From the NCBI GenBank assembly GCA_004292675.1, contig RDXO01000016.1, forward strand, positions 1 through 64,000: DNA of 64,000 bases. The letters are read 5' to 3'. Source of the stretch: Alphaproteobacteria bacterium. GTDB lineage: Bacteria; Pseudomonadota; Alphaproteobacteria; Rickettsiales; UBA998. Below, one piece after another: positions 1-64,000 of this stretch (within the stretch, counting starts at the first letter, position 1; each line of letters opens with the position of its first letter). The notes under the pieces are model-generated. The model was not told the origin of the DNA, searched no databases, and was given only the letters and a program-made list of their open reading frames with translations. A program made the position numbers and the translations under genes.

Positions 1-78
1 TGCATTATTCGATGCGATACGAATATTGCCTTGTGCTGCCATTGCCGCTATGTTGGTGTTAATTGAATTAAGTGCCAT
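1..78 (-). CDS. Flagellin, N-terminal fragment (cut by window edge)
   Basis: The first 26 codons of a minus-strand gene are visible, starting at an ATG at 78-76 and running off the left edge. The product begins MALNSINTNIAAMAAQGN, the conserved N-terminal D0 helix of bacterial flagellins (M-A-x-x-I-N-T-N, then A-A-Q-x-N). A good ribosome binding site (AGGAG) lies 7-11 bases upstream. Flagellin is exported through the flagellar type III apparatus and polymerises into the filament, so the cell is probably motile. The region 79-328 upstream of it holds no gene; I found no convincing sigma-28 or sigma-54 promoter there, only a small GGGC/GCCC hairpin near 121-134. Confidence 0.9.
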   Translation of the reverse strand, partial: MALNSINTNIAAMAAQGNIRIASNNA

Positions 79-328
79 GGTAAACTCCTACGTGGACTTT
101 TAATTGTTACTACATGAATTGGGCTATTTGCCCGTTAATTGATAATTATGAGACAATAAACGAACTGTTCATGAGTGCGAGCATAATTCAAAGAATGCTA
201 ACAATGTCTTAACAAAAGCAGAAAAAAACAAAAAAATATCACATATTTTGCTGCCAAAGATGAAATTTTTTATGGAACCGATAGAATTCTTGTATGCCAC
301 AAGGATAAGAGTGTGTTATATAAATGTC

Positions 329-1744
329 ATGAGAAGCCATCATCGTACGCTATTATGCCTATTCATCATATTGTGCTACAGCACCCTAGTCTCTGCCTAC
401 GCGCAAAGTACGGCGGTGCAGGTGCCACAATCCTCTGCACAACTGCAATTAAGCTATGCGCCTGTAGTGCAGAAATCCGCTCCCTCGGTAGTGAATATCT
501 ACACATCACGTTATGTAGCAGTACGCTCAGGATTTGCCCCACTGTTTGGCGATCCCTTTTTTGAACAATTTTTTCGTGGATCACACGGGGCGCAACCACG
601 CAAAAAAGAGGTGCATTCCCTTGGTTCGGGGGTGATTATTGATCCCTCAGGTCTGGTTATCACCAGCTTACATGTAGTGAAAGATGCTGAAGATATACGT
701 ATCGTATTGAATAACAAAAAAGAATATCATGCCGATCTCGTGGTACAAGATGCATCCTCTGATCTTGCTTTATTGCAGGTTCGTGATGCGGAGGGCAGCC
801 TCCCTGCCCTTACCATGCGTGATTCGGATACACTCAATGTTGGTGATCTTGTTTTAGCGATTGGTAATCCCTTCGGTGTAGGGCAAACAGTGACAAGCGG
901 GATCATTTCTGCATTGGCGCGTTCTGCTGAAGGCGTTGCGGATTATGATTTCTTTATTCAAACCGATGCTGCGATTAATCCCGGTAATTCAGGAGGGGCA
1001 TTAGTGGATATGCACGGGCGTTTGATTGGTATCAATACCGCTATTTATTCTAAAACAGGCGGTTATATGGGAATAGGTTTTGCCATCCCTGCCAATATGG
1101 TACGCGCACTGATCCAGCACCGTGGAAGTGACGCACCATTAGTTCGCCCTTGGCTTGGAGCGCATTATCAGGATATGACACAGGAAATTGCCACGTCCTT
1201 AGGGTTGAACGATATGCGCGGTGTTTTGATACAGGATGTATTCCCCGATTCTCCCGCTGCACAAGCGGGCTTGCGCTCTGGTGATGTCATCCGCCGTTTT
1301 GATCAGGTCGATATTGATTCAGTAAGCGCGCTTAAATTCCGTATTGGCGTTTCATCTAAAAACACCCCCATAGCCTTGCAGTATTATCGCAAAGGCAAGA
1401 CCTATGAAACCAAGGTAACGCTCATCAGCCCGCCCAACCCATCTCAAACTGCCATCCTTCTGAAGGGATCGCATCCGTTAAACGGTGTGCGTGTGGCGGA
1501 AATAACGCCTACGCTTGCCATGCAACTTGGGATACAGCAAGATAGTGATGGCGTTATCGTTGTGGAACTCACCAACGAAGCTAATCGTGGATTCTTGCAA
1601 GAAGGGGATATTATCCTCGGCTGCAATAATGTTCGCATCACGTCCATCAAAGCACTACAACAATCCCTACAATCCTCTCAACAAATCTTTTCACTCACTT
1701 TATGGCGCAACGGACATACGCTTGCGCTCAGGATGATGCAATAA
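329..1744 (+). CDS. Do/HtrA-family periplasmic serine protease
   Basis: A 471-residue DegP/DegQ-type protease. From the ATG at 329 the protein has a signal peptide ending about VSAYA-Q, a trypsin-like domain with the triad H115, D145 and S221 (in GNSGGAL), then two PDZ domains at about 270-360 and 370-465. Family members degrade or refold misfolded envelope proteins and form oligomers. The start is uncertain: ATG 329 has no good ribosome site, while an in-frame GTG at 311 sits 5 bases after AAGGA; either start gives a signal peptide. It is followed after 4 bases by the pseudouridine synthase gene, so the two are probably co-transcribed. DegP, DegQ and MucD cannot be told apart from sequence alone. 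Confidence 0.95.
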   Translation: MRSHHRTLLCLFIILCYSTLVSAYAQSTAVQVPQSSAQLQLSYAPVVQKSAPSVVNIYTSRYVAVRSGFAPLFGDPFFEQFFRGSHGAQPRKKEVHSLGSGVIIDPSGLVITSLHVVKDAEDIRIVLNNKKEYHADLVVQDASSDLALLQVRDAEGSLPALTMRDSDTLNVGDLVLAIGNPFGVGQTVTSGIISALARSAEGVADYDFFIQTDAAINPGNSGGALVDMHGRLIGINTAIYSKTGGYMGIGFAIPANMVRALIQHRGSDAPLVRPWLGAHYQDMTQEIATSLGLNDMRGVLIQDVFPDSPAAQAGLRSGDVIRRFDQVDIDSVSALKFRIGVSSKNTPIALQYYRKGKTYETKVTLISPPNPSQTAILLKGSHPLNGVRVAEITPTLAMQLGIQQDSDGVIVVELTNEANRGFLQEGDIILGCNNVRITSIKALQQSLQSSQQIFSLTLWRNGHTLALRMMQ

Positions 1745-1748
1745 CATT

Positions 1749-2750
1749 ATGGTTCATTACACTGTTTCAGAAGATGATGCTGGCTTGCGCTTGGATCAAT
1801 GGTGCAAAAAACACTGCCCTTTCATTCCCTTTGGCGCGTTACATAAACTCATACGCAAGGGCGCGATTAAGGTAGATAATAAAAAAACCGATGCATCGAC
1901 ACGCCTTGTTGCCCATCAACAAATCTATTGCTCCGATGCGTTATTGGCAGAACAACCCGCATCCCTTCCGCCTTCTGCACCAAGCCTTTCACTTGCCAAA
2001 AAAAAGGAAACGCTGGGATGGATCATTAAAACCTATCCCCATGCTTTTGTGCTGAATAAGCCCGCAGGTATCGCAGCCCAAGGAGGCACGGGACTCAATG
2101 ATAGCGTCGATGCTCGCCTTGATGCCCTAAAAGGTGAGAATGATGTGCGCCCTAAATTAGTCCATCGTATTGACAAAGATACCAGTGGCGTGATGATTAT
2201 TGCACGCACCCGCCTCGCTGCTGCCGAACTCACCGAAGCATTTCGTGCCAAGACAACCCGCAAACGCTATTGGGCGTTGGTGGTTGGCGTGCCTGATCAT
2301 CCCATAGGGAGCATCAATCTGCCACTTGGCAAACGCGATGTGCATCAAAAAGAAAAAATGCGCGTGGTTATCGATGAACATACTGGGCAAGAAGCACTGA
2401 CCCATTACCGTGTGGTGGAAAGCTGGCATGGCTTGGTAAGTTGGCTGGAACTTTTTCCTGTCACGGGGCGCACCCATCAATTACGCGTTCACCTAGAGCA
2501 TATTGGGCATCCGATTGTTGGTGATGGAAAATATGGGGGAGCATTTGCATTTCCAACATTTGCACAAAATGATGTGGTACTGGCAAAACAACTCCATCTT
2601 CATGCGCGCAGCATCAACATAAAAAGCCCTCTTGGCAACATCCACGCCACCGCGCCCTTGCCTGAACATATGCAACATAGTTGGGAATCATGCGGATTCG
2701 CTCCTGATGATCATGGGGTCTCATTATGGGAGCTGTACGATGTCCTCTAG
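1749..2750 (+). CDS. RluC/RluD-family 23S rRNA pseudouridine synthase
   Basis: 333 residues. The N-terminus (about 1-60) is an S4 RNA-binding domain (RLDQW, then HKLIRKGAIKVD). The catalytic domain carries the signature HRIDKDTSG at 139-147 with the catalytic aspartate D142, followed by the LVHRID and RTHQLRVH motifs typical of RluA-class enzymes. Such enzymes isomerise specific uridines in 23S rRNA; position preference (RluC versus RluD) cannot be assigned. It begins 4 bases after the protease gene and overlaps the downstream ATP12 gene by 11 bases, an arrangement that fits one transcript. Synthase next to ATP12 is a familiar alphaproteobacterial neighbourhood. Confidence 0.93.
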   Translation: MVHYTVSEDDAGLRLDQWCKKHCPFIPFGALHKLIRKGAIKVDNKKTDASTRLVAHQQIYCSDALLAEQPASLPPSAPSLSLAKKKETLGWIIKTYPHAFVLNKPAGIAAQGGTGLNDSVDARLDALKGENDVRPKLVHRIDKDTSGVMIIARTRLAAAELTEAFRAKTTRKRYWALVVGVPDHPIGSINLPLGKRDVHQKEKMRVVIDEHTGQEALTHYRVVESWHGLVSWLELFPVTGRTHQLRVHLEHIGHPIVGDGKYGGAFAFPTFAQNDVVLAKQLHLHARSINIKSPLGNIHATAPLPEHMQHSWESCGFAPDDHGVSLWELYDVL

Positions 2751-3450
2751 TCACGCGCCTATTCGCCTATGGTATGAAGATGTGACGATCAGTGATGAAG
2801 CCCCTTATGCGCTTTTACTCGATGGACGCACAGCGCATACAAGTTCTGGCATAACTCTTGCACATAAGTCTTATATGTTTATGCAGCAAATCCAAAAAGA
2901 ATGGCAACGTCAAGATACCTTCCTCGTACTTCATACGCTACCCTTGACGCGCCTGCTTTCTGGATTTCTGGAAATGGATGCAGATGTCCGCTTGGGCTTT
3001 TTTGAGGAGTTATATAATTACAGCCAACATGAATTATTATGCTATCAGGCAGATGCGTACACACCTCTTGCACAACAGCAACAACGATCATGGCAACCAT
3101 GGTTGGAATGGGGGAAAGAAATCTACGGGCATCCATGGCAAACCACCCACTCGATTATGCCCATTGTACAATCCCAAGCATTAATTGATGCGATTAAAGC
3201 CTATCTTGCAACGCTCTGTGATGTGCAGATCTTTTGCTATACGATCCTCACCCAATCACTCGGTTCTTATCTTATAACGGATGCCTTATTGCGAAGCATA
3301 TGCCCACCCGAAGAAGCCTTAGCATGTGCATGGCTTGAGCATGATACGCACATGGCACAATGGGGGGATGATCCTGAGTTGCAGGAAAAGCGAACACAGC
3401 TTGCCCATCAGATACGGGATGTATTGATCTTTCACGGCGCATCGCTTTAG
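2740..3450 (+). CDS. ATP12-family F1-ATPase assembly chaperone
   Basis: A 236-residue protein of the ATP12 family, recognised by the conserved C-terminal segment with a G-S-Y-L-I-T-D-A-L-L stretch, then C-A-W-L-E-H-D and the QWGDDPE motif. The mitochondrial orthologue binds the F1 alpha subunit until it is built into the ATP synthase; the bacterial role is inferred from that. I chose the ATG at 2740 because GGGAG lies 7 bases upstream and homology starts shortly after it; longer in-frame starts run deep into the pseudouridine synthase gene. ATP12 in bacteria is essentially an alphaproteobacterial marker. Confidence 0.92.
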   Translation: MSSSHAPIRLWYEDVTISDEAPYALLLDGRTAHTSSGITLAHKSYMFMQQIQKEWQRQDTFLVLHTLPLTRLLSGFLEMDADVRLGFFEELYNYSQHELLCYQADAYTPLAQQQQRSWQPWLEWGKEIYGHPWQTTHSIMPIVQSQALIDAIKAYLATLCDVQIFCYTILTQSLGSYLITDALLRSICPPEEALACAWLEHDTHMAQWGDDPELQEKRTQLAHQIRDVLIFHGASL

Positions 3451-3593
3451 AACCTGTCACAAATCTCTCTCTTATGGTCTGCAAATGGCAATTTTCTGCG
3501 CTTACCAAAGCTCATGTACCTTAAGTACACTCCGCTACGGTTCTCAAAAATCACCATTTTCGCCTCATAATAAAAAGATTCGTGACAGGTTCT
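3449..3593. repeat. 145-bp near-symmetric palindrome
   Basis: The arms mirror each other around a centre near 3521, where GTACC-TTAA-GTAC is itself almost palindromic. The outer arms AGAACCTGTCAC (3449-3460) and GTGACAGGTTCT (3582-3593) are perfect complements, and the sequence between them pairs imperfectly all the way in. It begins inside the stop codon of the ATP12 gene (3448-3450). It could fold into one long hairpin, act as a bidirectional terminator, or be a MITE-like mobile palindrome. Apparent reading frames inside it are by-products of the repeat. Confidence 0.8.
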
Positions 3594-3610
3594 TAGAACC
3601 ATTCTTATAT

Positions 3611-3786
3611 ATATAAGAGTGTCATCGCTTGTCACCCTTCATGAGATATGAATGTTTTACTCTCCCGCCTGCGGGGGGAGCATAAGACCGAATGCATAGC
3701 GTGCAATATTTACAATAATGTGAAGGGTGGCAAGATATAAAGAGTGTCATCTGTATATATTGTATATATAAAGAGTGTCATCGCTT
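3611..3786. repeat. Short direct and inverted repeats before the HerA-like gene
   Basis: Three direct copies of a motif close to ATATAAAGAGTGTCATC occur at 3611-3626, 3735-3751 and 3766-3782, the last running into the 3' end of the minus-strand gene. Between the first two is an inverted pair (CTTGTCACCCTTCA near 3628-3641 and TGAAGGGTGGCAAG near 3721-3734) enclosing a GC-rich hairpin near 3661-3681. Together with the palindrome at 3449-3593 this fills the gap between convergent genes; no coding potential is seen. Confidence 0.65.
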
Positions 3787-5247
3787 CAATAATGCCCCAA
3801 GGATACCGCGTACTAACTGCTTGGTCACCGTTGTTCCTACTTCACGGATTACCTGCTTGGCTATCTGTTCACCCAAACTTGCTGTAGGACGTGGTGCAGC
3901 TTTTGCTTTGGATGGTGGTTTTGGTAATGGGGCGCGTGCGCTTGTTCCCCATAGATTATCCGACTCTGTGCGCGGTTGTTGCATACGTGTCTGCAACATC
4001 TCACTGGCGGATTCACGGTTTAGAGCCTCCTCATAGACTCCCGCGATCGGACTCATTTTCAGCATTTCTGCACGTTCTTGGCTTGTGATCGCTCCCACTC
4101 TTGAGGATACAGGACGCATCAAACAACGCTGCACCACGGATGGCACGCCACCTTCTTCAAGTACGGATACCAACGCTTCCCCCACAGCAAGTTGCGTTAT
4201 CACTTCTTCAGTATCAAAAGCGGCATTGGCACGGAAGGATTGCGCTGCTGCTTTGAGCATTTTTTGATCAGCGGGAGTATAGGCACGTAGCGCATGTTGG
4301 ATACGGTGCGCTAATTGCCCTAAGATAGCATCGGGTACATCGGCTGGATTTTGCGTGACAAAATAGACTCCCACCCCTTTTGATCGGATGAGACGTACTA
4401 ATTGTTCGATTTTATCCACTAATGCTTTTGGGGCATCATCAAACAATAAATGCGCCTCATCAAAAAAGAATACCAGCTTAGGCTTCTCCACATCACCAAT
4501 TTCAGGTAGTTCCTCAAATAATTCCGAAAGCATCCACAGCATGAAGGTTGCATAGAGCTTCGGTGATTGCATCAGCTTATCCGCTGCTAAAATATTCACG
4601 GCCCCTTCGCCATTGGGCGCAAGACGAATAAACTCAGAGACTTCTAATGCAGGTTCACCAAAAAAATGTTTGCCTCCTGCTTGCTCTAGGGTAAGCAAAG
4701 ATCGCTGTATGGCTGCAACCGATGCCGCACTCACATTGCCATAGCGAGCAGAATAGGTCGATGCGTTTTCGGATAGATGCAGCAACATTGCACGCAAATC
4801 ATCCATATCAATCAATAGCAATCCTTCTGCATCTGCCACCGCAAACACCACCTGCAAGACACCCGTTTGCGTATCATTCAATTCAAGCAAACGTGCCAAT
4901 AGCACCGGTCCCATCTCAGACATGGTGGTACGCACAGGATGCCCCTGCTCACCATATACATCCCAAAAAATCACGGGAAACGGACGGTAGCTAGGTGTTA
5001 TTCCTAAATCATCCGCACGCTTTTTGAAGGCGGGCTTTTCTTCTCCTGCGCGTGCCATGCCTGAAATATCGCCTTTAATATCAGCAATGAATACTGGCAC
5101 ACCTGCCATAGAAAATGCTTCCGCCATGCCTTGTAACGTCACGGTTTTTCCCGTACCCGTTGCCCCCGCAATAATACCATGACGATTAGCATAACGTAGC
5201 GTAATATGTTGCTGCGAATTGTTCCCGCCAAGATAAAGATGTGTCAT
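3778..5247 (-). CDS. HerA-like ATPase (DUF853 family)
   Basis: 489 residues. The protein has a Walker A motif GATGTGKT at 28-35 near the N-terminus, a KGD segment at 58-60, and a Walker B-like FFFDEAH at 260-266, all as in the DUF853/YjgR branch of HerA-HP ATPases. The C-terminus is Pro/Ala/Lys-rich and then helical. Biochemical function of this branch is unknown; HerA relatives are hexameric DNA-translocating motors. I chose ATG 5247 because AAGGGAA lies upstream and homology begins there (HLYLGG); the upstream extension only overlaps pbpC. It starts 22 bases after pbpC and may be the last gene of the glnB-A2M-pbpC unit. Confidence 0.88.
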   Translation of the reverse strand: MTHLYLGGNNSQQHITLRYANRHGIIAGATGTGKTVTLQGMAEAFSMAGVPVFIADIKGDISGMARAGEEKPAFKKRADDLGITPSYRPFPVIFWDVYGEQGHPVRTTMSEMGPVLLARLLELNDTQTGVLQVVFAVADAEGLLLIDMDDLRAMLLHLSENASTYSARYGNVSAASVAAIQRSLLTLEQAGGKHFFGEPALEVSEFIRLAPNGEGAVNILAADKLMQSPKLYATFMLWMLSELFEELPEIGDVEKPKLVFFFDEAHLLFDDAPKALVDKIEQLVRLIRSKGVGVYFVTQNPADVPDAILGQLAHRIQHALRAYTPADQKMLKAAAQSFRANAAFDTEEVITQLAVGEALVSVLEEGGVPSVVQRCLMRPVSSRVGAITSQERAEMLKMSPIAGVYEEALNRESASEMLQTRMQQPRTESDNLWGTSARAPLPKPPSKAKAAPRPTASLGEQIAKQVIREVGTTVTKQLVRGILGALLKR

Positions 5248-5269
5248 TGTTATATTCCCTTTTATGTAA

Positions 5270-7432
5270 TCAGCGTACCATAAACTGATGTGATGGCGTT
5301 GTAAAGCTCCCTGCAACATGCGCTTGCACCCTATGCTCTCCACGTTGCAACGTCCAAAGCCATGATGCACCGTGTGTAGTATGCGCCACACCATCCACCA
5401 CCCAAGTGACGGGGGCATCCTCCGCAACACCTGCCAAGCGCATCTCAAATGCTTGATGCTGCTGTGGAATACGCGGATCGAGTGCTAAACGTAATCCTTG
5501 CGATGGGCGTTCAATAAATGGTGTGAACGGAATCTTATCCACCTGATAGGGTGCATCCTGCGTGCCTTGTACAAAATATTCTGTACGTGTAGCGCATTGT
5601 GCATCACCACGTTGCAATGCATCTACATCCGCACATATCTCACGCTGCACCAAATGCGGATTCAATCCCAGCGGAGCAGAAGGTTCATCATGCATCACTG
5701 CATGAAATAATGAACGTAATGCCAAGGCTGCCCCATGCGATCCCGTTACGCCATCCATCGGACGATAATCCGCATTACCCATCCATACCCCAATCACATA
5801 ATGATGATTATAGGCTACCGCCCATGCATCACGATAATTGGTTGATGTTCCTGTTTTAACGGCGGTTTGCATCGGAAAATTCAAGATGCTAGAAGTCCCA
5901 AACTCCCATGAACGCGCCCACGGATCGGAAAGTATATGCCCCATTAGGGATGCCACTTCTCTTGAATAGATCTTCTGCTGTGCTGCTAACGGTTCATCAC
6001 GCAGCACGCGTAGCTTTTGCACTATCCCATGTTGCGGGAAGGTGGCATAGGCTTGTACTAAATCCAGCAAGCTAATTTCGCCATTGCCTAGTGCTAGACC
6101 TTCATCATAAAAATCATAAGGCTTCGTCAAACTATCGAACCCTAAACGCCGTAATAATGCAAGATATGCTTTAGGTGTCACAAACTGAATGGTGCGTACC
6201 GCAGGTATATTCAACGAATTAGCAAGTGCCATGCGTAAAGGGACTTTGCCATAATGCAAACGGCTGTAATTGCGCACATGATGCAACCCTGTTCCAACAT
6301 TATCCGCATACGGGGCATCATCAAGCAATGTCGCTGCCGTCCAGCCTTTGTGCAATGCTGCCGCATAGAGAAATGGCTTAAGCACTGATCCCGCTTGCCG
6401 TGGCGTAGTAACCATATCCAAGGCGCATCCTGCTTTGTTGGGATGTCCTTCGCATCCATCACCGATAGATACCCATGCACGGACTTCACGCGTGCGATGA
6501 TCCAAAACCAAGGCTGCGGCATGATCCACCTTGCGATGTGCCAATGATGCTAGCCTTTGCGCTAAAATCTCATAGGTTGCTTGCTGCATGGTTGCATCAA
6601 GCGTTGTCGTGATTGCCTCAGATGATGAAGCATAAGGCAGGGTATGCTTGCGTATAAATGCCATCATATGGTGTGCATCCACAGGGGGAAGAGGCGGTTG
6701 TAATTCCCATGCATAGGATGTGAGGCTATGCAATGTTTCATGCGTCATCATCCCGCGATCCACCATACGCTGCGCTAACCGCCCTATTGCCCCTTCAATC
6801 GACACCGCATCATGATAGAGATCATAGGCAGAAGGAGCGCGTACTAAAACCACAAGTGCAAGCATCTCTTTCGGGGTAAGCGTATCGAGATCACGATTAA
6901 AATAATAGCGCGCTGCCTGCACAACCCCGCGTCGTTGCGCTGCATAGGGTACTTGATTTAGATAAAATTCCATCAGTTCACTTTTGCTTAAACGCTGCTC
7001 CAGCATCACCGCTTCAATGCCTTCCATCCATTTTGCCCATAGGGTACGGCTTCTGGGATGAAGCATCCGTACCACTTGCTCCGTGATGGTACTCGCACCC
7101 CGTCCATGCGTTCCTTGTGTCACACGCTGCACCACTGCATGAAGGCGCGCCCGCCAATCGACCCCATGATGATCATAAAAACGCTTATCTTCTGAAATCA
7201 CAAATGCATCACGCATCAACCGTGGAATATGATGCCATGCGGTGCGATTATGCATATTCCACTGATCATGATAATGGTAGGATAATGGCTCACCATGCCT
7301 ATCCAGCATTTGCACACGATGCGGAGCGTAGCGCACCTGCTGATAGGATAGATAAGGATCACGATAGGCATAGAGGGTGGCACATAGCACCATCACCACC
7401 ATGATGATTGCACTACGCAGCACCAATTTCAT
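5270..7432 (-). CDS. pbpC: Penicillin-binding protein 1C
   Basis: 720 residues with one N-terminal membrane anchor (about 5-22), a GT51 glycosyltransferase domain (catalytic E81 in SEDKRFYDHHG; GASTITEQ at 112-119), a transpeptidase domain with S349-x-x-K352, SLN at 406-408 and KTGTS at 526-530, and a C-terminal domain about 640-720 of the type found only in PBP1C. It would polymerise and possibly cross-link peptidoglycan at the outer face of the inner membrane. The ATG overlaps the stop of the alpha-2-macroglobulin gene by 4 bases (ATGA). In E. coli the same pair (yfhM-pbpC) is adjacent and thought to link wall repair with protease trapping. Confidence 0.96.
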   Translation of the reverse strand: MKLVLRSAIIMVVMVLCATLYAYRDPYLSYQQVRYAPHRVQMLDRHGEPLSYHYHDQWNMHNRTAWHHIPRLMRDAFVISEDKRFYDHHGVDWRARLHAVVQRVTQGTHGRGASTITEQVVRMLHPRSRTLWAKWMEGIEAVMLEQRLSKSELMEFYLNQVPYAAQRRGVVQAARYYFNRDLDTLTPKEMLALVVLVRAPSAYDLYHDAVSIEGAIGRLAQRMVDRGMMTHETLHSLTSYAWELQPPLPPVDAHHMMAFIRKHTLPYASSSEAITTTLDATMQQATYEILAQRLASLAHRKVDHAAALVLDHRTREVRAWVSIGDGCEGHPNKAGCALDMVTTPRQAGSVLKPFLYAAALHKGWTAATLLDDAPYADNVGTGLHHVRNYSRLHYGKVPLRMALANSLNIPAVRTIQFVTPKAYLALLRRLGFDSLTKPYDFYDEGLALGNGEISLLDLVQAYATFPQHGIVQKLRVLRDEPLAAQQKIYSREVASLMGHILSDPWARSWEFGTSSILNFPMQTAVKTGTSTNYRDAWAVAYNHHYVIGVWMGNADYRPMDGVTGSHGAALALRSLFHAVMHDEPSAPLGLNPHLVQREICADVDALQRGDAQCATRTEYFVQGTQDAPYQVDKIPFTPFIERPSQGLRLALDPRIPQQHQAFEMRLAGVAEDAPVTWVVDGVAHTTHGASWLWTLQRGEHRVQAHVAGSFTTPSHQFMVR

Positions 7433-10400
7433 GGTTTCTCACCAGCTCTAATACGCACTTGTTCACCCGCACTCTTTCCATAGGTTTCAGCATGATACAT
7501 CTCCTCTACATGCAGTGGCGGAGCATGGAATGTACCTGCTGCAATCGCATATGCTGTGTAGGACAGATGATAATTCCCCGCACTCGCATGATCCGCATAA
7601 AAACGTGCGAATTGATGCGTCAATTCTTGATGATAAAAGCCCCAGCGCGAACGCTCTAACGAGTTCCACTCTTTGTGCTTGTGCCACCATGCCCCTTTTG
7701 CCGCCTTAAACGCACCAGTCGCATCATTCGCATCCACCACAGATGCGGTATGTAGCTGCGTATTGATCGGTTCAAGCCCTGCTACCATTGGGTCATCCAC
7801 CACCACATAATAGCGATCCGTGGGAAGGGTAAGATACATATCCACGCGCACTACATCCCCCTGTTTAATCTCAGCGGAAGATGCCAGCAACTCCCAAACA
7901 TCCCCACGCTTGACGCTATATTCACGATGCACCTCAAACCCTGCATTCACCGCATCTATTTTTTCTTCGCGTGTGGCATAGTGCAACTGCGTTGTATAAT
8001 AGCTGCGCCCTGTGCCTTGTGCTTCAATCTTTAGTGAGGTGGGTGAAGCTATCTCGTTTTTAGTGAATGTATGAATGATGTTCAACGGTTCATCAGATAC
8101 TTTTTCAAATATGGCTTCGCCAATGAAATTGCCTTGTACCGTCGCTTTTATGGTGGTATGGATTGCTTTACCCTCATAATGCTTCGCATAATCCGCCATC
8201 GCGCTTAAACATGCGACATGTTCCTGCGTGCTTTTATAGGATTTTGGCTGCTGATATGCCTTGAGAATCCCGCGCACTAACGGTTGCACCATAGTGTGCA
8301 TCTGCTCTTTATGCGTGACATTTTGCTCCCATGCCACAAGGTGCGATACCAAGACGCATTGATCACGCAATGGGGATGCAAGCACGCGCCACGCTATAGT
8401 ATCATCCTGCGCACGCACCTGTAGCACACCACTATCATGATGCAGATACGAGCGTATACGATCCACGCCTTCCTTAAACTGCTTCGTAAACGCTGCATCC
8501 CCTGCCAATACATCATTAAAATAAATCTGACCAACAAGCAGCATTTGTGAGGCATGAGATCGCAATCGTTCTGCTTGCGCTGTGTCGGTTGTATGATGAT
8601 GCGCTAATGCCGAAAGAGCCATCGCCCGTACAGTGGAAAGCACATGCAGATCATAACCTGCTTCGGTGGGGGCATGACGTAACAATTCTTCAAGATAGCC
8701 ATATAGCTTGGTTTCCACTTGCTCGGGGATTATATAGCCTGCACGACGTAATCGCATAAAAGCATGAGCCGTATAGGCACTTAAATACGGATCAACATAC
8801 GCATTTTCACCCACCCAAAATGCCATACCACCATTGGGTGCTTGATAGGATGCAGCGCGATCAACCAAGGTTTGAGCTAAGGCGTGCGCCCCTTCCCACT
8901 GCACAGACTGCCCAACATAGTTACGCAACTGATGATAGCTTGAGGCTGCTAATGCCTTAGAGATCGTCTGCTCCCAACATGAATAGGGATAATCGCGCAT
9001 GTCGCGGAATGCTTCATGCATCCCCCCAAGCAAAGATGGGGATAGTTGCACATGTAACTGCGATCCATCAAGGATCGCATCTTCAGGGAGCAGCATCGGA
9101 ATATCCACCGCCCTTGGTGCAATGAGCGTACCCGCTTGCGCAGCAATATGCATCGAACGGCGTTTTTTGATCGGCAAGCGATGAATGAGCGCATCGCCAT
9201 CAAGCGCATCTTCAGCGCGCATGGTAATAGTGATGCTACCTTCCTCATAATCGCGTTGTTGTGGAAGTAATCCCGCTTCTATAGGTACGGAATGCGTCGT
9301 GCGCCCATAAGGCGCAAGCGTGATCTGCTCTTTTTTAGTAACGGAGCGCGTCACATCACCATTCACTTCAACCTCAAGATTCAAGGTGCGCGTCTTATCC
9401 ATACGATTAAAGATGCTAAAACTTAATTCCGCCTTATCGCCTTCCATCAAATAATTCGACATAGCAGGGCGAATCTCAGTCGGTTGCGTCACGCTAAATT
9501 GCGCCTCGCCTAAGCCCATCTTATCGCTCGGTGTCCACGCCATCGCAAGAACGCGCCATCCTGTGAGGTTATCAGGGAGCGTAAATTGCGCTGTGGCATT
9601 GCCCAACTCATCGGCACGTAACGCAGGATTCCAATAGCTAACAAAACGCATTAATGAGCGCATCGACATATCAACGCCACCATCCCCACCCGCATTCACG
9701 CCTTTTTTCTCAAATGAGTGCCGCCCCACCATACGCATCAGGGTACTAAAATTGCGCACATCAAGGCTACCAAGCGCGAATAAACCTCGGCTTGGGTTGA
9801 AATAATTCACGCCGTCTTTCAGCAAATCCAAAACAGCTTCATCCAGCACTACTACCGCAAATTGGATGGGTTCTTTTGTGGTTTTATGTTCCGCGTGCAA
9901 ACGCAACGTCACTTCTTCACGTGGTTTATAGTGCGATTTATCGGCGGTTGCTTGGATGTTCAACAATTTCTCGCTATCTTCCACTTCCACCGTGACATAG
10001 CCTGATTTGAAGGTTGGTTTGCCTAAATCAATCTGCCCCTCAATAGGGTGATGTTCAATCGGTTTATCTACCCGTGGAGAGCTAACAATCACGGACAAAT
10101 AAAATCCCGGAATGTGATCAGCAGTGATGGGAAATTCAATCACAGGCGCGCTTTCATCCAAGGTGCGGGTAAATTGATCAATCACCCCATAGCGTTCTAC
10201 TGTGACCCATGCTTGCCCTTTTGGATACGGATTTTTGATCATGTAGCGTGCTATGTCGCCCACTTTGTAGGATTTTTTCTCTGGGATGATTTCTAATGCA
10301 TGTTCATTATTACTGTTCCATGCCACATAGTCACCACCGCCCGCATAAAGATGGGCAATCGTTTGATGCTCGCGCCCTTGATCATCGCGCACCTTCGCCA

Positions 10401-13353
10401 CCACACGATAATAGCCTGCTTGTTGCGGAGTAAAAGTGCAACTTCCTGCATCCTCTGTGGACTCAGCCTCGCATCTATCCTGCACGTTCCATGCCGTGTT
10501 ATATTCATCTAAATAGACATTTCCTGCGCTTTTTACCTTGGCAATTTTCACCTCTTCACGCATAAATTCAAGGTTTATCTTAGTGCCTGCCTGAGGTACG
10601 CCTTTCGCATCCACCACCATATAATGGATCGGGGTTGCAACTCCCGCCTGCCACATCCATTGATCATTACGCAATCCTACAAAACGATCTACGCCCGCAT
10701 AGGGTTTATGGCTACGCGTAGTGATATATGCCCCGCGATCATCCTGCACGGCAGATTCAAACAATAACCGTCCATAATAGATGCTTTCTTCGGGAGCTGT
10801 GAATGAGGTATGATACGCTCCTTTCGCGTCTAATTTATCTTCTTTCTTGAAAATTTCCTTATGATGAATGTGATTGTGCGCACTGTCAAAGGTAAAATTC
10901 TTTGCTTTTGGATGGGGCGCATCAAAAGGTTGCGATTCCAAAATTGCCGTCACACGTACCGGTGCATTCGGAACATTCCCACCACCATGCATGATTGCAT
11001 GGCTTTCAATGTTCACTTGTTCTCCTGCACGGAATAGTTCGCCTTGCACTTCTTGGCGTAGTTTGAACGGTGCAGGCGTGAAATCGCTCACCAGAACTTT
11101 CATCGGAAACCATGTATATGTGCCTTTCACCCCCTGCCCTTGCGCATAATATTCATAGCGATCTTCGCGGTGCTTTGCCACATCGGAAGTAAGGCGGAAC
11201 TGATACCATCCCATAGCGGATTTTTTGGGAAGGGTAACACTACCTGATGCTGTACCGAAATCATCCAAGGTGATTTTTTTATGTTTATGCACTACTTTTC
11301 CCGTAGGATCAATCATCTCAAGCACATACAATGCTTTAGGTGGCGCAACCAATGTGCGGTTATCTTGTTGACGCACCACGATCTGATAATCAATTTTATC
11401 GCCTGCACGATATATCCCTTGAGGTGTATACCCCCATGCACGCATATGCCCATAACGCTCTTTCGGGCGAGCATAAATGGATTCCCCCACACTACGATAC
11501 GTATCCAACTCGAATGATGCTTCTATCGGCAATATTGCCTTGCCTTGGCTGTGATCAACCATCACAAAGATACGCGACGATAGCCCCCATAAATCATAGA
11601 AATGTTCATAGAGATTCAATGTGGGATCAAACTCAGATGTTCCTGCTAAACTCGCTACCCCTGTAGCATCGGTTTGTGCCTGTGCGATTATCTTTGATTC
11701 ATCGTGCAGATTATGGAGGGTATCATGCACCAAACGCACCTGCGCACCTTCCACAGCTTTGCCCGTTGCCATATCCGTGACCCATACGCTACTAGAAAAA
11801 TGCCCTATCTTGGCATGTACTTGAAATGGGGTGACTTGTGCAAAAAGCTGATTATTTTGATAATGTTTCCCTACCTCGGGGGTTGTCTTAAGCGTTCCTA
11901 TCAGCGCCCCTCCTTGTTCCCCTACGAGAGATCGTATCTGCATCGGAATTGCAAATTGTTTATTACGAATCTTTGGGAAGGCATAATGATGGGTGTGAAC
12001 CGTTCCTATTTTTGGTTGATGCACGAGATGATAATCCAGTTGCGCACTATCCAAATTATTCACATAGAGCGGTATATCGCTATCTATGGCTTTCTCAAGC
12101 ACGGCTTCTCTATAAATCAATTCAAAGTTCGGTTTGCGGTGATCGGTACGTAGCGTCATCGCTATAGGTGTATCAAGCGTGCGCCCGAATTCATCGCGCA
12201 ATCCTGTTGCGGGTTGATCAACGAACAATCCAACAATTTTATACCACACACCTTCCCACCATGGCACATCCGCACTTAGTGGCTCTTTACTGCGTATCTG
12301 ATAATCTGTTGCTGCTTTAATCCCTGCTGGCAACCATATATTATATTTGCGCCCTTCTTCATACGATGAAGATAATTGTGAATAATCCTCAAAATCCCCC
12401 CAAGGGTCTGCACCACCCTCCAGCGTGATAGGCGGAGAAAACTGCATATGCTCCTTAATTTGCGATCGTTTCACAGGCGCACTGAACGATAATGCCGCAC
12501 CGCGCATGGGGTTACACTGCTTCCATGTCTCAGGCTTATCCGCTTCCATCAGCACTAAGTTTGCATCATCTTCATTGGTATAACACTGTACACCAAGAAA
12601 GCGCAATGCAGGGAAGGTACGAAATGCTAATAGATTACGCTCTACGGTGCTTGGCACGCTACCATGAGCAGATACTAGCCCTGCTTTAAGTTTTAGCACC
12701 ATCGGCGTATCTAGCGGCAATGATCCCACAGGCTTCACCCACCACACCGAACGCGCCTTTTGCCCCGATGCCGTGCGCACTAGCGTATCTTCTTGTTCTC
12801 CATCTGGGATAACCACGCGCACATCATACTCATGCCTATGATGGTTCGTAGGGGCAAATCTAAAACTTTTCTGCACGGAACGCCATGTCACAGGCTGCGA
12901 AAAATGCACACGCACCAGCGGACGACCTGCCGAAAGCCATGTGGTGAAGGATGCATAATGCACATCGGGCAATACCGTAGTAAATTGATGCGTGATTGGC
13001 TGCTGCAATTTTGTTCCATCAAGCGCACTAAACTCTGGCTTTATCTGCATTTTATAGAATGTTGCTTGCTGCAACGGTGATGCTGCGGGAATCTGACATG
13101 CAAGCGTGTCGGTATCCAGCCACCGCCACCCACACGCAACCTTCGGTGTGATGGTGATGGGTATCTCGGTGGTTGCACGATCCATGTTGCCCAACTGCAC
13201 CATCGGTTTATTGAACTGCAACACAATCTGCTTTGATAAGGCTGCATCATCCCCTGCTGGCGTGATATTTTGAATGATCAACGGATCACTCAATGATTGT
13301 GCATTAGCACAAAATGCAACCATCATGAACAGAACACAGCATACTATTTTCAT
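7429..13353 (-). CDS. Bacterial alpha-2-macroglobulin, thioester type
   Basis: 1974 residues, starting with a signal peptide that ends about FCANA-Q. No lipobox is seen, so unlike the E. coli lipoprotein this one is probably soluble in the periplasm. Repeated macroglobulin-type beta domains fill the first ~1200 residues; the thioester domain carries CWEQ with C1459 and Q1462, the pair that forms the internal thioester (CLEQ in most relatives). Family members trap proteases covalently after bait-region cleavage. It overlaps glnB upstream and pbpC downstream by 4 bases each, so all three are translationally coupled. Confidence 0.95.
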   Translation of the reverse strand: MKIVCCVLFMMVAFCANAQSLSDPLIIQNITPAGDDAALSKQIVLQFNKPMVQLGNMDRATTEIPITITPKVACGWRWLDTDTLACQIPAASPLQQATFYKMQIKPEFSALDGTKLQQPITHQFTTVLPDVHYASFTTWLSAGRPLVRVHFSQPVTWRSVQKSFRFAPTNHHRHEYDVRVVIPDGEQEDTLVRTASGQKARSVWWVKPVGSLPLDTPMVLKLKAGLVSAHGSVPSTVERNLLAFRTFPALRFLGVQCYTNEDDANLVLMEADKPETWKQCNPMRGAALSFSAPVKRSQIKEHMQFSPPITLEGGADPWGDFEDYSQLSSSYEEGRKYNIWLPAGIKAATDYQIRSKEPLSADVPWWEGVWYKIVGLFVDQPATGLRDEFGRTLDTPIAMTLRTDHRKPNFELIYREAVLEKAIDSDIPLYVNNLDSAQLDYHLVHQPKIGTVHTHHYAFPKIRNKQFAIPMQIRSLVGEQGGALIGTLKTTPEVGKHYQNNQLFAQVTPFQVHAKIGHFSSSVWVTDMATGKAVEGAQVRLVHDTLHNLHDESKIIAQAQTDATGVASLAGTSEFDPTLNLYEHFYDLWGLSSRIFVMVDHSQGKAILPIEASFELDTYRSVGESIYARPKERYGHMRAWGYTPQGIYRAGDKIDYQIVVRQQDNRTLVAPPKALYVLEMIDPTGKVVHKHKKITLDDFGTASGSVTLPKKSAMGWYQFRLTSDVAKHREDRYEYYAQGQGVKGTYTWFPMKVLVSDFTPAPFKLRQEVQGELFRAGEQVNIESHAIMHGGGNVPNAPVRVTAILESQPFDAPHPKAKNFTFDSAHNHIHHKEIFKKEDKLDAKGAYHTSFTAPEESIYYGRLLFESAVQDDRGAYITTRSHKPYAGVDRFVGLRNDQWMWQAGVATPIHYMVVDAKGVPQAGTKINLEFMREEVKIAKVKSAGNVYLDEYNTAWNVQDRCEAESTEDAGSCTFTPQQAGYYRVVAKVRDDQGREHQTIAHLYAGGGDYVAWNSNNEHALEIIPEKKSYKVGDIARYMIKNPYPKGQAWVTVERYGVIDQFTRTLDESAPVIEFPITADHIPGFYLSVIVSSPRVDKPIEHHPIEGQIDLGKPTFKSGYVTVEVEDSEKLLNIQATADKSHYKPREEVTLRLHAEHKTTKEPIQFAVVVLDEAVLDLLKDGVNYFNPSRGLFALGSLDVRNFSTLMRMVGRHSFEKKGVNAGGDGGVDMSMRSLMRFVSYWNPALRADELGNATAQFTLPDNLTGWRVLAMAWTPSDKMGLGEAQFSVTQPTEIRPAMSNYLMEGDKAELSFSIFNRMDKTRTLNLEVEVNGDVTRSVTKKEQITLAPYGRTTHSVPIEAGLLPQQRDYEEGSITITMRAEDALDGDALIHRLPIKKRRSMHIAAQAGTLIAPRAVDIPMLLPEDAILDGSQLHVQLSPSLLGGMHEAFRDMRDYPYSCWEQTISKALAASSYHQLRNYVGQSVQWEGAHALAQTLVDRAASYQAPNGGMAFWVGENAYVDPYLSAYTAHAFMRLRRAGYIIPEQVETKLYGYLEELLRHAPTEAGYDLHVLSTVRAMALSALAHHHTTDTAQAERLRSHASQMLLVGQIYFNDVLAGDAAFTKQFKEGVDRIRSYLHHDSGVLQVRAQDDTIAWRVLASPLRDQCVLVSHLVAWEQNVTHKEQMHTMVQPLVRGILKAYQQPKSYKSTQEHVACLSAMADYAKHYEGKAIHTTIKATVQGNFIGEAIFEKVSDEPLNIIHTFTKNEIASPTSLKIEAQGTGRSYYTTQLHYATREEKIDAVNAGFEVHREYSVKRGDVWELLASSAEIKQGDVVRVDMYLTLPTDRYYVVVDDPMVAGLEPINTQLHTASVVDANDATGAFKAAKGAWWHKHKEWNSLERSRWGFYHQELTHQFARFYADHASAGNYHLSYTAYAIAAGTFHAPPLHVEEMYHAETYGKSAGEQVRIRAGEKP

Positions 13354-13688
13354 AACGCATCTTCCCCCTCCTCACCTGTACGGATACGGATAATATTATC
13401 GACAGGGGATACAAAAATCTTACCATCGCCATAACGCCCTGTATAGGCTGCATCTTTGATAACTTTCACCATGCGATCTACCTGATGATCCGCCACATAA
13501 ACTTCAATTTTAACTTTGGGCAATAAATCAACCACATATTCTACCGAGCGGGACATATCGCTACGCCCTTTTTGTCGCCCATAGCCTTGCGCTTCAATAA
13601 TGGTTAACCCCTCAACGCCTGCCTCTTGCAGTGCTTCCTTGACATCATCAAGCTTAAACGGTTTAATCACTGCTTCAATTTTTTTCAT
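13350..13688 (-). CDS. glnB: Nitrogen regulatory protein P-II
   Basis: 112 residues from the ATG at 13688, which gives the canonical start MKKIEAVIKPFKLDDVKEAL. The T-loop keeps Y51, the uridylylation site, while residue 46 (Tyr in E. coli) is Ser. The C-terminal signature TGRYGDGKIFV and the IRIRTGE segment are intact. PII binds ATP/ADP and 2-oxoglutarate and reports nitrogen and energy status to partner proteins. An in-frame ATG four codons earlier has no supporting ribosome site. The usual partner genes glnA and amtB are absent; instead the TGA overlaps the ATG of the alpha-2-macroglobulin gene. Confidence 0.96.
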   Translation of the reverse strand: MKKIEAVIKPFKLDDVKEALQEAGVEGLTIIEAQGYGRQKGRSDMSRSVEYVVDLLPKVKIEVYVADHQVDRMVKVIKDAAYTGRYGDGKIFVSPVDNIIRIRTGEEGEDAL

Positions 13689-13743
13689 TGGATATTCCAT
13701 AGGTTTGGAAAAATAACGATTGCTTTTTCAGCAACAACCCGAC

Positions 13744-13770
13744 ACTATACTAGCTTATTCACAGATACAA
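13744..13770 (-). promoter_or_regulatory. Candidate glnB promoter
   Basis: On the minus strand TTGTAT (13770-13765) is followed after 15 bases by TATAGT (13749-13744). Transcription would start near 13737, giving a ~50-base leader before glnB. The spacing is short for sigma-70, so support is moderate. It sits between divergent genes, glnB and the SixA-like gene. Confidence 0.35.
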
Positions 13771-13808
13771 GTAGTTTTACACTGCCCCCTTTTTGCGTTC
13801 GAGTTCTT

Positions 13809-14318
13809 ATGAGCAAACATGTGTTGATTGTACGCCACGCCCACGCGTTAGATGCCCTATTGGGGCAAGAAGATCACGACCGTCCACTTTCCACGCATGG
13901 GGCATATGAGGCAAAAATGCTTGCCACCTATATGCAGAACCAGCATATCGTGCCTGATCATATCCTATGTTCAAGCGCGGTGCGCACACGCGCTACCGCA
14001 GCGATTCTCGAGCAAGAGTCTGCTCTATCTTTAGAACTACGCCACAATCTTGATAGCCTTTATCTGGCGGATGCTGCACAATTACAACAGCATCTTACAT
14101 CTCTTGATGATAATGCACAATGCCTTATGGTGATTGCGCATAATCCGGGGGTTTCTGAATGGGCATATTGCCTTGCCTCCCCACGGGAAAAAGAGACACT
14201 CCCTTATGTGCTGCACACGGCAGGATTGCTACATTTCTTTTCTTCATCTTCTTCATGGCATGAAGTTGCCTATCACCAATGCCGTTTGCTGCATCTGTTT
14301 GATCCCTCCCTTTGCTAA
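13809..14318 (+). CDS. SixA-like histidine phosphatase
   Basis: 169 residues of the histidine phosphatase superfamily. The catalytic RH signature is at the start (LIVRHAHA), followed by the conserved Arg in SSAVRTRATA and the second catalytic His in VIAHNPGVSEWA. Small enzymes of this type (SixA) remove phosphate from phosphohistidine on proteins such as HPt domains or the nitrogen-PTS protein; the substrate here is not known. ATG 13809 is chosen because the RHG motif lies 8 residues in; the open frame upstream overlaps glnB. It diverges from glnB, which makes a nitrogen-signalling link conceivable but unproven. Confidence 0.85.
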   Translation: MSKHVLIVRHAHALDALLGQEDHDRPLSTHGAYEAKMLATYMQNQHIVPDHILCSSAVRTRATAAILEQESALSLELRHNLDSLYLADAAQLQQHLTSLDDNAQCLMVIAHNPGVSEWAYCLASPREKETLPYVLHTAGLLHFFSSSSSWHEVAYHQCRLLHLFDPSLC

Positions 14319-14405
14319 AATGTTTTTGTCATAAAACTGTCATTTGCATCTGAAAAAATTATGGTGCAGGATGCACGCTATCGTATAGAACAGAGGTAGC
14401 ACGCC

Positions 14406-15860
14406 ATGAAAAAATCATCTAACGTAATGTTACTTCATGCTCAATCCAAGGATGCATCCGTGATTGGGGCGGAAATAAACGCGACTCACGATGGGTCTTA
14501 TGCAATGCTGCATATCGCAGCGGGGCATGATAGTGATGCACTAAAAACACAATTACAACAATCCGTGCCAAATACCAACTTCCTACACAATGTTTCGCAT
14601 GAAGATGGAACGCATCTATTGATCCTGCAAAGTTCCCTCACACCAGATGCATTGAAAAATTCCTTAAATCAGGCAGGCTGCACCTTAGCAGAACCAGAAG
14701 CAGGAAAAGAAGAATTTCATCCGTGGAAATGGCGTGGCTTCAGTAGTATTGTTGGGCAAAGTTTACAGCTTGTGTCAAGTTTCACCAGTGTGCCAAAGAA
14801 TGCAGATACAAATTCCATCTTTTGTTTTGCTGTTCTCAACATCGCGGCAAGCACTATCAACATTGCGTTTGGAGATCAGCATAAGGAAGATAAACATCGT
14901 CTGAATTATATTAAACAAAATATCAATGATGCATTGACCCCTTATGTGGAGAATCCTAATGAATTACCCGATCTGAAGTGCAATTCATTGGATGCACGCA
15001 AAGCAGAAATGCAAGAGCCTACGCTTGGCGAAAAATTATATGAAACCGCACGTCATTATTCGGTGACCGTTGGTGAAGTAGCACTGCGCACTCTTGGTTC
15101 AGCATCGCTAGTATTTCCTGCTGTAAAATTAAAAAACGCCATCCCTTTTATGCAGCAAGGTGATTTTTTAGGTGCATTCAATGCGGCTAAAAATGATAAC
15201 CCCATCTCCATTCAAGCAGGCATTATGATGTTGACGGGTAAATTTCTTTCCATGACCGCGAAAGAGCCTGATCCGTATAATCCGCAACCTGCATCTATCC
15301 TTGATCAATTTCGTGAAAATGTTGCCTTTAAGGCAAGTTCTGTTGTCGAGTTTGGTGCATCAAGCTATATGATGGCAGATCGCCTTAATTTTGTGGACGC
15401 TGAGGACAGAAAAAACAATATCAATGATAAAAAACTTGTAAAAATAAAAGCCTTTGGAAAAGAATTTGACCGCGATTATTTCGGCGGAACAGGACATGGC
15501 GTATTTAATGCGGGATATGTCGTTCGTCTGGGCGCGCCTTTTGGCTCACTGGAAGTCGATATGAAGCACGTCTATGCCTATGTGAGTGATGCACTGATGC
15601 ACGTTCCTGAAGAACAACTACCCAAAGTGCTGCTTGCTACCGCTGCGGGGCTAAAAGATCATTTTTCAGATAGCAACATCAGCATGATTGAAATCTACAC
15701 AGGCATTGTTGAAGATTTACGTAACCATCATCAAGTCGATATTGCCAATCTATCCACCAACAATACACCTATAACAGATATTCCCAACATCACCATCCAT
15801 CAAGTGCAACGTCAAGGTACGGCACATGCCCAAGCTCCTGCACTGGCTATGGCGCATTAA
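14406..15860 (+). CDS. Hypothetical protein, 484 residues
   Basis: I do not recognise this protein. It has no signal peptide. The first ~100 residues look like a compact alpha/beta region; around 105-110 is a W-K-W-R motif, followed by hydrophobic stretches at about 138-158 and 228-243 that could be membrane-associated helices. The middle region is charged and the C-terminal ~40 residues are low-complexity with Thr, Gln and Ala. A clear ribosome site (GAGGT) precedes the ATG by 8 bases, and the length and uninterrupted frame support a real gene. It stands alone, with no partner on the same strand, next to a decayed transposase, so it may be a lineage-specific or acquired gene. Confidence 0.75.
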   Translation: MKKSSNVMLLHAQSKDASVIGAEINATHDGSYAMLHIAAGHDSDALKTQLQQSVPNTNFLHNVSHEDGTHLLILQSSLTPDALKNSLNQAGCTLAEPEAGKEEFHPWKWRGFSSIVGQSLQLVSSFTSVPKNADTNSIFCFAVLNIAASTINIAFGDQHKEDKHRLNYIKQNINDALTPYVENPNELPDLKCNSLDARKAEMQEPTLGEKLYETARHYSVTVGEVALRTLGSASLVFPAVKLKNAIPFMQQGDFLGAFNAAKNDNPISIQAGIMMLTGKFLSMTAKEPDPYNPQPASILDQFRENVAFKASSVVEFGASSYMMADRLNFVDAEDRKNNINDKKLVKIKAFGKEFDRDYFGGTGHGVFNAGYVVRLGAPFGSLEVDMKHVYAYVSDALMHVPEEQLPKVLLATAAGLKDHFSDSNISMIEIYTGIVEDLRNHHQVDIANLSTNNTPITDIPNITIHQVQRQGTAHAQAPALAMAH

Positions 15861-15906
15861 TTATCAAAAAATTCTGTGCATAAAACAGATACTAGGTTGC
15901 GTTAAT

Positions 15907-15930
15907 TTTTCGCTAATGTGCTAGCGAAAA
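15907..15930. other. Perfect 9-bp stem-loop after the orphan gene
   Basis: TTTTCGCTA (15907-15915) pairs perfectly with TAGCGAAAA (15922-15930) around a 6-base loop. It lies 46 bases after the stop of the 484-residue gene and could stop transcription, but no T-run follows on the plus strand, so a role as an intrinsic terminator is uncertain. It could equally be the outer end of the decayed insertion element. Confidence 0.5.
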
Positions 15931-15987
15931 TGCTGGATTTGCGAGAACTGCAATGTAAGTAGCTGTCCATCCCCGTCAAGTTGGGTC

Positions 15988-16189
15988 ATTGATTACCGAG
16001 TGTATAACCCGATTGCAGACGGCAAAAACAAGCTGGATCACGTGGCGGATATGATTGCGCCCACAGCGTGGAATGGAAGAAGTTGGATTTTGGCGTGGTG
16101 TTGTTTGATAGCTGGTATGTAACGCATGATCTGATGAAGTTGTGGATGATTTGGGGAAACGCTTTTATAGCGCGACTTTGACATTGTGA
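15988..16189 (+). pseudogene. Decayed DDE transposase fragment (IS701/IS4-like)
   Basis: Three pieces of one transposase are readable in different frames. From 15988 the frame gives IDYRVYNPIADGKNKLDHVA; after a shift near 16070 another frame gives LDFGVVLFDSWYVTHDLMK, the region of a catalytic Asp in IS701-type transposases; then a further shift gives VVDDLGKRFYSATL. Both ends of the gene are missing, so only about 200 bases remain. The rest of the 358-base gap 15861-16218 holds the stem-loop at 15907-15930 and no other feature. Family naming is from memory of motif patterns. Confidence 0.7.
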
Positions 16190-16218
16190 TGACGCATTTC
16201 ATGCGTAAGTCCTGTATA

Positions 16219-17016
16219 TCAACGCGAAAAAGGATAGAATAACTGCCCCACTGGATCAGCAGGCATCGGATGATCCACGCCATAATGCTCAGGTAACACG
16301 CCCTTAGGCATATAAAACGTACCAAATATCACGTCTAATATCGGAAAAGTGGGAGCAAAATTTTTATTCCCACCCTCATCATAACGCGTATGATGCCAAC
16401 GATGAAACACAGGACTTGCCAAAATATATTTGAATGCACCAAACGTCCAGTTCACATTCGCATGAACCATCAGTGAATAAATTTTATTTAGCAACATTAA
16501 TTCTACCATCACCATAGGGGAAAAACCTATCATGATACACAGCACATCGACCAGAGTAAAAGCCAGCCAAAAATTTATGGGGTGAAACCTAAAAGAATGA
16601 ATCCAATCCAACTGCTTGGGGAAATGATGTACCGCGTGAAACTTCCATAAAAAACCACGATGAAAAAACCGATGCACCCAGTAAAGATAAAGATCGGATA
16701 ATAATAGGTACAAAACCGCTTGCAGCCACAAAGGTTGCGCAGAAAGTATGCCCCCTGCCCCCTCTTCATAAAATATGAAAAAATCATCCTCACTGACCTC
16801 GAATCCATAAAGAACCATGGATGCAAGCATCATCATATAAAAATAGACCCAGCGCGTTACCAAGGGCATCAGGAAGATAAAGCTAAAATCTGCCAAGATG
16901 TTTTCCTTCCACCATTTAATGCCCCGGTTGCAGGGCATCCATAGGGAGAGGAGAGAAAAAATAACGCACGAACAGACAAGAAAAATCAGCAATTCTTCAA
17001 CATAATGGAGGAGCAT
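16219..17016 (-). CDS. Fatty acid hydroxylase / sterol desaturase family protein
   Basis: A 265-residue membrane protein with the di-iron histidine boxes of the superfamily: H115-x-x-x-H119, H127-x-x-H130-H131, H185, and H205-x-x-H208-H209. Several hydrophobic segments surround them. Members hydroxylate or desaturate lipids, sterols, carotenoids or lipid A acyl chains in the membrane; the substrate cannot be told here. It begins 6 bases after the prepilin-peptidase-like gene and is probably the last gene of the promoter at 19085-19113. Confidence 0.9.
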   Translation of the reverse strand: MLLHYVEELLIFLVCSCVIFSLLSLWMPCNRGIKWWKENILADFSFIFLMPLVTRWVYFYMMMLASMVLYGFEVSEDDFFIFYEEGAGGILSAQPLWLQAVLYLLLSDLYLYWVHRFFHRGFLWKFHAVHHFPKQLDWIHSFRFHPINFWLAFTLVDVLCIMIGFSPMVMVELMLLNKIYSLMVHANVNWTFGAFKYILASPVFHRWHHTRYDEGGNKNFAPTFPILDVIFGTFYMPKGVLPEHYGVDHPMPADPVGQLFYPFSR

Positions 17017-17022
17017 TATCGA

Positions 17023-17787
17023 TTATCCTAAATAGGAGAGCATCACAATCATACTTCCAACTGTCCCCATCACCCATGCAGAATGGCGAAATTTAGGGGA
17101 TATTCTGCCAAGCACGGCATAGCTTATGATAGCGAAAAACACGGATAAGATGACAAAGGGGATGATGGCACTTTTTCCTAAACACCATCCGCCTAACCCC
17201 AACATCATCGCATAAATGGGAAAAGGTGTGCGTTTGCGTGCAATGGCACATTCTGCCCCCCATATCACAATGCCAACCATCATGGCAAGATAGCCACCCA
17301 TGAAAAAACCTGTAATAGGTTCACCAAACGACATACGATACACCGCAGCAACACCCAAAAAGGCAGAAACTAACACTGCAAAAAGACGTTTTTCAATGAA
17401 ATATAAGGCAGCTATGGTGATTAAAATCACATCCATAGACAAAATCAGCACCAATGCTTGCCCAAAGCCATAAATGAAATAATTAGCGGAAAATAATATG
17501 CCACACAAGGCTTCAACAATCGTATAGGTCACAGGGATTGCGACAACCGCGCAATAACGGCACTTGCCCCGCGTTGATAACCACGAAAACACCGGAAAGA
17601 GATCCTTAGGTGAAAGATAGACCCGGCGTTCACATTCGCAATAAGGCGGATCATTGGCTATGGTTAAACCACGAGGCAAACGATAAATAAACGAGGTCGC
17701 ATAATTGCCCGCAGCAATCCCTAGAATGAACATTATGACAATACCGACATAATAATAGACTAGGGAGCTAGATAAAAATTCTACCAT
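17023..17787 (-). CDS. Prepilin-peptidase-like membrane protein lacking catalytic Asp
   Basis: 254 residues, 7-8 hydrophobic segments. The N-terminal part matches the A24 N-terminal (methyltransferase) domain: G-N-x-x-x-x-x-I-Y-R-L-P-R-G-L, a C-x-C and a C-x-x-C pair (zinc-type cysteines), and the SWLSTRGKCRYC segment. The peptidase half has normal length, but the two catalytic aspartates of A24 peptidases are not found: the usual LLPD region reads YFIEKRLF, and the GxGD region reads PFPIYAMM. It should therefore not cleave prepilins. ATG 17787 starts 4 bases after the EAL gene's stop; a TTG at 17820 would overlap it. Confidence 0.78.
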   Translation of the reverse strand: MVEFLSSSLVYYYVGIVIMFILGIAAGNYATSFIYRLPRGLTIANDPPYCECERRVYLSPKDLFPVFSWLSTRGKCRYCAVVAIPVTYTIVEALCGILFSANYFIYGFGQALVLILSMDVILITIAALYFIEKRLFAVLVSAFLGVAAVYRMSFGEPITGFFMGGYLAMMVGIVIWGAECAIARKRTPFPIYAMMLGLGGWCLGKSAIIPFVILSVFFAIISYAVLGRISPKFRHSAWVMGTVGSMIVMLSYLG

Positions 17788-17791
17788 AGGT

Positions 17792-19027
17792 TTAGTTTTG
17801 TACTGTTCGGGTTGGATCAATCAATTCATCTAAATAACGCCCCTGAAAGAGGGAAATACCAAATGCCTGACCATATTCCACCGCTTGCCGGTTATCGCAA
17901 CGGGTTAAGATAACGCGATTAGCACCACAACGCTTCACTGCCTCCGCAATGGCTTTATTTTCTGGATTCGATGCCTCATTGGCATTCCATTGCAACTTAA
18001 TCAAATCCACTTCTAATAATGCACGATTAATCATCGGGAAACTATGTTCCGTGACACCATCAAGGCACAGACGATACCCCATTTTCTGCACATAATCACG
18101 CGCAGAGATAAAGGCATACATATCCTCAAATATATCTGAGGCTTGCACTTCCAAGACAACGGATACCTTTGACGAAGCACGCAGCGACGCATCAAAGGCT
18201 TGAAACACATCCGACATCAACGTCTTGACATTGAGATTAATACTAATAGGTGACGATGTGTGCTGTTCGGCACGCTCACTAAGCATCAACAAAATTTGAT
18301 GATCGAGCGTTAATGTGAGGTATTTGAACAACCAGCGATTACTGACTAAATCCACATCCGTGTCGATAAGCTGCTTAAGGTGCGCAATGTTGATATAGAG
18401 TTCGTCAAACACGCGACGCACTGCCATGCTTGGCACGGTGGCACAAATAGGCTGCTTACGCATCGCTTGAAGCACATCCACCTCACCAATGAGACGCTCA
18501 ATCTGCCCCAAATTTGATGAATCAAAAAAGCGTGCTTTCTTTAACATATTGACTGAGAGAAGACTCTCGCCTGCTTTATCTTTTTTTGTAGGCGTAGCCG
18601 TAGGCAATGGCGTTTTTCGATTGCTCAACATTTTTTTGCGAACCATCGCGCACACATCTTCATACGAATCGCGCATCACAAAAACATGGCAAAAATCTTC
18701 ATTCTCATGCCCATCATGGGTATAGGCCAAGGGATCATCCATGAATAAATAACGCAACTGGAATATCACTTTTTCCATCAACATTTTTGGGATATTATGC
18801 CCTACCACCATAAGGTTAGCATCGTCAAACAGACAAATCAACCCTTCTTGATTCTTCAACAAATCACTGATTAAATTGGTAGCGATCTTGATCTGATATT
18901 CGCTACGATAATATTCCAATAGCTGGGAAAAATGAAACACGACAACCACGCTATCGTTCATTATTTCTTTGTTGCTTGCAAGATATTCAATTAACTTCGC
19001 TTCTGCGCCTGTGCTTATAAGTTTCAT
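17792..19027 (-). CDS. Degenerate EAL-domain protein
   Basis: 411 residues. The C-terminal ~220 residues resemble an EAL phosphodiesterase fold: a SINLNVKTLMSD segment, VVLEVQASD, a GYRLCLDGV strand, VDLIKLQW, and the terminal FQGRYLDE motif. The EAL signature itself and several metal-binding Glu/Asp residues are not seen, so it probably binds a ligand or partner rather than hydrolysing cyclic-di-GMP. The first ~170 residues have no clear family match; they could be a degraded GGDEF domain. A strong promoter lies 60-85 bases upstream. It is followed by the dead prepilin-peptidase-like gene. Confidence 0.75.
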   Translation of the reverse strand: MKLISTGAEAKLIEYLASNKEIMNDSVVVVFHFSQLLEYYRSEYQIKIATNLISDLLKNQEGLICLFDDANLMVVGHNIPKMLMEKVIFQLRYLFMDDPLAYTHDGHENEDFCHVFVMRDSYEDVCAMVRKKMLSNRKTPLPTATPTKKDKAGESLLSVNMLKKARFFDSSNLGQIERLIGEVDVLQAMRKQPICATVPSMAVRRVFDELYINIAHLKQLIDTDVDLVSNRWLFKYLTLTLDHQILLMLSERAEQHTSSPISINLNVKTLMSDVFQAFDASLRASSKVSVVLEVQASDIFEDMYAFISARDYVQKMGYRLCLDGVTEHSFPMINRALLEVDLIKLQWNANEASNPENKAIAEAVKRCGANRVILTRCDNRQAVEYGQAFGISLFQGRYLDELIDPTRTVQN

Positions 19028-19084
19028 AGCGATTCGTTCACTTCACAACTGTAAATAGGGTTAGAAATATATAGTCGTTCAGTG

Positions 19085-19113
19085 ATTATACGCATAATTC
19101 TGCACAGAGTAAA
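19085..19113 (-). promoter_or_regulatory. Strong sigma-70 promoter for the EAL gene
   Basis: On the minus strand TTTACT (19113-19108) and a perfect TATAAT (19090-19085) are separated by 17 bases. Transcription would start about 19078, leaving a ~50-base leader before the ATG at 19027. This is the best promoter-like sequence I noticed in the window. Confidence 0.65.
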
Positions 19114-19123
19114 CAATGTTTAC
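19109..19123. promoter_or_regulatory. 15-bp palindromic operator candidate
   Basis: GTAAACAATGTTTAC is a perfect palindrome of 7-base arms around one central base. It overlaps the -35 element of the promoter at 19085-19113, the right place for a dimeric repressor, or an activator contacting polymerase. The binding protein is unknown. Confidence 0.55.
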
Positions 19124-19143
19124 ACGAATCATGGGATGACCTA

Positions 19144-21822
19144 TTATCGATTAAACCTTCGCTGTGTCATAAAAGATTCCAATGCTCGCGTGTCCGCACT
19201 CAAGAGCGGATCATCCATAGACTTTTTGAAATAGAGCGTAATTTCTGGAAAATCACTAATCGCCATACTTGGCAATTTGAAGGTGAGCGCGTAATTCATC
19301 GCCCATTTTTTGATGTTTGCAGCCCCAACCATCGTGCCTATCGCATGTTTTGAGCGGAATTTCAAACCGTTTGTGTGCATCCGCGTGGAATCAATATTAA
19401 ATGCACCTTCCACTGTTTGAAAGGTAGTTTGCCCCTTAATCAAAGCAATGCGTACCGTATTGGCAATTTCACTATTACTGCGCACGCTTGGTAAAGATTG
19501 TACCAGACTTGCCACATCAAAACCGCGAATGACAATATCCCTACCAAATAATACCATGTTTGCAGAAAGATTATCAATCAAATTATTCAGCGTAATGCCA
19601 CCTGTATCAAAACGTAGATTGATATTCATCCGCCCGCGAATCGATGATAGATTTAAGGTCGATTCCAACATACGATGCACTAAAACATTTTTTAGCCTCA
19701 AATCTCCTTTGATCCCTGCAATGGAAGATACGTCGATTGTACCTTTATAATTCATCGAACCTTCCCATACATCTGCATACCACTCACTTACATCCCACAC
19801 GCCTTCATCGGTTTTAGCCTGAATACGCACATTTTTCATGACCACGGAATCATGAAATAATTCCCCAAACTCTAGATCAAACACGCCTGAATAACCTTTT
19901 AAGAAATCCATCACTAGGGGCTTATCTCCCCATATACTAACATTATTATCACGCTTCACAGGATAGGTACGAAAGCTACGTCCAACCAATGAGTTGACAT
20001 TGAAATGTGATAGATACACATGGGCGTTAATATTAGGGATTGCTTCGGATTGATCAATGCCAACATCACCTGAAAATTTAATTTCGCCAACATTCAAATC
20101 CACCGAATTAAATTGCATTTTATCCGGGGCAATAGTGAGTAAAAACCGTGAAGGCTTGCCCTCTAAATCATACAAGGTAAAGCGATCAAATACCAAAGTG
20201 CATTTATAGCTATTACGCATAGAATCAAGCCAAGGCAAGGTGATTTTTGGAGTATCAAAATTATCCTCCAACAGCGCACCGCTTGCCGCCGGGTTGATAT
20301 AACGCGCTAAAGAATCCAGCTTACTGCCCGATATTTTCAAATTAGCCACATAATTGGTCTCACCTTCGGGATAATAATCAACCGCACCTTCGACAAAAAA
20401 ATCACCCGCTTGAAAGCGCAATTCTGAAATGGCACTTGTCTGAGGAGAGATATAGAGTGTTGATTTAGCGCGGAAGTTACCTTCATGATTTGCCATCAAC
20501 TTATGTTCATCAAGGTTTAGCCCACTCATAAAGGCTTGGATATTTTTTCCTAATAATTCCAATGTTGCATCCAAATTGACATTTTTATTAATATCCATCT
20601 TGAGGATACCAAAGAGCAATAATTGCGTATCACCCGCCATATGCGCAACCGCCTGATTGATGGTCAATTCACCATCCCGTAGCATGGCAGATAAGTCAAT
20701 ATTGCGTGATTCCACCCCAAGCCATGCTAATTTCTTGATGCGCACATCAACCGTTCCTCGACTTTTGGCAGGAAGCATATAGGCTATCAAATGATTAAAT
20801 TGCTCCTTCGTGTAGGAAGCTCCAAAATCATCATCAATCGTCACTTCCGCTAATTCAAGATTGATCTTAAACAAGGCACTATCCCGATTGACAAGAGACA
20901 GACCTATAGATAGCGGGTGTTCATTCATCGTCATATCACGTGATGCTACAACCAATTTCGCCCCTTGCATTTTTATCGCAAGCCCACCTTTAATGGCATT
21001 ATCCTCTCCCCATATATCATGCAACCGATCATTATGCGCTTGTATATCAACAAGATAAGCCCATGAAGCAAGATTTTTTATATGTGATTCTATCATGCCA
21101 TCCAAATGCAGCGCATTCTTGATATATCCCCACTTGCCTTCATAACGGACGGTATCTTCACCTGAGGTAAGCTGCACCTGAAGAGCATCCATGGCATCAC
21201 GCACAGATCGCCCCGATGCATGAAAATGCATTTTATGCTCGGAAATGATCATATCGAAATCCGAAGTAAATTCTCCTTCCTTATCCGCATGGAAGCTCCC
21301 ACTTACCCCCTGCAATTCATAAAGATTTTGCGCACCAAAGGGAAGAAATGATAGCTTGCTCGCTTGAATATGAACATCCGAGGGAATATAGGGATTGGAT
21401 AATATTTTTCCAACATGTCGTGATAATTCAAGGGTATAGACATCAGGATTTAACTCTTGGATTTCCAAAGAAAGCCCATCAATCTGCATAGATTCAGCGT
21501 GAAAATCACCCGTAAATGCATCAAAAATCCCAAAATCGATTGCAACCATCTGAATGGTCATCAATTTATCTGATAAAGCCTTGGGATGATTTTTAATAAT
21601 CACCCCAGAAAAAGTCATGCGTGGTTTCAGAGGAAACGATGCCTCAGCAGAACGTATGCTCACATCATAACCTAATTGCTCACTTAAATCATGCTGCACA
21701 CGCACGCGCATCTTTTCAGCATCCATCATCATTGGCACAAAGAGCGTGGATAATGCGATCATCACCAGCAAAATAATGCATATAATCAATACAATTTTAA
21801 CTTTTTTTGAAATTGCAATCAT
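19144..21822 (-). CDS. AsmA-family envelope protein
   Basis: 892 residues with one N-terminal membrane segment (about 8-29) followed by a long periplasmic beta-rich protein. The N-terminal region has the AsmA pattern (LSEQLGYDVSIRSAEASFPL, then the F-S-G-V-I-I strand), and the C-terminus (about 640-870) has the AsmA-like C-terminal repeat region with a RGRMNINLRF segment. AsmA/YhdP relatives form bridge-like proteins that move phospholipid between inner and outer membrane. ATG 21822 has AGGTGG upstream; a GTG three codons earlier is possible. It lies downstream of rnj on the same strand, separated by large palindromes, so it may have its own promoter. Confidence 0.88.
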   Translation of the reverse strand: MIAISKKVKIVLIICIILLVMIALSTLFVPMMMDAEKMRVRVQHDLSEQLGYDVSIRSAEASFPLKPRMTFSGVIIKNHPKALSDKLMTIQMVAIDFGIFDAFTGDFHAESMQIDGLSLEIQELNPDVYTLELSRHVGKILSNPYIPSDVHIQASKLSFLPFGAQNLYELQGVSGSFHADKEGEFTSDFDMIISEHKMHFHASGRSVRDAMDALQVQLTSGEDTVRYEGKWGYIKNALHLDGMIESHIKNLASWAYLVDIQAHNDRLHDIWGEDNAIKGGLAIKMQGAKLVVASRDMTMNEHPLSIGLSLVNRDSALFKINLELAEVTIDDDFGASYTKEQFNHLIAYMLPAKSRGTVDVRIKKLAWLGVESRNIDLSAMLRDGELTINQAVAHMAGDTQLLLFGILKMDINKNVNLDATLELLGKNIQAFMSGLNLDEHKLMANHEGNFRAKSTLYISPQTSAISELRFQAGDFFVEGAVDYYPEGETNYVANLKISGSKLDSLARYINPAASGALLEDNFDTPKITLPWLDSMRNSYKCTLVFDRFTLYDLEGKPSRFLLTIAPDKMQFNSVDLNVGEIKFSGDVGIDQSEAIPNINAHVYLSHFNVNSLVGRSFRTYPVKRDNNVSIWGDKPLVMDFLKGYSGVFDLEFGELFHDSVVMKNVRIQAKTDEGVWDVSEWYADVWEGSMNYKGTIDVSSIAGIKGDLRLKNVLVHRMLESTLNLSSIRGRMNINLRFDTGGITLNNLIDNLSANMVLFGRDIVIRGFDVASLVQSLPSVRSNSEIANTVRIALIKGQTTFQTVEGAFNIDSTRMHTNGLKFRSKHAIGTMVGAANIKKWAMNYALTFKLPSMAISDFPEITLYFKKSMDDPLLSADTRALESFMTQRRFNR

Positions 21823-21845
21823 CACGCCCACCTATGAATGAGGAT

Positions 21846-21949
21846 CTATAGCACTATGATTTATAGTGCTATAGTGCTTCCATCATATAATTACCGATTG
21901 ATCGGCAATTATATGATGGTAAAAGCACTATAAATCATAATGTTATAGT
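21846..21949. repeat. ~100-bp palindrome between rnj and the AsmA gene
   Basis: The left arm (21846-21898) and right arm (21901-21949) are close reverse complements; the shared core CATCATATAATT...CCGAT pairs almost perfectly around a centre near 21900. The left arm carries an extra 8 bases (a duplicated ATAGTGCT). It would form a very stable cruciform or RNA hairpin. It may serve as terminator for the nuo-birA-coaX-rnj transcript, though no T-run marks it as a standard one. Confidence 0.8.
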
Positions 21950-21994
21950 CGTTCTTTGACATAAAAATAAGCATTTTTTTGTCAAACGACTATA
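21944..21994. repeat. TATAGTC palindrome, copy 1
   Basis: TATAGTCGTT (21944-21953) is mirrored by AACGACTATA (21985-21994), with a further TTTGACA/TGTCAAA pair inside. A related but diverged copy is at 49276-49306 and a half site near 19068-19080. It abuts the larger palindrome at 21846-21949. Confidence 0.7.
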
Positions 21995-22047
21995 TAGTTT
22001 ATAAGTTCAACGCATTCTTGTCACGAAGCAACAAAAAATGAGCATCA

Positions 22048-23712
22048 CTATAATTGATGCACATGTATATCTATTACTGGTTTTTTCCCTAATTCATCGT
22101 TAATACGCTTCGATACTGATGCACGTACTCTATCTTTAATCACCTGAAGTTTCATCCGCGAACCTGAACGTTCAAAAATTTTCAGTATGTCTTGCTCAAT
22201 GGCATGACGCAATGTTTCGTCTTCAAACGGATCAAGGCATCCTGGCGCGCTAATTTCAGGCGCGGAAATAAGTTGTAAATCTTTGTCCAAAACCAACGAA
22301 ACCGTAATATGACCACTTTCACGCAATCGACGGCGCATTTTAATGATGGGGCTATTAAGTGGAATAAGCGTCGTGCCATCCAAGCCATAATATCCCGATT
22401 CAACGCGATCCACAATACGCGCACCGTTACGCTCCAAAAGAATAACTGCACCATTATACGGCTCAACCGTTTCCTGCACACCTAATTGTGATGCAAAAAG
22501 CGCATGTTCACGAATATGCAATGATTCCCCATGTACTGGCACGGCAATAGCAGGACGAACCAAATCATACATGCGTTTCAACTCATCACGCGCTGGATGC
22601 CCCGAAACATGGATAAAATCATCCTTATCAGTCACAACCGTAACGCCTTGATTAATCAACTGATTATGCAACCAACGCACTTTAGTTTCATTCCCCGGAA
22701 TCACACGTGAAGAAAAGAACACCGTATCTTCAGAAGCAATACGCAAAGATGGATGCGTTTGCGTCACAATCTTGGTAAGTGCCGCTTTAGGCTCACCTTG
22801 ACAACCCGTACACAACACCAATACTTCCGAACGTGATAATTTATTGGCTTCTTTTTCGCTAATCAGATCGGGGGCATCAAGTAAATAGCCACTCTCTTGC
22901 GCTGATTCCACCATGCGCCACAAAGAACGCCCTGCCAAAACTACACTGCGCCCACAGGCTTTTGCAGCATACAGCACCGATTCAACACGGGCAATATTGG
23001 AAGCAAAGGTAGCAACAAAGACGCGCCCTTTATGTTTAGCAATCTGCTCCGTGAGAGTTGCACGCACGCGCGCTTCTGACCCTGATTCACCCTTCACAAA
23101 CACATTGGTTGAATCACATACCATTGCCAATACGCCCTCATCACCATAGCGTTTGAGGGTGGCTTCATCAGACACAGGACCAACCAACGGTTCTTCATCC
23201 AATTTCCAATCGCCCGTATGCATCACCACACCTTGCGGCGTTTTAATAGCAACTGCCTGCATTTCGGGGATAGAGTGCGTCAAAGGAATTAAATCTAGGG
23301 TAAATGGACCAACCTTAAACTCACTGCCAATTTCCACTTCATGCAACGGAAATTTTGCAGGCAGAGGACCATTCGATTGTAATTTACGCTTCAAAACAGA
23401 TGCAGTAAATTTCGTCGCATAAATTGGGCATTGCAACTCATCCCATAAATAGGGTACTGCACCTAAGTGATCCTCATGCGCATGAGTCAACACCAGCCCA
23501 ACCAAATCTTTTTTGCGCTCCACAATGAACTCAATATCAGGCACCATAATCTCGACCCCCGGATAATGATCATCAACAAAACCAATACCCAAATCAATCA
23601 TCAACCATTTGCCATTCAAATAATAAAGATTGAGGTTCATCCCAATTTCATTTGATCCCCCAAGTGGAACAAATAATAACTTATTTTTATATTCTGAAAA
23701 ATCAACTGCCAT
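22048..23712 (-). CDS. rnj: Ribonuclease J
   Basis: 554 residues. The metallo-beta-lactamase core begins GGSNEIG and carries the zinc motif THAHEDH (H77, H79, D81, H82), followed by a beta-CASP domain with SGHPARDELKRMYDLVRP and the VPVHGE segment, and a C-terminal RNase J domain. The enzyme combines 5'-3' exonuclease and endonuclease activity in RNA decay and rRNA processing. The ATG overlaps the 3' end of coaX by 11 bases. RNase J at the end of a nuo-birA-coaX string is a conserved alphaproteobacterial arrangement. Confidence 0.96.
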   Translation of the reverse strand: MAVDFSEYKNKLLFVPLGGSNEIGMNLNLYYLNGKWLMIDLGIGFVDDHYPGVEIMVPDIEFIVERKKDLVGLVLTHAHEDHLGAVPYLWDELQCPIYATKFTASVLKRKLQSNGPLPAKFPLHEVEIGSEFKVGPFTLDLIPLTHSIPEMQAVAIKTPQGVVMHTGDWKLDEEPLVGPVSDEATLKRYGDEGVLAMVCDSTNVFVKGESGSEARVRATLTEQIAKHKGRVFVATFASNIARVESVLYAAKACGRSVVLAGRSLWRMVESAQESGYLLDAPDLISEKEANKLSRSEVLVLCTGCQGEPKAALTKIVTQTHPSLRIASEDTVFFSSRVIPGNETKVRWLHNQLINQGVTVVTDKDDFIHVSGHPARDELKRMYDLVRPAIAVPVHGESLHIREHALFASQLGVQETVEPYNGAVILLERNGARIVDRVESGYYGLDGTTLIPLNSPIIKMRRRLRESGHITVSLVLDKDLQLISAPEISAPGCLDPFEDETLRHAIEQDILKIFERSGSRMKLQVIKDRVRASVSKRINDELGKKPVIDIHVHQL

Positions 23713-24517
23713 ACGCCTCTTCGTTTTTATTGTAGTTTATTATGTTAAAATTATTATTAGTATAATAAATGGATGCCAATCCATAAATGGTTAAATCACT
23801 GACAATATCGTCAATTTGAGGGATAGAACGCACATAGAGGGGTGCTAAACCACCTGTCGCAATCACTTTTTCAATGTCGCCATATTCTTTTTTAATACGA
23901 TTCAGCAATCCCTCGATCATGCCAACATAACCATAATAAATGCCCGATTCCATCGCGGCCACAGTATTTCTACCGATCACATGGCTAGGACAACGCACAC
24001 CGATCGAGGGTAGTTTTGCTGCTGCTTTTTGAAGTGCATCAAGAGATAAGTTCACACCTGGCGCGATAACACCACCAATATAGACACCCTCTTTGGTGAC
24101 AACATCAAACGTAGTCGCTGTACCAAAATCAATAATCACCATGCCACATTGATAACGTTTCCATCCTTCATAAGCATTGACAAGACGATCCGCACCCACT
24201 TCTTCAGGATGATCGACATCCACAGATAAGTCAGGAACATCTAAGGCGGAATCAACAAGCATCGGCTCTACATGAAAATATTTCTTACAACAACTCACCA
24301 GCTCAAATTGTACACGCGGCACAACCGTAGCTAAAATAACATCTGTAATTTCTGAATAGGTGCGATCATTGAGTGCCAACATTTGGCGCAACCATAAACC
24401 ATATTCATCCGAAGTGCGAGACGCATTGGTAGCCATACGCCACTGACTGACAAGATGTTCACCATCAAATAACGCAAATACGCTGTTCGTATTCCCTACA
24501 TCTATCGCTAATAACAT
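23702..24517 (-). CDS. coaX: Type III pantothenate kinase
   Basis: 271 residues of the ASKHA fold. The phosphate-binding D-V-G-N-T-N motif is at 6-11, followed by the G-A-D-R-L-V-N segment and the D-F-G-T-A-T-T-F-D motif, all typical of CoaX. It phosphorylates pantothenate, the first step to coenzyme A, and is insensitive to CoA feedback in known members. ATG 24517 begins 3 bases after the birA stop codon; a GTG directly before it is the alternative. coaD, a later step of the same pathway, is also in this window at 59508. Confidence 0.95.
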   Translation of the reverse strand: MLLAIDVGNTNSVFALFDGEHLVSQWRMATNASRTSDEYGLWLRQMLALNDRTYSEITDVILATVVPRVQFELVSCCKKYFHVEPMLVDSALDVPDLSVDVDHPEEVGADRLVNAYEGWKRYQCGMVIIDFGTATTFDVVTKEGVYIGGVIAPGVNLSLDALQKAAAKLPSIGVRCPSHVIGRNTVAAMESGIYYGYVGMIEGLLNRIKKEYGDIEKVIATGGLAPLYVRSIPQIDDIVSDLTIYGLASIYYTNNNFNIINYNKNEEAYGS

Positions 24518-24520
24518 CAC

Positions 24521-25300
24521 TCATTCTCTCACAGAGGGCATCACAACCCGCACATCCGCAGCATAAACCGATCGTGTGCCGCCACCTTCTGTTTCCACGA
24601 TTAATGCTCCATCATCCCCTATAGCACACATTGTTGCCTGAGTCACGTTATTTTCTGCTTCCTCCAACACTATCTCTTTACCCATATGCGCTGCCACGCT
24701 ACACCATTGATCACGAATATAAGCAAAACCTTTGTCTAACCACTCATCATAAAGCGCATCAAATGCATCCAAAAAACGTGCCAATACAATTTTTGCACTG
24801 ATAATTTCCACACCATGGGCATGAATATTCGTTGCAGGATAGGACGCATCCTCAGGATGATGCATGATATTCACCCCTACGCCAATAATCACCCATGATG
24901 CATCTTGATGACGCGATAAAACCGTTTCTAGCAAAATTCCCGCTACTTTCTTACCATGCACCAGCACATCATTGGGCCATTTAAGCGTTACAGCCGCAGG
25001 ATCATTTAATACATACGCCAATGCTTGATATAAGGCGAGGGATGCAACAAAGGAAAGTTGCGGTAAGCGTTCCACCGATGCACAAGGTTGCAACAACAAA
25101 GAGAAAAATAAATTCCCCTCCTCAGAGACCCATTGCCTACCATCACGCCCTTTGCCATGCGTCTGAGTTTTTGCCCACAATACAGCACCATGCTGCCCAC
25201 CTGCTTTTGCTAGGCGTTTCGCTTCTTCATTCGTGCTATCCAACTCATCGAAGGTTAGCAAATGATAGCTATCAATAAAGTGCAATGTCGAACCAACCAT
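24521..25300 (-). CDS. birA: Biotin--[acetyl-CoA-carboxylase] ligase
   Basis: 259 residues consisting of the catalytic and C-terminal domains only; the DNA-binding N-terminus of E. coli BirA is absent, so it should not repress biotin genes. The biotinyl-AMP loop GKGRDGRQW is at 49-57 and KWPNDV at 107-112. It activates biotin with ATP and attaches it to carboxylase carrier proteins. The ATG shares one base with the stop of nuoN (TGATG), so it is translationally coupled to complex I genes. Confidence 0.95.
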   Translation of the reverse strand: MVGSTLHFIDSYHLLTFDELDSTNEEAKRLAKAGGQHGAVLWAKTQTHGKGRDGRQWVSEEGNLFFSLLLQPCASVERLPQLSFVASLALYQALAYVLNDPAAVTLKWPNDVLVHGKKVAGILLETVLSRHQDASWVIIGVGVNIMHHPEDASYPATNIHAHGVEIISAKIVLARFLDAFDALYDEWLDKGFAYIRDQWCSVAAHMGKEIVLEEAENNVTQATMCAIGDDGALIVETEGGGTRSVYAADVRVVMPSVRE

Positions 25301-26754
25301 CAGGGAAACAACACTCCCGCCGCCAACAAGGCCGGCTTAAAGATAAGCGAAAAATCAAACACGACAAAATTAGACAATACACATGCCAAGATGATATAAC
25401 CCAAATAAGGATGGCGCGGCAACACATCTAAGGGGGTTGATGATTCATCAAAATACATGATTTTGACGATACGTATGTAATATACGCACGACACAACACT
25501 CGACAACACCCCAACCACAGCAAGCCAAATAAGGCTTTCCACCTGCACCACACTTTTGAATACAAAGAATTTACCAAAAAATCCTAGGAATGGTGGAATG
25601 CCCGCCATCGAAAACATAAACACCGCAAGAGCTAAGGCTATGCGCGGTGACGCAGTCGAAAGCCCTGCTAATTGATGAATATGCGTCACAGGAGTTCCGG
25701 AACTACGCAACATTAAGATACATGCAAACACGCCCAAACTAATGGTACAGTAAAAAGCAAGATACACCAACATCGCATAGACCGCCTCATAGGAATGCGC
25801 AGCAATCGCCATTAATATATAGCCGACATGACCAATGGAACTATACGCCAACAACCTTTTAATGTTGGTTTGCACAAGTCCCGCGAGCGCACCCAATACC
25901 ATAGAGGCAACACTTGCACACACGATAATTTGTTGCCAATAGGACGCGATATCGCCACACACTTCTGAAAGAAAACGCACAGCAAAGCACAATACGGCAA
26001 CTTTCGGTGCAGTTGCAAAAAAAGCAACGACTGGGGTAGGCGCGCCTTCATACACATCAGGTGTCCACATATGAAAAGGAACGGCAGATATTTTGAAGAA
26101 AATCCCTACAAGCACAAGAACAATACCCATCACAGCACCGATATTCACGTTTGCCGTGCTGGCTAATGTAGTCGACAAGGTTTCAAATTGAATCGTTCCC
26201 GCAAAACCATAAATCAGCGATACACCGAACAACATCATGCCTGAAGCAAGAGAACCAAGAACAAAATATTTGAGACCTGCTTCGGAAGAAATGCCATTAT
26301 CACGTTCATAGGCCGCCATAACATACATCGCCAAACTTGCCAATTCTAACGCCACATAGAAGGATAATAGATTCTCACTGGCAACCAACAGAACCAATCC
26401 AAGCGTTGCAAACAGCACAAGAACCACATATTCCTTTGCGATTTCAGCGTGATCTTTCAACCAGTCTAGGGATAAAATCGTTGCACCCAATGCAGAAAGT
26501 ACAATGATAATTTTAGCAAATGTCGCAAAACTATCAATACGTACCATGCCATAGAGATTTTGCGCAGGAATATTTAATTTCAGTTGCACCGCATACATTA
26601 AAAATATGGTAAAAAGCGAACTGCACCCCAATAAGGCGATACCACGTTGCGTCATGCTGGATTGAAAAAACGCTCCATACATGAGCAAAAACATAGCCAT
26701 CCCTGCAAGTAAAATCTCAGGGTATAATCCTTGAATAAGTGTATAAGGAATCAT
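25300..26754 (-). CDS. nuoN: NADH-quinone oxidoreductase subunit N
   Basis: 484 residues, about 14 transmembrane segments of the Mrp-antiporter type (proton_antipo_M domain). Landmarks are the conserved Glu in the ELASLAMYVMAA helix, the broken-helix Lys region in KISAVPFHMWTPDVYEGAPTPV, and HVGYILM. It is one of the three antiporter-like proton channels of complex I. The start shares one base with the stop of nuoM (TAATG). Confidence 0.97.
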   Translation of the reverse strand: MIPYTLIQGLYPEILLAGMAMFLLMYGAFFQSSMTQRGIALLGCSSLFTIFLMYAVQLKLNIPAQNLYGMVRIDSFATFAKIIIVLSALGATILSLDWLKDHAEIAKEYVVLVLFATLGLVLLVASENLLSFYVALELASLAMYVMAAYERDNGISSEAGLKYFVLGSLASGMMLFGVSLIYGFAGTIQFETLSTTLASTANVNIGAVMGIVLVLVGIFFKISAVPFHMWTPDVYEGAPTPVVAFFATAPKVAVLCFAVRFLSEVCGDIASYWQQIIVCASVASMVLGALAGLVQTNIKRLLAYSSIGHVGYILMAIAAHSYEAVYAMLVYLAFYCTISLGVFACILMLRSSGTPVTHIHQLAGLSTASPRIALALAVFMFSMAGIPPFLGFFGKFFVFKSVVQVESLIWLAVVGVLSSVVSCVYYIRIVKIMYFDESSTPLDVLPRHPYLGYIILACVLSNFVVFDFSLIFKPALLAAGVLFP

Positions 26755-28280
26755 TATACGCCTCCATTTGTTGCTAGGCTCGTGCTTAATGCGCCTGAAG
26801 CGTTCATATGTTCAATTAATGCCGTAATAGGCGGTGAAATCACATCCAACATAAAGCTCGGATATACGCCGATGAATAAAACACATGCAGCAAGCACCAT
26901 AAACATTAATTGCTCATGCGTATTCACATCTTCCATTTTTTTCAACTCACCTTTCGTCAATGCACCAAATACAACACGACGATAGAGCCACAAGGCATAC
27001 GCTGCCCCTAAAACCATACCCGTTGAGGCAAGCAAGGCAATGAGGGCATTCACCTTAAATATGCCCATAATCACAATAAACTCACCCACAAATCCACTCG
27101 TTCCAGGAAGCCCAATCGATGCCATAGTAAAGAACAAAAAGAACATGGCATAACGTGGCATGACAGCAACCAGCCCACCATAACGCGCAATCTCACGCGT
27201 ATGCAAGCGATCATAGACCACCCCTACGCACAAGAACAACGCTCCTGAAATCAAACCATGCGACACCATCTGCACCATCGCTCCTTCAATGCCTTGTGAA
27301 TTAAAGGCAAATAATCCAATAGTTACTAACCCCATATGGGCAACAGACGAATAAGCAATCAATTTTTTCATATCTTTCTGCACGAGAGCAACAAGCGACG
27401 TATAAATGACGGCCACCACGCTTAAAGCATAAATCATCGGAGCAAAATCAACGGAAGCCTGAGGCAACATCGGCAGTGAGAAACGCAGAAAACCATATCC
27501 ACCAATTTTCAACAGAACACCTGCAAGAATGACAGAACCTGCAGTTGGTGCTTGAACGTGCGCATCAGGAAGCCATGTATGCACTGGCCACATAGGCATT
27601 TTAACCGCAAAGGATGCAAACATTGCAAACCAAAGATAATGCTGGATAGTTCCCGAAAGTTCAGGAGCTTTTTCCGCGAGAACAAGCATATCAGTCGTGC
27701 CGAATTGATAATAGAGATATACCAACGCCACCAAAAATAAAATCGATCCAAGTAACGTATAGAGGAAGAATTTATACGCAGCATAAATACGGTTTGCTCC
27801 GCCCCATACACCAATAATAATGTACATGGGGATCAACACCGCCTCGAAAAAGACATAGAATAATAATGCATCTACGGCACAAAAAGTTCCAATCACAAGC
27901 GATTCAAGCACAAGGAAGGATACCATATAATCACGCGAGCGTGTTTTGATACTATTCCATCCAGCAAGAATACACAAAGGCATAAGGAATGTCGTCAACA
28001 ACAGTAAGCATAATGAGATGCCATCTATGCCAAGATAATAATAGATACCAAGCCCTTCAAACCACTCATGTTTTTCAACAAATTGCATAGATTGTGCGGT
28101 AACATCAAACTCATATGCCACCAACAATGAAATAAGAAAATTGACAATCGTCGTCCATAAAGCAGCATTACGGGCGTTATGATGCGTTGTACGCTCATCG
28201 CCACTAAGAAACATTGCGATAAAAACGGCCCCAATTAAGGGTGTCAAAATTAAAACAGAAAGCAATGAACCTTCAATCAT
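26754..28280 (-). CDS. nuoM: NADH-quinone oxidoreductase subunit M
   Basis: 508 residues, about 14 transmembrane segments. Antiporter-type motifs include FFEAVLIPMYIIIG with the conserved Glu, KMPMWPVHTWLPDAHVQAPT with the channel lysine, and HMGLVTIGLFAFN. It forms the middle proton channel of the membrane arm. It follows nuoL after a single base, so the two genes are effectively joined in one message. Confidence 0.97.
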   Translation of the reverse strand: MIEGSLLSVLILTPLIGAVFIAMFLSGDERTTHHNARNAALWTTIVNFLISLLVAYEFDVTAQSMQFVEKHEWFEGLGIYYYLGIDGISLCLLLLTTFLMPLCILAGWNSIKTRSRDYMVSFLVLESLVIGTFCAVDALLFYVFFEAVLIPMYIIIGVWGGANRIYAAYKFFLYTLLGSILFLVALVYLYYQFGTTDMLVLAEKAPELSGTIQHYLWFAMFASFAVKMPMWPVHTWLPDAHVQAPTAGSVILAGVLLKIGGYGFLRFSLPMLPQASVDFAPMIYALSVVAVIYTSLVALVQKDMKKLIAYSSVAHMGLVTIGLFAFNSQGIEGAMVQMVSHGLISGALFLCVGVVYDRLHTREIARYGGLVAVMPRYAMFFLFFTMASIGLPGTSGFVGEFIVIMGIFKVNALIALLASTGMVLGAAYALWLYRRVVFGALTKGELKKMEDVNTHEQLMFMVLAACVLFIGVYPSFMLDVISPPITALIEHMNASGALSTSLATNGGV

Positions 28281-28281
28281 G

Positions 28282-30222
28282 CTAAAATCCTCGTGTCACT
28301 AACCAAAATACGATGAATGCAAGCCCCGCAACCATCATTAATGCATAATGGTTGAGATAACCTGTTTGTATCCGCGCCATTATCGCACCACTTTTCATAG
28401 AGAGGGTACTTACTCCATCTGGACCAAAACGATTAATCACCGCCTCATCTCCTTTTTTCCATAAAAATGCCCCCAAGAACAAGGTTGGGCGTACAAAAAT
28501 GGCATTATATAATTCATCAATATACCATTTATTAAGCAAAAACTTATACACACCATTAAAAGATGATGCGATATTCACAGGAGTTCTTGGTGAATGAACA
28601 TAGCAGAAATAGGATGCAGCAAGCCCCCCTACCGCAACCAACAACGGCACAATAATCACCCATAGAGGCACATGATGCGCATCATGCAAAATACCATGCT
28701 CCCCACCCGTTTGCACTGCACCTGACCAGAACGTACCCGAGGCATCAACCATTCCAAACAATTTCGCCCCCACAAAACCAGATAATACTGCACCAGCAGC
28801 CAAGATAAAGAGCGGTGCTATCATAATTTTTGGTGATTCATGTACATGGGAAAGCACCTCTTTTGATGCGCGTGATGTGCCATGAAAGGTCATGAATAAT
28901 AAACGCCCTGAATAAAAAGCCGTAAGGAAGGCAGCCACAACACCCATGCAAAACGCAAACATCCCCGCATCCGTTCCCGAAGCATAGGCAGCCTCTAAAA
29001 TCAAATCCTTAGAATAGAAGCCTGCAAACGGAGGAATACCCGCCAATGCCAATGATCCAATCCACATCAACGCCCATGTGATCCGCATTTCTTTGCGTAT
29101 CCCACCCATCTTGCGCATATCTTGTTCATCCGACATACCGTGAATAACTGACCCTGCACCAAGGAATAATAATGCCTTAAAAAATGCATGAGTCATAAGA
29201 TGAAACACGCCCGCTGCATACGCTCCTACGCCACACGCAAAAAACATATATCCTAATTGTGAACAGGTTGAATAGGCAATAACGCGCTTAATGTCATTCT
29301 GCACCAAGCCAACAGATGCAGCAAATAATGCAGTAAACCCTCCAAAAATCGTAATAATAGTCAGAGCCAATGGCGCATGATCATACAAAGCCGAACAACG
29401 TGCCAGTAAAAACACCCCTGCCGTTACCATGGTTGCCGCGTGAATTAATGCCGAAACAGGAGTTGGCCCTTCCATCGCATCGGGCAACCATGTATGCAAC
29501 AAAAATTGTGCTGATTTTCCCATGCATCCAACAAAAAGCAAAATACCAATCCAATCCATAGCACGCAAACTTAAGCCTAAAAATTCATAGCTGGTATCTC
29601 CAATGATAGCAGCTTTGGAAAAAACATCATCAAATTCCACAGAGCCAAACATAAGGAAAATAAGCGCAATCCCTAATGCAAGCCCAACATCCCCAACGCG
29701 ATTCACAATAAATGCTTTCATCGATGCAGCATTTGCTGAATCACGTTCAAACCAAAAGCCAATCAAAAGATACGAACTAAGACCAACGCCTTCCCAACCA
29801 AAGAATAGTTGCACAAAATTATCTGCTGTGACCAGCATCAACATGCAGAAGGTAAAGAGCGACAAATACGCCATAAAACGCGGTTGATGATCATCATGAC
29901 TCATATAGCCCACAGCATAAATATGCACCACAGACGAAACCCACGTCACGACCACCAACATGACGGCGGTGAGCATATCCACGCGCAATACCCAATCCGC
30001 GTGAAAATCACCCGAATTGATCCATGTTAGAAGATGGACTTTCGCCATCGGTGCGCCCATAAGCAGTTGCGCAAAAATAATCGCGGAACAAAGAGCCGAA
30101 CCAATCAAAAGCCCGCATGATATAATATGCGCTTGCTCATCCTTGATGCGTGCAGTGCGCAAGCCAATGAATGCAGCGGAAATTAACGGAAACAGGACGA
30201 TAAGTTTGATGAGCATATCCAT
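28282..30222 (-). CDS. nuoL: NADH-quinone oxidoreductase subunit L
   Basis: 646 residues with about 16 transmembrane segments and the long lateral helix expected at the C-terminus. Recognisable motifs are FFGWEGVGLSSYLLIGFWF, KSAQFLLHTWLPDAMEGPTP, and CSQLGYMFFA. It is the distal antiporter-like proton channel of complex I; its lateral helix spans subunits M and N. Spacing to nuoK is 2 bases. Confidence 0.97.
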   Translation of the reverse strand: MDMLIKLIVLFPLISAAFIGLRTARIKDEQAHIISCGLLIGSALCSAIIFAQLLMGAPMAKVHLLTWINSGDFHADWVLRVDMLTAVMLVVVTWVSSVVHIYAVGYMSHDDHQPRFMAYLSLFTFCMLMLVTADNFVQLFFGWEGVGLSSYLLIGFWFERDSANAASMKAFIVNRVGDVGLALGIALIFLMFGSVEFDDVFSKAAIIGDTSYEFLGLSLRAMDWIGILLFVGCMGKSAQFLLHTWLPDAMEGPTPVSALIHAATMVTAGVFLLARCSALYDHAPLALTIITIFGGFTALFAASVGLVQNDIKRVIAYSTCSQLGYMFFACGVGAYAAGVFHLMTHAFFKALLFLGAGSVIHGMSDEQDMRKMGGIRKEMRITWALMWIGSLALAGIPPFAGFYSKDLILEAAYASGTDAGMFAFCMGVVAAFLTAFYSGRLLFMTFHGTSRASKEVLSHVHESPKIMIAPLFILAAGAVLSGFVGAKLFGMVDASGTFWSGAVQTGGEHGILHDAHHVPLWVIIVPLLVAVGGLAASYFCYVHSPRTPVNIASSFNGVYKFLLNKWYIDELYNAIFVRPTLFLGAFLWKKGDEAVINRFGPDGVSTLSMKSGAIMARIQTGYLNHYALMMVAGLAFIVFWLVTRGF

Positions 30223-30224
30223 AA

Positions 30225-30548
30225 TTATCCCTTTAATTTGTTACTATCTTCAATAGCAATCGATCGATTATTACGTGCAAAAACCACCAAAATGGCAAGC
30301 CCGATCGCCGCTTCAGCCGCTGCAATCGTCAAAATAAATACCACAAAAACTTGCCCCACAATATCTTGCAAATGCACAGAGAATGCTACAAAATTGATAT
30401 TCACTGACAATAAAATCAATTCTATCGACATGAGAATAGTGATGACATTTTTCTGATTTAAGATAATGCCACAGATTCCCAAAATAAATAAAAAGGTCGA
30501 TACAAGCACATAATCTAAAATGGTAATATCTGAAAAAAGTGCGCTCAT
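30225..30548 (-). CDS. nuoK: NADH-quinone oxidoreductase subunit K
   Basis: 107 residues with three transmembrane segments and the conserved membrane glutamates in [15 protein letters not shown] and in the [12 protein letters not shown] helix, both part of the proton path. The ATG overlaps the nuoJ stop codon by 4 bases. The length matches the family (about 100). Confidence 0.96.
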
Positions 30549-31177
30549 AAGGTAACTCCTTTTCCCGTTTCAACCTGCACCAAATCCACGGATTCACTTC
30601 GGGTTCGTGCTAATTGCTTGGCTATATTTTGACGCTTAACATTTGGCTGATGCCGCAATGTCAATACGATTGCTCCAATCATGGCTACCAATAACACACA
30701 TCCAGACACTAAAAAGATATAGGCATAATCCGTATATAATACGCGCCCAATAGCTTCCGTGTTGGTGATCAACGGCTTCGCTTGAACCGTTTCTTCTGGA
30801 TTGAGGATATTATGCGTCTCACTTTGTACGTATGCAGCAAAAATGACAGACCCTAATTGCATAAATAATAAGGTAGCAACACCGATGCCGAGTGCGATAT
30901 TTTTGATAAATCCACGTCGCCATTGCTCAAAATCCACATCCAACATCATCACGACAAAGAGGAACAAAACAGCAACAGCTCCGACATAGACAATGACCAA
31001 CGTCATCGCAATATATTCAACTCCGAGCAGCACAATCAAACCCGCTGCATTGAAGAACGTGAAAATAAGAAATAACACGGAATGGACAGGATTGCGCGAG
31101 CTAATCACCATAATAGCCGAGAACAGCACCAAAGCACTGAACAGATAAAACAACATATTGACTAACGAAAATTCCAT
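30545..31177 (-). CDS. nuoJ: NADH-quinone oxidoreductase subunit J
   Basis: 210 residues with five transmembrane segments. The conserved pi-bulge region of the third helix is visible as [23 protein letters not shown] 31177 is preceded closely by GGAG; another in-frame ATG at 31189 would add 4 residues and cannot be excluded. The C-terminal tail after the last helix is cytoplasmic and charged. Confidence 0.95.
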
Positions 31178-31263
31178 AAACTCCACCATTCGGATTTGTT
31201 GTTAGCACGGCTTACACACAAAGCGCAACAATTCCCTATCATAAATCCCATAATTCTGCATTT

Positions 31264-31752
31264 TTAGCGATACTGTGCGTCTGCTGCCAACATTAGAGCA
31301 ATTTCCGCTTCCCAACGCTCGCCATTATTCAACAATTTCTCTTTATCATAAAATAGTTCTTCACGTGTTTCCGTTGCAAATTCAAAATTAGGTCCTTCCA
31401 CAATCGCATCAACCGGACACGCCTCCTGACAAAAGCCACAATAAATGCATTTTGTCATATCAATGTCATAACGTGTAGTGCGTCGTGATCCATCGGCACG
31501 TTGTTCCGCCTCAATCGTAATGGCTTGCGCGGGACATATAGCCTCACATAATTTGCACGCAATGCACCGCTCCTCACCATTCGGATAACGGCGCAACACA
31601 TGTTCTCCGCGAAAACGTGGGCTGATCGGCCCTTTTTCAAATGGATAATTGATGGTGACTGGTGTCTTGAACGAATATTTGAGCGTCAACCAAAAACCTG
31701 AAATAATCTCTTTTAACAGCAATGAACGTACTGCTTGCATCATGAATGACAT
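31264..31752 (-). CDS. nuoI: NADH-quinone oxidoreductase subunit I
   Basis: 162 residues. Two ferredoxin motifs, [12 protein letters not shown] and [12 protein letters not shown], bind clusters N6a and N6b, which pass electrons to NuoB. The N-terminus has the amphipathic membrane-contact helix. ATG 31752 is chosen for the strong AAGGAGAG site upstream; a longer frame starts 11 codons earlier. It lies 16 bases after nuoH. An 86-base gap to nuoJ is the largest break in this half of the operon and shows no promoter I could support. Confidence 0.97.
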
Positions 31753-31768
31753 AATGAATCTCTCCTTC

Positions 31769-32791
31769 TTATGGCAACAGCCCATTATATTTCAAATATC
31801 CTGCCGTGAGTACAACCCAAAACAATGAAATAGGCAAAAATACTTTCCAGCCTAACCGCATCAACTGATCATAGCGATAACGTGGCAAGGTCGCACGCGC
31901 CCACACAAACACATACAGCATCACAACGATTTTTAGCAAAAACCACACAACGCCCGGAATCCACGATAGCATCACATGCTCCACAGGTGGCAACCAACCG
32001 CCCAAAAACAACACGCTTGCGATCGCACTCATCAAAATCATGTTGGCATATTCACCAAGGAAGAATAAGGCAAAAGTCATGGACGAATATTCAACATTAT
32101 AGCCTGCAACTAATTCTGCTTCCGCTTCGGGTAAATCAAAAGGGTGACGATTCGTCTCCGCTAAGGCAGAGATAAAAAATATGACAAACATCGGGAATAA
32201 ACCACTTGCCACAAACCACCCATGCTCTTGTTGCGCTAATACAACCTCACGAAGATTTAGTGAGCCAACGCATAATAATACCGTAATAATGACCAAACCA
32301 ATCGATACTTCATAGGATACCATTTGCGCAGCAGAACGAATCGCACCAAGAAAGGCATATTTCGAGTTACTCGCCCAACCCGCCATGATAATCCCATAGA
32401 CACCAAGTGAGGAGATCGCAAATATGTACAGTATGCCAACATTAATGTTCGCCAACACAAAATCTTCATGAATAGGAATCACCGCCCATCCAAGCAATGC
32501 GAGCATAAAGGTAATCATCGGCGCAAGAAGAAAAACGAGTTTGCTTGATTTTGTTGGGATAATCACTTCCTTAAGAAAGAGCTTCAACCCATCAGCAAAA
32601 GGCTGCAACAATCCGAACGGCCCAACCACATTCGGACCTTTACGCAACTGCATCGATGCGATGACTTTACGTTCAAATAAGGTAAGGTACGCCACTCCAA
32701 CGAGCAACGGTACCGTAATCATCAAAATACGCCCCAACTGCACCAACAAAGAATGAAACGGCTCTAAAAAAGGAAGATATTCATACACCAT
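31769..32791 (-). CDS. nuoH: NADH-quinone oxidoreductase subunit H
   Basis: 340 residues with eight or nine transmembrane segments. Conserved cytoplasmic loops forming the quinone pocket are visible: [20 protein letters not shown] and the acidic [20 protein letters not shown]. NuoH joins the membrane arm to the peripheral arm. Start and the nuoG stop are separated by one base. Confidence 0.97.
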
Positions 32792-32792
32792 T

Positions 32793-34871
32793 TTATGCTA
32801 CCTTATTCTGATTAGTTCCAACGTCACGCGTACATGCTGCCATCGTCTTAGAAACACGGCTGATCGGATCTGTCATGTAAAAATTGGTAATGGCTTCTGC
32901 AAACGGCACAGAATGAATAGAACCCAACGATGCCTTTGTCATGGCTATAGGAGCGTGAATATGCACTCTATCTTCATGTTGCAACTGCGGATGGGCGCGC
33001 AACATAGCCTCACGTACATCATTTAAGGATTGATACGGCAAGCTATGCCCCACTATCTCAGAAAGCGCACGAATAATTCGCCAATCTTCTTTTGCTTCAT
33101 TCGGTGGGAATACCGCACGCACAGCATATTGCACACGCCCCTCAAGATTCACATAGATGCCATCTTGCTCCGTATAGGCTGCACTTGGCAACACGACATT
33201 TGCATAGGCTGCACCCGCATCACCATGATGCCCCTGATAGATAACAAAGGCAGGTGCGAAGCATGACATATCAATTTCATCCACACCCAAAAGATAGACC
33301 AACTTAATCGCACCTGATTCAGCAGCATCCATAATAGTTGCTGTTCCCATGCCGTTAGCTCCGGGAACAAAGCCAACATCCAATCCGCCCACACGAGCAG
33401 CAGAATTATGCAAGATATTAAACCCATTCCAATTATCACGCACCATCATAGCATCCGCGATTGCGCGTGCATGATGATAAAGCGCATCACCATCTGCACG
33501 TGATAATGCAGCCATCCCGACAATAATCATCGGATTTTTTGCAGCGCGAATCACTTCTGCGATTGGGTGTTTGCCTGATAGAATATCAGTTAAAATTTGC
33601 GGGTTTGTTCCCAGTTCTTCCACAGGATAGGTTACATCATGAGGATTGCCAATATTAACAACACGCAGCCCCCCTGCAAGGTAACGCTTACGTATGCGCG
33701 CATTCACCAAGGCAGCTTCAATACGTGGATTTGTTCCAACCAGCACAATCACATCGGCTTGTTCAATACCAGCAATCGTCGTGTTAAAAAGATAATCATG
33801 GCGCGATGAAGTTGGTATATACGCCCCTTCCTGACGACAATCATAATGCACTGAACCAAGATTATGCATCAGTTCTTTAAGCGCAAACATAGCTTCCGTG
33901 CTTACAAGATTCCCTGCTAACGCCGCTATCTGATTGCCTTTTAAGGGACGCACAGCCTCAGCAATCGCTGCAAACGCCTCATCCCATGTACTAGGGCGCA
34001 ACGCACCATTCTCACGAACATACGGGCGATCAAGGCGTTGTATTTTTAACCCATCACAGGCATGACGCGTTTTATCAGAAATCCATTCCTCATTAACATC
34101 TTCATGCAACCGAGGTAACACGCGCAACACCGCATTGCCACGTACATCCACACGGATATTCGATCCCACCGCATCCATAACATCAATAGTCTCGACTTTC
34201 TTCAATTCCCACGGACGTGCAGCAAAAGCATATGGGCGCGAGGTAAGCGCACCCACAGGGCATAAATCCACGATATTGCCTGAAAGCTCAGAATGCAATG
34301 CCTGCTCAATATAGGTGGTAATCTCTGCACCTTCACCACGCCCCGTTGCACCAAGCTCTGGCACACCCGCGACATCTTCCATAAAGCGCACACAGCGCGT
34401 GCAATGGATGCAGCGCGTCATATGCGTTTTAATGAGTGGTCCCATATACTTATCTTCAACTGCACGCTTATGATGCTCATAACGACTGACACCTTTACCA
34501 TAATAAAGTGCCTGATCTTGCAAATCACACTCACCGCCTTGGTCGCAAATAGGGCAATCAAGCGGATGATTAATAAGCAAAAACTCCATCACGCCTTCAC
34601 GCGCTTTTTTCACCAATTCCGAATCTGTCCGGATTTTCGGTGGATTACCATCACGATCAGGGCGCAAATCATTCACCCCCATCGCACAAGATGCTACAGG
34701 CTTCGGCATTCCTACCGCTTCCACTAAGCACATACGGCAGTTCCCTGCAATCTCCAGCTTCTCATGGTAGCAAAAGCGTGGTATTTCTACCCCCACCTGC
34801 TCACACGCTTGAATCAATGTCAAGCCATTGTCAAACTCATAATCGTTTCCGTTTATATTAATAATAGGCAT
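32793..34871 (-). CDS. nuoG: NADH-quinone oxidoreductase subunit G
   Basis: 692 residues. The N-terminus binds a 2Fe-2S cluster (cysteines in [17 protein letters not shown]), then the His/Cys motif [15 protein letters not shown] and the CIHCTRC group for 4Fe-4S clusters, followed by a molybdopterin-oxidoreductase-like domain with no apparent catalytic role. ATG 34871 is preferred; a GTG four codons upstream is possible. A 69-base gap separates it from nuoF. Confidence 0.96.
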
Positions 34872-34940
34872 CGTGCTACTCACTCATCATATTCACTGTT
34901 CTATAGTTCAAACCAAGTTCTCGCAATCTTTTTCTATGCC

Positions 34941-36218
34941 TTATGCAGCTTTACGACTAAACTCATCAATACGATCTTCGATCACATGGCGGAAATGACG
35001 CACTAAGCCTTGCACAGGCCACGCCGCCGCATCACCAAGCGCGCAAATCGTATGTCCCTCAATGCGATAAGAAATCTCAATCATGTGATCAATATCTTCT
35101 TTGCGCGCCGTACCATTCGCCATCGATTCCATCATACGCCACAACCATCCCGTACCTTCACGGCATGGGGTACATTGTCCGCATGATTCATGCTTATAGA
35201 ACTTCGATAAACGCGCAATCGCACGCACAATATCCGTTGATTTATCCATCACAATCACGGCAGCCGTCCCCAAACCTGAACGTACCGCCCGCAGAGAATC
35301 AAAATCCATCAGCACAGTATCGCATATATCTTTCGGCAACACAGGAACAGACGAACCGCCAGGAATAATCGCAAGCAAATTATCCCATCCACCACGCACC
35401 CCCCCGGCATGTTTTTCAATAAGTTCCTTCAGCGGTATGCCCATCTCTTCTTCAACATTGCACGGATTATTGACATGCCCTGAAATACAAAATACTTTTG
35501 TTCCCGTATTATTTTCACGCCCAAGCCCCGCAAACCATGAAGAACCACGGCGCAAAATAGTCGGCACAACGGCAATGGATTCCACATTATTCACTGTGGT
35601 TGGGCATCCATACAAGCCTGCCCCCGCAGGAAAAGGAGGCTTTAAGCGTGGTTGACCCTTTTTGCCTTCCAAACTCTCAATCAACGCCGTTTCTTCGCCA
35701 CAAATATATGCACCCGATCCACGATGGACATAGACATTACATTCCCAGCCCGATCCGCAGGCATTCTTGCCCAAATAACCTGCTTCCGTTGCTTCCTTGA
35801 TGGCATGTTCCAAACGATTCGCTTCCTCATTGAACTCACCACGAATATAAATATACGCAGCATGGGCCTGAATTGCAAAACAAGCAATAAGACACCCTTC
35901 AATCAATTTATGTGGCTCATGGCGCATCATATCACGATCTTTACACGTTCCCGGCTCACCCTCATCAGCATTGACCACCAAATAATGCGGACGCTCTTTG
36001 ACCTCTTGTGGCATAAATGACCATTTCATGCCCGTAGAAAAACCTGCTCCACCACGACCGCGCAACCCAGAAGCCTTCATCTGATCGATAATAGCTGTAC
36101 GCCCTTGTGCCAATATGTCACCCGTTCCGTGCCAATCTCCACGCGCCCTCGCCCCATCGAGCCTCCAATCCTGAAATCCATATAAATTGTGAAAAATACG
36201 ATCTTCATCTTTTAACAT
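34941..36218 (-). CDS. nuoF: NADH-quinone oxidoreductase subunit F
   Basis: 425 residues. The glycine-rich [13 protein letters not shown] segment binds [14 protein letters not shown] and [14 protein letters not shown] are the NADH-site motifs, and [10 protein letters not shown] plus a later Cys hold cluster N3. It is the NADH-oxidising subunit of complex I in the cytoplasm. It follows nuoE after 9 bases. Confidence 0.97.
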
Positions 36219-36227
36219 AATTATTCC

Positions 36228-36860
36228 TCACCCTTTAACCATATGCTTTAACGTTGTCACGCCCCCCGCAGGTTCAGAGCTATGCCGCCCAATGCGTGAA
36301 CCTGCCTTCATGCGTCGTCCTTCTGCTAAATCGCGTAGCAACGCTACGACGTTCTCTTCGTTCAAATCTTCATAAAATGCATCATGTTCAGAGCTTTTGA
36401 CCTGACACATCGGCGCATTCACACACGCGCCCAAGCACTCTACTTCGCTAAGCGTAAACATGCCATCTGCCGTTGTTTCGCCAAGCGTAATCCCTAGATG
36501 CTGTTCACACGCCTTCACTACAGCTTCTGAACCACGCAACCAGCATGGGGTAGTCGTGCAGAGCTGCACATGATATTTCCCCATCGGATGCAGATTATAC
36601 ATCGAATAGAATGTCGCTACTTCATACACGCGCATCGGTGGCATATCCAGCAACTCCGCAACCGTATCCATCGCTGCCTTGGGAAGCCAATTCCCACACT
36701 CACGCTGCGCAAGCATAAGCAACGGCATCACCGCACTTGCCTGCCTGCCTTCAGGATAACGCGCAATGATCTCGCGCACTTCTTCCAGCACTTTTTGTGT
36801 GAATTTGAAACTTTCTGGTTGCGCCTCGGGTGCGGCGACTTTTCCTGCTGCTGATTCCAT
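36228..36860 (-). CDS. nuoE: NADH-quinone oxidoreductase subunit E
   Basis: 210 residues, thioredoxin-like 2Fe-2S protein. The ligand cysteines appear in VQLCTTTPCWLRG and in VECLGACVNAPMC. A C-terminal extension of about 30 residues (rich in Arg, Gly and Ser) follows the conserved domain. Unlike in most alphaproteobacteria it does not follow nuoD directly: a methyltransferase gene and a 206-base repeat-bearing gap come between. Confidence 0.96.
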   Translation of the reverse strand: MESAAGKVAAPEAQPESFKFTQKVLEEVREIIARYPEGRQASAVMPLLMLAQRECGNWLPKAAMDTVAELLDMPPMRVYEVATFYSMYNLHPMGKYHVQLCTTTPCWLRGSEAVVKACEQHLGITLGETTADGMFTLSEVECLGACVNAPMCQVKSSEHDAFYEDLNEENVVALLRDLAEGRRMKAGSRIGRHSSEPAGGVTTLKHMVKG

Positions 36861-36961
36861 AAATTTTCACCTACATTAGCTACGAATAAATTCGTACATT
36901 CCTCTTTTTTTATATATTGCTAGCTCAAGCACTTCAAAAATGCCACCAATCGTAAGGTATT

Positions 36962-37032
36962 CGTCATTCCTGCGCAAGCAGGAATCCAGTGAATCTAGCT
37001 TATACTGGATACCCGCCTTCGCGGGTATGACG
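36962..37032 (+). repeat. 70-bp two-hairpin repeat, copy A
   Basis: Layout: TCATTCCTGCGCAAGCAGGA, then ATCCAG, a variable centre, CTGGAT, then CCCGCCTTCGCGGG and TATGACGG. Each end is a short GC-rich hairpin. It lies in the gap between the methyltransferase gene and nuoE. Its minus-strand reading gives the spurious peptide pattern VIPAKAGIQ that litters many proteobacterial annotations. The remaining part of the gap (36861-36961) holds a small palindrome (TACGAAT/ATTCGTA near 36879-36894) and nothing else. Confidence 0.85.
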
Positions 37033-37066
37033 GAACGGATAAATTGATGTACCACATTGTGCATAA

Positions 37067-37918
37067 TTAACACCTTTCTTCTTCTAGATCACCAATAGTT
37101 TTCACTACGCTTGGCTGTACCTTTGCTTTTTGACGTGCCTCCACCATACGCTTTTTCGCAAGATCCACATACTCAGCTTCCAATTCCACACCACAAAATG
37201 TGCGCCGCAACCCAAGTGCAGCCACGCCTGTTGTGCCACTGCCACAAAACGGATCAAACACACCATCCCCTACCTTCGTTGATGCAGCAATGCAACGCTT
37301 AAGCAATGCCATAGGCTTTTGCGTTGGATGTTTACCATAGGTTTTTTCATCCATCTTCGGAGCAGTAAAACGCCATACCGATTTCATCTGCTTGTTTTCG
37401 TTCTCATGCTTCATCGCATCATAATTGAAATAATGCTTCGCCTTATCATTTTTCGCTGCCCACAAAATTGTTTCAGTAGAGTGCGTGAAGGTTCGGCACG
37501 CAAGGTTCGGTGGCGGATTCGGCTTCTCCCAGATAATATCATTGAGCATCTTGAAGCCTAATTGCTGCATGGCAAAGCCAACAGAAAAAATCACATGCAT
37601 CGTTCCAGATACCCATAATGTGCCGTTGGGCTTCAAGAGTTTTTGACAACGTGATAGCCAATCATGGTTAAAATCATGATTCACATTCGCACCTTGTGAT
37701 TTATCCCACGCGCCCTTATCGACAGAGACCATCTTCCCTGCCTTACATGTGATACCGCCATTGGATAAAAAATAGGGCGGATCAGCAAAGATCATATCAA
37801 AACAACCTTCAGGATAGGCATCAATCAGCGCATCCATCACATCCAAGCAGTTGGCATGATACAGCGATGCATCAAGCGCGTCTTCCTCCATAAGATTGTC
37901 GTAACCATAGATGTGCAT
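37067..37918 (-). CDS. Orphan adenine-specific DNA methyltransferase in the nuo operon
   Basis: 283 residues of the beta class: catalytic DPPY at 46-49 precedes the SAM-binding DPFCGSGTT at 222-230, with HPTQKP at 197-202. DPPY predicts N6-adenine methylation. The segment DPPYFLSNGGI...KMVSVDKGAWDKS resembles, from memory, the DpnA/HindIII-like subgroup rather than CcrM, and no CcrM-type C-terminal extension is present; GATC is a possible but unproven target. Its ATG shares one base with the nuoD stop (TAATG), so it is translationally coupled to complex I. No restriction enzyme gene is nearby. Confidence 0.92.
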   Translation of the reverse strand: MHIYGYDNLMEEDALDASLYHANCLDVMDALIDAYPEGCFDMIFADPPYFLSNGGITCKAGKMVSVDKGAWDKSQGANVNHDFNHDWLSRCQKLLKPNGTLWVSGTMHVIFSVGFAMQQLGFKMLNDIIWEKPNPPPNLACRTFTHSTETILWAAKNDKAKHYFNYDAMKHENENKQMKSVWRFTAPKMDEKTYGKHPTQKPMALLKRCIAASTKVGDGVFDPFCGSGTTGVAALGLRRTFCGVELEAEYVDLAKKRMVEARQKAKVQPSVVKTIGDLEEERC

Positions 37919-39099
37919 TAGCGATCAATCTCCCCAAATACCACATCCAACGTCCCAATAATCGCGCTAACATCAGCAAGCATATGCCCTTTGCCTAAGA
38001 AATCCAACGCTTGCAAATGCGCAAACCCTGGAGCGCGTATCTTACAACGATACGGCTTGCTTGATCCATCCGAAATAAGATAGACCCCAAACTCGCCTTT
38101 AGGTGCTTCCACTGCAGTGTAGGTTTCCCCTTCAGGCACACGAAATCCTTCCGTATATAACTTAAAGTGATTAATGAGTGCTTCCATCGAATGTTTCATC
38201 AAACCACGCTTCGGCGGTGCAACTTTCACATCGGGTGTCATGATCTCGCCCTCAGGCATTTTAGCGACACATTGCTGCACAATTTTTAGTGATTCACGCA
38301 TTTCTTCCATGCGCACAAGGTAGCGATCATAGCAATCACCATTTTTGCCAATCGCAACATTGAACTCTAGTTCGTCATAGACATCATAAGGTTGCGACTT
38401 GCGTAAATCCCATGCAATGTTAGAACCGCGTAGCATTGGTCCTGAAAAGCCCCATGCAAGTGCATCTGCTTTCGATACTACGCCAATATCAACAGTACGC
38501 TGCTTCCAAATACGGTTTTCTGTCAGCAAACCTTCCACATCATCAATATATGCGCCAAACCCACGACAAAATACATCAATATCTTCCAACATTCCTGCGG
38601 GAATATCTTGATGCACGCCCCCTGGTCGGAAATAAGCAGAATGAAACCGCGCACCCGATGCACGCTCATAGAATTCCAGCATTTTTTCGCGTTCTTCAAA
38701 CATCCAAAGCAAGGGTGTCATCGCGCCAACATCCAACGCTTGGGTCGTGACGTTCAAAATATGATTCAAAATACGGGTAAGTTCTGCAAACATCACACGA
38801 ATATATTGCGCCCGTTTCGGCACTTCACAGCCAAGCAACTTCTCCACGGCAAGTGCAAAACAATGCTCTTGGCACATGGGTGACACATAATCAAGGCGAT
38901 CAAAATAGGGCAGAGCCTGCACATAGGTCTTATGCTCGATCAATTTTTCCGTTCCACGATGCAGTAACCCAATATGCGGATCAGCGCGATCCACCACCTC
39001 ACCATCCATCTCCAGCACCAAGCGCAACACTCCGTGTGCCGCAGGATGTTGCGGCCCGAAATTGATGGTCATATTTTTCAAATCAACATTATGATCCAT
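37918..39099 (-). CDS. nuoD: NADH-quinone oxidoreductase subunit D
   Basis: 393 residues, the 49-kDa subunit related to the large subunit of NiFe hydrogenases. Conserved blocks are [22 protein letters not shown], the His region [27 protein letters not shown] with the quinone-site Tyr, and the C-terminus DVVFGEIDR. It forms the quinone pocket with NuoB and NuoH. It is separate from NuoC here (3-base gap). Confidence 0.97.
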
Positions 39100-39102
39100 A
39101 AC

Positions 39103-39708
39103 TCATCCAACCTTAGCTTTTTCATCCCCAGGAAGCACATAACGCGCCCCTTCCCACGGACTCATATAATCAAAATCACGATACGCTTGTGGTAAGTTCA
39201 CGGGTTCATACACCACAGCTTTTTTCTCAGGGTTATAGCGCAATTCAACATAACCTGTCAGCGGAAAATCTTTGCGTAACGGATGCCCATCAAAACCATA
39301 ATCAGTCAAAATACGGCGCAAATCAGGATTGCCCGCAAATAACACACCATACATATCCCACACTTCACGCTCATACCACCCTGCAGCAGGGAATAACGCA
39401 ACCAAGGACGGAACAGGCGTTTCTTCATCCGTCATTAGTTTAACGCGTATGCGCATATTGTGCGTATGGCTAAGAAGCTGATAAACAACATCAAAACGCT
39501 GTGGTCGTGCAGGGAAATCCACCCCTGCAATATCCACCAGCATCATAAATTTGCATTTGGGATCATCATGCAAAAACGCCATCACATCGACTAAAAATTC
39601 TGGACGCACGTCCAAAATAAGTTCCCCATGCACAAAATACCCATGCACCCCTTTATCATGCAACAGCTCTTGCACATAATCACAGACTTTTTGCAACCGA
39701 TCTGCCAT
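39103..39708 (-). CDS. nuoC: NADH-quinone oxidoreductase subunit C
   Basis: 201 residues, the 30-kDa subunit. The signature region [10 protein letters not shown]-x-F and the following [20 protein letters not shown] are intact, as is the ELRYNPEKK tail. It is a structural subunit of the peripheral arm. Gaps of 3 bases separate it from nuoB and nuoD. Confidence 0.97.
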
Positions 39709-39711
39709 ATC

Positions 39712-40272
39712 TTACCTACGAATAGTTCCTGTGCGTTCAATTTTGCGCTTCAGCAATAAAATCCCATACATCAATGCCTCGGCCGTGGGAGGACACCCCG
39801 GAACATAGACATCAACGGGCACAATACGGTCACAACCCCGCACCACAGAATAGGAATAATGGTAATACCCACCACCATTCGCACAACTGCCCATCGAAAT
39901 CACATAACGTGGCTCTGCCATTTGGTCATAGACTTTACGAAGTGCGGGTGCCATTTTATTGCACAACGTACCCGCCACAATCATTACGTCTGCCTGACGT
40001 GGCGAAGGACGGAACACAACCCCCAAGCGATCCATATCATAACGGCTTGCGGCGGCTTGCATCATCTCAACCGCACAACATGCCAAACCGAAGGTCATCG
40101 GCCATAATGAACCTGTGCGCGCCCAATTCACGACTTTGTCTAGCTTAGCGACAACAAAGCCCTTATCCTGAAACTCATCCATAACGCTAGTGAGCAATGC
40201 ATCTTGCTCAATACCCGGCAAAATAGGAACATTGCCCGAAGGAATAATCCCGTGTTCGTTTTCTACTCCCAC
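39712..40272 (-). CDS. nuoB: NADH-quinone oxidoreductase subunit B
   Basis: 186 residues from a GTG at 40272. Cluster N2 ligands are seen in [11 protein letters not shown], in [12 protein letters not shown] and in [12 protein letters not shown] prefer this GTG over the ATG at 40293 because AAGGAG sits 7 bases before the GTG, whereas the ATG has no ribosome site; the ribosome site and start lie inside the end of nuoA (10-base overlap), which couples the two genes. Confidence 0.95.
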
Positions 40273-40631
40273 TCTAACGCTCCTTTTTTCCATTCATAAA
40301 TAAAACCAATGGTCAAAATACCCAAAAATACCATCATCGACCAAAAACCCAAATCACCAATATCCCCTAAGGTGATCGCCCATGGGAATAAAAATGCCAC
40401 TTCTAAATCAAAAATGATAAATAAAATCGCAACTAAATAAAAGCGCACATCAAACTTACCACGCGCATCACCAAATGGCTCAAAACCACACTCATATTGC
40501 GATAATTTTTCATTATCGGGCTTCCCACCTCGGGAAACGATCATTGGTGCAACAGTCATTAATGTTGCAATCATCAATGCTACCCCTAGAAAAACCAGAA
40601 TTGGAAAATAGGAAGCGACCACTTCTTGCAT
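40263..40631 (-). CDS. nuoA: NADH-quinone oxidoreductase subunit A
   Basis: 122 residues with three transmembrane segments; the conserved loop [20 protein letters not shown] and the [12 protein letters not shown] helix are intact. It is the first gene of the complex I operon, with a 136-base leader region upstream that holds an inverted repeat and a weak promoter candidate. Confidence 0.97.
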
Positions 40632-40669
40632 AAAACCTACTTATGAGTTCAACAAAATCTCTGCTTTCG

Positions 40670-40698
40670 GTTGTAACCTATTGCGCTTTTAGTTACAA
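40670..40698 (-). promoter_or_regulatory. Inverted repeat and weak promoter candidate upstream of nuoA
   Basis: TTGTAAC (40671-40677) and GTTACAA (40692-40698) form a perfect 7-base inverted repeat with 14 bases between, 39-67 bases before the nuoA start. Read on the minus strand it also matches a loose promoter, TTGTAA, 17 bases, TACAAC. An operator for a dimeric regulator of the complex I operon is the simplest idea; no regulator is identified. Confidence 0.35.
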
Positions 40699-40767
40699 TG
40701 TAAAAATGCGTAATATGCACGCTTATGCTACGTAATATTGCAGCGCATCGCATCACTGTTTCCTTAT

Positions 40768-41052
40768 TCACGCGATGTAAAAGATAATGGCGCGCTGCAA
40801 AAACTGCAATCCAAAAATCACAATAAGCGGCGAAAAATCGATCCCTGCTATGGCAGGAATAAGACCACGCACGCGACTAAAGATTGGGTCTAACACCCGA
40901 TCCAGAACATTATTGATACGCGACACAAGGGGATGATAGCGATTCACTATCCCAAACTGCATCAGCAAGGATAATACAAACGACACAAAAACCGCCAGCA
41001 ACACCAAATCAATCAGTTGCACCACAAGCCACACAAAAGGATTGACTCCCAT
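40768..41052 (-). CDS. YggT-family membrane protein
   Basis: 94 residues with two hydrophobic segments flanking the family pattern D-P-I-F-S-R-V-R-G-L-I-P and D-F-S-P-L-I-V-I-F. Family members are small inner-membrane proteins implicated in osmotic tolerance or cell division but with no firm function. ATG 41052 is preferred: AAGGAG lies 10 bases upstream, while the GTG at 41058 is too close to it. It follows purU by 12 bases on the same strand. Confidence 0.88.
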   Translation of the reverse strand: MGVNPFVWLVVQLIDLVLLAVFVSFVLSLLMQFGIVNRYHPLVSRINNVLDRVLDPIFSRVRGLIPAIAGIDFSPLIVIFGLQFLQRAIIFYIA

Positions 41053-41064
41053 CTTCACTTCTCC

Positions 41065-41961
41065 TTAAAAAACTACTGTTTTGTTGCCATTAAGCAACAA
41101 ACGATGCTCAGCATGATAACGCACGGCTTTATATAAGACATTACTCTCAATTTCTTCACCCATACGCACTAATTCTTCCACCGCACATGTATGACTCACC
41201 CGTCCAACTTCCTGTTCAATGATCGGCCCTTCATCCAAATCTTGCGTCACATAATGTGCCGTTGCGCCAATAATTTTCACCCCGCGTTGATGCGCCTGAT
41301 GATAAGGTTTTGCACCCTTGAAACTTGGCAAAAATGAATGATGGATATTGATCGCCTTGCCTTCAAAGGAACGGCATAAGGCGGGAGAGAGAATCTGCAT
41401 ATACCGCGCCAGCACCACTAAATCAATCTGATAACGCTCGGCAAGTTCCAGCACACGCTCTTCTTGCGCTAATTTGCTATGGGACTCCACGGGCAGATGA
41501 TAATAGGGAATATCATACCATGCGACAAGCCGTTGCAAATCAGGATGATTCGAGACAACAACAGGAATCTCAATCGGTAAACTATTATTTTGATAACGAT
41601 GCAATAATGTGTTTAAGCAATGGCTTACTTTGGATACCATAATCATCACACGCGTGCGCTTATGGGCATCATGCATCTGCCAATGCATAGAAAATGGGCG
41701 CGCCACATGCTCAACAAACAACCCTTTTAATGCATCATGGGATGGTGTACGTTCCCCTGCGCGAAAATGGATGCGTTGAAAAAAAGTCTGCGTTACAGGA
41801 TCGCCATATTGCGTTGCTTCGAGGATAAAGCCATCATGCGAGGCAATAAAACCTGCAACGCTTGCGACAATATTCCCCACATCAGGACACGCAATCGTCA
41901 ACACATATTCCGCACGCTGCATGTCTGACGGCACTAAATAGAGAGGTTCATCATGTTTCAT
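41065..41961 (-). CDS. purU: Formyltetrahydrofolate deformylase
   Basis: 298 residues. An N-terminal ACT domain (about 17-95) is followed by a formyltransferase-type domain with LARYMQILS, the catalytic Asn/His stretch NIHHSFLPSFKGAKPY, and the Asp in YVTQDLDEGPIIEQ. It hydrolyses 10-formyl-THF to formate and THF, balancing one-carbon pools and supplying formate for purine synthesis. ATG 41961 has a poor ribosome site, but homology starts immediately after it. Confidence 0.93.
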   Translation of the reverse strand: MKHDEPLYLVPSDMQRAEYVLTIACPDVGNIVASVAGFIASHDGFILEATQYGDPVTQTFFQRIHFRAGERTPSHDALKGLFVEHVARPFSMHWQMHDAHKRTRVMIMVSKVSHCLNTLLHRYQNNSLPIEIPVVVSNHPDLQRLVAWYDIPYYHLPVESHSKLAQEERVLELAERYQIDLVVLARYMQILSPALCRSFEGKAINIHHSFLPSFKGAKPYHQAHQRGVKIIGATAHYVTQDLDEGPIIEQEVGRVSHTCAVEELVRMGEEIESNVLYKAVRYHAEHRLLLNGNKTVVF

Positions 41962-42022
41962 GAAATTACTTATAGAGGAAATAAATGCATATCACAACTA
42001 TGTTTTATTCACTATAGTGCAT

Positions 42023-44449
42023 TCACATATTCTTTAAGTCTAGCTCAAAAACCTGAGGTGCTTTTAGAGGAACATGTTTTGCTTCCTCATCTTCTCTTTT
42101 TTGGGCATCGGGAATCCAGCATGTGACACGCGTTCCCTCCCCTTTTTGGGATTCTAAATGGACTTTACCACCATGCATCTCAACAAAATTTTTGACTAAG
42201 GATAAACCAAGCCCCGCTCCAGAAATACGCCTTCCTGCACTGCCACGACTAAAATTCTTGAAAATTTCATCATGTTCTTCTTGTTCAATCCCCACACCAT
42301 AATCTTGCACCCAGAAGGTCACTCCTCCATCCTGACGCAACGCTCCAAACGCGAATTGCCCACTTGGATTAGAATATTTCACGGCATTACTAAGCAAGTG
42401 GAACATAATGATGCGCACACGTTTTTCATCGGCACATAATGTACCAATGTTCGGATCACAATGAATCTCTGCAGTAAGTTTATATTCTCGCAAACGCTGC
42501 TGCACTAATCCCAACATCGCCGTTAAGAGACGATACACATCAAAGGTTCGCAATTCCAACTCAAACAAGCCCGCTTCAATGCTTGCAAGTTCCAAAATAT
42601 CATTAATAACACGCGACAAATGCTGCCCAGCGATATGAATCCCATCAACGCATTCTCGTTGTTTCTGGTTCAAATCACCAAAATAATTATTCTGTAGCAT
42701 TTCTGCATAACCTGAAATTGAGGTCAGTGGTGATCGCAATTCATATGACGTATTGGCCAAAAATTCAAGTTTTAGTTTGTCACTTGCCTGCAATGCTTCA
42801 TTACGCTCACGCAAGGATCGTTCAACCAAGGTTGTGGCGGTAATATCAACATAGGTAAACAACACCCCTCCATCGGGCAAAGGAATAACATTGCAATCAA
42901 GCACTGAATTATCATTCCGATCAATCCGACGATTAAATGAATGACGCGACTGCACACGCGCTAAAAAGGATGATTTATATTCTTCCCAATCATCTCCTAC
43001 ATAAAATTTACGTTTTTTCTCCAAGACTTTACTAATATGCGTGCCGTTGGGCATATCTTTTTCTTCCAGATTCCACAACAACAAAAAGACAGGATTTTTC
43101 AACCGTAATCGCCCATCTTCACCAAACACAACAACGCCTTCAAAAAGATTATCAAGCGTTTCGCGCTGTACGGCGATCAGAGTGTTGTAGGAACTTTCCA
43201 AGGCATAGCGATCCGTCACATCCTCATCGATAAATAATACGCCTCCCATGGAATGCGGGATCAATACATTACGCAACGTCCTACCATCAGGCAAGTACGA
43301 TACCTCCTCATGCGGGTCTTTCACTTCGGTAAATAAACGCAATTTATGCTGTTTATAGGCTTGGAAATTAATCTGTTCAGGAAGTTTACGCGCTTCTCGT
43401 AGATATTCCATCACCTCAGAAAGTGTGGGTTCGGTTTTTAGCCATGCTTCCTCCACACCCCAGATGCGCACATATGCACGATTATAATATTTTAAGCGCA
43501 TATTTTCGCCAAATATCGACATGGCACTCAGCGAACTTTCTAAAATATCATCCAAGGTTGTGAGATGATCCAAAATACGCGCCTGCGCTTCCTCCAATGC
43601 TGATACATCCAAAGCATAACCAATCGTTCCACCAAATTCAGGACGATATTCTTGCACCACTTCAAAATAATGACGTTGCCCATCCACAAAAAAACGTTGC
43701 CGCGCTGTTTGTATTTTCTTCTCTAATTTTGCTGTCTGTGCAAGATTCGCCGCATTTTTATACAGTTCGGGTATTTTGTTATCACCATAGACTGCAATAT
43801 CCTGATTATCATCAATAAGTTGCATATACGCAATGTTGCAATAACGCACCGTACCATCTTCCGCACGCACCCATACGGGATAGGCTAGGCTATTGAGTGT
43901 ATCGCCATAAAATTGCGACTGCTTTTTCAGCAATTCATATTCTTTCTGCACCGCAAGCATTTTGCGATGTGCTTTGGAAATAGGACGTATCATCAGCATC
44001 TTAGCGGTTTTACCACGCCATGCTACTGCTTCGACAATAATTTCTAATGTATCCCCCTGCGCCATACGAATGATACGCGAGCGTTCCATAGATTCTTTCA
44101 TCATAGGTTCTTCTTGCTGTTCAATCATGGAAGAAAAATATTTTTTATCTTCTTCCATCACCATAGCCAGAAAATCATCAATGCGGGAAAATATCGGACG
44201 TGTTTCAAACAAACGCCGCACACCCTGCGAAAAAAGAACGCGATGATCTTTTTGATGCCAAATCACTACGCCCCATCCTGCACGATCAAATGCCGCAAGT
44301 ACCAAGGTGGACACTTCGACATTTCCCCGTTTTCGGCGCATGAACCAACGTTGTGTGATCACAATCAGCATCGCGCCCAACAATAGAAGCACCCCATAGC
44401 CCAATTCTACGGGGTGTGCGATCATAAAATCTGCAAGCGATGCACTCAT
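42023..44449 (-). CDS. divL: DivL-type tyrosine pseudokinase with PAS domains
   Basis: 808 residues: a membrane helix at about 17-34, PAS domains at about 190-285, 298-420 and 425-535 (probably one more near 50-150), a DHp helix pair and an intact ATPase domain (LLSNAVKYS, DYGVGI, GAGLGLSLVKNF). In the DHp motif the phospho-accepting His of SHELR is replaced by Tyr: NTSYELRSPL, Y569. That exchange is the hallmark of DivL, the regulator of CckA and the CtrA cell-cycle pathway in Caulobacter and relatives. ATG 44449 has GGA 6 bases upstream. It follows ahcY by 23 bases, an association I recall from other alphaproteobacteria. Confidence 0.88.
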   Translation of the reverse strand: MSASLADFMIAHPVELGYGVLLLLGAMLIVITQRWFMRRKRGNVEVSTLVLAAFDRAGWGVVIWHQKDHRVLFSQGVRRLFETRPIFSRIDDFLAMVMEEDKKYFSSMIEQQEEPMMKESMERSRIIRMAQGDTLEIIVEAVAWRGKTAKMLMIRPISKAHRKMLAVQKEYELLKKQSQFYGDTLNSLAYPVWVRAEDGTVRYCNIAYMQLIDDNQDIAVYGDNKIPELYKNAANLAQTAKLEKKIQTARQRFFVDGQRHYFEVVQEYRPEFGGTIGYALDVSALEEAQARILDHLTTLDDILESSLSAMSIFGENMRLKYYNRAYVRIWGVEEAWLKTEPTLSEVMEYLREARKLPEQINFQAYKQHKLRLFTEVKDPHEEVSYLPDGRTLRNVLIPHSMGGVLFIDEDVTDRYALESSYNTLIAVQRETLDNLFEGVVVFGEDGRLRLKNPVFLLLWNLEEKDMPNGTHISKVLEKKRKFYVGDDWEEYKSSFLARVQSRHSFNRRIDRNDNSVLDCNVIPLPDGGVLFTYVDITATTLVERSLRERNEALQASDKLKLEFLANTSYELRSPLTSISGYAEMLQNNYFGDLNQKQRECVDGIHIAGQHLSRVINDILELASIEAGLFELELRTFDVYRLLTAMLGLVQQRLREYKLTAEIHCDPNIGTLCADEKRVRIIMFHLLSNAVKYSNPSGQFAFGALRQDGGVTFWVQDYGVGIEQEEHDEIFKNFSRGSAGRRISGAGLGLSLVKNFVEMHGGKVHLESQKGEGTRVTCWIPDAQKREDEEAKHVPLKAPQVFELDLKNM

Positions 44450-44472
44450 ATATATTCCATCAATGTGGATTT

Positions 44473-45786
44473 TTAATAGCGATACGCATCCGTTTTGAAC
44501 GGTCCTTGCACATCCACGCCAATATAATTGGCTTGTGTTTCGCTGAGCTTTGTCAGTTGCACACCTAATTTATCCAAATGCAAGCGCGCCACTTTTTCAT
44601 CCAACACCCGTGGCAACACATAGACTTGATGGGCATAATTGGCACTATGATTCCATAATTCAATTTGCGCCAACACTTGATTGGTAAATGAGGCACTCAT
44701 CACAAAACTTGGATGCCCTGTTGCACAACCAAGATTCACCAAACGCCCCTTTGCGAGTACAATAATTCTTCTGCCGCTCGGCAACGTCACTTCATCTACT
44801 TGGGGCTTAATCTCATCCCACACACAATTTTTCAGTGCATCCACTTGTATTTCATTATCAAAATGCCCGATATTGCAGACAATCGCGCGATCTTTCATCT
44901 CACGCATATGATCCAAAGTAATGACATCTTTATTGCCTGTTGCCGTCACAAATATATCCGCAAGCGGTGCTGCCTGTTCCATAGTGACCACTTCATAGCC
45001 CTGCATTGCTGCTTGTAATGCGCAAATTGGATCAATCTCCGTGACTAACACACGCGCACCCTGACTTTTGAGCGCATCGGCACAGCCCTTACCTACATCC
45101 CCATAACCTGCAACAAGCGCGATTTTTCCTGCAATCATCACATCCGTTGCACGCTTCAAACCATCGGGCAAACTTTCACGGCAACCATAGAGATTATCAA
45201 ACTTTGATTTAGTAACAGAATCATTGACATTGATAGCAGGCATTTTTAACGCACCAACCTTCCACATTTCATGCAAACGCAATACACCTGTGGTTGTTTC
45301 TTCCGATACACCACGAATATCAGCAACTAATGCAGGATACTTCTCATGGATAATTTTCGTTAAATCACCACCATCATCCAACAACATATTAGGCTTCCAC
45401 GATGGATTCCCCTCGATAGATTGATGAATACACCATTCATATTCTTCTTCTGTTTCACCCTTCCATGCAAATACGGGGATACCTGCTACCGCAATCGCTG
45501 CTGCTGCATGATCTTGGGTAGAAAAGATATTGCATGAACTCCAGCGGACTTCTGCGCCAAGTGCCGTGAGCGTTTCAATCAGCACTGCCGTTTGAATGGT
45601 CATATGCAAACATCCAACAATACGCGCACCTTTGAGCGGCTGCATCGCTGCATATTCGGTGCGTAACGCCATCAGCCCCGGCATTTCTGATTCCGCGAGG
45701 CTTATTTCTTTGCGCCCCCACGGAGCAAGAGTAATGTCACGCACTTTATAATCAGACGTATTTACCACAGCAGCAGATTGACTCAC
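44473..45786 (-). CDS. ahcY: Adenosylhomocysteinase
   Basis: 437 residues from a GTG start at 45786 with AGGAG 7 bases upstream. The NAD-binding GYGDVGKG motif, the substrate segment [30 protein letters not shown] and the C-terminal TDAYRY are all present. The enzyme splits S-adenosylhomocysteine into adenosine and homocysteine and so relieves product inhibition of methyltransferases. No SAH riboswitch was recognised in the 145 bases upstream. Confidence 0.97.
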
Positions 45787-45816
45787 AATAGAACTCCTAA
45801 AATATTATTTCATCGC

Positions 45817-45845
45817 TATTATGGCAGGCTTATTTCAAAAGGCAA
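45817..45845 (-). promoter_or_regulatory. Candidate ahcY promoter
   Basis: On the minus strand TTGCCT (45845-45840), 17 bases, then ATAATA (45822-45817), placing transcription about 20-25 bases before the GTG of ahcY. The -35 is a fair match and the -10 moderate. Confidence 0.4.
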
Positions 45846-45931
45846 TGCCTAAGCGAACCTCTGTGTATTTTTGCGCACCAATCGAATCATGAGGCTAAGA
45901 TTGTTTCACAAAAAGCGCACAAGCAAAATCA

Positions 45932-47461
45932 CTATCTGTAATATTCCCAGCCACTGAGGTAATAATCCAACACTATGGGCTTGTCTAACTGATTCACCTC
46001 GACATCCTCAACGAGGGTATCCTTATCAAAAACAAAAAACTTAGCGAAATTGGTTTTATCCACATAGCGAGTGGTAACGTCGAATTTTGGATAATCCTTC
46101 TTTAATTTTTCTTGACTTGCCAGCACAAAACCCCATTCCCCGAAGGATGGCACATGGGCATGATAGGGATACATATGTACAAATCCTGCTGCTTGCACCG
46201 TTTTTGCAATACTCCAATAGGCTTGTGGTGCAAAATAAGGACTTGTCGCTTGCGTCACCATCATGCCCCCTGCCCCTAGATTTTTCTTCATCAACTGATA
46301 AAATTGCTTACTATAGAGCCGTGCTAATCCATTATTATTCGGATCAGGCAGATCGGCAATAATCAAATCAAATAATTGCTGGTTTTCTTGTAGAAATCCA
46401 AAGGCATCCGCATTGACGATTCGGACTTTTTTTGAATGCAAGCTCCGCTGATTTAATGACGTTACATAGGGATTATTCATGCCTACATGCACCATTTTTG
46501 CATCGAGATCGACCACTATAATCTCTTCTATTTCTGCATAGCGTAACAATTCGCGCACCGCCAAGCCATCCCCTGCCCCAAGCAATAACACACGACGCAT
46601 CGGCATAAGGCGTACCGCAAACGGAATATGCACCAACGCTTCATGATAGCGATATTCATCGATTGAGGAAAATTGCAGATTGCCATCAAGATACAGTCGT
46701 ATATCATCACGATCTTTGGTGAGTATAATCCGTTGATACTGCGATTGATCACTAAACACAATCCTATCCTCATAGAGGCTTTGATCCCAATGTTGCAAAA
46801 AATGATGCGAGCATAGCATCATGCCACCAAGAAACACGCTAAGCGCAATAGTGATTCTTTTTAACCATGCTGCGCGCACCCCAATTTCATCATGAAATAC
46901 CCACAAAACCGCAAAGCCAATAGACATATTCACAAACCCAAATAATAAAGAGGATTGATACACCCCCATCAATGGCAACAAGATGAACGGAAATGCCATG
47001 GTGGCAATCAGCGCACCAAAATAATCAAATGATAAAATATTGGCGATTGTGACGTTCAGCTCCACATAACGATCCATCAAACGCGTTAAAAAAGGTATCT
47101 CTAAGCCAATAAGAATACCAATTACAATAGTGAAAAACACATAACAGACCATAAATAAGTCAGTATAGGCATAAGAAAAATATAAAATGGGAATACTCAA
47201 CCCACCGAGTAACGCCAATATCAATTCAATCTGCACGAATCGAAGCAACAAACGATGTTCGATATATTTCGACATCAGCGTCCCTACCCCCATCGATGCC
47301 ATATAGATACCAATGGTAAGTGAAAAAAACTTCACACTATCACCAAGAAAATAAGAAGCTGTGGTGGCAATCAATAACTCATAAATAATCGAACACAAAC
47401 CAGAGATAAAGGCTGCGAATATAAGGGTAAGGGAATGCTTCTTGTCATGCATCTGCATCAT
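45932..47461 (-). CDS. Membrane-embedded spermidine-synthase-like enzyme
   Basis: About 509 residues. The first ~210 residues form seven or so transmembrane helices; the rest is a SpeE-type aminopropyltransferase/methyltransferase fold with the nucleotide motif LLLGAGDGLAVRELL and the active-site-like DLPDPNNNGLARLYS where SpeE has a D-x-x-D-P motif. The predicted reaction would involve decarboxylated SAM and a polyamine or related acceptor, but no speD is nearby, so the substrate is unknown. ATG 47461 follows the small gene's stop by 7 bases with GAGTGG before it. It is the last gene of the DUF350 cluster. Confidence 0.87.
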   Translation of the reverse strand: MMQMHDKKHSLTLIFAAFISGLCSIIYELLIATTASYFLGDSVKFFSLTIGIYMASMGVGTLMSKYIEHRLLLRFVQIELILALLGGLSIPILYFSYAYTDLFMVCYVFFTIVIGILIGLEIPFLTRLMDRYVELNVTIANILSFDYFGALIATMAFPFILLPLMGVYQSSLLFGFVNMSIGFAVLWVFHDEIGVRAAWLKRITIALSVFLGGMMLCSHHFLQHWDQSLYEDRIVFSDQSQYQRIILTKDRDDIRLYLDGNLQFSSIDEYRYHEALVHIPFAVRLMPMRRVLLLGAGDGLAVRELLRYAEIEEIIVVDLDAKMVHVGMNNPYVTSLNQRSLHSKKVRIVNADAFGFLQENQQLFDLIIADLPDPNNNGLARLYSKQFYQLMKKNLGAGGMMVTQATSPYFAPQAYWSIAKTVQAAGFVHMYPYHAHVPSFGEWGFVLASQEKLKKDYPKFDVTTRYVDKTNFAKFFVFDKDTLVEDVEVNQLDKPIVLDYYLSGWEYYR

Positions 47462-47468
47462 TTGCCAC

Positions 47469-47702
47469 TCATTTACCACTACCAGGCCCACCACCCACAC
47501 GATCCGTACCATTCACGCTGCCACTACGATTGCTTGGCTCAGTATAGGTTGTCGTGCCACCCCAATACCAAAAAGAGGGGCCGCTATGATAGCCACGATA
47601 GCCCATATAGCCATAGCCATGCGATGCAGGCGCAAAGAGCGTTCCATAGGTTAACCCAAGAAGAACCGTACAGGCTAGAATAATTTTTGTCGTATGCGTC
47701 AT
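47469..47702 (-). CDS. Small secreted Gly/Tyr-rich protein
   Basis: 77 residues. A hydrophobic signal segment (about 6-24) is followed by a short mature region rich in Gly, Tyr, Trp, Ser and Thr (HGYGYMGYRGYHSGP, WYWGG, GGGPGSGK). No domain is recognised. It sits between the DUF4178-like gene and the spermidine-synthase-like gene, 7 bases before the latter; small Gly-rich proteins at this place in such clusters are plausible co-factors but not characterised. ATG 47702 has a G-rich site upstream (AGGGGCGGG). Confidence 0.7.
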   Translation of the reverse strand: MTHTTKIILACTVLLGLTYGTLFAPASHGYGYMGYRGYHSGPSFWYWGGTTTYTEPSNRSGSVNGTDRVGGGPGSGK

Positions 47703-47716
47703 GCAACTACCCGCCC

Positions 47717-48352
47717 CTAATATCCTGTATAGTTTGTTTGTGCGATCATGTTGTAATGCACTGCCCGCAACACCGCTCCAATCAAACATGTAATCACAGC
47801 AAATACCATATGTGGCAGGCTACTTCCACGTTTCTGACTGAGGGTAACATGTATTTTATCGTCATTCTGCATTCCTTCTTTTTTGAAGTTGAGATAATAT
47901 TGCCCCGCTTGTGGAAACGTCACCTTCATGGAATAATCATTCTCTTGCTCACGCCATGCCCCTTCATCATCATACCCCGTCTCATGCCATAGCTCTTGCC
48001 CAAAGGAGAAAAGATATTCCTTATTCGCATCCAACACTTCTCCTTCAATAAATACCCAGCTATTTTCACGTACATCAGATTGTATAGTGATTTCATACAC
48101 TTCTTTGGCTTGTTTCACCATGAGAGGTCCCATAAGCACCATCTTCTTGTGCTGTTGATTATAGCTTACATACACCGCGCCATCATAAATCTTCTTGGTG
48201 TCTGCCGTGTAGAACAACGCCGTGATAAAACTGATGATGCTAAACAGAAAAAACACTAAAGAAACCTTCTTCCAATCAATCGCATCTTCTGAGGGTTGCT
48301 CTTGATGATCTTGGTGATCTTGATAAAGTCGTTCAGAGAATTTATAAGCCAC
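47717..48352 (-). CDS. Membrane protein, DUF4178-like
   Basis: 211 residues from a GTG at 48352. A charged, His/Gln-rich N-terminus leads to a membrane helix (about 31-48), an extracytoplasmic beta-rich domain ending in YDDEGAWREQ...FPQAGQYYLNF, and a second membrane helix near the C-terminus. The beta domain resembles the C-terminal part of DUF4178 proteins, which often accompany DUF350 and spermidine-synthase-like genes; the match is by eye and moderate. It lies 14 bases upstream of the small secreted protein gene and 15 bases after the DUF350 gene. Confidence 0.65.
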   Translation of the reverse strand: MAYKFSERLYQDHQDHQEQPSEDAIDWKKVSLVFFLFSIISFITALFYTADTKKIYDGAVYVSYNQQHKKMVLMGPLMVKQAKEVYEITIQSDVRENSWVFIEGEVLDANKEYLFSFGQELWHETGYDDEGAWREQENDYSMKVTFPQAGQYYLNFKKEGMQNDDKIHVTLSQKRGSSLPHMVFAVITCLIGAVLRAVHYNMIAQTNYTGY

Positions 48353-48367
48353 AGCACAACACTCCCA

Positions 48368-49219
48368 TTAAAGCACTATGGCTAGAATCACAGCAAAAAT
48401 GATTGCTATAGTTGCTTCTAAAAAACCTGCACCAATATTTTTATCATCCCTGATTTCTCGCCCTAAAGAATCCCCAAGCACCACAAGCCTATCCATCACC
48501 ACCCTAATGACGGGTAAAAACACAAAGGCTATCACATTATAAATCAAAAACAACGTAATATCCTGTTGCCAACTTATGAAATTGCCCGAAGCTGCATTCA
48601 TGATCACAATAGATAAGGCAATCAGATTACCCCCAAACGCAATGCCGCTTGCAGTATTTTTCTTGAGCAATTCATCGTGAATATTGTACGGAGATAGTTT
48701 GTTATAGATTAAGCTAAAAAGCACAAGGGATAGTTGCCCAAGGATAAAAAACACGATGCACGATGCAATGCCACCACCCTGCCCCGATATCGCTCCTGCT
48801 GCAATCAACCCCGTGGCAAGATAGATACCAAAATGCACAGCACCTACACCAACATTTCTCTCTTTAATGAGTTGTTCCGTATCACAAAAGGTACGCAAAA
48901 TAGCCTTATCATTAAACCAACGCGAACCATTTAACAACACCAAACCAAGCAGGGAATAGCCCCCAACCGCCATCAAATCCTCAAAGAAACCTTGCGTTGG
49001 CCCGAGCAATGCACCTACAAAAATTGCTGCACTTGCCAAATAATAGCCACACATAGCAAGGGCAACCGCAAAATTATCCTCTTTGGTGAGTTCATTATTA
49101 ATTTTATAGGGGATCAAAAAGCCCTTAAGGGATTTTGCCACAAGAAACAGCATCACATACATCACGATGAATGCCACCGCTTTTGTTATGTCTTCAACAA
49201 CCATGCTTTTTATATCCAT
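48368..49219 (-). CDS. Tandem DUF350 (YjfL-like) membrane protein
   Basis: 283 residues, about eight transmembrane segments in two DUF350 repeats; each repeat ends with a characteristic helix, NVGVGAVHFGIYLATGLI and NIGAGFLEATIAIIFAVI. The role of DUF350 is unknown; it co-occurs with DUF4178 and spermidine-synthase-like proteins, and YjfL of E. coli lies in an envelope-stress-type operon. It is the first gene of this four-gene minus-strand cluster. Confidence 0.87.
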   Translation of the reverse strand: MDIKSMVVEDITKAVAFIVMYVMLFLVAKSLKGFLIPYKINNELTKEDNFAVALAMCGYYLASAAIFVGALLGPTQGFFEDLMAVGGYSLLGLVLLNGSRWFNDKAILRTFCDTEQLIKERNVGVGAVHFGIYLATGLIAAGAISGQGGGIASCIVFFILGQLSLVLFSLIYNKLSPYNIHDELLKKNTASGIAFGGNLIALSIVIMNAASGNFISWQQDITLFLIYNVIAFVFLPVIRVVMDRLVVLGDSLGREIRDDKNIGAGFLEATIAIIFAVILAIVL

Positions 49220-49275
49220 ACGACCCCATACTCTAATAATGGCATACTATAGCCCTCTTTGTATGTTTCGTCAAT

Positions 49276-49306
49276 TATAGTCATTCCAATTAATTTTTTG
49301 ACTATA
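49276..49306. repeat. TATAGTC palindrome, copy 2
   Basis: TATAGTCA (49276-49283) is mirrored by TGACTATA (49299-49306). It is a shorter relative of the palindrome at 21944-21994 and directly adjoins copy B of the two-hairpin repeat, whose left half it seems to have replaced. It lies about 60-90 bases upstream of the DUF350 gene. Confidence 0.6.
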
Positions 49307-49314
49307 GTGCTTTA

Positions 49315-49370
49315 CGCAGGAATCCAGTAACGCCAGTATGTTATGGATGCCTGCCTACGCAGGCATGACG
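49315..49370 (+). repeat. 70-bp two-hairpin repeat, copy B (left end truncated)
   Basis: Only the right arm of the first hairpin remains (CGCAGGAATCCAG), followed by the variable centre and the full second hairpin GCCTGCCTACGCAGGC with CATGACG. Orientation is the same as copies A and D. Confidence 0.75.
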
Positions 49371-49411
49371 AGAGCGGCAATTATTTGGAGGCACTATGCC
49401 CCACCATAAAG

Positions 49412-49456
49412 AAAAACCCACCTACTTTATAGAATAAAGTGAGTGGGCTTTTCTTG
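49412..49456 (-). terminator. Intrinsic terminator after the 172-residue gene
   Basis: On the minus strand AAGAAAAGCCCACTCACTTT pairs with AAAGTAGGTGGGTTTTTCTT around a small loop, ending in a T-rich run. It lies right at the 3' end of the minus-strand gene ending at 49460 and is the clearest rho-independent terminator in the window. The flanking A and T runs make it usable in both directions. Confidence 0.85.
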
Positions 49457-49459
49457 TCA

Positions 49460-49978
49460 TTAGCGAAGGTTCAACTTCTCTTGCAAGCACTCATGTGCTT
49501 GTATGATGGTTTGATTTACAACGAATCTATCACCAGAATTTGCTGGGGATAGAGGGGTCATATCGGAACTTTTGTGTGCGGTGAAAACATCCCCCGCAAT
49601 TCTGATAACAACACCCGTTTCCGAATGCCGCATACCCAGAGGTTGCATTTCCCGCGTGCCATCGAACAGAGCGATGGTGCTTGAAATTCCAAGCCCATTC
49701 TCCGTTTCTTGCTCACAAAGAAAACCGTCAGAGGTTTTCATTATAAGCCATCGACTGTTAGACTTCTTGTTTGGCACAAGATCTTTTGATCCTTTGTACC
49801 GTACTAAAGTATCCGCGACTTTTTGCAACCGTACACCAACATTCCACTGCATGACAGGGGATGGGGATGGGGACGCTGTCACAGACACTGATTCATTTCC
49901 TTTTAAGGAAAAAAAAGCCATTGCCGTAACAAGCGCAGCAAAAAGACCAACCGTTACCGAACGTTTAAGCTGTGCCAT
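49460..49978 (-). CDS. Hypothetical exported or membrane-anchored protein
   Basis: 172 residues. A hydrophobic N-terminal segment (about 9-25, VGLFAALVTAMAFFSLK) is followed by a Ser/Pro linker and a globular domain of ~125 residues with two cysteines that could pair. I do not recognise the family. It stands alone between a terminator and a 188-base gap (49979-50166) in which I see only AT-rich DNA with a small ATG-CAT-type palindrome near 50103-50145. Confidence 0.7.
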   Translation of the reverse strand: MAQLKRSVTVGLFAALVTAMAFFSLKGNESVSVTASPSPSPVMQWNVGVRLQKVADTLVRYKGSKDLVPNKKSNSRWLIMKTSDGFLCEQETENGLGISSTIALFDGTREMQPLGMRHSETGVVIRIAGDVFTAHKSSDMTPLSPANSGDRFVVNQTIIQAHECLQEKLNLR

Positions 49979-50166
49979 GATTCAGAAATTTCCAAAACGA
50001 AACAACAAAGAACCACACATCCAAAAATGGTGCGGGTTTAATGAAAACTCGATGCTAGGTGCATCAAATCAAGATATGCCGATTTTTGATAAACAAAAAA
50101 ACATGCATATAAGGATCATATGTATGATACATGCACATCCCCTTAAAAGTCAAGCACAATCCTCTC

Positions 50167-50838
50167 TTAAGCGACACCAAAAATTTTATGTAATTGCATT
50201 CCAAGCACATATCCGCCCTTGCGCGCTAGGGCAACCGTATGTACAAAATTTTGGGCATTTTTGTGATCATCATATTCATCCATGGGCTGCACATAGATAG
50301 GAAGTGCGCGCCCCAATGATGATTGCCCCACCTCAGGCACGCCAGAGTAAGCAGGATTAGTCGCGGAGATGATAAACTTCAAGGCAGTGCAACGCTCTAA
50401 AAGATCATGCCGAATCATCCCATATGTTCCAGAGGGTGCTTTGGGTGAACATATAATATGCACTTCAGATGGCAATGGTCGAAAGAGCGTGCCATTTGTT
50501 TCAATCTGCACTGTCATGCCTGCATCTAACAATGCACGACATAATGGTTCAATCGGCTGACGTAGTGGTTCGCCCCCTGAAATCACCACCAATGGAGCAA
50601 TCATCTTCTGCGCAAGTGCGTGGATGCGGATCATAATCTGTTCCAGTGCCATCGCGTGATAGGATTCAAACTCCGTATCACAGAAGGCACATGCTAAATT
50701 GCACCCCCCTAAACGGATGAATACGGCATTACGCCCCGTGAACGGTCCTTCTCCTTGAAAAGTTGGAAATATTTCTTGTACATCTAACATAGTACCATCA
50801 CCGTGGATGGGTGGTCTTTTGGGGTTGCTTCCGAACAT
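50167..50838 (-). CDS. queE: 7-carboxy-7-deazaguanine synthase
   Basis: 223 residues, radical SAM enzyme of the queuosine pathway. The FQGEGPFTGRNAVFIRLGG segment leads into the cluster motif CNLACAFCDTEFES, and SGGEPL follows. QueE turns 6-carboxytetrahydropterin into the 7-deazaguanine core. ATG 50838 is chosen because the start MFGSNPKRP...GDG matches long-form QueE proteins; a shorter start at 50790 is the alternative, and neither has a strong ribosome site. No other queuosine genes are in the window. Confidence 0.93.
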   Translation of the reverse strand: MFGSNPKRPPIHGDGTMLDVQEIFPTFQGEGPFTGRNAVFIRLGGCNLACAFCDTEFESYHAMALEQIMIRIHALAQKMIAPLVVISGGEPLRQPIEPLCRALLDAGMTVQIETNGTLFRPLPSEVHIICSPKAPSGTYGMIRHDLLERCTALKFIISATNPAYSGVPEVGQSSLGRALPIYVQPMDEYDDHKNAQNFVHTVALARKGGYVLGMQLHKIFGVA

Positions 50839-50992
50839 AAGATTCGCTAATGTGTGTGAGGTTATTAGATTGACTATAGCAGAGTCGCATGACAATTCTA
50901 TGATAAAATAATGACAATGGTATGAATCTATACTCATCACACATGAAGATGCGTAGTATCAACATGTGGAAAAGATGAGTATTTCTAATAAG

Positions 50993-51047
50993 ATATACCC
51001 TTAATTTCATTTCAATGACTCAACTCCTTGAAATGAAATGGGTATAT
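50993..51047. promoter_or_regulatory. Strong stem-loop between queE and the GNAT gene
   Basis: ATTTCATTTCAA (51004-51015) pairs perfectly with TTGAAATGAAAT (51028-51039) around a 12-base loop, and outside it ATATACCC (50993-51000) pairs with GGGTATAT (51040-51047) across a 3-base bulge. No T-run follows on either strand, so it is not a standard terminator. It ends 38 bases before the GNAT start, where it could be an operator or an mRNA leader structure. Confidence 0.6.
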
Positions 51048-51085
51048 GTGTCAACACAAAGAACTTTAGAACAAAGGGTACAGCG

Positions 51086-51484
51086 ATGATGATCACATAC
51101 CAAAAAAATTGTTCACTCACTACCGATGATATTATTCGCGTATTTCACACATCAGGCATCAAACGCCCTATTGACGATCATGATCGCATCACGACGATGT
51201 TTGCACATGCTAATTTAGTGATTTCTGCATGGCATGATGCACGGCTGATTGGTATAGCGCGCGCTTTAACGGATTACAGCTATTGTTGTTATCTATCTGA
51301 TTTAGCAGTAGATAAAGAATATCACCATCAAGGCGTTGGATCAGAATTGATCGCGCATGTGCGACAAAACATATCTGAGCAAACATCATTACTCTTGGTT
51401 TCCGCTCCTTCAGCGATAGACTATTATCCCAAAGTTGGCTTTTCACCGCTAGAACATGGATTTATTATCAAACGATTAGCTTGA
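51086..51484 (+). CDS. GNAT-family N-acetyltransferase
   Basis: 132 residues. The acetyl-CoA pyrophosphate loop appears as DKEYHHQGVGSELI (Q-x-x-G-x-G pattern) after the strand CYLSDLAVD, and the C-terminus YYPKVGFSPLEHGFII is typical of small GNATs. The substrate is not predictable. ATG 51086 has AAAGGG 7 bases upstream. A stem-loop lies just before the gene. Confidence 0.88.
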   Translation: MMITYQKNCSLTTDDIIRVFHTSGIKRPIDDHDRITTMFAHANLVISAWHDARLIGIARALTDYSYCCYLSDLAVDKEYHHQGVGSELIAHVRQNISEQTSLLLVSAPSAIDYYPKVGFSPLEHGFIIKRLA

Positions 51485-51510
51485 CTAAATACATAATTAT
51501 TGCGTATTCT
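51481..51510 (+). promoter_or_regulatory. Candidate metZ promoter
   Basis: TTGACT (51481-51486) and TATTCT (51505-51510) with 18 bases between; the -35 matches five of six consensus bases. It overlaps the stop codon of the GNAT gene and would give a leader of about 48 bases. Confidence 0.4.
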
Positions 51511-51564
51511 TTGCAGCTTGGTACTTTGTCTCACACAGCAAAAACATAATAACGGAATAAATCT

Positions 51565-52770
51565 ATGGTGAAACGCAACGCAGATAATAAAACACTAGCA
51601 CAATCGTGGCATCCTGAAACCGTGCAAGTGCGCGGTGGCACAAAGCGTAGTGAATTTGGTGAAACATCCGAAGCCATCTTCCTCAATTCGGGCTTTTGTT
51701 ATGATAATGCCGAAATTGCTGAAAGCCGTTTCAATGGTGAAGCCCCTGGCTATGTCTATTCGCGCTACCTCAACCCAACGCTTGATATGCTAGAGCAACG
51801 CTTAGTGCTGATGGAAGAAGGAGCGGAGGCTTGTTGCGTGATGGGCAGTGGTATGGCGGCGGTGTTTGCTAGCCTCATGAGCCATCTGCGTGCAGGCGAT
51901 CATATCATCGCGCATCGTGTGCTTTTTGGATCATGCCATTATATCCTTGCGGAGATATGCCCGCGCTTTGGTATGGAAGTTAGTTTTATTGACGGCACGC
52001 AACCAAACGCGTGGGAAGCAGCGATGCGCCCCAATACCAAGGCAGTGTTCATTGAAACACCTGCCAATCCCACCCTTGATGTGTTGGATATTGCCCATAT
52101 TGCAGGCATCTGCAACGCGCATAAGGTGATGCTTATTGTCGATAATATCTTAGCAGGTAACGGCGCGCAAGCTCCGCTTCTGCTCGGTGCTGATGTGGTT
52201 GTCTATTCCACAACCAAGCATATGGACGGACAAGGGCGCACGCTTGGTGGTGCGATTCTTGGAAGCGAGTCCTTTATCAAAGAAACTGTCTTGCCATTTC
52301 ATCGTCATACAGGACCTGCCCTTAGCCCCTTCAATGCATGGGTGGTGTTGAAAAGTTTGGAAACCTACAGCTTACGCATGGCACGTCATCAAAGCAATGC
52401 CCTTGCCGTAGCCAATGCCCTTGAAGCGCACCCACATGTCGCACAAGTGCATTATCCCCTTCTGCCAAGCCATCCGCATTATGACGTAGCGCGCAAGCAA
52501 ATGAACGGCGGTGGCAACATGATTGCGTTTAGTGTGCAGGGGGGGAAAAAAGCTGCATTTTCACTCATGAATAACCTGCAACTGATTGATATATCCAATA
52601 ATTTAGGGGATTCTAAAAGTCTTATCACTCATCCCGCTACCACCACCCACGCGACCCTCACCACAGAAGCACAAGAAGCTATTGGGATAGGGGCGGGCAT
52701 GATGCGCTTATCGGTTGGCTTAGAACATGTGGATGATCTGATTGCGGATTTAATAAATGCTTTGCGTTAA
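51565..52770 (+). CDS. metZ: O-succinylhomoserine sulfhydrylase
   Basis: 401 residues of the Cys/Met PLP-enzyme family. The PLP lysine is K218 in YSTTKHMDGQGR, with SGMAAV at 95-100 and the DN of LIVDNI holding the ring nitrogen. Sequence style (TVQVRGGTKRSEFGETSEAIF start) matches MetZ, which makes homocysteine directly from O-succinylhomoserine and sulfide. The segment after VDN, usually TFATP, reads ILAGN here. MetB or MetC-type activity cannot be fully excluded. Homocysteine also arises from AhcY at 44473. Confidence 0.92.
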   Translation: MVKRNADNKTLAQSWHPETVQVRGGTKRSEFGETSEAIFLNSGFCYDNAEIAESRFNGEAPGYVYSRYLNPTLDMLEQRLVLMEEGAEACCVMGSGMAAVFASLMSHLRAGDHIIAHRVLFGSCHYILAEICPRFGMEVSFIDGTQPNAWEAAMRPNTKAVFIETPANPTLDVLDIAHIAGICNAHKVMLIVDNILAGNGAQAPLLLGADVVVYSTTKHMDGQGRTLGGAILGSESFIKETVLPFHRHTGPALSPFNAWVVLKSLETYSLRMARHQSNALAVANALEAHPHVAQVHYPLLPSHPHYDVARKQMNGGGNMIAFSVQGGKKAAFSLMNNLQLIDISNNLGDSKSLITHPATTTHATLTTEAQEAIGIGAGMMRLSVGLEHVDDLIADLINALR

Positions 52771-52814
52771 AATCCCCTATTGTGTGATATGAAAAAATAG
52801 TGTATGCAGAAATT

Positions 52815-53825
52815 ATGAGAACGTTATTTATTTTTTCTTTGCTTGCCCTCACCTCACTCACAGGATGTTTACAAAAGCATCGTGCGCAAGTTGATATTCG
52901 GGAAGGACTCCGTCAGGATCGCTATGGCAATCATTATGATATGAATGGCAATCAGATTCCGCGCTATAGCAACCAATATCGCGCTCCGATGCCTCCGTCG
53001 CAAGATGCGAAATATATTCATGATGATTATCAGACCTATGGCATTGAAGCTCCCGTTGCACCTATTGGTGCGTCTGATTTACCGCCCATCACCAATGATC
53101 CGATAAACACACCAGCACCTACGCCTTCCACCGTTGCGTCTGTTACCACATCAGAAACAACCGTCGATCCGATGATTGCCCAACGCCTTGCTGAGGAGCA
53201 GAAATTCGCGCAGGTTACTCCTAATAATCCCAAGCCTACTACTTCTCCTTTTGCAACGAAATCGGCACCGCCTACGCCTAAAGTGCCAAGCGCTGCCCTC
53301 GATCAGCAATTATTGCCTAAAGGGTTTGTAGAGCCAACACCACCTGCGCCCCCTGCTGCTGTGACTGCACCCATCCAAGAGCCTGCTCCGCTGCAAGCCG
53401 CTGAGGATAAAAGCGCGCAACAAAAAGAACAGCAACAAATTGCAGCCATGCAAAAAATGAGTGCTGCCCCATCCTTCACCTTGCCTGTGCGTGGTGAGAT
53501 TATCAAAAACTTTGCGCAAACGGGTAAACAAGGTATTGCGATTGCAGGGCGCAATGGTGAGCCTGTGCGCGCCTCAGCACAAGGGAAAGTGTTGCATGTT
53601 GGTAATGTTGATGAATTTGGAACAGTGGTAATTATCCAACATGCCAACGGGCTACTTACCACCTATGGTCATTTAGGTGACACAGTGGTAGCAAAAGGTC
53701 AAGACCTTAATCAAGGTAGCCTGATCGGGTTTGTTGGAAAAACGGGCAATGTCTCTGCACCGCAGCTACATTTTTCTATCCGCGAAGGTACTAAAGCTGT
53801 CGATCCATCCGCGTGGATACGATAA
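52815..53825 (+). CDS. LytM/M23-domain lipoprotein, probably non-catalytic
   Basis: 336 residues from ATG 52815. A lipoprotein signal ends in the lipobox LTGC; a long Pro/Ala/Thr-rich linker leads to a C-terminal LytM domain (about 240-336) with GEPVRASAQGKVLHVG, YGHLGDTVVAKGQ and LHFSIREG. The zinc ligands of active M23 enzymes are changed: the HxGxD region reads KQGIAIAG and HLH reads QLH. Domains altered like this act as activators of murein amidases (NlpD, EnvC), so an NlpD-type division role is likely. No LysM repeat is visible. Confidence 0.87.
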   Translation: MRTLFIFSLLALTSLTGCLQKHRAQVDIREGLRQDRYGNHYDMNGNQIPRYSNQYRAPMPPSQDAKYIHDDYQTYGIEAPVAPIGASDLPPITNDPINTPAPTPSTVASVTTSETTVDPMIAQRLAEEQKFAQVTPNNPKPTTSPFATKSAPPTPKVPSAALDQQLLPKGFVEPTPPAPPAAVTAPIQEPAPLQAAEDKSAQQKEQQQIAAMQKMSAAPSFTLPVRGEIIKNFAQTGKQGIAIAGRNGEPVRASAQGKVLHVGNVDEFGTVVIIQHANGLLTTYGHLGDTVVAKGQDLNQGSLIGFVGKTGNVSAPQLHFSIREGTKAVDPSAWIR

Positions 53826-53836
53826 CGATAAAAATA

Positions 53837-53909
53837 GTCATGCCTGCGTAGGCAGGCATCCATAAAATATTGTTGTTGCTGGATTCCTGCCTTGCGCCAA
53901 GAATGACGA
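53837..53909 (-). repeat. 70-bp two-hairpin repeat, copy C (inverted)
   Basis: Same element as copies A, B and D but in the opposite orientation: GCCTGCGTAGGC hairpin, the variable centre, then CTGGATTCCTGCC and AATGACGA. It starts 12 bases after the LytM gene. Confidence 0.82.
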
Positions 53910-53913
53910 AGAA

Positions 53914-54101
53914 GATATACCGCTTATTCGCATTCATATGCTACGCATCTTCATCTGCGAGCGGTTGCACTTAATGAGATATACCGCTTATTCGCATTCA
54001 TATGCTACGCATCTTCATCTGCGAGCGGTTGCACTTAATGAGATATACCGCTTATTCGCATTCATCTGCTACGCATCCTCATCTGCGAGCGGTATATTAT
54101 C
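53914..54101. repeat. Three-copy 64-bp tandem repeat built from a gene end
   Basis: Units start at 53914, 53978 and 54042 (period exactly 64). The first two look identical; the third differs at a few positions and includes the last codons and stop of the minus-strand kinase gene ending at 54069. Each unit contains a potential hairpin (ACCGCT with AGCGGT plus inner CGCA/TGCG pairing). The extra copies thus repeat the gene's tail, with PLADEDA-stop readable again in them. Confidence 0.9.
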
Positions 54102-56003
54102 CATTGCTTCTATCAAAATGTTCTTTGAAAAACGCAAGAAAATCTTATGCATGTCATTCTTGCTTGATGCAATCGCCACTTCTCCTTGATAAAGGGAAGC
54201 AAGCATACGGGCAAGCGCAAAGCATATAGTTTCATGTACCACGCGTGATGTAATGACAGGCAACGCAGCACGCGATGCGGATAGATCGGCGGGTTTAGAT
54301 GCCCCAAAATCCTGTGTTGAGAGTAAATGATGCGCATCATATTTGATTTCAATCACTAATTCTTTGGAAATCTGCTTATTAAACTCAATATGTGCAGAAA
54401 TCTCTATCGATGTTCCTTGCACAATATGCGATGCTGCGCCGCATAATATATTCACCAGCATATGAAGAAAACGATCCTCATCCACCAACACAGAAGGCAT
54501 GAATTCATCAGAATGTATTTTTACATTCACATGGCGAAATGCAGGGATTTCATGAAATTGACGCACCGCACGATGCAGCGCAAAATTCACATGCACCACA
54601 GTTTCACGTAAAATCAATGAATTATATTCTGTTCTCGCAATGAATTTTATATCTTCCAGCATCTGATTCAGATGATATACACCCACAGAAATTTCATTGA
54701 CTTGCTCAACATAAGCAGGCGTTCGATGCTCATAGTCGAGCATTTCAAGAATCGATTGATGTACCCTCGCTAAAGGCTTTTGTATATCGTGCATCGTCGT
54801 ATAAAGAAAATCACTACGCGCACGTGTGAGCAATTCTACCGTTTCCTTTGTGCGACCAAGATATTGATTTTTAAGTTTCAACTCATGGGAAACACGTTTT
54901 TGCTCTTCAATACACGCGCTTAATTTGCTTATGTGGTTACCTAATTGTTCAATTTCCAGCGACCCACCTCGTGGCATATAAGAGGGGCTTTTGCCTGAAA
55001 TGATATTTTTGGCAACCTCCGATAGATGTTCAATAGGATAGATTAGGCGCGTGCGAATCAGCCATAATAAGATGAATAAAAATCCTGCTAGCACCAAAAT
55101 TTGCATCATGCGCGCTTTGAGTAAGGAGATGATTTCATCATTGAAATATTGATGATCATAGGTGATACAAAAGAGGTAGGGGTAATATTGCGATTTTTGA
55201 TAAAGAGCAAAAGACAGATTCCTACGCATAATAGAAGGCATCGACAAAATTTCAGAATCTGATGATTGTTCTGCTGCTTTATAAAATTTGGCAAGAATAT
55301 CTTCATTAAGCGGAACAATGCTATCATCGCTTTGTGCGCTGTCCGTCACAAACGTCAACGTATTCGTGTACATCGCAAAATTCACGCCATTTTTTTGTAT
55401 GGAAGACTGCATTTTATGCGTTAATTCTTGAATATCAAACGTCACCGTAAGCACGCCAATAAATGTACCTTGTATATCGGTGATCCCTAAGCTAATCGGA
55501 AGAAACCATTGCTCCCCCTGCATCCCTTGTATTGGACGACCAATATGGGCGCGCCATGGTGCTGTCAATGCTTTTTTGATATGATCGCGATCTGCCACCG
55601 TATAAGGCACATCCAAAACACCATATTTACTGGTATTGATCACATTCAAATCAGCATTGACCCACATCAATTCATAAAAGGGATTATCCTTGCCACCCGC
55701 ATGAAATGATCCTAAAAGAGTCGCCATCTTTTGGGGATTATGAGTATAATCATCATGCACTAATTGACGCGCTAACGATTCCAGCACATAAGAGGCAAAA
55801 TTCGTTTCCGTATGAAAGGTACGATCAATACGATGATGCTCTTCTTTTAAGCTATTGACCGTTTCATGAGCATAATAATCATGGGTTTTATACGCAACAG
55901 CGCAACCAACAAAAACTAAGACCACAAAAATGATCAAAAACATGAAGATAAAATCACGTATAATGGTTGCTTTTTTTGGATAAGGATACATAAGCCCTAT
56001 CAT
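54069..56003 (-). CDS. Cache-type membrane histidine kinase, divergent ATPase domain
   Basis: 644 residues. A membrane helix (about 16-36) leads to a periplasmic Cache-like sensor domain (about 50-300), a second helix (about 310-325), a HAMP segment, and a DHp region with H405 in TTMHDIQKPL. The ATPase part keeps an N-box-like DEDRFLHMLVNILCG, but clear G1 and G2 glycine boxes are not seen, so phosphorylation by itself is doubtful. ATG 56003 has AAGGG upstream; ATG 55991 is an alternative. No response regulator gene is adjacent. The 3' end is copied in the 64-bp tandem repeats. Confidence 0.83.
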   Translation of the reverse strand: MIGLMYPYPKKATIIRDFIFMFLIIFVVLVFVGCAVAYKTHDYYAHETVNSLKEEHHRIDRTFHTETNFASYVLESLARQLVHDDYTHNPQKMATLLGSFHAGGKDNPFYELMWVNADLNVINTSKYGVLDVPYTVADRDHIKKALTAPWRAHIGRPIQGMQGEQWFLPISLGITDIQGTFIGVLTVTFDIQELTHKMQSSIQKNGVNFAMYTNTLTFVTDSAQSDDSIVPLNEDILAKFYKAAEQSSDSEILSMPSIMRRNLSFALYQKSQYYPYLFCITYDHQYFNDEIISLLKARMMQILVLAGFLFILLWLIRTRLIYPIEHLSEVAKNIISGKSPSYMPRGGSLEIEQLGNHISKLSACIEEQKRVSHELKLKNQYLGRTKETVELLTRARSDFLYTTMHDIQKPLARVHQSILEMLDYEHRTPAYVEQVNEISVGVYHLNQMLEDIKFIARTEYNSLILRETVVHVNFALHRAVRQFHEIPAFRHVNVKIHSDEFMPSVLVDEDRFLHMLVNILCGAASHIVQGTSIEISAHIEFNKQISKELVIEIKYDAHHLLSTQDFGASKPADLSASRAALPVITSRVVHETICFALARMLASLYQGEVAIASSKNDMHKIFLRFSKNILIEAMDNIPLADEDA

Positions 56004-56111
56004 AGCCACCCTTGCATGAAGATTAATAGTATAAAATGAAGATAAAAATAATTTTTTTGTGATATTATGATAAAAGGGTGCAAAGATACATCGAACAATA
56101 CGGGGTTTTTC

Positions 56112-56357
56112 ATGTCTATCTACGAATTTATTGGCTATACGGGAACTATGATTCTTGTGATTTGCTATCTTCTTATGCAATCTGGTCGCTGGGATCCCCA
56201 AGAACTACGCGTCCCGTTATGCAATGGGATTGGTGCATCATTCATCTTAGTATCACTCTATGAACAACCTAACATGCCTTCTATTGTCATAGAACTCATT
56301 TGGATGAGCATCAGCATCTATGGGATTATTCGCTGCATACGCAAGAAACGTCAATAG
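56112..56357 (+). CDS. Small CBU_0592-like membrane protein
   Basis: 81 residues with three transmembrane helices (about 5-22, 40-54, 58-76). The spacing and the ending L-I-W-M-S-I-S-I-Y-G-I-I-R resemble small membrane proteins of the CBU_0592-like family of unknown function. It diverges from the histidine kinase gene (108 bases between starts), so the two could share regulation. ATG 56112 is preferred over the longer in-frame start at 56067. Confidence 0.7.
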   Translation: MSIYEFIGYTGTMILVICYLLMQSGRWDPQELRVPLCNGIGASFILVSLYEQPNMPSIVIELIWMSISIYGIIRCIRKKRQ

Positions 56358-56407
56358 CATTAAGAACCTATCTGAGAATTTTTGATAACCCATAAAACCA
56401 ACGAATT

Positions 56408-56478
56408 CGTTATTCCTGCGTAGGCAGGAATCCAGCAATAACAACAGTTTATTAATACCTACCTTCGTAGGCATGACA
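56408..56478 (+). repeat. 70-bp two-hairpin repeat, copy D
   Basis: Same orientation as A: CGTTATTCCTGCGTAGGCAG hairpin, GGAATCCAG, a variable centre, then CCTACCTTCGTAGG and CATGACA. It lies in the 243-base gap between the small membrane protein and thiC. No thiamine-pyrophosphate riboswitch was recognised in that gap. Confidence 0.82.
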
Positions 56479-56576
56479 AGAATTGGGAGTTCTGCAGAGG
56501 TCTCTATCTATATAAATTTTTGATCATAGTTGCATATTCCTCTTGCGTTGTGAGATAAGGCACGTCATATTCATGA

Positions 56577-58502
<1,926 letters not shown>

Positions 58503-58504
58503 TC

Positions 58505-59428
58505 ATGGGCATTCGCAGGATACGCTCTTGGATTGAACATCATTTTACCTTGATTCTTTTTTTGGGGCTAATGTTTGGTCTGAGCGTACCTGCAATGCAG
58601 TATTGCCCGCCTGAAGTGCCGCTTGCTTTTGTATCCATTGTCATGTTTTTGTCGTGTAGCAAAATACGCCTACATGATATGCGATCTATTGCATGGGGCT
58701 GGGGCGTAGTACTTTATATAAGTCGCTTTTTGCTCCTTCCCGCCTGTTTATTCTGGATCAGCAACATCCTTGCACCCGATTATGCTCTGGGTGTATTGCT
58801 GATTGCACTCATGCCTGTGGGCGTGTCTGCAGCAGGACTTGCTGGAATGGTGGGCGCATCGGTAGCGTTAGTGTTATGCGCCACAGTGATCACTAGCCTT
58901 CTTACTCCCATCATCGTTCCCTTTATGGTGGAACTACTGGGCAACCAACATATGGATATTGATCCTTATGCGATGTTCAGCACCATTGCTCTAAGCATTA
59001 TACTTCCCACGACATCCTATTTTGGAGTGGCTCGCCATCATGCCCGTGCGCGTGCATGGATTACATCCCACACCTCATGGCTTACCCCACTGCTTATGGC
59101 AGGCATGGGGGCAAGTGTAGTAGGGATGCAGCGTGGCTTTATCCTAGATAATCTCCCGCTTTTATTCGATGCCTTCCTATTAGCAAGCGCACTTTATGCA
59201 CTGCTCTTTGTAGTGGGCTGGTGTGCAGGAAAACATCGCTCCGTCATGTTAAGCAAAAGCCTTGCTCTGTGTTCTGGTTCAAACAACATCGCTCTTGCTG
59301 CGGCTATCGCTGCTATGTATTTTCCCCCTTCTGTCGTGCTGTTCACTGTTGTCGGTGATGTCGTCTGGGTATGCGCGGTTGGTCTATTCAAACGCTGGGC
59401 AGATCGGCTTTATAGCGCGTCACGATAG
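58505..59428 (+). CDS. BASS-family (bile acid:sodium symporter-like) transporter
   Basis: 307 residues, nine or ten transmembrane helices. The pattern MPVGVSAAGLAGMVGASVALVL and the later CSGSNNIALAAAIA is typical of the BASS superfamily, where such motifs form sodium sites. It starts 2 bases after thiC, so it is translated with it, suggesting a thiamine-related substrate (for instance a pyrimidine precursor); that is inference only, since BASS members also carry pantoate, pyruvate and bile acids. Its stop codon lies inside the palindrome at 59411-59474. Confidence 0.85.
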   Translation: MGIRRIRSWIEHHFTLILFLGLMFGLSVPAMQYCPPEVPLAFVSIVMFLSCSKIRLHDMRSIAWGWGVVLYISRFLLLPACLFWISNILAPDYALGVLLIALMPVGVSAAGLAGMVGASVALVLCATVITSLLTPIIVPFMVELLGNQHMDIDPYAMFSTIALSIILPTTSYFGVARHHARARAWITSHTSWLTPLLMAGMGASVVGMQRGFILDNLPLLFDAFLLASALYALLFVVGWCAGKHRSVMLSKSLALCSGSNNIALAAAIAAMYFPPSVVLFTVVGDVVWVCAVGLFKRWADRLYSASR

Positions 59429-59474
59429 GTTAGTTACGTTTATATAAGCGTACCTATCGTGAGTTCGCGCTATA
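59411..59474. repeat. 64-bp palindrome over the transporter stop codon
   Basis: TATAGCGCG...ACGATAGGT (59411-59430) mirrors ACCTATCGT...CGCGCTATA (59452-59474), and the centre (TACG...TTATATAA...CGTA) pairs as well, so nearly all 64 bases fit one hairpin. It contains the stop codon of the upstream gene. An extra half site GATAGCGCGTCACGA occurs at 59484-59498. It probably ends transcription between the convergent transporter and coaD genes, although no T-run is present. Confidence 0.78.
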
Positions 59475-59507
59475 AATATGAATGATAGCGCGTCACGAAT
59501 CTCTTGC

Positions 59508-60011
59508 TTATGAGGAGAAATGGGCTTTTAACGCATCACTAACATTAGGAGATACAAACGCCTCCACCGATGCACCAAGGCGGGCAATTTGCTTTACAAA
59601 ACGCGAAGAAACAAAATGTGTGGATTCCGAAGCGGTTAAAAAGATGGTCTCAATATGTGGGGCAAGTTTGGAATTCACACAAGCCATCTGAAATTCATAT
59701 TCAAAATCAGATACCGCACGCAAGCCACGTATCAATACATGCGCTCCTTGCTCTTGCGCAAAATTGGCAAGCAATCCTGAAAAGCTGCACACACGTACAC
59801 GCCGTGCATTGTCTCCCAAATAGGTGCGCACATCTTCACACACCAAGGCAGCACGTTCATCCAAAGAAAAAATTGGCTGTTTTCCTGTATCCAATGCTAC
59901 CGCCACTACCAATTCATCCACGACACGCAAAGCACGTGTAATAATATCCATATGCCCTTTCGTGATGGGGTCAAACGTTCCGGGATAAACGCCTATTGAG
60001 GTGGTTTGCAT
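59508..60011 (-). CDS. coaD: Phosphopantetheine adenylyltransferase
   Basis: 167 residues. The nucleotidyltransferase signature [14 protein letters not shown] is at the N-terminus, with the [16 protein letters not shown] region and SSRFVKQIA near the end. It makes dephospho-CoA, the penultimate CoA step. The ATG at 60011 overlaps the 3' end of gyrA by 19 bases, so it is read from the same message. Confidence 0.96.
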
Positions 60012-62728
60012 AGATTTTCTTCCTCCTCATCATCGGTGGCGTTTTGTACCATCGATGCAGCAATACGCACAGCAGACACCACATATTCATCATGTGCGAC
60101 ACTGAATAAACGCACCCCTTGCGCAGCACGCCCTGTTATGCGAATTTGATCAACCGAACAACGAATAATTTTAGCGGCGTTGGTCATCAAAATCAACTGA
60201 TCGCCTTGCTCCACAGGGAAACTTGCAACCACAGCACCATTACGTTCATTGGTTGGAATGGTCGTAATCCCCTGCCCTCCACGTCCTGCCATGCGATATT
60301 CATAGGAAGAAGTTCGCTTCCCATAACCTTTGGCGGTGACGCTTAAAATCAGTTGTTCACGCTCCAACATCTGTGCAAAACGTGCATCACTCAGCTCATA
60401 GGATGTGGTTTCATCATCCGCATCATCGCTTGGGGTTATAGCCTCAGCCTCATCTTCCGCGCCCCGGCGCAACTGATTTGCTTTCTTCACAAATGCTGCA
60501 CGTTCTTCTGATTCCGTTTCCCCGCCATGCGTAATGATCGACATCGATACAACACGATCACCTTCCGCAAGTTTAATCGCACGCACCCCTTGCGAATCAC
60601 GCCCTGCAAAGACGCGAATAGCATCCACAGCGAAGCGAATTGCTTTGCCATATTCAGTAGCAATCAAAACATCTTGATTAGGGGAGCAGACATGCACCGC
60701 AACCAATTCCTCACCTGCGCCAAGTTTCATGGCGATTTTACCATTGCTTTGAATACGGTGGAAATCAGAAAGATCATTTCGACGAATCGTACCAAAGGAG
60801 GTTGCAAACATAATATGCAGATCATTCCATTTGGTTTCATCTTCAGGCATGGGCATAAACGTATTGATGCGCTCACCTTCCTTCAGCGGAAAGACGTTGA
60901 TCATCGCCTTGCCTTTCGTCGTAGGCGTACCAAGCGGGAGGTTATAGACTTTCAGACGGTACACCGTGCCGTAATTGGAGAAGAACAATACAGGCGTATG
61001 CGTATTGGCAACAAACAATGCCTCAATCACATCTTCATCCTTCATGCTCATGCCCGAACGACCTTTACCACCGCGTTTTTGCGCACGGTAGGTATCAAGC
61101 GGGACACGCTTAATATAGCCACCGCTGGTAACAGTCACCACCATATCTTCTTGCTGAATCAGGCTTTCCATATCCGCTTCAAACTCCGCATCTTCAATCG
61201 TAGTACGACGCGGCACAGCAAATTGCGCCTTCACTTCCAGCAATTCCGCTTTCATGATGTCCATACGTTCCGTTTGCGATGCCAATATCTGCAAATAACG
61301 GGTAATGGCTTCACCTAATTCAGTGAGTTCTTCATGGATTTTATCGCGCTCCAAACCTGTGAGTCGTTGCAGGCGCAATTCAAGAATCGCTTTCGCTTGC
61401 TCATCCGTGAACCGTATTAGATTGCCATCAAGATAATTACGGCGGTCATCCACCAAAGCGAGTAATGACAATACATCGGAAGCATCCCAACTGCGTGCCA
61501 TCAATTCTTCTTTTGCAACATGCGGATTAGGCGCATTACGAATCACCGCAATCACTTCATCAATATTCGCTACAGCAATCGCTAAGCCAAGCAACAAATG
61601 TGCTTTATCACGCGTTTTATTCAGCAAATAGGTGGTGCGACGGATAATCACTTCTTCACGGAAGGCAATGAATGCACGCAAAATTTCTAACGTGCTTAAT
61701 TGCTTTGGCGCGCCATGATGCAACGCCAAGCTATTAACCCCAAAAGATGTTTGTAGTGGCGTATAGCTATAGAGCTGGCTTAAGACCACATCAGGAATCG
61801 CATCGCGTTTCACTTCAATCACCACGCGCACACCGCTTTTATCGGATTCATCGCGCAAATCAGAGATGCCCTCTATTTTCTTATCGCGCACCAATTCTGC
61901 AATACGCTCAACAAAACGCGCCTTATTCACCTGATAAGGCATTTCCGTAACAATAATAGCGGTGCGTTTATTGGGCAGTTCCTCAAACTCAGTACGTCCA
62001 CGCATGATGACTGATCCACGCCCTGTGCGTGCAGCATTGTAACTTCCCGAACGTCCAAGAATAATACCCCCCGTAGGGAAATCAGGAGCAGGGATCAAGC
62101 GCACCACATCATCGATCGTGGCATTGGGATGATTAATCACATAGCAGGTTGCATCCACAACTTCACCAAGATTGTGAGGCGGGATATTGGTTGCCATACC
62201 CACAGCAATACCCCCCGCACCATTGACCAAAATATTGGGAAAGCGTGCAGGAAGCACACGCGGTTCACGTTCTGATCCATCATAATTTTCTTGGAAATCA
62301 ACCGTGTCTTTGTCCGTATCTTCCAATAATCCTTGCTGAGAAATACGCGCCAAACGTGATTCTGTATAACGCATCGCCGCAGGAGGATCGCCATCCATCG
62401 AACCAAAGTTCCCCTGCCCATCAATCAACATCGACGACATCGAAAATGGTTGCGCCATACGCACCAATGCATCATAAATCGCGCTATCGCCATGCGGGTG
62501 ATATTTACCCATCACTTCCCCGACAATACGGGCGGATTTTTTATAGGGTCGATTATAATCACAGCCCGATTCATGCATCGCATAGAGAATACGACGATGC
62601 ACTGGTTTCAAACCATCGCGCACATCAGGCAATGCCCGCGATACGATAACACTCATCGCATAGTCAAGATAAGAACGCTTCATTTCGCGTTCAATAGAAA
62701 TGGTTTGTATCGAACTATGGTCGCTCAC
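59993..62728 (-). CDS. gyrA: DNA gyrase subunit A
   Basis: 911 residues from a GTG at 62728 with AGGAT upstream. The winged-helix and tower domains carry the catalytic Y121 ([10 protein letters not shown]); the quinolone-determining region reads [17 protein letters not shown] with S82 and D86 (S83/D87 of E. coli) unmutated. The GyrA-box [10 protein letters not shown] is present in the C-terminal beta-pinwheel, which holds an acidic insertion of about 50 residues ([19 protein letters not shown]) common in alphaproteobacteria. The C-terminus ends with an acidic tail. Confidence 0.97.
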
Positions 62729-62745
62729 GCTTATATCCTATGAAA

Positions 62746-62764
62746 TATGGTAGAGCGTACCATA
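62746..62764. promoter_or_regulatory. Perfect 7-bp inverted repeat upstream of gyrA
   Basis: TATGGTA (62746-62752) and TACCATA (62758-62764) flank a 5-base spacer, ending 17 bases before the gyrA start and inside the 67-base gap after the glutamate dehydrogenase gene. It could be an operator or an mRNA hairpin; there is no T-run to make it a standard terminator. Confidence 0.4.
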
Positions 62765-62795
62765 CACCACACGTTCACCTGACGCAATGATAAAT

Positions 62796-64000
62796 TTAGT
62801 CCGCCAGATTCACAATACCCGCTGATTCATTCGGCACAAAGCGTATCGTCGCAAGTTTACGCAACAACACCACAAACATCGAAAGTGTCGGTGTGGTTGT
62901 GGTTTTGAGATCATGCACCATACGACGATAACGCTCAATTTCACCTCCATTGACACGTTCCCACAACTGCATCGCTTCATCGATCGATGCACCCAAGGCT
63001 AATCCTTCCATGATGCACGAGGTCAAACGTCGTTGTTCTTCATAGAGTTCATTAATCACATTGCGCACCGCTAAGCGATCCCATGAGGTTTCCGCAGAAA
63101 GAAGGGAGACGGCATGACGCAACCCATCTAGTTCAAGGCGCGCATCGACATCAAAATAAATAGTCCCAATGGCGCGTTGTTGATGCGGGCTTTGCTGATC
63201 CAGCAACACAATATCACTAGCCGCCAATAAAATATCCAACATCGCAAGACGCTTCGCCACCTCATGCGGAATATGTTGCTGCTCAAGAGTTGTGATTTTT
63301 TCTTCGCACTGAAGCGTCATGGATTGCGAGATAAAATGTTGATATTCCTTGCGATAGGACTCCATCGCAGGATGGAAATCACGGATCACTCCTTCCATAT
63401 CTAATGGTTGTGGCATATTGTTCAAAAACCATACACTCACGCGCTCAAGGAAGGCTGTCACCTCCATAAAGAGCTGTATTTGCACGCTGCTTTCTACTTT
63501 ATTGGGCAATGCTTCAATCGCTTCCCACAAACTATCCAACTGGAATAATTCTTGCGTCACCACATACGCACGCACGATATTACACACATCATGCCCCGTA
63601 TCATGCTTGATGGTATCGATATAGGTAATACCCGCACGATTGACAATCTCATTGGTCAGTGACGTTGCAATAATTTCACGGCGCAACGGATGATCAATCA
63701 AGATATTCGGCATAGCTTCTTGCATCGCTTCAGGGAAATAGCGCAATAAACGCGTATTAAACGCACATGAATCAAGCAATGATGATTGCGACAACACACC
63801 ATAGAGCGCGATTTTGCTATAGGCAAGCAATATGGCAAGTTCTGGACGCGTTAAGGTCGCCCCATTAGCTTTCAAAGCATCAATCTCTTTCGGATTCGGC
63901 AAAAATTCGACCGCTCGATCCAATATCGCTTCCTGCTCTAACGTCAGCATATAACGTGCATAGACTTCTAACATTTCTTTTGCACGCGCTTGTGCCATGC
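62796..64000 (-). CDS. NAD-specific glutamate dehydrogenase, C-terminal part (cut by window edge)
   Basis: The last ~400 residues of the ~1600-residue (180-kDa class) NAD-glutamate dehydrogenase. Diagnostic segments are TRPELAILLAYSKIALYG, the LTNEIVNRAGIT stretch, and the helical C-terminal region with SWDRLAVRNVINELYEEQRRL. The catalytic domain lies beyond the right edge. This enzyme class deaminates glutamate to 2-oxoglutarate and is allosterically controlled. The frame is open to the window end with no plausible start inside, so the gene is partial. Confidence 0.92.
   Translation of the reverse strand, partial: MAQARAKEMLEVYARYMLTLEQEAILDRAVEFLPNPKEIDALKANGATLTRPELAILLAYSKIALYGVLSQSSLLDSCAFNTRLLRYFPEAMQEAMPNILIDHPLRREIIATSLTNEIVNRAGITYIDTIKHDTGHDVCNIVRAYVVTQELFQLDSLWEAIEALPNKVESSVQIQLFMEVTAFLERVSVWFLNNMPQPLDMEGVIRDFHPAMESYRKEYQHFISQSMTLQCEEKITTLEQQHIPHEVAKRLAMLDILLAASDIVLLDQQSPHQQRAIGTIYFDVDARLELDGLRHAVSLLSAETSWDRLAVRNVINELYEEQRRLTSCIMEGLALGASIDEAMQLWERVNGGEIERYRRMVHDLKTTTTPTLSMFVVLLRKLATIRFVPNESAGIVNLAD

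Follow-up and report, generated by a model that had tools for sequence, protein, structure and literature searches.

A peptidase-dead paralogue of prepilin peptidase, co-conserved with a degenerate EAL protein in Rickettsiales, and its possible pilin-facing role

In the cases known to us, pilin cleavage and pilin methylation are both performed by a single enzyme. For PilD/XcpA, a bifunctional A24 peptidase and N-methyltransferase, passages of one study assign methylation to the cysteines together with a glycine and a basic residue beside the third of them, and describe the role of type IV pilin N-terminal methylation as unknown (PMC3584216). Some prepilin peptidases are known to lack the methylase half, TadV/CpaA being a single PilD half standing alone (excerpts of PMC10191384); the open-licence literature yielded no protein with a methylase half and no working peptidase. 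On the cyclic di-GMP side, FimX, a type IV pilus regulator with degenerate GGDEF-EAL domains, retains the first EAL glutamate (as EVL; excerpts of PMC3527489), CsrD is another degenerate GGDEF-EAL protein, and LapD, PA0861, MorA and DosP are GGDEF-EAL tandems.

The window, meaning the whole 64,000-nucleotide stretch that was analysed, contains three minus-strand ORFs (16219-17016, 17023-17820 and 17792-19027 in the ORF listing) for a fatty acid hydroxylase, an A24-like protein (A24d) and an EAL-like protein (EALd), with an AsmA-like gene upstream (Table 1). The longest A24d ORF starts at a TTG at 17820; the ATG at 17787 is the more likely start, because the segment ahead of it is not conserved in a 95% identical sibling.

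Table 1. Features of the A24d-EALd locus, in window coordinates.
Feature	Position	Strand	Basis
A24d, peptidase-dead prepilin-peptidase paralogue	17023..17787	-	254 aa; PF06750 only; D1 and D2 absent; branch support 100/100
A24_N zinc/methylase domain of A24d (residues 21-104)	17476..17727	-	Pfam range; four Cys; Gly-Lys ahead of third Cys
Codon at first catalytic Asp place of A24d (Tyr129)	17401..17403	-	MAFFT and hhalign agree
Pro-Ile-Tyr at second catalytic Asp (GxGD) place of A24d	17212..17220	-	Ile by hhalign, Tyr by MAFFT
EALd, degenerate EAL protein with probable degenerate GGDEF half, 411 aa	17792..19027	-	Partial PF00563; residue counts; weak model
Probable degenerate GGDEF half of EALd (about residues 1-135)	18623..19027	-	Secondary structure of best-predicted part; GGDEF among fold matches
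EAL-like half of EALd	17831..18322	-	PF00563 match
AsmA-like gene, upstream member of conserved set	19144..21831	-	PF05170, 71.8 bits; position in EALd loci
Sigma-70-like promoter before EALd	19085..19113	-	TTTACT-17-TATAAT; hexamers kept in sibling
Inverted repeat GTAAACATTGTTTAC, candidate operator of the original prediction	19109..19123	.	Unique in genome; altered in sibling
Fatty acid hydroxylase, co-directional, outside conserved set	16219..17016	-	PF04116, 98 bits

A24d can be aligned with PilD/XcpA over its whole length (hhalign, 99.9%) and shares with it the A24_N domain, the four cysteines and the glycine plus basic residue, but lacks the catalytic aspartates, the GxGD motif and any Peptidase_A24 match; a separate, live PilD (C45) is present in the genome, as are a PilB-like ATPase and two strong GGDEF domains. 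In this respect A24d is the mirror image of TadV/CpaA, retaining the methylase half where those proteins have only the peptidase half. Its Pfam match is to the A24 N-terminal domain (PF06750, 60 bits, cut-off 23), with none to Peptidase_A24 (PF01478), and the same division holds among 16 A24d proteins (A24_N in 16/16, Peptidase_A24 in 0/16). The original prediction of an A24-like protein that keeps a cysteine-rich N-terminal domain and has lost both catalytic aspartates is borne out in the window: MAFFT and profile-profile alignment (hhalign) agree that neither position is Asp, the first (D1) being Tyr and the second (D2) Ile by hhalign or the neighbouring Tyr by MAFFT. Catalytic residues at shifted positions were sought in the window protein, and hhalign gave none; neither alignment has an Asp adjoining the D1 or D2 place.

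A24d is present in 18 family-level groups, and a single branch with support 100/100 separates its 50 rows from 52 PilD rows. This 102-row set excludes L052, where A24d is incomplete beside a contig edge, and L002, which has no A24_N; L075, without both aspartates, and L219, without the second, are counted among PilD because their position in the tree puts them there. Both catalytic aspartates are absent in 35/35 A24d rows from EALd-linked families, across which the alignment contains no alternative Asp position replacing them; the remaining 15 rows lack at least one, and the first Asp is kept in 8/50 rows overall. Forms with one aspartate lost and forms with both lost therefore coexist in the order. 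Several A24d rows have an Asp one position ahead of the D2 column (P-D-Y), and L225, on a long and unsure branch, has one within it. Outside the order, a check for dead A24 proteins at 18 loci of the class found 14 with both aspartates and 4 without the peptidase part; a plasmid search with A24d gave no match.

All four zinc cysteines are kept in 50/50 A24d rows (which are open frames by construction), and the glycine plus Lys/Arg before the third cysteine in 34/50, the window protein having Gly-Lys there and C-x-C rather than C-x2-C as its first cysteine pair. The glycine is replaced by His in 11/50 rows (all 11 rows of family f23) and by Ala in 3/50 (part of f1), while 2 further rows keep it and miss the basic residue; methylation may therefore be lost in those proteins. 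Mean pairwise identity is 44.9% in the N half of A24d and 51.5% in that of PilD, as against 20.4% and 38.7% in the C half. The R-x-P, Cys, L, D, P, S and E positions of the N-terminal domain are common to both groups, and dN/dS relative to the sibling is 0.12 for A24d, 0.10 for PilD and 0.04 for EALd. A24d is almost certainly a dead paralogue of prepilin peptidase, as judged from alignments and tree, with the proviso that "dead" may fit the peptidase only, because methylation determinants persist.

EALd matches the later part of the EAL domain only (PF00563, profile positions 62-233, 44.5 bits). The catalytic set of EAL phosphodiesterases comprises the EAL glutamate, a DD pair and a later catalytic glutamate. 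In the window protein the EAL glutamate is replaced by Ile, as expected for the EAL-like protein without an EAL signature proposed earlier; among 85 EALd proteins this glutamate and the later one are lost in 85/85 each, and the second aspartate of the pair is Gly in 81/85. Other pocket residues are kept (N in 85/85, K in 84/85, the first D in 83/85, Q in 83/85). On this alignment, EALd appears to lack the residue set of an EAL c-di-GMP phosphodiesterase. FimX likewise combines an incomplete catalytic set with some retained pocket residues, but differs in keeping the first glutamate and in its link to pili: EALd occurs in 86/289 genomes of the class, and PilD-type matches were found in 19/73 genomes with EALd and 31/165 without (a hand count that assumes nested draws), so a pilus function is not a general property of EALd.

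The N-terminal half of EALd has no Pfam GGDEF match and is probably a degenerate GGDEF domain, as its modelled fold suggests. The structure models are weak (mean pLDDT 57 for EALd, 47 for A24d), and the fold search was run with the EALd model only; its best matches are mostly GGDEF-EAL tandems, among them LapD, PA0861, MorA and DosP, at TM-scores of about 0.2, and no membrane or PAS part is seen in EALd. Sequence searches against solved structures with EALd, A24d, the hydroxylase and an EALd profile gave no meaningful match. A PAS/degenerate-GGDEF protein comes next after EALd in 6/50 EALd loci, these lying in other families of the order; the arrangement is counted here in favour of the main reading.

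Both pseudoenzymes are real and old. The original prediction had grouped them with the hydroxylase as a trio. The EALd-A24d pair stands: seven family-level groups (f1, f12, f16, f20, f23, f26, f29) conserve both members together, so it is reasonable to ascribe a non-catalytic role to the halves that were lost. The third member proves to be AsmA, which in 25/50 EALd loci immediately precedes EALd and shares its strand. The conserved set is thus AsmA-EALd-A24d, with varying flanking genes. AsmA, the methylation determinants of A24d, the intermediate forms and the relatives consisting of a methylase domain alone had all been missed earlier. As to sampling, the first 40 wide-flank loci were the best-scoring matches and favour the EALd-linked branch, followed by 60 short stretches and 16 wide ones; the EALd and A24d ORFs of L042 and the A24d ORF of L060 escaped the simple gene caller and enter the counts through tblastn alone, and the scan of named genomes for related loci covers 3 loci only.

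The hydroxylase gene does follow A24d, as first described, at a distance of 6 bp. As a member of the unit it was rejected: it is absent from 8/10 family genomes and, in other families, lies unlinked elsewhere in the genome. Its score against the OlsE ornithine-lipid hydroxylase model (NF052566, 103.9 bits) is below the cut-off of 475, making it a superfamily relative only. The shared, strong and operator-bearing promoter proposed for the three genes fared unevenly. A sigma-70-like site is present; its strength rests only on position and on retention in the sibling, because the scan scored 12 sites of this kind where chance alone predicts 10.0. The inverted repeat GTAAACATTGTTTAC was rejected as an operator: it occurs once in the genome, is altered to GTGAACATTGTTTAC in the sibling and is absent in six other family members read.

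No pilus genes or operons adjoin A24d at the loci examined, and three genomes (G007, G018, G034) carry A24d without a PilB match at E 1e-60, G034 being 75% complete. A connection with pilins is suggested by relatives: other families of the class have eight A24_N-only proteins, all with the four cysteines, the glycine and a K/R (8/8), of which four come directly after prepilin-like genes and one adjoins a T2SSE ATPase. Window A24d carries the same methylase-half signature, that is, four cysteines and a glycine plus basic residue before the third. A possible sequence of events is that an old PilD duplicate gave rise to A24d, its peptidase half decaying while the N-terminal zinc "methylase" half was held under constraint. 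Within the inner membrane, that half would still meet pilins or proteins resembling them, either methylating their N-termini or holding and sorting them, and cutting would be left to the live PilD. EALd, which keeps the pocket Asn, Glu, first Asp, Lys and Gln, could act as a cytosolic c-di-GMP reader without hydrolysis and switch A24d, by analogy with FimX acting on the pilus motor. This pilin-facing, EALd-controlled role is our tentative preference, at somewhat less than even confidence. It does not account for AsmA, whose part may lie in envelope lipid traffic or surface assembly. Against it, no handover of the methylation task from PilD to A24d is apparent: the basic residue of PilD is missing in 10/41 genomes with A24d and in 3/11 without, which is no difference, and a division of labour of that kind was rejected.

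Another reading, close to the original prediction, is that no pilin link is left and that the zinc domain serves together with EALd as a signalling platform, a scaffold or sensor at the membrane. The loss of both peptidase aspartates throughout the EALd-linked rows, the Gly-to-His change in every f23 row and the lack of adjoining pilus genes are all consistent with this; the retention of a PilD-type N-domain signature beyond the needs of a bare zinc scaffold, and the A24_N-only relatives directly behind prepilin-like genes, are harder to fit, and we consider it rather unlikely. The gene neighbours suggest instead an envelope unit, in which AsmA (lipid transfer) and, at genus level, the hydroxylase would tune membrane lipids or outer-membrane assembly according to c-di-GMP, with A24d as a membrane anchor. 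The persistence of AsmA beside EALd while the flanks change argues for such a unit, as does the closeness of the hydroxylase in the window, yet the hydroxylase is found in only 2/10 family genomes, and AsmA lies away from EALd-A24d in L053, L058, L062, L065, L066 and L161; this seems improbable.

Three further possibilities were weighed. EALd might be a CsrD-like RNA-turnover factor aided by an adjoining RNase J, with A24d merely carried along: CsrD is its best NCBIfam match, but a weak one (NF008281, 16.8 bits, far under the cut-off of 663), and RNase J lies upstream of the set solely in family f1, other families having aroA-cmk, metX-metW or other flanks. With no support beyond f1 the link was rejected, and the idea is very unlikely. 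It is highly improbable that A24d is still a protease using other residues; the rows that keep the first Asp or have P-D-Y before D2 would allow it, but the window protein has no Asp at D1 or near D2, nor do the EALd-linked families have any position that could replace one. Least probable of all is a decaying, functionless relic. The low identity of the C half among the paralogues points that way, and internal stops occur in the matched A24 frame (PilD and A24d pooled) of several small genomes of the order (e.g. G100, G107, G116, G119); the cysteines kept in every row (open frames by construction), the low dN/dS and the spread over 18 family-level groups speak against it.

If the pilin-facing role of A24d is set beside the A24_N-only proteins behind prepilin genes, a broader and more doubtful proposal follows from the sequence comparisons: the two activities of PilD may have been split in evolution, leaving methylase-only pilin modifiers in Alphaproteobacteria, one kind descended from a PilD duplicate with a killed peptidase; in this order they would be gated by a c-di-GMP-reading pseudo-EAL protein, so that pilin N-methylation would be regulated. 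If functional, such proteins separate cleavage from methylation in nature, and would offer a clean handle on the role of pilin methylation, with a possible second-messenger switch.

The A24-like protein of the window (A24d) is, as judged from its sequence, peptidase-dead: a Pfam search of the window gave a 60-bit match to A24_N (PF06750, the zinc/methylase half of PilD) and no match to Peptidase_A24 (PF01478, the cutting half), and an independently made hhalign alignment puts Tyr at the place of the first catalytic aspartate (Asp 1) and Ile at that of the second (Asp 2), bearing out the original prediction that both are missing. The same genome (1.6 Mb, 85.6% complete) encodes a normal PilD with both domains and both aspartates (C45), and a second, CpaA-like Peptidase_A24 protein (C3).

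Features of the window discussed in the text
Feature	Coordinates	Strand	Basis
AsmA-like gene	21831-19144	-	ORF + Pfam
Degenerate EAL protein (EALd)	19027-17792	-	ORF + Pfam
A24d	17787-17023	-	ORF + Pfam; start taken as ATG 17787
Fatty acid hydroxylase	17016-16219	-	ORF + Pfam
Broken frames	15930-16170
484 aa protein	14406-15860
Alpha-2-macroglobulin and penicillin-binding protein	5270-13353

In a tree of 102 A24_N proteins from the order, made up of the window protein and 101 sequences from loci in its own and related genomes, 52 PilD-type rows separate from 50 second-copy rows with split support of 100/100, the bootstrap being not fully settled. Asp 2 is present in only one second-copy row (L225, long and unsure) and Asp 1 in eight. 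Because neither aspartate occurs in any of the 35 A24d rows from EALd-linked families, and Asp 1 is kept in 8 of the other 15 rows, Asp 2 seems from the alignment to have been lost first and Asp 1 later, the branching order inside the second-copy group not being settled. On long branches, L075, L217 and L225 (genomes G038, G060 and G065) also have missing or unusual catalytic residues, possibly through independent losses.

What is retained is the other half. Second-copy rows share on average 44.9% pairwise identity in the N half and 20.4% in the C half, vs. 51.5% and 38.7% in PilD, and dN/dS between the window's genome and its sibling, a 95% identical relative, is 0.12 for A24d, 0.10 for PilD and 0.04 for EALd. 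One study of PilD (PMC3584216) describes cysteines that bind zinc and serve methylation, with a further contribution from a Gly and a basic residue next to the third of them, and cleavage that is intact after zinc removal. All 50 second-copy rows keep the four cysteines, and 34 have Gly and Lys/Arg before the third; the remaining 16 comprise 11 rows of family f23 with His in place of the Gly, three of f1 with Ala there, and two that retain the Gly but lack the basic residue. The window's own PilD (L001) has Ser at the usual basic-residue place, and PilDs lacking this residue occur in 10 of 41 genomes with A24d and 3 of 11 without.

Methylase-only relatives also occur elsewhere in the class. 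Searching 240 genomes of the class gave matches in 52, own order included; among 18 class loci opened, 14 have both aspartates and four have no peptidase part. Nine short-frame places from this search were opened with their flanks, of which one (L302) runs into a contig edge. The remaining eight frames (120-198 aa, A24_N 79-107 bits) all have the four cysteines, Gly and Lys/Arg, and none matches Peptidase_A24; all nine genomes have a Peptidase_A24 match elsewhere, eight above cut-off. Four of the eight (G425, G521, G539, G400) directly follow a gene with a prepilin-type leader; Pfam N_methyl scores there are 21.4, 19.3, 23.4 and 16.5 bits, two of them below the 21.2 cut-off, the G425 match being to the gene one before the immediate neighbor. 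Another (G477) precedes a T2SSE ATPase gene, and three (G456, G559, G442) stand amid unrelated genes. At four class loci (L295, L298, L300, L301) the order prepilin-like, A24_N-only, lipoprotein-like genes without Pfam match is repeated. In the open-licence literature we found no report of a protein with the methylase half but without a working peptidase.

Within the order EALd occurs in 65 of 343 genomes, and in the class draw in 86 of 289. In 85 relatives (56 order, 29 class) aligned to the full EAL protein of the window's genome, which also has two strong GGDEF proteins, the EAL Glu and the later catalytic Glu are lost in 85/85. The second D of the DD pair has become Gly in 81; Asn (85), the ExxE Glu (82), the first D (83), Lys (84) and Gln (83) are kept. 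The functional meaning we assign to each aligned site is presumptive. An AF2 model is weak (mean pLDDT 57); most of its best fold matches are tandem GGDEF-EAL proteins, at TM-scores of about 0.2 and E-values no better than 7e-4.

The fatty acid hydroxylase had been proposed as third member of a trio under one operator-bearing promoter. Present in 6 of 36 genomes overall and 2 of 10 in the window's family, and separated from A24d by about 163 kb of one contig in G031, it is ruled out as part of the unit; in the window, where it starts 6 bp after the end of A24d, it is likely co-transcribed with it. The promoter hexamers before EALd are the same in the sibling; the inverted repeat proposed as operator is not kept there. 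Downstream of the hydroxylase are broken frames that we take to resemble part of a transposase. Beyond lies the 484 aa protein, which has no Pfam match and, among the loci compared, a counterpart only in the sibling; further on, a bacterial alpha-2-macroglobulin (1974 aa) adjoins a penicillin-binding protein with a BiPBP_C domain, a known pairing.

Of 115 relatives, 70 have a PilB-like ATPase match at E 1e-60, none of them above the curated cut-off. Type IV pili have been reported in free-living Rickettsiales families (PMC9352585), which would fit the hosts of A24d.

If A24d starts at ATG 17787, 4 bp separate it from EALd in the window. Among 50 EALd loci read by script (the sibling counted, the window not), 26 have A24d as the next gene downstream in the same orientation, 25 have AsmA immediately before EALd, and 19 have both; tblastn adds the EALd-A24d pair at L042, L052 and L060, beyond these counts. 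Another ORF intervenes at L048 and L055, and A24d lacks EALd within the stretch read at L046, L047, L050 and L059. In 6/50 loci (L159, L163, L167, L173, L174 and L254; families f5, f7, f10, f22) the gene after EALd encodes a PAS/degenerate-GGDEF protein, in most with recG next; in the window's genome a relative of this protein stands alone at C6 (L178). What surrounds the set varies, with RNase J in f1, metX-metW in f23 and aroA-cmk in f16, f20 and f29, and glmS near it in 16 loci. Because the set stays together while its surroundings change, the association of AsmA, EALd and A24d is more than inherited order.
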